Positions 1 to 37,946 of a stretch of DNA of 37,946 nucleotides are shown here, one piece after another. Numbering within the stretch: the first letter of the stretch is position 1; every line of letters begins with the position of its first letter. Made by a program: the position numbers and the translations under genes. Source of the DNA: Gracilaria domingensis (Eukaryota; Rhodophyta; Florideophyceae; Gracilariales; Gracilariaceae); contig VCMS01000382.1 in NCBI GenBank assembly GCA_022539475.1, positions 77,500-115,445 on the forward strand, in the 5' to 3' direction. Below the pieces are notes generated by a model. It saw nothing but the letters and a program-made list of their open reading frames with translations. It ran no database searches and had not been told where the DNA came from.

Positions 1-257
1 ATACAGGAGCTTGCTCCCTAAACGTAATCATACGAACAGAAGTTAATTTCGCGCGCGCAGCTCTTTCGGGGAAACGATCCGTTTCGGCCTGCCCTAACCT
101 CGCCGACGCGAACAATAATTCGTTGAGAAACCGGCTGTTACATTACACTCCTTGTACGAATAGAAACTTGTTTGGTACAACTTAACTTTGTCGTCTGCGA
201 CTCATTGTCTGCCCCGATTATCCTCGGTTGTGATTTTTGTGATCGCTTCGTGGAGCT
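1..257 (+). pseudogene. Ty3/gypsy aspartic protease fragment, frameshifted
   Basis: Frame 3 opens at the window edge with TGACSLNVI, which matches the retropepsin active-site motif (D)-T-G-A followed by a hydrophobic stretch; the catalytic Asp would lie just outside the window. The C-terminal protease signature IILGCDFCDRF is in frame 1 at about 214-246. A frameshift near 165-180 therefore separates the two halves. In the family this domain processes the Gag-Pol polyprotein. Here it is incomplete and cannot be read through. Confidence 0.75.
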
Positions 258-278
258 ATCCGCCCGCGGAAACGCCAA

Positions 279-1694
279 GTGGAAATGGAAGACGGATCAG
301 TCCTGCAGATTGTTCGGAAACCGCTGCGAGCCGCAACCCGGACACATGTGCCGCTACCAGCTGCGCAGCAAGCCTCCAACGATGGCATGGTGTCGACCAA
401 GCTACACGTCTCGAAGGCAGTGCAGCTGCCACCAGAGTCCCAGGTATGGATCTATGACACCAACAAACAATGGGGTCTCCACACAGTACAACCGTTGCCG
501 GCTTTATATGAACAACGCCAAATCGCTCTTGCGAATGGAGTGCTAACTATTCAACCAGATCGACACTTCAAGGTTATGGTCGCCAATTTTGGAAAGTCTA
601 CTGAGTGCCTAGTAAAGAACCAAGTGATTGGTACAGTGCTGCCACACCCGACGGCGGTCGTCCCAACGAAGATACATATCGCAAAGGTTCTCGGAGTGTC
701 AGACCCTAAGGAGGGGGAGGAGAGCACTGAATTGCGAGTTAGTGAAGCCGTGGACACGGAGGAAACCGAAAAGGACTTGGGTCAGAACAATCCGAAACCT
801 TTGGAGGTTAGTTCTGTGCCACCTGGCAGTGACTTGAAGGACCCTGTTGAGGAATTGATGAAGCTCGATTTGGAGCATGTACCGGAATCCCATCGGGAGA
901 AGCTTCGCGAGATGCTGCGAGAATTCACTCCCATGTGGGACGGAAATCTAGGAGCAATTGGAGTAACTGAGCATTGTATTGACTTGCTTCCGAATACTCG
1001 GCCGATTGCGCAACACCCCTATCGGGCCGGACCGAAGGCTCGGGAGGAAGAGAAGTCTCAAGCTGAGAAGATGTTGAGGGCTGGCGTTATTGAGGCCGCT
1101 CAATCCCCTTGGGCGTCACCAGTAGTGTTAGTTCCGAAACCGGATGGATCGTGGAGATTTTGTATCGATTACCGAAAGTTGAATGTGGTGACAGTGAAAG
1201 ATGTATATCAGATACCCCGGTTGGACGAATATATCGATTCTCTTGGGAGCGCGAACGTGTTCACCACCCTTGACGCCAACTGGGGATATTGGCAGGTTCC
1301 CATCAGGGAGAAAGACCGGGATAAGACGGCGTTCGTATGCCACCAAGGCCTATACCGCTTCCGGAGAATGCCCTTTGGGTTAACTAATGCACCCGCCACT
1401 TTTCAGCGTGCGGTTGATATCCTGTTAGCACGATTTAAGTGGACCACATGTTTGGTGTATCTGGACGATATCGTCGTTTTTTCCAACAATCTGGATGATC
1501 ATCTAGCCCATGTTCGGGATGTCATGAGAGTACTGCGTGATGCAGGCATCACCCTAAAACTCAAGAAGTGCGAGTTCTTCACCGAATCGGTTAAGTATCT
1601 GGGTCACATAATCCGTCCCGGAAAACTCTCAGTCGATGAGGTACGGGTCAAATCCTTGAAAGAGGCTAAGCACCCAAGGACTCAAACAGAGTAG
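279..1694 (+). pseudogene. Ty3/gypsy reverse transcriptase, ended by a premature TAG
   Basis: The open frame carries the Ty3-type RT fingers and palm in order: SPWASPVVLVPKPDGSWRFC, IDYRKLN, the first catalytic Asp in FTTLDANWGYWQ, MPFGLTNAPATFQ, and the YLDD box in CLVYLDDIVVFSN. This domain copies element RNA into cDNA. It stops at TAG 1692-1694, just after the RT, where related elements read straight on into a thumb and RNase H region (RSFLGLCNVYRRF), and the same frame does continue beyond the stop. The listed start is a GTG inside a once longer polyprotein and is not a real initiation site. Confidence 0.92.
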
Positions 1695-2169
1695 CGATCC
1701 TTCTTAGGACTGTGTAACGTATACCGACGTTTCGTTCCGAACTTTGCGGACATTGCTTCACCATTGAATAAGCTCCTTACGAAAGGAAAACCTGTTGAAT
1801 TGGACCCCTTTGGAGGTGCAGAGGCCTCCGCTTTTACCGCATTGGTCGACGCCGTAACGTCGCCGCCAGTTTTGGCTCTCTCCAAACCTGGGTTACCTTA
1901 TGAAGTCGATACCGACGCTAGCGCGAATCAGGTTGGGTGTGCTTTGTTTCAAACCGACGAGACCGGGAAACGACAGCCTATTGGGTACTGGTCGAGATCG
2001 CTGAACGTCCACGAAGGGAATGAATTACTCGGTGTCTGACAAGGAATGTCTTGCCGTGGTCTGGGCATTGTTCACTCTCAGACCATATTTGATGGGAACT
2101 CACTTTAGGGTGCACACTAACCACAAGTGCTTCCGTTGGCTCATGTAAATCACCGAACCATCGGGACGT
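1695..2169 (+). pseudogene. Ty3/gypsy RT connection and RNase H, broken
   Basis: The frame resumes after the TAG with RSFLGLCNVYRRFVPNFA and the RNase H first Asp in VDTDASANQVGCALFQ. A frameshift at about 2030-2040 moves the reading into the frame carrying SDKECLAVVWAL, which holds the second acidic residue. The third site, normally TDH in this family, reads TNH (HTNHKCFRWLM), and a TAA follows at once at 2146-2148. The RNase H that degrades the RNA template is therefore lost by several independent lesions. Confidence 0.87.
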
Positions 2170-3915
2170 TTGATGCGTTGGAGGCTCCGACTGTCGGAAT
2201 TCGACTTCGAAGTCGTGTACAAGAAAGGTTCTCTCAACCTCCAGGCGGACGCCCTATCCCGTTTGGGCACAGCAGCTGAAGCCGAGCCTACCGAGGACGC
2301 TGATATCCCATGTTTTATGGTTGGTGACCTCGATGGGAGCATAGAAATCCTGTCGGATGACGTGTGTGACGACATCCTCGCCACAAGAACCGCTGAACCG
2401 GGTGCCGGGTCATTCATACCCATCACGCACGAGGAGATGATATGGGAACAGCAGACAGATCCCTTCCGTACCCAGGTACGAGCCCGTCTGAACGGTGGAT
2501 ATCACTTACCGTTTCAAGTGAAGGATCAAGGCTACCTAGTAAGGAAGGTGTCAACAAACCCACAAATAGTGGTACCGCACTCCTTGCAGAGCCGCGTTCT
2601 TCATCTCTCTCACTACGTGAAGTTGGGAGCCCACCCGGGAGGAAGAAAGTTGTATCTCACACTGAGAAGGGATTTTTACTGGCCGGCAATGGCATTTGAC
2701 TGTTATGCAGTACGCCGATCCTGTCAGGAATGCGCTAAGAACGACATCAAACTGAGGAAGCACTCCAAGAAGTTAAAGCTGTTTCCCGCAACGGCGCCGC
2801 TCGAGTCTGTCGCCATTGACATTCTAGGCGAATTGATCAAAAGCTCGCAAGGGAATCAATACCTCCTGGTGATTACCGATCGCTTCTCGAAGCTGGCACG
2901 GACCGTGCCGCTTAAGCGGATAACCGCTGCCGCCGTGGCTCAGGCGTTTGTTACCCACTCGGTCTATGTCTATGGACCACCGGTACATTTACTCTCCGAC
3001 AACGGCCCTCAGTTTACGTCAAACTTCTTTCAAGACGTGTGTCGCATCCTGGATATTAGGAATCCGTTTAAAACAACGTACCAACTCCAAACTAATGGTC
3101 AAGCAGAGAGATTTAACCGAACCATTCTTGGTGCATTGAGATCCTACGTTGCGGAACACCCCAAGACTTGGGATCTGTACACTGACGCAATCACATATGC
3201 GTATAATACCCAAGTACACCGGGTTACGTCTTTGTCCCCTTTTGAGTTGGTTCTGTCAAGGAGACTACGTCCCCTTGCCATTGAGGCACAGCCAACTATG
3301 TACGAATACTCGACACCGAGGTTACATCGCGATGCGTGGAAGAATTGGTTAACCATGATGGTGCCTACTGCTAAACGCTCTATGGAGAAGGCTCAACTCG
3401 CTTACAAGCGCAATTTCGATAGTCAAATTTGCAGGCCACTACCGCAGCTGCGGGCTGGTGAATACGTGTTCCTCAGGAAGGAGTACTATAATCCTGAGAA
3501 GGAGAAGCGGCATAAGCTCTCTCCGATCGCCAGTGGCCCCTGTCGGGTAGTATCCGTACAGGAGACGACCGTCGTGCTCGATATCGATAATCAGCACGAG
3601 CGGGTATCGCGAGATCGAGTGTATCGCACCCCAAGCCCTATCCAGGAAGTTACTACAAGTACCGGAAATGGCTCACCGCCGAACCAACAAACCGAAAAAT
3701 CGCGTGCTACCGCGAACCGCCCTTCGGTTTTGCCCCACCCGCAGCGCGGTCTCTCCGACTTGCCTAGTACAACAGAGTTACTCAAGGATAACCCCGGACT
3801 CTCACGGGTTACACCTACACCCTCTACCGAGTTGTATGAGATTCACCCCCGTCTACGGTATATGCGCCAAATACGGAAGCCGTATCGCACCCTAAGGAGG
3901 GGGAGGACAGTGTAG
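2170..3915 (+). pseudogene. Ty3/gypsy integrase, open over 581 codons
   Basis: The frame begins in the end of RNase H (LNLQADALSRLG) and runs through a complete integrase. The zinc-binding HHCC module has its His pair in LHLSHYVKLGAHPGG and its Cys pair in CQEC. The DDE core has Asp in VAIDILGEL, Asp in LLSDNGPQFTS and Glu in NGQAERFNRT, with spacing typical of the family. A GPY/F-like module follows (KLSPIASGPCRVV, with Cys replacing the aromatic residue). Integrase inserts the cDNA into host DNA. The domain looks intact, but it is cut off from the rest of pol by the upstream breaks, so it is called a pseudogene. Confidence 0.93.
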
Positions 3916-4801
3916 ATCGCGCTCCGGTTGCTCCGGCGTCCGCTGGACCTAACCAAGGTGTTGAATCTCAGAGTGAGACAGAATCCCGCGCTGGGAATGA
4001 TCGCGCTGGCGCTGAGTCTCGTACACCCGAGACCTTGGCGAGAAATGAAGTTGGAAGAAGTGAAGAATCCCCCGCAGGGAGCGCTACAGCTAAGAAGGCT
4101 AGTGGCCCCGTTGGGACGCAATCCGAGTCGTTGGAGCGTACTGTATCTCGCTCGCGCGAACGCACTGTCTCCGCCGACCCGTTCGTGGGACGAGGCGACA
4201 TGGAGAGCGATGCATAGCCCACCTGGGAACAGCCCATAGCGGCAGGAGGAAGGAAAGATGAATCCATGAGGATTATACTGGAAAGCCTGAAGGAGGAAGT
4301 AGTCAAGACCCCTGAAGGGCACGCTGGAGCACACGGAACATGCCGAGGTGCTGGACCCGTAAGCACGGTGAACGGCACCACATCCAGTACGCATGTGCAG
4401 CCCGACGGCGAGAGATTCGAGATTACCTGCTGTAAGCATACGCCATTGCTGGAGGATAGTGCACGTTGCTTGGCAACCGCCGGCTGGCGGGCCTGACACT
4501 GTAAATACCGTTCACGGGACCTGTGGCGCGCACGCGCGCCCGGGTGCGCCCAAATATCCAATGAAAATGGAGTGCACCGCAGGTCATGCGCCATGGCCCG
4601 ACGTTCCGCCGCCCTCTGCAGGGAGTGCAGTACGCCACTCCTCCGTCACAACGGCTCTCCCGCAACAAATGTGAAGGTATTGCCGCTTCACGGACGCGAC
4701 CGTTCGTCGATTAGTAGCCCGTTTGGGATAGAGAAGAGTTTGCCGGAAACCGGAGATCGAGAGCTTTCGATTGAGCTCAGTTTTGAGGCAATTGGACGCC
4801 G
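3916..4801 (+). pseudogene. Low-complexity linker between integrase and chromodomain, frame-broken
   Basis: After the integrase stop, coding-like sequence continues in the frame one base earlier as a Ser/Glu/Arg-rich disordered region. It includes PETLARNEVGRSEESPAG and ends at 4217. The rest up to the chromodomain is split among frames. In chromoviruses this part tethers the integrase to the chromodomain and evolves quickly. Long antisense ORFs over this stretch have no recognisable content. Confidence 0.55.
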
Positions 4802-5182
4802 GTGTCGGGAGTTAGCGCACTTCGTCGCGACGGCCTGAAGACACTACGGACCACACGTCCTCCGCCCCGAGAACCGGTTCGAAACCCGAAGGAACCACTA
4901 CCCCGCCTGGGTTTTGCCCATTGTCACTCCCTGATGTCGGGTAAGGACAAGGAAGAAGCCGAAGATGGCGTATACCCACAAGAATTCGTGTTAGATCGTA
5001 TCGTGGAACACAAGGAAAGCCCCGAAGGGAAACTATTGTATAGAATCCGTTGGTACGGCTATCCGCCTGACGAGGACACTTGGGAGCCAATTGAACACCT
5101 CCCTAGGTCCAAGGTCATGTCGTATCACCGCCGTACTCGGACGCCATTGCCTCCAACATTGGATAACGCGATGGTCGGGTAG
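4802..5182 (+). pseudogene. Chromodomain of the chromovirus integrase tail
   Basis: From about 4966 the frame reads YPQEFVLDRIVEHKESPEGK, then YRIRWYGYPPDEDTWEPIEHL, a good chromodomain. The aromatic cage positions are suggested by F or Y near the start and by the W of the IRWYGY and TWEP motifs. In chromoviruses this domain directs integration to marked chromatin. The upstream half of the ORF (4802-4960) is disordered. The fold looks preserved although the element is dead. Confidence 0.88.
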
Positions 5183-5688
5183 CTCGCTTACCGGTGTGCT
5201 CTATTGTACTCGTGCCCGCCTTGCGGTTGGAAGAAAGAAGTCAGCAGCTCGGAAGAGCGGATGGAACCACGGTGCGGGGCTGAACGCAAACCCATCGCGG
5301 AGTGGATCGCGTAGTGCGAGAGATTCCTTCGATATCCAACCAACTTGGTTTGCCATCAGCGCCATCGCTTGCACAAAATTCCATAACGAGACGTTCACCG
5401 GAACCATCGGTTGGGACTGAGGCAATGGAGCCATCGCAGAACCCGGGTGAGGGTGGTGCGATGCGCTCGCCTGACCCGGTGGGTGATGAGGAAACTGGTT
5501 CGGGTTCTTCGAAATCGTATCGGATGCTGTACTGTGATCCAGTCTTGATGTCAGGGAACTCTGTTTGCCTGAGTGCATATCGCGCTTGCGAGGTATGGAA
5601 ACCGTGAAGTCGGTACCGCTCATCGTCGTCACGTATTTACCTATTCACGTTTGCGCAAAACGTCTGCCTCGAAGTCGTTCTCGGCTCC
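5183..5688 (+). other. Retroelement 3' region between chromodomain and PPT
   Basis: About 500 bases follow the chromodomain stop. One frame (5302-5607) reads as a Pro/Ser/Glu-rich segment that could be a worn C-terminal extension of the polyprotein or 3' untranslated sequence. No domain is recognisable. Confidence 0.4.
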
Positions 5689-5701
5689 AAGGAGGGGGAG
5701 A
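5689..5701 (+). promoter_or_regulatory. Polypurine tract of the Ty3/gypsy element
   Basis: AAGGAGGGGGAG lies immediately before TGTAGAGC, the arrangement expected of the plus-strand primer next to the U3 start of a 3' LTR. The same 12-mer also occurs at 708-719 and 3894-3905. Confidence 0.7.
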
Positions 5702-5867
5702 TGTAGAGCAACGCATACCGCGTGATAATCGGGATGATGCAACTCATAAAGTCAGGGATGAGTATAGGAGGATGCACTCCCAATGTATGAGTGGGACCCA
5801 ATTTTGGAGGTTACTTTTGTACGGCTTTCCCACGTCTGTGTTCGCGTTTTGCTAGTTAGCAGCAAGG
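5702..5867 (+). repeat. 3' LTR start, apparently truncated
   Basis: The LTR is inferred to begin at the TG of TGTAGAGCAACGC directly after the polypurine tract. About 165 bases remain before satellite sequence starts. No second LTR copy exists in the window to confirm the ends, so the right end could be a truncation or simply unrecognised. Confidence 0.5.
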
Positions 5868-8800
5868 GGTTGATACAATGACTTCATCAAGCGCTGTTCA
5901 CGAGAGAGTAACAACGTAAAGTCAGGAACAAAGAAAGCAGAGTTGACACCAAGATCGAAACAAGATACAATATTCATTAAACATATTCTTAAGAAGGCAC
6001 GCTCAAGACCGCACAATTCATTATTTTGGTATGTCTCATCCCATTAGAACCACGCTGCAAAGAATATTTGAGATTTCTCATATATCTGTGCATTGTTGTA
6101 ATGAATCTATCAAGCGCTCTTCCCTACAGAGTGACGAAATTATATCAGGAACGTAAAAAGCAGAGTTGAAGTACTCATCAGAAAAAGACACAATGTAGAT
6201 TAGACGGATGCTGAAGAAGGCACGTAAAGGTCTGGCCTGTTTATGGTTTGGTATGTCATATCCCGTAGGAATCACGATGCAGAGATGTTTGAGGTTTATC
6301 ATAAATTTGAACATTGCTACATTGAATCTATCAAGAGCTCTTCCCGACAACGTTAAATCAGGAACGTAAAAAGCAGAGTTGAAGAATTGATCGAAACAAG
6401 ACACAATAATGATTAGACGGATGCTGAAGAAGACACGTACGGATCTGGGCTGTTTATGATTTTGTATGTAATATCTTATAAGCCCAACGAGGTAAAGATG
6501 TTTGAGATTTATCATTAATCCGGGCATTGCTACAATGAGTCTATCAGGCGCTCTTTCTGAAACTGCAACAATGTGAATTCCGGATTGTAGGACGCAAAGT
6601 AATAGCACTGTTCCAAGCAGGACAAACTACCGATAAAGTGCGTTCTTATAGGAAAAAGTGCAAAAATGCGCTGTTTACTACTTTGTTAGCTTATGACGCA
6701 AAGACTCAGTATGGAACGATTGGTGAGAGGCGTCAGAACTCTGGGCATTAGTACAATGAATGTATCAAAAGCCCTTCTCGAAAGAGTACCAACGTAAGGT
6801 CACGAATTTGTAGAGCAGAGTTGAAGCAAGCGCAGCAGGAGAGAATATTGATAAAACGGATGCTGATGAAGGGTAGACCAAGCGTTTGCTGCTCATTACG
6901 TTTGTAAGTCTCGGCTGAAAAGGCTCACGTTGCAACGATAGGTAAGAGGTATCATAAACTCTGGCATTTCTACAATAAATCTCTCAAGTTCTCTTGCCTA
7001 AAGTGTGGTAACGTGAGATCAAAAATGGAGAAAGCAGAGTTGAAGCAATGATTCTAACAAGACACAATATTGATCAAAAGTTTTCTGAAGAAGGCATGTA
7101 CAAGACTGGTCTGTCTACTGGATGGGTATTTCTTATCACATAAGCCTCACGATGTAAGGAGAGGCAAAAGTTATCACAAATCTGGGCCTTGCTATAATCA
7201 ATCTCCCAAGCTCTATTTCGGAAAGAGTAACGACATGAGGTCAGGTAGGCAGAGAACGGAGCTGAAGGAGTGAGCCAAACACGACAGAGAGCTCACAATA
7301 CAAAGAGACATCAACGTTATCATAAATCTGGGGGTTAATACAATGACTTTATCAAGCGCCCTTCTCGAGAGAGTGACAACGTGAAACCGGGAACAGAGAA
7401 AGAAGATTTAAGCTCATGATCGAAACAAAATACAATATTCATTAAACACATTCTGAAGAAGGCACGTAGATGACAAGGCCATTTACTATCTGGGTATGTC
7501 GTATCCCATCGGAGCCACGATGCAAAGATATTTGAGAATTATCATAAATCTGGGAATCGCTACAATGAATCTGTCAAGTGCTTTTCCCGAGAGAATGACA
7601 ACGTCTTCTCAGGAACGTAAAACGCGGAGTTGAAGGGCTGATCGAAAAAAGATACAATATTGATTAGAAGGATGCTCAAGAAGGAACTTACGGATGTGAG
7701 CTGTTTATGGTTTGGTATGTCGTATCTCATAAGCCCCACGAGCTAAAGATATTGGAGATTTATCATTAATCCGTACAACTCTGGACTGTTTATTCTTTTC
7801 GAAATGTCGTACTCCACAAGCCCCACGATGCAAAGATTTTTGAGATTTATCATAATTCTGGACATTGCTACAATGAGTCTATCAAGCGATCTTCCCAAGA
7901 GCGTGATAAACGTACATCAGGAACGTAAAAGGTAGCGTTGAAGGGTTGAACCATTGAAGCATTGATCGAAAAAAGATAAAATATTGATTAGACGGAAGCT
8001 GAAGAAGGCACGCACAGGTCTGAGATGTTTATTCTTTTTATAATGTCTTATCCAATAAGCTTTAGGATGCAAACATATTTGAGATTTATCGTAAATCTGG
8101 GCATTGCTACAATGAATCTATCAAGCGCACTTTCGGCAACGGCAGCAATAGAAATTCCGAACTGTAGAAAGCAGAGTAAAAGCAGTGTTTCAAGCAGGAC
8201 ACATCACCGATAAAGTCGTTGTTCATTGTTTTTATTATGTCGTACCCCATAGGCTCTGCGATGCAAACATATTTGAGATTTATCATAAATCTGGGCATTG
8301 CTACAATGAATCTATCAAGCACCCTTTCCTAAAATGTAGCAATGGGAATTCCGGAACCTAGAGAGCAGAGTAACAGCAGTGTTCTAAGCAGGAAACATCA
8401 CTGATAAAGTCCGGGATTATTTTTTTTATTTTGTCGTATTCCATAAGCCCTGCGATGCAAACATACTTGAGATTTATCATAAATCTAGGCATTGCTACAA
8501 TGAATATATAAAGCGCCCTTTCCGAAACTGCAGCAATCAGAATTCCGGATTGTAAAGAGCAGAGTAACAGCAGTGTTACAAGCAGAACACACCACCGATA
8601 AAATCCGTTTTACGAGAGGAAAGGACAAGAATGCGCTGTTAACATATACATAAGATTTATATCATTGTTTTTATCATCTCGTATGTTATAAGCTCTTCGA
8701 TTCAAACAGATTTGAGATTCATCATAAATCAGGGCATTGCTACAATGAATCCGGAAATCCACTTCCGAAACTGCAGCAATGGGAATTCCGGAAGGTAGGG

Positions 8801-10110
8801 AGCAGAGTAAGGACAGTGTTCCAAGCTGGACACACTACCGATTAAGTGCCTGTTTATTGTTTTCATTATGTCGTATCCTATAAGCTCTGCGATGCAAAGT
8901 TTTTATTATGTCGTACCTCATAAGCTCTGCGATGCAAACATATTTCAGATTTATCATGAATCAGGGCATTGCTACAATGAATCCGGAAATCCCCCTCCCT
9001 GAAACTGCAGCAATGGGAATTCCGGAAGGTAGAGAGCAGAGTAAGAGCAGTGTTCCAAGCTGGACACACTACCGATAATGTCCGTGTTTATTGTTTTTAT
9101 TATGTCGTACCTCATAGGCTCTGCGATGCAAACATGTTTGAAATTTATCATAAATCTAGGCATTGCTACAATGAATCTATAAAGCGCCCTTTCCGAAACT
9201 GCAGCAATCAGAATTCCGGATTGTAAAGAGCAGAGTAACAGCAGTGTTACAAGCAGAACACACCACCGATAAAGTCCGTTTTAAGAGAGGAAAGGACAAG
9301 AATTCGCTGTTAACATATTTGAGATTTATCATAAATCTGGGCATTGCTACAATGAATCTATCAAGCGCCCTTACCGAAAATGTAGCAATGGGAATTCCGG
9401 AATCTAGAGAGCAGAGTAACAGCAGTGTTCTATGCAGGAAACACCAGCGATGAAGTACAGGATTATTTTCTCTATTTCGTCGTATCCCATAAGCTCTGCG
9501 ATGCAAACATGTTTGAGATTTATCATAAATCTAGGCATTGCTACAATGAATCTATAAAGCGCCCTTTCCGAAACTGCAGCAATCAGAATTCCGGATTGTA
9601 AGGAGCAGAGTAACAGCAGTGTTACAAGCAGAACACACCACCGATAAAGTCCGTTTTAAGAGAGGAAAGGACAAGAATTCGCTGTTAACATATTTGAGAT
9701 TTATCATAAATCTGGGCATTGCTACAATGAATCTATCAAGCGCCCTTACCGAAAATGTAGCAATGGGAATTCCGGAATCTAGAGAGCAGAGTAACAGCAG
9801 TGTTCTATGCAGGAAACACCAGCGATGAAGTACAGGATTATTTTCTCTATTTCGTCGTATCCCATAAGCTCTGCGATGCAAACATGTTTGAGATTTATCA
9901 TAAATCTAGGCATTGCTACAATGAATCTACAAAGCGCCCTTTCCGAAACTGCAGCAATCAGAATTCCGGATTGTAAGGAGCAGAGTAATAGCAGTGTTAC
10001 AAGCAGAACACACCACCGATAAAGTCCGTTTTAAGAGAGGAAAGGACAAGAATGCGCAGTTAACTTATACATAAGAGTTATATTACAAATGTGGGAATTT
10101 CTATAATGAA
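5868..10110. repeat. Tandem satellite array, units about 180-220 bp
   Basis: Some 20 degenerate units can be followed by the recurring box around CTACAATGAATCTATCAAGCG (for example near 6095, 6535, 7561, 7867, 8106, 8301, 8495, 9166, 9347 and 9542). Each unit also tends to hold GAAGAAGGCACG or a GAATTCCGGA box, a GCAGAGT box, and TTTGAGATTTATCATAAATCT. Spacing is about 215-220 bp on the left and about 180-195 bp on the right. Short ORFs on both strands repeat with the units and look incidental. The array could be centromeric, subtelomeric or another satellite; nothing here decides. Confidence 0.9.
9172..10068. repeat. 375-bp higher-order repeat inside the satellite
   Basis: Two neighbouring units of different subtype repeat together with a period of exactly 375 bp: 9172-9546, 9547-9921, and a partial third copy from 9922 to about 10068. 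The copies differ at only a few bases, for example TAAAGAG against TAAGGAG and TCTATAAAG against TCTACAAAG. An older relative of the first subunit lies at about 8503. This marks recent amplification by unequal exchange. Confidence 0.9.
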
Positions 10111-11717
10111 CTGTCAGACACCATTTAGAAAGAAGCTAAGACGCGCACTGACAGCAGTGGTGGCAACTAAATTTGATGCTATTGGCTTGCATGCGAATGA
10201 AGGCGAGTAAGAAAATAGGCTGGATATTACTTTGATACGTCTTGGCGCAATGGCTCGAAGATTTATAGAAACAGAATGCTTATAATAAAACTGAGCAATT
10301 CTACAATGAATATATGACGAACTCTGAAACTATACCCCACCCTATTCTAGAAATATTGTTTTCTCAGAAACCCTTCGTGTCACCCGAAATCTGTGTTAAT
10401 CTGTGTGGGTGTGTGTGTGTATGTAATCTGAAAGCCTCATGAATGACATAAATCCATGAATACCTGAATCCGTCAGGGATGGAAAGATTTCTAATAAAAC
10501 CCAGGAGTATAGTGGGAGGCTTGAATCTGATGAATGACACTTGCTACAGTGCGCGATGGGATTGCTAGAGAGGGCGTTGGAATACGATGAAAGACGCTCT
10601 TGGCAGAGCAACTCTGAGAGAAGGGCTTTTAGAGAAACCAGAAGTTTAAAGAGAATGGATGCTCAGAAGATTTAGGTTTAGGGTTCTCAGGTACTTTTGG
10701 TTTAGGGTTCTCAGGTACTTGTAGAATGAAAGGATTCAGGGACTTGGAAATGTCATGGATTCATGGATTAAACAGAGTAGAAATGACAATGTATCCTGAA
10801 TCCTAAATCTGTGAAAAACAAGAATCCAGAAGCGTGTATCTGAAAAGTCCGGGCCTGAATCCGCCCTGTATAGTTATTGTAACCCCGTCGAGGAAGATAG
10901 CTGTACCTGAGAATAGAGATTCACGTGGATAGGGACTTGAACTAAATATTGTGACAGGAGTATATTTCAGTTGCTAGATCCCCTACATTTGCCTTAACTG
11001 ATTCCTTTCATGTCATAAAGTCAAGCTTGTCCAAAGGTCGTGAATGGAAGCAATATATTCCTGAAAACGAGTTTAAACACATGGGGCTTCTCGCATTTTG
11101 AGATTCCTGTCGTAAACGTGCAAACATGGCGAACTAAAAACCACAAAAAAGCTGTTGCTCATAGTTTTGTCGCTGAAAAAATCTTCGCCATGAATATTAG
11201 CTTTTGCTACTGCTGGTGATCGAGACAAAATTAGTTCCGATTGGTTCAGCCCTTTCAGGAATACAAACTGTTTTGGATCCAGTGAGAACCTATTGCTTTG
11301 CTCTGGCCAGTGTGTATCAGTCCCAAAGAACGGCCTTACGAACATGTTCAGTTGACGTGAAATTTCTAGAGCATGAAAACCTTTTCTGGAGGTCTTGCGG
11401 GAAATCTGTTTTTATTTAAATTTAGGAAAGGAAACTGGTAAGCGTGCTCCTTCGCATCCCGTTTTCTGACGTCAGCCTTGCGACAATCTCTGTACTCAAG
11501 TTCAGAGCGAAAGGTGCTTCACTGTAATGATTCTGTGCCACATTTTATACAAATTTAAATGTGAGTCAAGATATACCTTTCACAAACTCGAACATCATAG
11601 CTTTCGGGTAAGTTCTTCAAATTGCTGCGTTATAACCCAGACGCATTCGTATCACTCACTGATGTACTCTATACACCTTCATTATGATAAAAAGCGAGAA
11701 ACGTATTCGAACTAAAT
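10111..11717. other. Intergenic DNA, no gene recognised
   Basis: No convincing coding sequence. The stretch holds a short GT microsatellite (about 10402-10424), two 24-bp repeats with telomere-like TTTAGGG (10675-10720), and dispersed ATTCATGGA/TCCATGAAT words. Short ORFs at 11073-11345 (-) and 11204-11419 (+) overlap each other and have no recognisable content. Confidence 0.6.
10675..10720 (+). repeat. Two 24-bp repeats with TTTAGGG core
   Basis: GGTTTAGGGTTCTCAGGTAC occurs at 10675 and again at 10699. The core matches the plant-type telomere word TTTAGGG, and another TTTAGG precedes it. Two copies are too few to call an interstitial telomere. Confidence 0.6.
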
Positions 11718-12068
11718 TTACTTCCTCCTTTGCTTTCTTGTCTTCCTTATAGCGCTCGCTAGCGTTTTTAGAGTTTTTGAATGAGCCTCCAGCATTCCTT
11801 GTATGTAACTTGTTTCGACCTGAGCTCTACAAGCATTATATAGCAGCTCATCCATTATTCTTTCCAATTTCTCGTCCTTGGAACTTTCGTTCGCACTATG
11901 ATGGTGCTCACTCCCTCCCTGACTTTTATTGACACCTCGTTCAAGGGAGGCAGCAGTCGGAGCAATAGCTCTCTCAGAGCCTCCATTGTCGTTTTGAACC
12001 ACAGAAGAATCCGATTCCACCACGTTTGGCTTTTCTTCCATGGATAGAGTTAGATGAACTTCAGACAT
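11718..12068 (-). CDS. Small hypothetical coiled-coil protein, 116 aa
   Basis: The ORF starts with ATG at 12068 and codes for 116 residues. The first 65 are polar, Ser/Asn/Glu-rich and probably disordered. Residues from about 66 to 105 (EKLERIMDELLYNACRAQVE onward) form a likely amphipathic helix or coiled coil. The protein ends in a basic TRKQRRK tail. The composition is protein-like and differs from the random ORFs around it. The family is not recognised. The basic tail could be a nuclear signal, which is inference only. The pseudokinase gene lies upstream on the same strand. Confidence 0.55.
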   Translation of the reverse strand: MSEVHLTLSMEEKPNVVESDSSVVQNDNGGSERAIAPTAASLERGVNKSQGGSEHHHSANESSKDEKLERIMDELLYNACRAQVETSYIQGMLEAHSKTLKTLASAIRKTRKQRRK

Positions 12069-12862
12069 CGTCGAATTTGTTTCTGTTCTTTGAAGATTTA
12101 CACTTTTTCCGTTTCGTTGTGCTTGACTTGTTGCTATGGAAGTGCTACGGAAGTGAGGCTTTACTAAGATAGAGATTTATTTCCATTTTTATAGGAATTC
12201 ATGCTTGTTCTCTTTCTACTCGTGAATTTTTCCAGGATGTGTTGCGTTTTACAGTATCGTCAAAATGTTCCACTATTTAGTTGCTAAACAAAATCATATA
12301 CTTCTTTTCTAAATTTCATCCACATACCTATATTTATGAGAATAATACAAGCCCATGCCACTTGTTGGTCACAGCTGTTCATCGAACATGACCCTGTGCG
12401 TGTGCCTATACCTCTTTCTAAGACTTCCATTTCTTCTCGATTCGTAGAGTTTTCGAGTACACCACTGCGCAAACTATACTGGGCTCGAGAACAGCAGGAA
12501 GACTGATCAAGTCTCCACATAGGCACGAAAATGATTCTCTCCATTAGTAGTTTACGTTTGTTCCGAGTAGCAACTGGTTAATATTCTGCCTAAGGAAATA
12601 CATCCCGGAGAGTTCAAACATGAACTGGACTGTGAGACTGGATACATTTTCTATTTTGCTGGACCTATGTTTCCTTACGTCAAAGAAAAAAGAATTATAC
12701 GCTTTTAGATGGCTTACAGGCAGGCTTATAAGTTTAGTTTGTAATGAAAAGTTGTCGACTGTCTACTCAACGTTTGTATTAACATACACTCTCAATGCTC
12801 AGGTCTGGGATATGAAACAAAGCAACTGCTGCATTATATACTTTTTCTCATTCCATTTTCTA
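12069..12862. other. Intergenic, one weak ORF
   Basis: An 86-codon minus-strand ORF (12284-12544) holds a hydrophobic stretch (VAWACIILINIGMWM) near its C-terminus, but it has no other sign of being a gene and its composition is mixed. Nothing else is seen. Confidence 0.4.
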
Positions 12863-13738
12863 TCAACGATTTGTTTGTCCCCATCCAATAGACCAATCAA
12901 AACTTTGTTGCGTTTCATAAGCTGAATACAATAAAATCAGAACCGTATTATAGTCAAACTGACTCTCGTATATATCATGTTGAGTTATAATATTTAAGAT
13001 AGTTCTCAGAGCGTTTGCCGCGTTTACGCTTACATCATTTCTTAATATCATCGCATGGGCCATTATGTTATTAATTTGAAAAATCTGGTCATTGCTGAGC
13101 TCGGCGTTAAGAACTGGGGTCATTCGGAAGCAGTTATTTGTATAGCCGGGCTTATTTGCCATCAACCTGATACACATCTGCAACCATTTGAAAACATCAT
13201 TCATTCGCAACTGCGGTGTAATGTTCCTGGCTCCAGTAAAACCAACCAACTGCAATTCAGAAGAAATTCCGGTTTGCGATAAGGAACTCATCACATGATC
13301 TTCGCTAATGTCTCCGTGTGCACAGTTCTGTGCGTGCAATCTAATGAGGTTTTCAAAGACTTTTATGCTAACCTTAAGCACAGTGCTAGTTGAAAAGAAA
13401 TTATTAGACCAAATCAAATGCTGGTAAAGTGTGCAGTGGAGACGTTCCATTACAACATATCTTAGACCTTCATGAATGCCAGTTTCCCAAACATTTGGAA
13501 CTTTGATCTCTGGATCCTCCGCTTTCAGTGACTGCATAGTGTAAAAGCTGTCCGCTAACCTACTAGAGTAATACCCTTGCTCTAGATCTTCTAGACCATA
13601 CGGAACGGCAAATTTAATAACTGGTTGGTGTTCAAAAATCATGGAATCATGCGCTTTATAGACGCACGAAACATCAGATTGATAGATCTTCGGACCAACT
13701 GTCCATCTTTGATTTACAACATTGCCCTCACAGTTCAT
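12863..13738 (-). CDS. Casein-kinase-1/VRK-like pseudokinase, about 291 aa
   Basis: The start was taken at the ATG at 13738; an earlier GTG at 13780 is in frame. The sequence opens with VVNQRWTVGPKIY, like the W-x-G entry of CK1/VRK kinases. A beta-3 VxK motif follows (VIKFAVP, Lys42), then a hinge-like YVVMERL and the catalytic loop HAQNCAHGDISEDHV (HGD at 141-143). The DFG magnesium motif is replaced by GFT (LVGFTGARN, 166-168), and the glycine loop is poor (KIYQSDVSCVY). Active kinases phosphorylate Ser/Thr using the DFG Asp. Its loss suggests a pseudokinase that binds partners rather than phosphorylating, or a decaying copy. The frame is open throughout, which argues for a maintained gene. 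The family call rests on motifs. Confidence 0.72.
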   Translation of the reverse strand: MNCEGNVVNQRWTVGPKIYQSDVSCVYKAHDSMIFEHQPVIKFAVPYGLEDLEQGYYSSRLADSFYTMQSLKAEDPEIKVPNVWETGIHEGLRYVVMERLHCTLYQHLIWSNNFFSTSTVLKVSIKVFENLIRLHAQNCAHGDISEDHVMSSLSQTGISSELQLVGFTGARNITPQLRMNDVFKWLQMCIRLMANKPGYTNNCFRMTPVLNAELSNDQIFQINNIMAHAMILRNDVSVNAANALRTILNIITQHDIYESQFDYNTVLILLYSAYETQQSFDWSIGWGQTNR

Positions 13739-13764
13739 TGCGGTATTCGACGTTACACTTTGCT

Positions 13765-14076
13765 TCAGGATTTGATACACTTTTGCAAAACTTTCGGCTT
13801 GTTCTTAAACTGGAGCTCGATTTGCAAATGAAGCTTACCAGAATCAATTTCAGTGCGATATATTGCCATAAAAAGGTATAAGAGTATAACGGTTTTAATG
13901 TAGGATTCTCTGTCATAAATCGCCAATTGTGTTTTTGTTGCCTTCTTGAAATATGTGAAATTCAATTTGATCAAGTCTCTATTATACCTGCTCCACGTAT
14001 ATCTTTGATAAGAACTACGCTCAATTTCTGCATTCTTTTGTTCTCCCGTGAGAATTTTTACATCAATTAATAACAC
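13765..14076 (-). CDS. Hypothetical ORF upstream of the pseudokinase
   Basis: About 103 codons are open on the minus strand, starting with GTG and ending 27 bases before the pseudokinase ATG. The sequence is rich in Lys, Tyr and Ile, with a hydrophobic patch (IKTVILLYLFMAIY) that could be a membrane helix. A strong splice-donor-like GTAAGT lies just upstream on the same strand (14094-14089), so this stretch could be intron, a second exon or a separate small gene. No family is recognised. Confidence 0.3.
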   Translation of the reverse strand: MLLIDVKILTGEQKNAEIERSSYQRYTWSRYNRDLIKLNFTYFKKATKTQLAIYDRESYIKTVILLYLFMAIYRTEIDSGKLHLQIELQFKNKPKVLQKCIKS

Positions 14077-14096
14077 TTCCTGCTTTCAACTTACCG

Positions 14097-14626
14097 AAAA
14101 TTTGGTTTAACAAATGTGGACTTAATCTTCCGAGACTTTTCTTCTTTACTAACCCCTTCATATTCTCGCCAATGTAGATTTTCTCTTCCAAAACTCGTTT
14201 TCTTTACTAAATTTTTCATATTCTGGCCACTCTCTCTAATCTTATACTATTCGAATTTGGCCTTATATCTTGCTATATACAGTTTCTTTGTTTTCATAGT
14301 GTTCAAAAAATTGGCTGTAGTAATAGTTCGCAGACTTCTACGCGTCTGAACTTCCCCTATCTATTAACTTTTCTTCATTGTTCTTAGTCATGAATACGCG
14401 CTCGAAGCGTTACACATGCCATAAACTTTATGAACAATTTCTTCTTTTGATATCCCTTCTTCTACCAATTATTACTTTATGCACACCTTTGTAATCATTC
14501 AACTTTCTAAAACTTCGTATTCAACGTTCCCATACTTATAAATATGTCTCCAGCACCATTTATGCCCCTATATCCACTTTCTTTCTTTCTATTCTTAGCT
14601 ACTAACAGAACTACGTTAGATCTACG
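14097..14626. other. Pyrimidine-rich intergenic or 5' leader
   Basis: The plus strand is strongly T/C-rich (TTCTTTACTAA, CTTTCTTTCTATTCTTAG) right up to the next gene. The last CTATTCTTAG resembles a 3' splice site about 30 bases before the ATG at 14627, so an upstream exon is possible but none can be identified. Confidence 0.4.
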
Positions 14627-15658
14627 ATGCCTTTCTCCAATACCTATCAACAAGCGCAATTGCAGCTGTACAACAGAAACGACACAACTACTATTGAACT
14701 TATCTGTTTTCCCCACAAGACATACATTACCTTCGGCAACTGCCTCCAACTACAATACGACCTAGATACTGGAAAGGTCTTCATCCGAGGTGTTCAGGCT
14801 CTGTTCTCCCCTGCATTATATGATGATATTAGACAAGTAGATCGCATAATTCGGAGCCTTTCTGCTCATGAGGGTATGCTGGAACATCCACCACTTCGCC
14901 ACAACATCCAGACTCTAGAAGAGTTGTCTTACTACCTGTCTCACGCCCCTTTGCACGCATTGAATCCCCTTCACATGCTTTCACCATGCTCGGTGATGGC
15001 TTACTCTCTGCTGCTCTCCCTCGCTGTAGGTTCCCTTTATGGTATTATCAAGCCACTTCTCACCCATTACCTTCTTTACGAGCGTTCTTCTAGGCAGCAG
15101 CAACTTGGGTTTACTATACTTCATAGTATTCTGGAAACCATGTTTCACATTGTATTGTTCGACTTGGCCTTCTCCCTTCATGCCAAATTTTACGGTACAT
15201 TAGCCGTGACTCCGTTGCGCCCTTCCAACGCCAATCGAACCGCTCCGACCTTGAGAAATAGATACTTGGGCCTAGCAATTGGTGGATTGATTCCCTTGAA
15301 CCTGTGTATCGCTATCTCGTACCAAGTACGCCCTTCTTCACTTAACATATCTGACTCGATTGCAACTGCATCCGTTGCATTTTTCACAGGTGGCTTTTTC
15401 TTTGGGCTCTGGGCAAGCTTTGTGGACGCCTTGTGTATTTTCTTCACTACGAGAAGCACATTTAACAATATTTTTACTCTGCCTAGCGAAAGAACTTCTT
15501 CGTTCGACCGATTACTTATTTACTGCCGATGTTTTTCGAATACTTTGAAGAAGGCATTATTTGTTCAACACTTTCTAACACACTGTTCATCATCCTCCTT
15601 CTTGTGTGCTCCGGACTTGTTCACCATGCTCCGATATATAATTTGGACAGATACTTGA
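14627..15658 (+). CDS. Multi-pass membrane protein of unknown function, 343 aa
   Basis: The ORF starts at ATG 14627. About 120 soluble N-terminal residues include a beta-rich stretch (TTIELICFPHKTYITFGNC). About four hydrophobic segments follow: near residues 124-145 (MAYSLLLSLAVGSLYGII), 160-187 (ILETMFHIVLFDLAF), 213-235 (LGLAIGGLIPLNLCIAI) and 245-277 (VAFFTGGFFFGLWASFVDAL). The C-terminal 60 residues are Ser/Cys-rich. No family is recognised. The glycine-rich helices suggest tight helix packing. A transporter, channel or lipid enzyme cannot be told apart from sequence alone. It stands alone on the plus strand, facing away from the pseudokinase. Confidence 0.7.
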   Translation: MPFSNTYQQAQLQLYNRNDTTTIELICFPHKTYITFGNCLQLQYDLDTGKVFIRGVQALFSPALYDDIRQVDRIIRSLSAHEGMLEHPPLRHNIQTLEELSYYLSHAPLHALNPLHMLSPCSVMAYSLLLSLAVGSLYGIIKPLLTHYLLYERSSRQQQLGFTILHSILETMFHIVLFDLAFSLHAKFYGTLAVTPLRPSNANRTAPTLRNRYLGLAIGGLIPLNLCIAISYQVRPSSLNISDSIATASVAFFTGGFFFGLWASFVDALCIFFTTRSTFNNIFTLPSERTSSFDRLLIYCRCFSNTLKKALFVQHFLTHCSSSSFLCAPDLFTMLRYIIWTDT

Positions 15659-17892
15659 GTGCCATTGGAGAACAGCCACGACCTCCCACTCGCCATCTGC
15701 TGCCGTTGGACTAGGATTAGCCTTAAAGAGTACTCTCATTTTAAATATATAATCTTCGTGCTACGTCCAAATCGTTCTCTTCCCCCCACCCCCCACCCCC
15801 CCAAAACAAATTCCTCCTCCGTGTCTCTCTCATGTTGCGTTTCCTGTTATATCGCACTGTCGGTACTCATTTTGCACTTTTGAATAACATTCACTACCGC
15901 TCGCCTCCATATTTAGTAGGAACCTAAAATTCCTGTAATATGCAGTCTTCCCGTGAAATACTATAAAGAAACCCGTGTATCTTGACCGCCGTCCTACAAC
16001 ACGTGTATCTTGACGGCCGTCCTAAAACACGTGTATCTTGACGGCCGTCCTAAAACACGTGTATCTTGACGGCCGTCCTAAAACACGTGTATCTTGACGG
16101 CCGTCCTAAAACACGTGTATCTTGAAGATCGTCCTAAAACACGTGTATCTCGTCGTCCTAAAACATGTGTATCTCGATGACCGTCCTAAAACACGTGTAT
16201 CACAATTGGTTGTAGTAGGAGGAGGATGCCACTACTAGAATCGAACGTTGCACGTTCAAGATGCGCTAAACAAAAATGAGCAAAGAAAACTGCCATGACC
16301 CTGTTCAGAAATGTTGTCATTCTGTCTACTTTGACCGTAGAAAAAGTAGCACAGCAATCTCTTTTACGGGGCTAGTCTCCGTTCTCAAAGTCGCTGACAA
16401 CGCCGTTTCTTCTATCGCCTCTGCCAGGCGCGTGGCGACATGATAGCTTGTTCGTCTTCTTCTTTATTTTGAACGAGATACATCTGCTGCTCGTATCGCG
16501 TGGGGGTTTCTAATGACGCTCAAGCCCTATAATGCTTGTCCTATTGACATAGGTGTTAACTACGAATCTATATTTGTTGCCCTGTTAGGCTCAATGAGCT
16601 ATGTGTTCGGTGTATAGGAAGAGCATGAAGCTCTAAACTGTTCTCGTCTGCTTGAGCATGTTGTCAGCGATGGTTCTGCTTCTTCATCTCTCCTGCCTTT
16701 CAAAATACCTCTCCTACCTTCCTCTTGAGGTCATGGGCTAAGGGTCTATAGCGACAAGGCGCTCTGCACGTAGTTCATTGAACCATAAAAGAGGCTATGA
16801 CGGATCTTTTTCACTCATCCCTCACTTCCTTGGCGACATCATGCTTGACATTGTTCTTCCATGTTAAGCAAGTGCGTACTGAAATCATCGAGAACACACC
16901 CTGTAGGGATATTCCCCTAGTTGCCTCCGTTGGATGTATTACTCCATGGGGAGGGAAATCCTGGGAAACAATAGGTAGGATCGTTCCCGGTGATCAGCTC
17001 GTGGCCTGTTTCTTCCTTGCATCTGGTCGGGGGCTTTTTAATAACATACCACCCAAATCAACAGGGCAATCAGGAATCTGACCAACCGCTTGGGCGATTT
17101 TTAGCGACTTACCATGTCTGGAGAAGCGCATCGGTGTGTCGAGCGCCTATGCGATTTTACCGACTTCCCCAGTCCGGGGCAGCGATCGCTGCACCAATCC
17201 ATTGAAAGTTTTTACAACCTCCCGGATCAGTAACGTCCAGGAAGCAATTGTCTCAATAGTGTCCTTCCCCATTGCTTCTCTATGGCGTCAATCATACGAT
17301 CACCCATGTTTCTTCAGTTGCATTTCCGTCAACCAACAAACTATCGCTGGGGAAACGAACGGCAGCGACCCTTACCTACCCCGTGTAACTCTCCGCCGTC
17401 GCTCTATCGACTGCAAGCTTCGAATATGAGTTCCATTATTCCCCATCTGCAGAATATCGCTGAGATGTAATTTACTTCCCGTACCACTCGTTTCATGTCA
17501 TAATTCCCATCAGAGTTTGTCCCACGTCGATGAAATGGCGAGGTACTCGGTTCCTGTATTTTGGTATCATGGAAACCACAGCCGAACGTACGATTCGAAC
17601 AATCTCTGCATGCCTTTCAGTGCACTCCATTTGTTGAATTTAAAGTTCGCAACTGGCTATCTCGAGAATAGCCATCGAATCTGTACCCGTTTAGTATGTG
17701 TTCCGGAAGATATCATAATCGTATGTGCCGCTTCACCATATCGCCGCCTCTAGATATAATGACTTTTGCTAGTAGAAGATTCTTACTCAATTGAAAAGCA
17801 CATGGAGATAAGTTTACTTATTCATCGTACTGTACGTGGCGATTTCGGTACATCTCGCTCCTCTTCGCTCTGCGCTCGGAAAAGTAAAGATC
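15659..17892. other. Intergenic DNA with minisatellite, no gene recognised
   Basis: Apart from a C-rich tract (about 15782-15803) and the 28-bp minisatellite at 15972-16209, no feature is supported. ORFs at 16797-17081, 16990-17205, 17136-17429 and 17517-17753 overlap in different frames and have no recognisable content. They may be worn remnants of something old. Confidence 0.55.
15972..16209. repeat. 28-bp minisatellite, about 8.5 copies
   Basis: The unit CACGTGTATCTTGACGGCCG plus TCCTAAAA repeats head to tail from 15972. Copies 2 to 5 (16000-16111) are identical. Copy 1 and copies 6 to 8 vary, copy 7 is shortened to 24 bp, and the last copy is partial. Each full unit contains two palindromes, CACGTG and GACGGCCGTC. 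There are no spacers, so it is not a CRISPR. Confidence 0.93.
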
Positions 17893-18285
17893 TTATTCGA
17901 GGCGTCTTGAACCTTCTCGGCGCAACATGAGCTCCCTAATCCTTTGCTTGATGGCAGCGATATCGAGTCTTGTGGGATTCTGACCTGGACCCAAATAACG
18001 AGGACGGGGTAAGCCAATGTTGTCCAAACTATTGTATCCAGTGACACTGTTTGATTCAGAAGCGTTATCGTCTGCATGGGGTACTTCTCCAGTAAGATCT
18101 GTAGCTTGGCGATTTCCAGGGCGACAATATCGTTCCGTCGTAGAACTTCGGGGATTTCCATCGCCACAAGATCGACGAGATCGGCGAGATCGGTTTCCGG
18201 CTTTTTCCTTTCCTTGTTTGCTGCGGAGAAGAGATTTCTTCGTCGCTAAAACGGTTCGAGGTCGTAAGCGCATCGAGTGAGCCAT
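17893..18285 (-). CDS. Small basic hypothetical protein, about 130 aa
   Basis: Reading from the ATG at 18285, the protein starts MAHSMRLRPRTVLATKKSLL and is very basic over its first 55 residues (GNRSRRSRRSCGDG). It has a polar middle and ends with a likely helix (IAAIKQRIRELMLRREGSRR). The frame is open upstream to 18705, but that part reads like random sequence. The Arg/Lys content suits nucleic-acid or nucleolar binding, which is inference. No family is recognised. Strong overlapping ORFs in other frames lower the confidence. Confidence 0.4.
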   Translation of the reverse strand: MAHSMRLRPRTVLATKKSLLRSKQGKEKAGNRSRRSRRSCGDGNPRSSTTERYCRPGNRQATDLTGEVPHADDNASESNSVTGYNSLDNIGLPRPRYLGPGQNPTRLDIAAIKQRIRELMLRREGSRRLE

Positions 18286-20627
18286 AATACGATAGAGGCG
18301 ATGCGTACAAAAGGATATTAAGGACCGCAGGGTGTGGATTATTACCTTGAAGGAAGTCCGTCTCTGACACTCAATCGGTGAGGCGGCAGGGCACTCCCAG
18401 AACAAGCAGATAACGGCACTTAAACCTATTGGTTGTGACTTCCCAAAAAGTGGATTTCGTTTTTCAGAAAATTGGCTTAAAATCATTTCATTCTTGTACA
18501 ACCATTTGGAACAATACGCGATCAACTGACACCGGGTGTCAGTTATAGCTGTGACATACAGCTTTGTTACACGAATATCAGTCCTTTCACTCAGCTCGAT
18601 TGTGTGGTGTGGAATCCATATCTCCCATTGTCCCCGAAAGCCTTTCAATCTACATTCGCACTCTTTCCCTTCTTCGGAAAGGGCACAACAAAGCGAGTGC
18701 GGCAACGAACATGAGAGATACTTGTAGAATGTTCATCAACGTCGAAGATGGTTGCAGCTCGATAGAAGATGGGCTATTTTCGGAACGCTTTCGACATGGT
18801 CACGGCCTTATATCATGACAAAGTTAGCTCTCCACAAAAATAAAGGTATATTCACCCGTCGTCAAACGAAACCCAGGAACGATTAAGACCAAAACCATGA
18901 TCAAACAATTCCACGATCACGTAGACAGCATTAAAACTCGACACGAGGCCGTCAAACTTAACACGCGACTGTACAGATGCGAACAAAAAACGTTGTTTAC
19001 TGCGTAAAGTAGCGGCTCCCACTCGCATCCTAGGCAGCGGCTGACGGTTTTCGTGGGATCTTCAGTATCGTAGAGTAGCACGAATGTTAAGGGATGGGAG
19101 ATAGAACGGCGTACAGGCACCGAACGGCCTCAGGAGAAGCGTTTACTGCAGAATGAGAGCACAATGGTAATAAAGACCTTCTAGAACTTTGAACATCAAC
19201 CATCTTCGCTCGCACCAGACATCTTTCCAGTTCTTGCTGTCACCTCTTGGGCCGTCGCCTGTTTTACGGCGCCCCATGTTTTCAAAGCGCAGTATTCAGC
19301 TCGCATGCTGCTGGGAGGTATCGGACACCATCCGCTACAACCCAGCAGCAAGAGACGAGGCAAGCACGAGATCCCGAGGGTGTCCCGATGTGACCTTCTT
19401 GCTAATTTTTTTGCAATGCTTTGGAACTTCATCGACGCAGCACAATTTTGAAGCTCTGCCATCTGCGTTGCTCAATGCCTTTCGAAGCAGTGCAGGTGCA
19501 AGCAAGAAGCGCCATCTAAAAAGTCGATCAGCTGGACATGGTCAGTGTGCCTCAGCCCAAACCATCTTCTGAACCTTCACCTGGGTTCGGTCGTGGCGGA
19601 GGCCCCAGCCGTCTTGCAAAGGTATCTGTCCAATCACGTAGTCCTCCACCTCAAGGCGCAGCCCGTCATGGCGAGCCGTGCTTCGCTGTGCTGCGGAGCA
19701 CATCATCATATTTCAGTTTATAACAAGCGAGGGAGTTGAGAGACGGGCTGCCTATCATGTCGCTGAAATTTAAAATGAAAATGGACCGGATGCGAAAGCC
19801 AGAGAGGAATCTTGTAAAATTGAAGATTAGAATTCGTCTTCCGAACGAAAATAGGCGCTAGGGAGCATGAAAGATCTTTGTCCCTCACTTTCTGCAGCAG
19901 AGACTGAAATGCACATACCGTTTACCTCGGCCGACTTCGAGAAAGTAGTTGAACAGCTGCTAGTTGAGCAGCTGCCGGATCAGCACTGGGCAGAGCCGTT
20001 CGTATAGGGCGTCGTAAGGAATTTGGAAGCGAATCCAGCTGGATGGGAAGCAGACGGAACGGATGTTAGGAAGCATATTGCAGATGTTGAGTGATTTTCT
20101 AACAGAAAATGGCGATATCAGGACGCTGAAAAGTAGCGGATGCAATGCAGATGCCTTTTTACTGGGAGGGAGACGTATCAAGAAGACGGTTCACAGATTG
20201 TAAGATGAACGAAAGCGAAGCATTTGCCTGGAGGCGAATGGTTCACATAATCCAGCAAGAAATGTATTCGAAATGCCATTATTATGTATATGGGTACAGG
20301 TCTCGTTCAGCGGATTCATTATCGGTTGCGGCTCACGTTAGTACTACTTTTCTTTGTCATTGATGTCACACTAAATCCTTTAATAAGTGGTGCGTCTGTC
20401 GATAGCTGTCGGTTCATAGGAAGCTCGTCAGGAGGTGTATAAAGTGGTTCCTTCCATCTCCAATTCAGTAATGCGACAATTGCCTTTCACTTTGTTATTA
20501 TAAAGTATCTATTGCGGATCTCCATCTCAATGTGGTGCTTACTCTTCTGCTTCCCATACGGGATCGTGAAGGTCTCCCCCCAACAGGCGCTGGAGGGGGG
20601 GGAGGGAGGCGGGAGGGGGGGCGACAA
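18286..20627. other. Intergenic DNA, nothing recognised
   Basis: About 2.3 kb without a supportable gene. ORFs such as 19189-19572 (+) and 19196-19462 (-) oppose each other over the same bases and show no domain. A G-rich run (about 20590-20621) leads into the foldback element. Confidence 0.55.
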
Positions 20628-20866
20628 CCATTTCGTGTTTGGGCATTTGTGTCCTGCGACCCCCTCCTAAAATAAGTAAATTTAAAGGGGCGCAGCCACT
20701 CTTGCCCGAAAAACGAAATGGGTTTTGGCCATGTCCGGCGACATGAGCACCAGCGCCCCGTGAGAGGCACCGGCACCCAGTGATAGGCACCGCGCGCCGT
20801 CAAAAGGGCTCTCGCATGAGAGCCCTCGCATGAGAGCCCTCTTGGCGGCGCGCGATGCCCATCACT
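20628..20866 (+). mobile_element. Foldback (MITE-like) element, copy C
   Basis: This copy carries the same two adjacent hairpin modules as the copies at 22795 and 24310. The first runs from CCATTTCGTGTTTGGGC to GCCCGAAAAACGAAATGG. The second is a GC-rich hairpin with arms at 20786-20803 and 20842-20859. It differs by a duplicated TCGCATGAGAGCCC inside the second loop and by a few base changes in the arms. No coding capacity. Confidence 0.8.
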
Positions 20867-21150
20867 TGTTGTAGTAAGGAAACAGGACGACTGCAACGTC
20901 AGCTTGGTACAGGCGGTGCAAGACGTTGTCTTGAAGCTTGGTGCAGCACAACCAGTTGCAGTAGCTCCTCTGTGCGTTCCAAACGGACTGTTTTCAGAGT
21001 ATTGAGAACGAGCAGGCAGAATACAAAGGTTTTTATCTGATGTGTTATGTAGAAGCTGAAAGCTAGAGATAGATAAGTAGTAGCTCGACCGAAAGTAAAC
21101 AGTAATCGAGCTACGAGCTTGACACCCTTGTGAGACTTCCCAGATTCTCC

Positions 21151-22557
21151 TAACAGGTTTTGCGAAATGTTCCGCGGTCCAGGAGGTCCTCAGTCAGATA
21201 CGAAGATGGCAAGAGTGAGATCCTTGACCTCAATAAGGAGAGTTGGCGCATTCGTGCAGACAATTCCCATCATGCTAATGCGATCGAATTGTCGCCAGGG
21301 CAAGAACTGCAGAGCATAGAGAAGGAAACTTTGCAGGAGTTCTTTCAAGTTCTTGGATCTAAAAAATTCTTGTTACATCAGTCTCACGGGTTGCCTCCGT
21401 TCCTATCTCACAACGCCTATCAAAAGAAGGAAGAAATCCTTATGGAGACAGTAGATAAGGTTTCTGTTGATGCTGTGCCAACGGACGCGAATGTCATTTC
21501 CAGCCACGTATTCTACAAAATTAAGAGATGTGATGACGGCTCGCTGTTGTTGAAGGCACGAATTGCCCCACATGGTAACGAAGATAACCAGAAGACAAAC
21601 CTGAAAACAGACTCTGCGACTTGGCCGCCCTTAAGAATTCGCATTTTGCTAGCAATGACGACAATACGTATCTGGACGTTGGTAAAGATTGAACTTTCCA
21701 AACGGGAGACATTGCTACTGTCGCTGTGAAGATTACGGATGATCCTGTGCTTGCTGGACCCCGTAGCGACGTGAAGGCAGGTATTGACAGAATTAGGCAG
21801 TCGTATAAGCTGAGAACAATCGTTTTCGGTCTTCGAGCATTCAAGTACTTTGGCTTGGACGTCGTTCAGTTCGAAGATCACTCGAGTATGATACATGGGG
21901 ACGAGAAGCTGATTTAGAGGCTTATCCGCTCGACCGCAAGGGCAGAAAGGAACGAGAAGAATTTTTGAATGCAGTAGAAGCGTCCGCGTTTCGTTCTCTC
22001 AATAGTTCGATTGGCTCGTTAGCGACGGCAGCTTCACCCTTTTGCGCTTTTGCTGCTAGGTTTTTGCAGCAGAAACGCCCGCGTCCAAGAGTAAAGGACA
22101 TGGTGACACAGATCAATGTACTGAAGAAACTCAAGAAGCTTGGTTCTACCGTGCAATATGTGCGACATACAGATGGCAAAAGGTATGAGGTCTCAGTACT
22201 GGTCCTTGCAGATGCAAGTAGACAGAAAAACTACGGAAAGTTAGGCTGGATTGCTGGAATTCATTTTGGGAGTTTGAGAAGGACTCTGTTTTCTATGGGC
22301 TGTCTTGGTCGTCTCGAAAGTCTAAACGTCCAGTGAAGTCTATCTGATCAGCTAAAATATTGGCACCTGGAGAGACCATCGACGAAGGAAAAGTGGTGGC
22401 AACGGCCTTGACTACGTTGCTTGGCATCAAAGTGGGCCTTATAGTTGTTGTGGATTCGAAATATCTTTTTACGACGTTGTCAACTTGCAGTAATAGTCTC
22501 GAGAGGTCGAGATCCGAGCTGATGTCAGCGTCATCATATTTGAGTTCGAACTACTGA
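21151..22557 (+). pseudogene. Ty1/copia pol remnant (RT and RNase H), multiply broken
   Basis: Frame segments in order match copia-type pol. DAVPTDANVISSHVFYKIK and LLKARIAPHGNED (about 21466-21582) are the RT entry. KITDDPVLAGPRSDV and TIVFGLRAFKYFGLDVVQ (about 21726-21868) are the palm to thumb. SLNSSIGSLATAASPFCAFA, YVRHTDGKRYEVSVLVLADA and VVATALTTLLGIKVGLIVVVDS (about 21998-22470) are the connection and RNase H. Breaks lie near 21690-21730, at the stop 21915-21917, near 21965 and at 22334-22370. The section with the RT YxDD box is missing or destroyed. No integrase or gag remains in the window. The remnant ends at a TGA at 22556-22558, inside the left arm of a large inverted repeat. Confidence 0.85.
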
Positions 22558-22677
22558 GACTAGGAGGTCTTGTACTCTACGCTGCCTTGCACGGTTATGT
22601 TTTAGCATGAGTGGTACTCATGCTGGAGAATGATCGTGCGAGGCAGCGTAGAGTACAAGACCTCCTAGTCTCAGTAG
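22551..22677. repeat. 127-nt near-perfect inverted repeat
   Basis: Arms 22551-22593 and 22635-22677 (43 nt each) are reverse complements with one mismatch. The left arm starts CTACTGAGACTAGGAGGTCT. A second, inner stem AGCATGAG/CTCATGCT (22604-22611 and 22617-22624) encloses a five-base loop, so the whole segment can fold into one long hairpin. The left arm overlaps the last codons of the copia remnant. Confidence 0.93.
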
Positions 22678-22794
22678 TGCTACACGATAGACGTACGCCT
22701 ACACCCTCATCACCCCCCCCCCCCACCCCCCTCCACCCCAGAGTAAACGACTGATCAGCCATCTCATCCAGTTCCTTTGTTGTGGGAGGTGGAC

Positions 22795-23209
22795 ACCTTG
22801 TGCCCTCCCGGGGGGGCGCAACCCATTTCGTGTTTGGGCATTTGTGTCCTGCGACCCCCTCCTAAAATAAGTAAATTTAAAGGGGCGCAGCCACTCTTGC
22901 CCGAAAAACGAAATGGGTTTTGGCCATGTCCGGCGACATGAGCACCGGCGCCCCGTGAGAGGCACCAGCACCCAGTGATAGGCACCGCGCGCCGCCAAAG
23001 GGGCGCTCGCATGAGAGCCCTCTTGGCGGCGCGCGGTGCCCATCACTGCTGCCTCGTCCGCACGCGCGCATCGCCGCACCGCCGCACCGCCGCACCGCCG
23101 CGCGATCTGCGAGCCTTCAACTCAGCTCACCGCCGTGCGCTTGATCAGCGCCACGTGCAGGGCTTCCACCGTCGAGACCATCGCCATCTCGCGCGCGCAC
23201 ACACACTCG
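22795..23209 (+). mobile_element. Foldback (MITE-like) element, copy A
   Basis: A 415-bp unit nearly identical to the one at 24310-24724. Module 1 is a foldback at 22820-22919 with arms AACCCATTTCGTGTTTGGGC and GCCCGAAAAACGAAATGGGT. Further in, CTGCGACCCC pairs with GGGGCGCAG. Module 2 has perfect 18-bp arms at 22981-22998 and 23023-23040. The rest is GC-rich with GCCGCACC repeats (about 23070-23100). There is no transposase, so it would be non-autonomous. Confidence 0.85.
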
Positions 23210-24309
23210 GACTACACTAGAGTTGGATAACGGTGAAAGGTTACGGACTGGTTCTTGCACCTGGTTTCGCCGATGATATGAGGATCGGGTGGAAAGAACG
23301 TCGCTTGTGGTTTCTTGAGTAGCCAATGTGGTACATGCGGATCGCTTTGTCGGTGTGTCCCTCTGCCGAGGGTCTCCAGAGGATGAATGAAGAGAGTAGT
23401 GGGAGGAAGAAGGCGATAAGCGTCGGTAGCCAAACTCCCACGATCGGAAACACTTAAGATATCTAATATTTCTCGCCGTAGTCCAGTAAGTGTACTACGA
23501 CCACTTCGTTGTGGTCAGTGGCTGCTATGTAGAGGTATTATAGGTCGTTGGGTCTTGAGCAAACCCCTGCGTAGGAGCAGAGTTAGCCCCATCTTTTCCA
23601 TATATCGCCAGGGGCGTATTGGTGACTTCTTGTAGTCAGGGGCCAAAAGTCAAGAAGTCGGGCGAATTTGGCTGTAGTCGCCCCTGTGGTAGTCAGTGGT
23701 AGTCATCAGGCAAGCATTGGCCTAGCACATGAATTGTTTAGTTTGTATAAGTAACTCACTGCTCTAAAATCTTGTTTGCGACTTTAATAACAGTCCTACG
23801 AAACGCTGATGCCTTTGCATGCAGCAAAGAGCTTCGAGGCCGGCAGGGTGATTGTACCTCAGAATGTACAAAATACCTTATAATCTCCGTCATTTCTAAA
23901 GCTCCAGACAATAGAGACTGCCTTTGATGGCCTTCAACGCGACCTTAGGTCGCACAAACTGGTCTGATGGACTCTACCGGGAGCTCTAGACAGCTTGACT
24001 ACTTTCATGACTACAGTTCACATCTAAGAAGTCACGGAGTCATAGTCATGTCAAAAATGGCCGTAGTCAGCCAGTCATCGATTCGGGCCTGTATATCGCA
24101 CACACATCTTAGAGATCTCGAGCTCTGTTCTAACAACTATCAGCTGCTCAACATGCGTAACGCGGCTACATACCCGTACTCTGCAGCTGCATTTTTACAA
24201 AAGCTTTATACGTTGTACGGGGTTCTTAGCAATCCACCCAGCAGCCCCTCCGCCCTCCACCAGCATAAAGCTGGTGAGGCGAGGACTGTTGCGTGTGAAG
24301 GTCTCCCGA
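23210..24309. other. Intergenic DNA between the two foldback copies
   Basis: No gene is supported. The ORFs present are short and overlap on opposite strands. Several GTAGTCAG/GTAGTCAGTGG-like words recur at 23460-23710 and around 24060, which may be a worn repeat. Confidence 0.5.
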
Positions 24310-24724
24310 ACCTTGTGCCCTCCCGGGGGGGCGCAACCCATTTCGTGTTTGGGCATTTGTGTCCTGCGACCCCCTCCTAAAATAAGTAAATTTAAAGGGG
24401 CGCAGCCACTCTTGCCCGAAAAACGAAATGGGTTTTGGCCATGTCCGGCGACATGAGCACCGGCGCCCCGTGAGAGGCACCAGCACCCAGTGATAGGCAC
24501 CGCGCGCCGCCAAAGGGGCGCTCGCATGAGAGCCCTCTTGGCGGCGCGCGGTGCCCATCACTGCTGCCTCGTCCGCACGCGCGCATCGCCGCACCGCCGC
24601 ACCGCCGCACCGCCGCGCGATCTGCGAGCCTTCAACTCAGCTCACCGCCGTGCGCTTGATCAGAGCCACGCGCAGGGCTTCCACCGTCGAGACCATCGCC
24701 ACCTCGCGCGCGCACACACACTCG
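24310..24724 (+). mobile_element. Foldback (MITE-like) element, copy B
   Basis: This matches copy A over 415 bp with only a few changes (for example CAGAGCCACGCGC against CAGCGCCACGTGC), so the pair is young. Second-module arms lie at 24496-24513 and 24538-24555. To its right the GC-rich sequence continues into a different, protein-like segment. Confidence 0.85.
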
Positions 24725-25200
24725 CGCGCGCACAAACCACGAACGTCACGCATCGCCGCACGCGGTCTGTGGCGCGATCGGGCAGTTTTCTACACGGCTC
24801 ACTGGCGCGCTTGGTGAGCGCCATGCCACCTCCTCTATCTTCGCGTCCATCTCCACCTCGTCCGCGCGCATGCACCGGCACGCGATGCGCCAATCTTCTT
24901 CGCGGATCACCAACCCGAGCCCATCGTCCACGCCTTCCGTTTGCACCATAACCGCGCGCACCGTCTTGGCCATCTCGTCTTCCTCGGACTCCAGGACATA
25001 GTAGGAGTGCTCCTGGAGGCGTTACAGGAAATGCCCCACACCAAAGCTTGGCTCAAGCACCGACAAGCATAAGCTGCGCCCGACGCGGTCTTGGTCAACG
25101 AGGCGAATGGCACCTGCTCACTCATCAACTTTAACCCGAGCACGTCCACCTTTCCGTGGCTCTTCAGCTGGGCCTTTCCTTGCGTTACGTCGCCGCTGAT
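24725..25200 (-). pseudogene. GC-rich fragment resembling a broken coding exon
   Basis: The minus strand reads protein-like in two frames. One carries SEQVPFASLTKTASGAAYAC (about 25110-25050). The other carries MAKTVRAVMVQTEGVDDGLG followed by LVIREEDWRIACRCMRADEV (about 24973-24855). The frame changes near 25030. Base composition is far more GC-rich than the flanks. It could be a captured host-gene fragment; the family is not recognised. Confidence 0.3.
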
Positions 25201-25676
25201 GCTAACTGAGGATGGTCTTCCTTCCTTTCTTAAGTATTAACCAGCATTGCACCCATAACGACATCCTATTTCCCTCGTTGTGCCCTCCTAGAACTAAATA
25301 GACATTAGAGCTTATGAAAAAAATAAAGGTGACCTTTACCTCTTCCTGATAAAACTGGCATACCTTTTTCTACGAGAGTCAAGAGCTCTTTTCATACATA
25401 CGAGGTTATACTTACGACATTTACGTTTCGGGTAAGGGCAGGCGACAAATGCTCTATCGTATCCATTGCTTTTATCTTGCAAGTCTTTACGGGTGCAAAG
25501 TCGTTCGTTAGTCTTTGTTCATTAGAAGGTTTGAGTTTGAGTTTGAACCCATGTCCTTTCAAACCATTTAAATAGTGAGCTAGTGGGCTGATGTAAATCA
25601 CGAAAGACTTAATTTTTATTCACATTATTCTGCTCTAAACGGTTTCGTAGGTGTTGCTTGTACATCAGCGTTAGTA
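25201..25676. promoter_or_regulatory. Upstream region of the ParB-like gene
   Basis: AT-rich sequence about 475 bases long precedes the ATG at 25677. It contains the 13-bp palindrome AAAGGTGACCTTT (25325-25337). No TATA box or other standard promoter element can be placed with confidence. Confidence 0.3.
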
Positions 25677-27605
25677 ATGTATCGTGAATACGCCCGTTCG
25701 AATCCAGTGTATCTCATTCAAATGGGTACGACAGCCATGGAGCGCTCCGAGAGCACAAGCCGAGCTAGCGTCCATGATCAAAATCAGCAACCCAAGCAGA
25801 CTAGCAGAATGGGCATCAACACGAGAAGGGTTAAGCGACCAAGCGATGCTGAGCAAAGTAGCGAACGTGGAAGCGCTCTGAACCCCACCGGAGGGGAGCC
25901 GCGTCAAACCCAGCTCCCTCCCGCCGATGAGGATGAGATTCTTCCGGCCCCTACCCAACCAAGACGCGGCGGAAGTTCCTCTAGTGTGATCGGAAGAGAT
26001 ACATCCGGGAGAAATATTGCTGCTACCGGGAATAGGCCCAGGGTGGTGAGAACTGGGTTTCGAAGTGTTCCATTTAATACACCAAGGGATCCATCTTCAG
26101 CACCCGTTCAGAGTGAAGAACAGGGCCGCAATATAGGTTCCGGAACTCCATTTGGAAGAGCGGGACGTGCTGCTGGGAGAGCGGCTGGGGCCTTTAAGAA
26201 TTTTCTTGTGACTCGCTTGTCCAGTTCGACCTCAGAAGACCGGGCGTTACAGCCAACTGGTAGTGATGATGCAGCATTGCAAGAAGAGCTTGGTGCGGCT
26301 GCAGCTGGGGGTCCTTTACGTGGAGATGAGAGTTTGGAAGAAAGTAGACTGGCCGTCGTTATGAACACTGCAGCAGCGTCTGTTGGAAGTCCGCAGAGAA
26401 GCGGAGCACCACGGTTGGTGATAGGAAGTTCTGCAACAATGCCTGTGGGCTCCGTTGGAACGCAACCTCAGGCACAGGCAACACTTTCCGCTGCATCTGG
26501 GAGCCAAGCCTTTCCACCGTCCACCACACAAGGTGTGGAGGTTTCCGAGGAAGCTAATGAAGTTGGAGGTGAAGAAGATATGGATGATGACGTCCTAGAA
26601 GTCTTGGATGATGAAGAACTGGTATCCAAAGAAGTAATTACTGCTGCCGCGGATAGTCTTGGGATCCGAAAATTCAAGGATGGTGAACTGAAAACCATGT
26701 TCGCTACCATTGACATCCTCTCTCTTGTTGTAGAGCCGCCATCAACTCTTCGGGGTCTCAGTGAGGAGCATATTTCGCGCCTGATCACTAGCTTTAAAGC
26801 ACAGGGTGTACAGGAAGCCTTGGGTTTTCTCACTGTCACGTTTTCTCCCGAAATTGATGGTTCACTGCCGGCAAATCGAATGAATGGAAATACAATTACT
26901 TGTCGTTGTTGGCTGATTGACGGCAGGCATCGTTTTGTAGCTCTCAAGAGATTAGCCGCAGAATCAGAGGAATGGAAGAATGCTTTGCGTAACTTCCGCG
27001 TTTCTCTGAAGTACCTCGAGAATGATAGGCCACTGACGTTGCTTGACGTACTGGGTATCGGAGGTCAGATGAATCGAGGGTCTGAATCTGTTTTGGCAAT
27101 GTCTACTATGGACTATCTACATGCATGCGTATCACACCTTAGCATAATTGAAGCATCTGGACGCATAACACTGGATGAAATAACCCCAACGCCGCTTGCA
27201 GGAGTTCTTATCAGCACAGGAGCTCTAGGAAAAATGAAGGGGCGTCAGATTATGAGATACGCTACCATCGCCATACCCATGGCTAAGCATTCGGAGGTAT
27301 CTCGAATGGTGGTTAACGCGTTCGAGGAATGTCCCTTGCTGGGAGTCATGCATTTATCCAGCGCAAGGATTTGGGCCATGCCTTTCGAAGGTATCAGATT
27401 GGCTATCAAATGTATTATTAGGCGCCTAGAAGCGTCGCGAAGAGGAGTTGCACGATTGAATCTCGGAGGGTTCGAGACTATGAGAGCTTCCTTCTATGAC
27501 AGCGTGAAAATGTTATATTCACAAGTTGAAAGAACCGCGAAACGTCACAAGTTGAGTACGGCCAACTTGTTAGCAAGGAATCTATCTTCATTAGCTCGAA
27601 AGTGA
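25677..27605 (+). CDS. ParB/Srx-like domain protein, first part of a probable multi-part gene
   Basis: The start is ATG 25677. Residues 1-300 are low-complexity and probably disordered (Ser/Arg/Gly-rich, then an acidic run GGEEDMDDDVLEVLDDEELV). From about 345 to 435 the sequence follows the ParB-N/Srx pattern: LSEEHISRLITSFKAQGVQE, a beta strand FLTVTF, then the signature CWLIDGRHRFVALKRL with IDGRHR at 414-419. This fold binds or cleaves DNA, or binds nucleotides, in bacterial ParB, nucleases and sulfiredoxin. The last 200 residues are helical and unassigned (TMDYLHACVSHLS). The stop TGA (27603-27605) overlaps the next open frame, which is shifted by -1 and open from 27530. A 44-nt GT-AG interval at 27551-27594 would join the two frames, so one spliced gene is likely. 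The domain call is by motif only. Confidence 0.72.
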   Translation: MYREYARSNPVYLIQMGTTAMERSESTSRASVHDQNQQPKQTSRMGINTRRVKRPSDAEQSSERGSALNPTGGEPRQTQLPPADEDEILPAPTQPRRGGSSSSVIGRDTSGRNIAATGNRPRVVRTGFRSVPFNTPRDPSSAPVQSEEQGRNIGSGTPFGRAGRAAGRAAGAFKNFLVTRLSSSTSEDRALQPTGSDDAALQEELGAAAAGGPLRGDESLEESRLAVVMNTAAASVGSPQRSGAPRLVIGSSATMPVGSVGTQPQAQATLSAASGSQAFPPSTTQGVEVSEEANEVGGEEDMDDDVLEVLDDEELVSKEVITAAADSLGIRKFKDGELKTMFATIDILSLVVEPPSTLRGLSEEHISRLITSFKAQGVQEALGFLTVTFSPEIDGSLPANRMNGNTITCRCWLIDGRHRFVALKRLAAESEEWKNALRNFRVSLKYLENDRPLTLLDVLGIGGQMNRGSESVLAMSTMDYLHACVSHLSIIEASGRITLDEITPTPLAGVLISTGALGKMKGRQIMRYATIAIPMAKHSEVSRMVVNAFEECPLLGVMHLSSARIWAMPFEGIRLAIKCIIRRLEASRRGVARLNLGGFETMRASFYDSVKMLYSQVERTAKRHKLSTANLLARNLSSLARK

Positions 27606-29320
27606 AGCGGTTGGACGAAAGCATCGCTAACCAGCTTCAAGATTTTACAGTGTTCATGAAGGCCAAGCGAAACGAGGATAAAAACCGTGCTCGGCTGAGA
27701 ACGCTCAGAAGGCGGCTGAGGGATCTCGTTGGGGATGACTTGGGTGACAGTCTGGCAGAGGAAGAAAACGTGGTTGAAGGGGCACTTGCAGTAGAATCAG
27801 CAGATGCGGGTGGTACAGCTTCAGGTGCAGCTACAAATGAACCTGTGGCAGTAGGTGTATCTGCAGCACTAAGATCACAAGCATCGGGAATTGAGGCGCT
27901 AAGCGTAGGAGTAGGCGGTGGTGCACAAAACAGTGCAACTACATTACGCCGCAGCGCTCGTAATCTCCTGGTACAAGCAGCAACTGCCGCAGCTGACGAT
28001 GGTGACGATGATGATGATGTTATAATGGTACCTGTAAAAGGGCGTGGCTCAAAGAAACGAAAGAAAGCTGGAAAGAAGAAGAAGAGATCAGCTCGGAAGC
28101 GGCGCAAAGTGGGCGCTAGTGATTCCGAAGAAAGTCTAGCGATAGACTCTGAACGAAACCTGGGCAAGGCTGCTATCGTTAAGAGTTTCAAGACCATGGA
28201 TGACAATCTGCGTGAAGACCTTATGGACACGTTGGAAGACATTCAGTACAGCGTTGATGTTTTGGATGATACGGCAGATGAACAGGGCGGCAGCCGGCGA
28301 AAGACACGGAAACATGGGATCCAGAGAAAAGGACCCCAGGCTGATGCGGCAGACAGATTTGAAAGCGCTGGAGAGCGCAAATTTGATGATGAAGTTCCCG
28401 AAAAGCTTCCAATAGGTGTGACAGAAGAGGACTCCTCACACGTCGGTAAACGGTTTCCGCCTTGGACAAAGTTTGTCACGAAGGTTCCGAGTTCTAAAGG
28501 ATGGCAGATTTCGCAAGGAAATGATCAGAAGAAGAACCCCATTGAACACAAGGAACCTTGGCTGCGTGCTCTTTTCATACCTCCGAAACATCGCGCAAGT
28601 TGCGTCGGTCTAGTTACCCTTGACGACTTGCGCGCCACGCACCATGCTGTGTACTGGCACGCCGCTTATGAATACTATCGCGAGAATGGAATAGAAGATG
28701 TCGACTTGCTTCCAGAGGAGATGAATAATACCACAGTGGATAAGCAGCTCTGGATCTCTGCGGTAGCAGAAGACGATGTTGGAAATAGTTACTTCGCTAG
28801 GCAGCGAACGAATCTGTCTCAGAGAGGATACTGCATCATGGAAGGGTTCCTCAACGATGAAATTATTCCTGACGCGATTCGTGGTCTGCCGCTTTGCAAG
28901 CTGAAGGGGGCAGACAGCTTCTTTTCGGCGTTGGAAATGGAAATGGTGAAAAGCTATCCTGGAGAGGAAGCCTTGCGAAATCCTGACGACTGGCTCGAAT
29001 GGATGCGAATTATTAACGAAGGTACTGATAAAGATACAACTCTGGGTACGCTGGAAGGGATTGGGCGCTATATCAAGACCTTGTTCGGAATGACCACAGC
29101 CTTGGAACAGGACAAAAATCGAGTTTGGACTGTTAGGGAAAGAGCATTGGTAGACTGTCGTCTTGGACAAGTGATGGCGTGTTTAGGGGTCGGAAATAAC
29201 CGAAAGGCGGGGCCGAAGAAGAGCGAATGGCGCTGTTGGAAGAACAACAGAGGTCTGAAACTAATGAGGAAGAAGGGCAGGGGCAAGCTACACAGCAGCA
29301 GCACTCTACGCAGAACATAG
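27602..29320 (+). CDS. Nuclear protein with NLS and N-terminal half of a PhyH-like domain, middle part
   Basis: This frame is open from 27530; the GTG at 27602 is only a nominal start, so it is better read as the continuation of the preceding ORF. After a helical, acidic stretch comes a dense Lys/Arg block at about residues 149-172 (GSKKRKKAGKKKKRSARKRR), a strong nuclear signal or DNA-binding tail. Residues 260-390 form a globular unknown region (RFPPWTKFVTKV; DDLRATHHAVYWHAAYEYYR). From about 409 the sequence reads QRGYCIMEGFLNDEIIPDA, the typical start of a phytanoyl-dioxygenase-like fold, whose iron site lies in the next ORF. The final 40 residues (GPKKSEWRCWKNN on) look like out-of-frame translation beyond the true junction. 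Confidence 0.68.
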   Translation: MKRLDESIANQLQDFTVFMKAKRNEDKNRARLRTLRRRLRDLVGDDLGDSLAEEENVVEGALAVESADAGGTASGAATNEPVAVGVSAALRSQASGIEALSVGVGGGAQNSATTLRRSARNLLVQAATAAADDGDDDDDVIMVPVKGRGSKKRKKAGKKKKRSARKRRKVGASDSEESLAIDSERNLGKAAIVKSFKTMDDNLREDLMDTLEDIQYSVDVLDDTADEQGGSRRKTRKHGIQRKGPQADAADRFESAGERKFDDEVPEKLPIGVTEEDSSHVGKRFPPWTKFVTKVPSSKGWQISQGNDQKKNPIEHKEPWLRALFIPPKHRASCVGLVTLDDLRATHHAVYWHAAYEYYRENGIEDVDLLPEEMNNTTVDKQLWISAVAEDDVGNSYFARQRTNLSQRGYCIMEGFLNDEIIPDAIRGLPLCKLKGADSFFSALEMEMVKSYPGEEALRNPDDWLEWMRIINEGTDKDTTLGTLEGIGRYIKTLFGMTTALEQDKNRVWTVRERALVDCRLGQVMACLGVGNNRKAGPKKSEWRCWKNNRGLKLMRKKGRGKLHSSSTLRRT

Positions 29321-30063
29321 ATGCTGTGCTAAGTCTAGCAATGGGTAATAGAACGAAGTCTATGTATATGCCGAAAACCGGCGGTCGGTGGTTGTACACG
29401 TCTAAAGGATGTGGACGTCAAGTGCTGCACACGGATTTTGGACCACTCGGTCGTGAAGAGACAATGAACGGGATAGGTAATCCTGGTTATTTTGTCATCT
29501 GCACCGGTGAAAACGGGGCTGGGTTGTGGGTTTGCGACGGATCTCACAGACTGATTGCTATTACGGACCCTAGAAAGCTGCGGGCATTGTCACGAGTTAC
29601 CAAGGTTGGCCTTGTAGAAATACCACCGAAATCAATCTTCGTTGGAAGAGGGGATGTGTTTCATGCCGGTAGTGGATCAGAAGACTTCCCAATTTCTGGG
29701 GGATGTATACGATACCACACTTACTTTATTCCGGAAGGTTATTCACTACCCGATGCCGTTCATCTAAACCATAGATTCCAACCAAAGATTTATCGGAAGA
29801 ACATCAATTTGGAAACTGAATCAGAGTTGGGAGAAGAGGTTGTCCAAGGAGAAGCGTATGAGTTGGATGATGACATGGAACTGGATGAAACAGTAGCTGT
29901 GGAACAACAACAACAACAACAACAACAGGTCGATGATAGATTGAATGCTGGTGAGGACGGTGCTGATACAGCTGGGCAGCAAAATGTGGTAGCAATGGAA
30001 GAAGAAAATGTTGTAGAAAACGATGATCCCGGTGCAACTGGTGGTGATGATCAGGCACCCTAG
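29227..30063 (+). CDS. 2-oxoglutarate/Fe(II) dioxygenase (PhyH-like) catalytic part
   Basis: The frame is open from 29200 and overlaps the previous ORF in the -1 frame. A GT-AG interval 29171-29223 (53 nt) is one way to join them. The iron ligands are visible as HTD (His68, Asp70 in VLHTDFG) and His146 (GRGDVFHAGSG). Arg162 in GGCIRYHTYFIPEG fits the 2-oxoglutarate-binding Arg. WVCDGSHRLI matches the PGSH-like turn of the PhyH family. Such enzymes hydroxylate or demethylate small molecules, proteins or nucleic acids; the substrate is unknown. The next-door DNA methyltransferase and the NLS make a DNA or chromatin substrate worth considering (inference). The tail is acidic with a run of eight Gln. 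ATG 29227 may or may not be used. Confidence 0.78.
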   Translation: MALLEEQQRSETNEEEGQGQATQQQHSTQNIDAVLSLAMGNRTKSMYMPKTGGRWLYTSKGCGRQVLHTDFGPLGREETMNGIGNPGYFVICTGENGAGLWVCDGSHRLIAITDPRKLRALSRVTKVGLVEIPPKSIFVGRGDVFHAGSGSEDFPISGGCIRYHTYFIPEGYSLPDAVHLNHRFQPKIYRKNINLETESELGEEVVQGEAYELDDDMELDETVAVEQQQQQQQQVDDRLNAGEDGADTAGQQNVVAMEEENVVENDDPGATGGDDQAP

Positions 30064-31243
30064 ATACATCTCAAGTAAAATTTAGGCTTGTCGGGCTGTC
30101 TTTTCAACTTTCCGAACATGTGGAGTACTTCGCACAAGCGACGTCATCTTTGCAGTTGACGTCGGTCTATCAGAAACTCAAAACTCATCGTGGTTTTCAG
30201 CTGAATACCTAGGATATTGGCTACAGTTGAGCATTACCTTTTGAGGTGCACAACGAGAACCTTTTCTCGACCCTTTTCTTGTCTGTTCTAAGTGATCGAC
30301 AGGATCTAGCTGTTAGTACGTTCATTACAAAATGTTTTGAAAAGGTTTTGGCCTTTCTCATGAAAGAACGCTTCATTCAATAGGAAACGTTCTACGGCTT
30401 GCCGTAATTAGGCTGTTAAACCCATAAAGGGAGAGAAAGGCTGCATGGCTACCAGGTCCATGTTCTTTGACAGGCTCGGCCTATGATATATTTAAAACAA
30501 TGATGCGGGTTTTAACTCTGATCTGGCACAAACAGAGAAATAAAACGTGTCCAGTTCAAGCCCCATACATGAGAGATATTTACATAGCCCTCCCTCTCAC
30601 AGTCTCCGGAACCAGCCTTTGACCATGTCGGCAACATAAGCACCGACGCCCACGGGTGCGTACCTCCCCTAACACGGGGATGGTCGAGACCCATTTCGTG
30701 TTTCGCCATTTATGACCGTTGACCCCTTCAAAAAAATTACTGAATTTGAAAGGACGCGGCCGCTCTTGCCCGAAACACGAAATGGGTTTTGGCCATGTCC
30801 GGCGACATGAGCTTCAATCCCTGACTCTGAAAATGTGCTCCACGAGTGGTAATATCTATATGTTTGAACTCTTCTTGAAGCGTGAACATGATATGCGAGT
30901 CATTTCGTACAAAGTGTATTTATTGAAAGTTCTAGAGCTTTTCATTGTATTGAGACAATCTATTAAACGTCCACTACTTTGGACTACAACCGGTTAATTC
31001 AAGATGCATATTTGTCTTCGAGCGCGGATCCGTTTCCCACGACCATCCGTTTTTGAACTTCAAAAGATTCAAATCTCCTTCTTCTGTTTTTGTTTCATGT
31101 ACGCAGGCGACTGACGTCTTCCAGGACTAGCGATTGCAGTCTGTGCCTCTCAACCTTTCCTCTACTCGTGGTGGCCCACAATTCCTGCTCTTCCAATTGT
31201 TTCTGGCACATCCATTGCTCCGAAACGAAACCTATTTCTCAGC
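30064..31243. other. Intergenic DNA with a diverged foldback element
   Basis: About 1.2 kb separates the dioxygenase and methyltransferase genes. It contains the old foldback copy at 30621-30813. No gene is supported. A pyrimidine-rich stretch precedes the ATG at 31244. Confidence 0.6.
30621..30813 (+). mobile_element. Foldback element, diverged copy D
   Basis: The arms CCCATTTCGTGTTTCGCC (from 30690) and GCCCGAAACACGAAATGGG (ending 30786) match the other copies, with a changed interior. Here the word CCATGTCSGGCRACATRAGC occurs on both sides (30622 and 30793), whereas in the other copies it is only on the right. The GC-rich second module is missing. It sits between the two putative modification genes. 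Confidence 0.75.
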
Positions 31244-34200
31244 ATGCAGCGCCGGCAGCCAAAGATGTCGAAGATGGCCCAAGCTGTTGCCCTGATTATT
31301 GCCTGCCGGGATGAATGGCACCGACAAAATCCTGAAGAAACTGTTCGGAACAAGTTGTTCGGTTCGTTCAAGAAATGGCTCGTGTCCTTGGAAGAAACAA
31401 GAAGAAGTTCCTCCACAGTTACCCCAATGCCTTCGCCTGTTCGGCAATTATTTTCCCTTCTCTTCGGTGGAAACGATACAAACAACTACGCTCTCTCGTC
31501 GTTTAAAGCTAAGTTCAATAATCAGGCCATGGAGTTTTATCGTATTGCCTTTGCTGCAGATTTTCGTGACGGTGAAACAGATGAAAGGGTCCGTTCCTTA
31601 ATACTGTTTCTCTGCAACAAACCTGAGTTGCGCTTCGCATTCACCACACTGCTCACCCCCTTCTTCACTGCCTCTCCATTTAATCCTTCAAAACCTCCGA
31701 TTCGTGCCCAAAGAAGTGTGTTTCGCACCAATTACTCGACCAGATTCGAACAGATGCTTTATATCACAGCGTTGGCACATGCTCTCAACTCTCGCCCGTC
31801 TATTCCCAAACTAAGCACTGTGGGCAGAATGGAAGCACAGCGAATTGGGAAGGCCGTGCAAATTATCACTCGCGGGTGGGATGTCTTCTCCGCGTTTCTT
31901 GGTTTCAGGAGCATTGAAGATTTATCGTTCTCGTATCTGACAATTGATGCCTCGGAGTTGAAGTACAAGGTTGTCGAATCGCGAAACACCGGGTTTGTTC
32001 CCTCCTCACGAAAAAGCTCTCTCAATATCCCTCCTAAACTATCAAACAGCAAAGATGATATTGACACCATTCCTTTCGCTCTTAATGAAGAAACGGATAA
32101 ACACATTCGCACGTTCCTTCACGATTTTCTTTCGGATATTTACGGAAGCGTTGAACAAAGCAGCCTCTACACTGCACCGGAAGAAGAGCCTTATCCTCCT
32201 TTTGAGAATTTCAAGCCCCTTAATGTGCAAAACGAAGGACCCAGCGGCTCAAGTGAATCACCGTACTCTCAACTCGGGCGTCTCCCTAACCGGTTTCAAA
32301 ATCTCTCCGTGAACATGACTTTAACTATCAAAATGGCAGTATCTACAATTCAAGGAGGTGTGTCGCATCAAGTGCTTACTGGTGGCCAAGATGAGTTGCC
32401 TCTTAGACGTCGCCCTTCGGATTCAGATATATCTCTCCAGCCAAAACGGAAACGAAGGAAAGTTGTTCCTTCTAGAAGTCGTACTCTTCCAGCTTTAGAA
32501 GGTGAATCCTTGAATTCGACTGGCCTTGCACCACTTTTGGCTTCAAGTACGACGCCCGTCGACAGTGGGCTTCGACGTCGCTCCTTGGCCAGACTTCTGG
32601 AAACACGCAAGACTCCGGCTTTTGAAGGTAGTGGTCAAGCAACGCAATCTGGCAGTGATAGCTCTCTGCAAACCGCTGGAAATAAGGATGAGCTTTTGGA
32701 GGCCTTCAAGACTTTGGAGAGTGAAATGGAGAGCCAATGCGTTATCATGGACATAGAGTTCGAGAAGTTTTCAGAAGAATTGGAACTTTTGTTCGCTGAA
32801 GCTAAAGTTCTTGGCAACACTCAGTTCATCTGCATTGAACCGCCTTACAACAAGCTCAATGCTGATCATGAAAAGCTAAGCTACAAGCAAATGCGAAAAG
32901 TGGTACGGCTGATCGGAAGACTGCTCCGGCCAGGAGGTCACGCAATAATACTCTGCCCCTTTTCCGAGGCCAGTACATGGATCGAACTTTGTCAGACTTC
33001 TGGAAAGAATAGTGCAAATTCTGATGAAGATGAAAGCGATGATGACGAAGATGATGACGATGAAAGTGAGGAAAGTGATGATAGTGATGATTCTGCTTCG
33101 TCCTCAGAATCATCATCGCCTGAAGCTGATCAAAACGCAACTAACCCTGCGTTCACAGTCGATCCAACCCCAATCGTTCTCTCTTGGCATCCATCTTCTA
33201 ATAAGAATAATGCCTCACGACGGAGTAGTTCGCTGCTAGTCGACATGAACGAGTATGCCGTCCACCTCAAGAAAAACGGCCTTGCGCAGGAAGAGGAAGG
33301 CAGAATGGTTAACACGCACAAAAACTTCAACTATGTGGGCTCTTCATTTCCCCCATGGAAAAATCAAGTCAACAACATCAAGGATATTGCTCCTCATGAG
33401 CAGGTGCGAGTGTTAGCTCAATCTTCAGGACAAGCAGTCAACCCAAACAAGAGAAAGACGAACTTGCTCCGTCCAGAACAGAAGCCTATCGCATTAATGC
33501 AAGAACTGATATCCCGATATACCCAGCCAGGTGACATTGTGGTGGACTTCTTCGGTGGAACGTTCTCAACAGCTATTGCACCCTTTAGCCTTCCCCAACA
33601 CCGAAGATTTTTTGGGTGCGAGAAGGACCGCTCTTGTTATGCAGCAGCAAGGATAAATCTTCTCCTGGCTTTTGCAAGAACGATTGTCTCGCGGACGAAC
33701 GACATTCAACCATCTCCTGCAATGTTTCAAGTGTGTTCCATGCTCGTCAAGGATATGCATTCTTTGAACCTTCGTAACGTTCCCCTTCCTGGAAATATTT
33801 CAATCCGCAACACGAAGACATCCGGTTCGTTCGCGAAGGGTAAGAAGTGGAGGCCTCCTTCTGATTATCCTCCCTACCAGGCTTTTCCAGCTCATATCCT
33901 TACTTCGCTGGGTTCTTTATGGAACGATGTGTCCTTCATTAAGACCTCAACGGGCACCGCCTTCCAAGCGTGGCCCAGACCATACCAAGGTCTCCTGCAG
34001 CAAGTGGATATACCAAATTTGCTTGTCATCGACGGTGCCGCTAACAATTTGTTTACCGCGAAAAGCACTATTAAGCATCCGTTCGCAGGAAATGGTGTCT
34101 TTGCAAGCAAGTCTTTTTCCAAAGGTGAACGGGTTTGTTCTTACTATGGAACTATTGTGTATCACAATCTCAATGCTCGCCATAACTCACCCGCTTCATC

Positions 34201-34627
34201 CGCTTCCTCTTGCAATCATGTATATGGCGAAGGTGTTCTTGGTGTTTCCTGCAGTCGTTTTGCCGAATACGCAATTCAGATCGACTGCAGAGATCCGGGA
34301 TTCTCGCAAACGACGGAAATGGACAGCGGAATGAAGGCTGTATACATCGTTCCTTACAAATTTTGCATTGGTGCATACATCAACCATTTTGATTACGACC
34401 ATCTCGATGAAGAGTATCAAGCTTCAAAGAATGATGAGCATTTCAAAAGGGTACATCTTCGTAAGCCAAACGTTGAGTTCAGGCTACTGAATGAACGAGT
34501 CATTCACCCGCAGAGCCTAATCAATCCTTCTCTTGTTACAGTGGTTGCATCCCAAACTATTAACCCTGGCGATGAACTGTTTGCCAACTATGACAAGCAT
34601 GATTTTGTGACTAGTACATCCAAATAA
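31244..34627 (+). CDS. DNA amino-methyltransferase (beta class) fused to a SET domain, 1127 aa
   Basis: The start is ATG 31244, open to TAA. Residues 1-500 are unassigned, with a helical first 300 and a basic patch (QPKRKRRKVVPSR, near 400). Methyltransferase motif IV is IEPPYNKL (EPPYN at 532-536), followed by LLRPGGHAIILCPFSE. An acidic Asp/Glu/Ser insert fills about 592-630. Then come a motif X-like segment (LRPEQKPIALMQELISRY) and motif I IVVDFFGGTFSTAIA (Asp768), followed by RRFFGCEKD. The order IV-X-I is that of beta-class N6A/N4C enzymes (N6_N4_Mtase). Glu replaces the usual D/N/S before PPY, and Phe replaces one Gly of motif I, so activity is not certain. At 940-1120 a SET domain shows GNGVFASKSFSKGE (GxG at 949-951), AYINH (Asn1047-His1048, followed by F, not S) and ELFANYDKHD (Tyr1116). 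SET domains methylate lysines, commonly in histones. Nuclear location is inferred. Confidence 0.85.
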   Translation: MQRRQPKMSKMAQAVALIIACRDEWHRQNPEETVRNKLFGSFKKWLVSLEETRRSSSTVTPMPSPVRQLFSLLFGGNDTNNYALSSFKAKFNNQAMEFYRIAFAADFRDGETDERVRSLILFLCNKPELRFAFTTLLTPFFTASPFNPSKPPIRAQRSVFRTNYSTRFEQMLYITALAHALNSRPSIPKLSTVGRMEAQRIGKAVQIITRGWDVFSAFLGFRSIEDLSFSYLTIDASELKYKVVESRNTGFVPSSRKSSLNIPPKLSNSKDDIDTIPFALNEETDKHIRTFLHDFLSDIYGSVEQSSLYTAPEEEPYPPFENFKPLNVQNEGPSGSSESPYSQLGRLPNRFQNLSVNMTLTIKMAVSTIQGGVSHQVLTGGQDELPLRRRPSDSDISLQPKRKRRKVVPSRSRTLPALEGESLNSTGLAPLLASSTTPVDSGLRRRSLARLLETRKTPAFEGSGQATQSGSDSSLQTAGNKDELLEAFKTLESEMESQCVIMDIEFEKFSEELELLFAEAKVLGNTQFICIEPPYNKLNADHEKLSYKQMRKVVRLIGRLLRPGGHAIILCPFSEASTWIELCQTSGKNSANSDEDESDDDEDDDDESEESDDSDDSASSSESSSPEADQNATNPAFTVDPTPIVLSWHPSSNKNNASRRSSSLLVDMNEYAVHLKKNGLAQEEEGRMVNTHKNFNYVGSSFPPWKNQVNNIKDIAPHEQVRVLAQSSGQAVNPNKRKTNLLRPEQKPIALMQELISRYTQPGDIVVDFFGGTFSTAIAPFSLPQHRRFFGCEKDRSCYAAARINLLLAFARTIVSRTNDIQPSPAMFQVCSMLVKDMHSLNLRNVPLPGNISIRNTKTSGSFAKGKKWRPPSDYPPYQAFPAHILTSLGSLWNDVSFIKTSTGTAFQAWPRPYQGLLQQVDIPNLLVIDGAANNLFTAKSTIKHPFAGNGVFASKSFSKGERVCSYYGTIVYHNLNARHNSPASSASSCNHVYGEGVLGVSCSRFAEYAIQIDCRDPGFSQTTEMDSGMKAVYIVPYKFCIGAYINHFDYDHLDEEYQASKNDEHFKRVHLRKPNVEFRLLNERVIHPQSLINPSLVTVVASQTINPGDELFANYDKHDFVTSTSK

Positions 34628-35725
34628 ATGATGGCTACCATTCTATTCTACTTACATAATATCTAAAGGATAGAGTTCACTCGCTACCAAAGTTGTGATG
34701 CGAACCCATCAAAACTGGCGCGTAGAAATGATTATACGTTTTGCAGAGAAGAACCTAACGTAGTCCAATTACTTCTTCCAGTACGATCATTCGAATACAT
34801 GTACGCATTGTTAGCATTCTCGACATCAAAATCGAACGACTACGTCGGGGGTCCTAGACGATTTGATTGATTTAATTCACGGGAAGTACTCAAGCAATTG
34901 GTGCATATCTTGCTACATGGATACATTCTTGACATGAAAATTGTATGTATCATAGATTCACAATGAATCTATGCTCGGCGCTGTGGCGGTTTGGCTCGGC
35001 GATGTCTTTCGGTGTACTGTCGTACATGAAGTCACTTTGAAATTGAGTCTACGGCGCTGTGGCGGGCTGGCGAAGGGATCCCCTAGCTCGCCGCCAGACA
35101 CGCCGCGGCAGCCCCTAAAAGTGAAGTAGACTCTATGTCAACGCGAGGATCCCCTAGCTCGCCGCCAGACACGCCGCGGCAGCCCCTAAAAGTGAAGTAG
35201 ACTCTATGTCAACGCGAGTTCATGTATACCGAACGACATCGACGGATGTGCTGATTTGCGGCGAAGCCAGTAGAATGCCATAGAAAGATGTCTTGAGTCG
35301 CGGCTGCGGCGGAGGTGCTGGGGTGTCGTAGAAAGATGTGCTGAGTTGCGGCGAAGGCGTGGGATGGGATGCTATATCGAGGATTACGTAGGATCTAAAG
35401 CCTGTGCACACCCTGACTGAGTTTCAGAAGTTTACAAGTGTAGAGTAGCATTTCGGACTAATATAAAACCTGGAACTATCGTCTAGGACACATGAATTAT
35501 ACACGTGTAAAAGAACGGCGTTCTTCGCCACGCAAATCTTACATATACCACGTGCTTGAAATCCGGTACTCTTCAGCCGATTCCATCTCTATAACAAGGG
35601 GCAATCTCTCCAACTTTTCTTTACTTCCTTGTCTTTGTATACCATTCCTCTCCTTCATTTTCGTTACAACGCTCTGAATATCCGTCCTTCTATTGTCTCG
35701 CTTCGGCTTGATTGTCCGCAACGAA
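34628..35725. other. Intergenic DNA with short tandem repeats
   Basis: No gene is supported. It holds the 71-bp tandem duplication at 35076-35217, recurring GGCGCTGTGGCGG words (about 34978 and 35054), and a roughly 57-bp imperfect repeat with ATAGAAAGATGT / GTAGAAAGATGT (about 35280 and 35337). Confidence 0.6.
35076..35217. repeat. 71-bp direct tandem duplication
   Basis: The unit GGATCCCCTAGCTCGCCGCC and onward occurs at 35076-35146 and 35147-35217 and reads as identical. It lies between the methyltransferase-SET gene and the next gene. Confidence 0.93.
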
Positions 35726-37525
35726 ATGCTTTGCCAGCTACGAGATGTTCGCGGGACGAATACACGGGTTCGACTCGGCTTTCTTCTCCAATATGACGAT
35801 AAGATTCGCACGACCTCTGAACTCACCTACCCGTGTTGCGCATCATTTTCTTTGAACATGAAAAGAGTACTGCGCGGTGAGAGCTTTCCGTCAATGATAT
35901 TCATCTCGTTTGGCGAGTCTGGTACTCTTACTTTCTTTACTGGATACGTTAAGAAAACCGTTCTGGGTTTACGATTCATCTCAAGATTAACCGCATCGGA
36001 TACCGAAATCTTCGAAATGGAATTTTCGGGCCTAGAGGACAGCAACAAACAAATCTTGGATGAAGCTCTTAAGACGAAACCAGAATATCTACCGACTTTG
36101 GTACCGAAAACCGGGAAGTTTGAGCTTCAAATGGCATCGAGAGCCATTACGGAAGGCAATGTAAGCCCAGGAAACTCCTGCGCTAAGTATTGGTGTTCTT
36201 GCTTGGTGTTAAGCCGCATCATTTGTACTATGCAGCACGTTGCGGTGCTTTCTCACAAGGAAGATGATATGAGCAATTACGTTCCGGATTCTTTCGAAGT
36301 TGGTGTCGATTGTGGCCGCAGTAAGGGAATCGACTATTGGTGGATGTGGTACCCAAGCCCCAAACCATACTCACTTCGCTCATGGTTAGAGTACTTGAAA
36401 CATGGAGAGGACTATGATTCCAGTTCTGTTGTTGAACATAGTCCTCTTCTTGAAGGCTTCTATCGTTTCCGAATCACTAAGTTTTTCAAGGACCGATCGC
36501 ACAAAATGGTTTCTATTCGCTTCGATGATGAGAGAAACTCGGAAGTAGATGCGTATCTAGATGAATTTGTGCGGACCGCAATGAAGAACAAAACGTTTTA
36601 CTTCTCTAACGAGAATGAAAATCGAACCAAACTCGTACTCTCACTTCCGATATGTCTATCGCTTCCGGAAGATCACACAATCGGTTTTCAAAAATTGGGA
36701 TTCGGTGGTCTAAGCCAGATGATTTCTGCCTTTTTACTTCCTCCTTGTAAGAAGAGTAATGTCACATTTGAAAACGTCGCTAGCGGCTACTATGGCCCAG
36801 TGCGCTCTGGGGCGATACAAAAGTCCATAACTGGGGAGAAGACGAAGACTGAGAAACTAAAAGTACCGAACTGGGCTTCGAATGTACTCTCCTACATTGA
36901 CAATGACTCCTTTGAGAATCTAGCATCGCTGGCAGACATGGATATTGTGGAAGATTTTAAGATTCCAGGATTCCCGTGCTTGGCTCCCGACGAAGAAGAT
37001 CAGTCTGTGCAGGAAGGGGTAGACCGCTCTCCGACAGGTGATGATAAAATCGTGAGCGGTGACGAAGGCAAGAAAAAAGCAACGGCCTCCGGAGAAGAAA
37101 CTCGTGTTGCACACAAAGATTCTGGAAGCAAAAGTCAAACCCCTGAGCCTGAACCTATCATCTGTGATCCTCAGGTTGCAGAATCCAAACCATTCTCTCG
37201 TGATTCTACGGCAGATGGAACCGCAAAACCTCCTCGCCTTCGATCCGTTAGATTTGACCTCAAGGAGAATAAATCTTCTGGGAGACCTTCAAAACAAGTG
37301 AGTGAGGATCATGCTGGTAAGGTGAAACAAGGCAGTGGCACAAAAGGGCGTGAGGATATGAAAGGTTCGGAGAAGAATAAAAAAGCTGAAGGCGGTATGG
37401 AAGTGGCAAACGTGGACGGGGATGAAGATTCGGAGGTTGCTTTTGATGCGTTTAATGAAGAAAGCACTAATAAGCTGAAGGAAAACATACGTAATTTGAA
37501 GCGTAACAAAAACAAATCGAAGTAA
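35726..37525 (+). CDS. Unknown protein with globular N-terminus and charged disordered tail, about 599 aa
   Basis: The frame is open from 35678. The first ATG is at 35726 (LRDVRGTNTRVRLGFLLQYD follows). An upstream exon is possible because the region before it is pyrimidine-rich. Residues 1-420 look globular with alternating strands and helices (VRLGFLLQYDD; FEVGVDCGRSKGIDYWWMWY; GFYRFRITKFFKD; TKLVLSLPICLSLPED). From about 430 the protein turns into an acidic and Lys-rich disordered tail ending in NLKRNKNKSK. No family is recognised. The tail style resembles those of the preceding ORFs, which suggests a nuclear protein in the same gene group (inference). Its stop is 14 bases from the stop of the convergent gene on the right. 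Confidence 0.72.
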   Translation: MLCQLRDVRGTNTRVRLGFLLQYDDKIRTTSELTYPCCASFSLNMKRVLRGESFPSMIFISFGESGTLTFFTGYVKKTVLGLRFISRLTASDTEIFEMEFSGLEDSNKQILDEALKTKPEYLPTLVPKTGKFELQMASRAITEGNVSPGNSCAKYWCSCLVLSRIICTMQHVAVLSHKEDDMSNYVPDSFEVGVDCGRSKGIDYWWMWYPSPKPYSLRSWLEYLKHGEDYDSSSVVEHSPLLEGFYRFRITKFFKDRSHKMVSIRFDDERNSEVDAYLDEFVRTAMKNKTFYFSNENENRTKLVLSLPICLSLPEDHTIGFQKLGFGGLSQMISAFLLPPCKKSNVTFENVASGYYGPVRSGAIQKSITGEKTKTEKLKVPNWASNVLSYIDNDSFENLASLADMDIVEDFKIPGFPCLAPDEEDQSVQEGVDRSPTGDDKIVSGDEGKKKATASGEETRVAHKDSGSKSQTPEPEPIICDPQVAESKPFSRDSTADGTAKPPRLRSVRFDLKENKSSGRPSKQVSEDHAGKVKQGSGTKGREDMKGSEKNKKAEGGMEVANVDGDEDSEVAFDAFNEESTNKLKENIRNLKRNKNKSK

Positions 37526-37539
37526 AGAAACACGGTGCT

Positions 37540-37946
37540 CTACTTCTTCACTTTTTTCCCCTTGTCATTAATGTTTTTTGTTGGGGCTGAACGCTTTCGG
37601 TCGGCACCGGGCACCATCTTCAACGCAAATGTAAGATCCACCATTTCCTTTATGTTTGCCGATGAATCTTGCTTTAGCTTGTTCACAATGGTATTCGGCA
37701 GCTTCCTCTTCCCAGGATCACTATCTTTTTCAAACTTTTTGATCTCGTCTCCAGAGATCTTTGAGCGTATCGGTCCGTAAATTCCGTTCGGAATAAGGTC
37801 GGATGGAAAAATGACCAGATCCACCAAAGATTGGAGTCCTGAAGAACCCCAAGCATTTACCCCTTTGCATCCTTTATCATTCTCGAAGCGGATATGAAGC
37901 GGGATTGCGTGAGTTATTCTAGCTCTCTTGTGCCACTTTTCGTTAA
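37540..37946 (-). CDS. Partial unknown protein, 5' end beyond the window
   Basis: The minus frame is open from the right edge to the stop at 37540, about 134 codons. The visible part contains AIPLHIRFENDKGCKGVNAW, then VDLVIFPSDLIPNGIYGPIR, a Lys-rich helix region, and a basic tail (KGKKVKK). The in-frame TTG at 37827 is not a believable start because good coding sequence continues upstream of it. It faces the 599-codon gene tail to tail. No family is recognised. Confidence 0.6.
   Translation of the reverse strand, partial: NEKWHKRARITHAIPLHIRFENDKGCKGVNAWGSSGLQSLVDLVIFPSDLIPNGIYGPIRSKISGDEIKKFEKDSDPGKRKLPNTIVNKLKQDSSANIKEMVDLTFALKMVPGADRKRSAPTKNINDKGKKVKK

Follow-up and report, generated by a model that had tools for sequence, protein, structure and literature searches.

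Precedents exist for SET domains on mobile elements, for DNA-modifying oxygenases on Plavaka transposons and for the joining of a chromatin domain to an amino-methyltransferase. As far as the available portions of the published accounts go, fungal Plavaka and other DNA transposons carry TET/JBP dioxygenases, for which a role in escape from methylation silencing has been proposed (PMC12730594), and a SET methyltransferase gene travels on HarbingerS and MuDR transposons and on Helentrons (PMC12730594; PMC4067079), as it appears to do here. In bdelloid rotifers, the excerpted description of N4CMT is of a eukaryotic amino-methyltransferase of bacterial type, with the same fold as the domain considered below, that also bears a chromatin domain (PMC8885841).

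In the red alga Gracilaria domingensis, a single open reading frame encodes both an amino-methyltransferase (MTase) and a SET domain, and lies in a window of 37,946 nucleotides (bases 77500-115445 of contig C382, in a 77.9 Mb assembly). We give an even chance to the reading that this fusion ORF is a two-headed chromatin writer belonging to a family of transposon-associated genes. The original prediction, a DNA writer and a histone-type writer physically tied together, stands as far as the presence of both domains in one polypeptide is concerned, while the repetition of the gene and its Plavaka and companion neighbours had not been foreseen.

The MTase-SET reading frame and its domains

An uninterrupted 1127-codon ORF had been predicted and was borne out: the frame on the forward strand (31244-34627) starts with ATG, has zero internal stops and is open from position 31115 (Table 1). 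The motif residues named beforehand are exact (E532-P-P-Y-N536, D768-F-F-G-G-T773, G949-N-G951, N1047-H1048 and Y1116), and both the N6_N4_Mtase and SET profiles of Pfam lie above their curated cut-offs. The deposited gene model FGB62_382g04 (P0009, 632 aa) departs from this frame at window position 33101, at residue 619 within the acidic stretch, and then stops, and it therefore lacks motif I and the SET domain. The acidic stretch (585-630) is largely missing from ten related proteins. Because relatives align across the region of residue 619, the uninterrupted ORF is favoured over the deposited model, and the sequence evidence favours MTase and SET as a single polypeptide. A chance or misread ORF is ruled out by the Pfam matches, by the ten relatives that align over 91-100% of residues 480-1127 and by the conserved motifs; prokaryotic contamination is also ruled out, given that GTDB genome contigs hold no relative and that ORFs for reverse transcriptase and integrase are found on the contig.

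Table 1. Positions of the fusion ORF, its parts and the companion gene in the window, and of the four-gene arrangement on contig C171
Feature	Sequence	Position	Strand	Basis
MTase-SET fusion ORF, 1127 aa	Window	31244..34627	+	ORF, Pfam-A, homologue alignment
N-terminal region, residues 1-370, mostly helical	Window	31244..32353	+	Predicted structure, alignment
Linker, residues 371-479, low-confidence, probably disordered	Window	32354..32680	+	Predicted structure
Amino-methyltransferase domain, residues 495-822	Window	32726..33709	+	Pfam-A, fold matches
Motif IV EPPYN, residues 532-536	Window	32837..32851	+	
Acidic Asp/Glu/Ser stretch, residues 585-630, mostly unmodelled	Window	32996..33133	+	
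EQK, residues 745-747	Window	33476..33484	+	
Motif I DFFGGT, residues 768-773	Window	33545..33562	+	
SET domain, residues 949-1116	Window	34088..34591	+	Pfam-A, predicted structure, fold matches
SET N1047-H1048	Window	34382..34387	+	Alignment
SET Tyr1116	Window	34589..34591	+	Alignment
Companion part 1, weakly ParB-like region	Window	25677..27605	+	
Companion part 2, basic linker and N-terminal half of dioxygenase-like region	Window	27602..29320	+	
Companion part 3, HTD ... H ... R dioxygenase-like motif	Window	29227..30063	+	
Companion ORF, 3' part missing	C171	12753-16013	-	
MTase-SET	C171	16953-20117	+	
832-codon ORF, no function assigned	C171	20261-22756	+	
Plavaka transposase ORF	C171	23037-26033	-	

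The methyltransferase head matches N6_N4_Mtase (PF01555) in Pfam-A with an E-value of 2.8e-16 and 60.6 bits against a cut-off of 26.7, the same profile is above cut-off in all ten relatives, and fold comparison assigns the head the fold of beta-class N6/N4 amino-methyltransferases; methyltransferase models of NCBIfam were matched only far below their cut-offs. Beta-class amino-methyltransferases carry motif IV ahead of motif I, and this is the order seen in the window protein. The first residue of motif IV is E in the window protein, as opposed to D in all ten relatives and to a class consensus of [DNS]PP[YFW], and its fourth position in the relatives is Y, F, W or, in P0012, L.

The SET domain is likewise recognised by its Pfam-A profile (PF00856; E 5.2e-7, 30.5 bits against a cut-off of 22.4), which exceeds that cut-off in eight of the ten relatives but falls short in P0004, with 16.9 bits, and in P0012, with 18.2 bits. 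Residues identical in all 11 alignment rows are P533, P534, G772 and T773 in the MTase, together with N1047, E1111 and the two glycines of the SET GxG, G949 and G951. The catalytic-type Tyr1116 is kept in 10 of the 11 rows and is Phe in P0004. The usual NHSC motif is missing from the SET domain of the fusion; the pair that reads N-H in the window protein is N-D in eight relatives, N-C in one and N-S in one, and in 18 of 19 rows an R-x-x-N-V stands 20-odd residues beyond N-[HDCS]. Ahead of both domains, parts of residues 66-358 in the N-terminal region match other G. domingensis copies at 24-31%.

Relatives, genomic copies and the window locus

A homologue search with residues 480-1127, in which the best 7985 candidates were scored, gave at least 11 proteins, namely P0009, which is the deposited product of the window locus, and ten others with 28-38% identity over 91-100% of the query (sources jgi, lgn and ena); only the deposited product came back from an alignment search of the protein database. 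Within the G. domingensis genome, a protein search with 832 first-look candidates yielded at least 41 MTase-SET loci, of which three lie on C382 at 99-100% identity and 38 match at 34-37% over the MTase-SET part. Further examples of the fusion occur both elsewhere in the G. domingensis genome and in separate assemblies. Many of the copies have frames of more than 1000 codons open and some carry stops, and dN/dS values of 0.32, 0.33 and 0.38 among the copies on C164, C171 and C465, which differ at 13-47 codons, suggest from sequence comparison that the fusion copies are under constraint. A tree of 19 rows (the window protein, eight other G. domingensis copies and the ten other proteins) splits in two, with the window copy and nine of the ten other proteins on one side and the eight other genome copies and P0012 on the other, so that the fusion would be old rather than created once in C382. 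The window protein sits on a long branch whose precise placement is unsure.

Of the three C382 fusion genes, two have the same sequence and the other departs from it by one mismatch and three gap bases in 3384. Window positions 10885-37946 (C382 88384-115445) hold direct and inverted duplications in blocks of 10.8-18.7 kb at 99.4-99.8%, which may be an assembly artefact rather than real structure. Treating the three copies as independent evidence was rejected, since all lie within the duplicated blocks, and they are counted as one lineage. At these three loci the companion gene is on the same strand as the fusion and Plavaka is absent among the matches, whereas at other loci the companion is mostly divergent. 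With the C164 or C171 query, no Plavaka was found on C382 at E <= 1e-3, nor was any of the 123 profile places there; 4% of the contig is N. The window copy may represent one lineage of the family that has kept its companion, with no transposase in view, and is possibly immobile.

Other features of the window include retroelement ORFs (279-3915) that encode reverse transcriptase, integrase zinc-binding and integrase core domains, and a 300-bp identical direct repeat (22795-23094 and 24310-24609, 1515 bp apart). An 80-bp portion of this repeat turns up again, at 89%, in the gap that separates the companion from the fusion gene (30733-30812), and the repeat may be a short non-autonomous insertion. 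On the downstream side of the fusion gene, a 71-bp unit stands twice in tandem without change (35076-35217), followed by a pair of genes that face each other, 35693-37525 (+) and 37540-37944 (-), neither with a convincing Pfam match; stretches on C382 that match this pair are 24% identical.

The companion gene and the Plavaka neighbourhood

In the window the companion (25677-30063) is broken up into three ORFs that overlap or abut, and in some other copies it is a single open frame: stretches matching all three ORFs fall in one ORF on C20 (1067 codons) and on C61 (1043) and in two on C253, and on the minus strand of C382 an open frame of 1500 codons spans both the ParB-like and the dioxygenase-like matches. 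P0015 (ena) is 52% identical to the companion over 93% of the query part. ParB-like PHROGs matched weakly, with E-values of 6.4e-4, 3.4e-3 and 0.062, each in one of six companion members, and Pfam gave neither a ParB nor a dioxygenase match. A motif H-x-D ... H is present in all six copies, with the Arg in four of them, and HxD ... H ... R is an arrangement which we take to be of the 2OG-Fe(II) or TET/JBP dioxygenase type. Neither PDB nor Pfam nor PHROG yielded a usable match to the dioxygenase-like part, a profile search of solved structures with the companion was equally unproductive, and the predicted structure of the companion (mean pLDDT 33) is too poor for a fold to be read. Companion part 3 is a candidate dioxygenase by its motif.

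A Plavaka transposase domain (PF18759, E 3.6e-19) was identified in the copy on C164. Plavaka matches lie within 12 kb of at least 16 of the 41 fusion loci, against 1.7 expected, a count to which the C164 and C465 rows were added by hand (14 of 41 without them). Fourteen of these 16 neighbours are convergent with the fusion, 13 at 4456-5038 bases and the one on C164 at 0. Companion matches are similarly found near the fusion at no fewer than 16 of the 41 loci (1.6 expected), 13 of the 16 being divergent, with 12 at 2899-4418 bases and the one on C22 at 9171. Among the matches listed, both neighbours occur at four loci and neither at 13.

On C171, companion, MTase-SET, an 832-codon ORF and transposase stand in line, in that order. 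Positions 13216-26806 of C171 are covered by two overlapping blocks from C465 (8.7 kb at 98.4% and 7.7 kb at 97.4%); because these blocks lie in an inverted duplication, C465 shows the unit in two opposite arms only. On C164 a cut transposase, fusion and companion are in line, and this looks like an internal-deletion copy with the transposase cut near residue 608. Repeats lie between its divergent MTase-SET and companion genes, where they plausibly form a candidate binding or regulatory site. On the right of the C164 stretch, repetition extends as far as the queried sequence does at 33 or more places, and on the left the stretch gives way to repeats; for this reason no terminus was fixed. Repeats occur near one side, but neither terminal inverted repeats nor target-site duplications could be pinned down. 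A haloacid-dehalogenase-like hydrolase ORF (PF08282, E 6.1e-5, above cut-off; L019 2125-3066) falls in this repeated stretch, and its recurrence at those places means that the repeat may carry metabolic-looking cargo. The Plavaka query matched at least 67 places at 97-100% and the ParB-like query at least 77 at 91-100%, near-identity that points to fairly recent spread of the repeat family.

Proposed role and comparison with known systems

We propose that the MTase head would mark element DNA, with 6mA likelier than 4mC, and that the SET head would methylate a lysine on nearby chromatin, possibly of a histone; with both in one chain, DNA and an adjacent protein could be marked at one site. The companion, for its part, might bind element DNA and oxidise the methyl mark, and the two proteins together might bring about a self-imposed chromatin state that keeps host silencing off the element or governs when it moves. 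A transposon would profit if such marks warded off host silencing or timed its own expression. On somewhat less than even terms, we put forward a eukaryotic DNA transposon with a two-protein chromatin kit, one protein writing DNA and lysine marks and its partner binding the element and oxidising marks. The original prediction envisaged that one mark would follow the other; like activity of the MTase on DNA and of the SET domain on histones, this is a conjecture. Counting against the chromatin-writer reading are the loci with neither neighbour, the one-strand layout at the window, the weak ParB and motif-based dioxygenase assignments, the SET scores below cut-off in two relatives and the small number of differing codons behind dN/dS.

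Dam methylation gates certain bacterial transposons, and the marks of the fusion might serve restraint or timing, silencing their own element or gating its movement and so sparing the host a cost. Though unlikely, this reading carries appreciable weight: the anatomy it calls for is identical, and the C164 repeats between divergent genes would be a plausible regulatory site. The rotifer amino-methyltransferase with a chromodomain is, in the portion of the source available, reported to help suppress transposons (PMC8885841). The many near-identical copies of transposase, companion and flank are, however, unlike what strong restraint would leave, and restraint and resistance to silencing look the same at the level of sequence.

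Transposons often acquire genes, and the stops in some copies would fit a captured passenger, a gene taken up by the repeat without a role and whose domains are remnants. We consider this improbable, as the core motifs of both heads are conserved in distant relatives, many copies are open with dN/dS of 0.32-0.38, and neighbours and distances recur. Slightly more doubtful again is a domesticated algal regulator separate from the mobile copies; the window lineage is confined to one contig among scored matches, no transposase was found on that contig (4% N) and the tree places the window copy beside nine of the ten proteins of other assemblies and away from the eight further copies of this genome that it includes, but the adjoining companion is split into three ORFs and the contig carries large duplications. 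Origin of the repeat from an endogenous large DNA virus is very improbable: viruses, algal and giant viruses among them, do carry SET proteins as well as amino-methyltransferases, and a BFVD fold search, listed without model ranges, matched viral proteins of both kinds, but IMG/VR scans gave at least one match each, in the MTase part only among the matches listed, phage records gave seven matches over 5-7% of the query, and related copies adjoin a Plavaka transposase.

It is an open question whether one enzyme can couple DNA and histone marks, and another whether chromatin information in eukaryotes is carried by 6mA or 4mC; a natural polypeptide with both writers would make mark coupling directly testable in vitro. 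If the fusion serves a transposon, it would be a tool for counter-silencing or self-restraint of a kind absent from the literature searched, and through it red algae might acquire a DNA mark that is not native to them. The wider picture, a mobile, self-contained epigenetic system in which DNA and histone marking are coupled in one molecule, is put forward tentatively, at a little under an even chance. A joined DNA MTase-SET writer was not found in the literature searched; related fusions could be described outside that literature, in the 2014 paper of Iyer and colleagues on TET/JBP transposons and the 2016 survey of adenine methylation.

The N6-adenine methyltransferases CcrM, M1.HpyAVI and MboIIA are like the fusion in fold and in the sequence around EQK and motif I, but they are bacterial and lack SET, whereas the Gracilaria domain sits inside a far larger protein. 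N4CMT has a chromodomain reader rather than SET and is described, in the available portion of its account, as captured from bacteria (PMC8885841). The giant Plavaka-flanked repeats of Amoebidium hold some genes that match red algal database entries, and the excerpted account describes tyrosine recombinases and no MTase-SET protein (PMC11244446). The SET genes of HarbingerS/MuDR and Helentrons are, in the parts of the sources at hand, not described as fused to a DNA methyltransferase (PMC12730594; PMC4067079). As excerpted, the fungal TET/JBP transposons resemble this family in the Plavaka transposase found beside many of its copies and would resemble it too in bringing their own DNA-modification enzyme and in a proposed escape from methylation silencing, whereas here the putative enzyme is an amino-methyltransferase joined to SET, with a companion that matches no dioxygenase profile, in a red algal host (PMC12730594).
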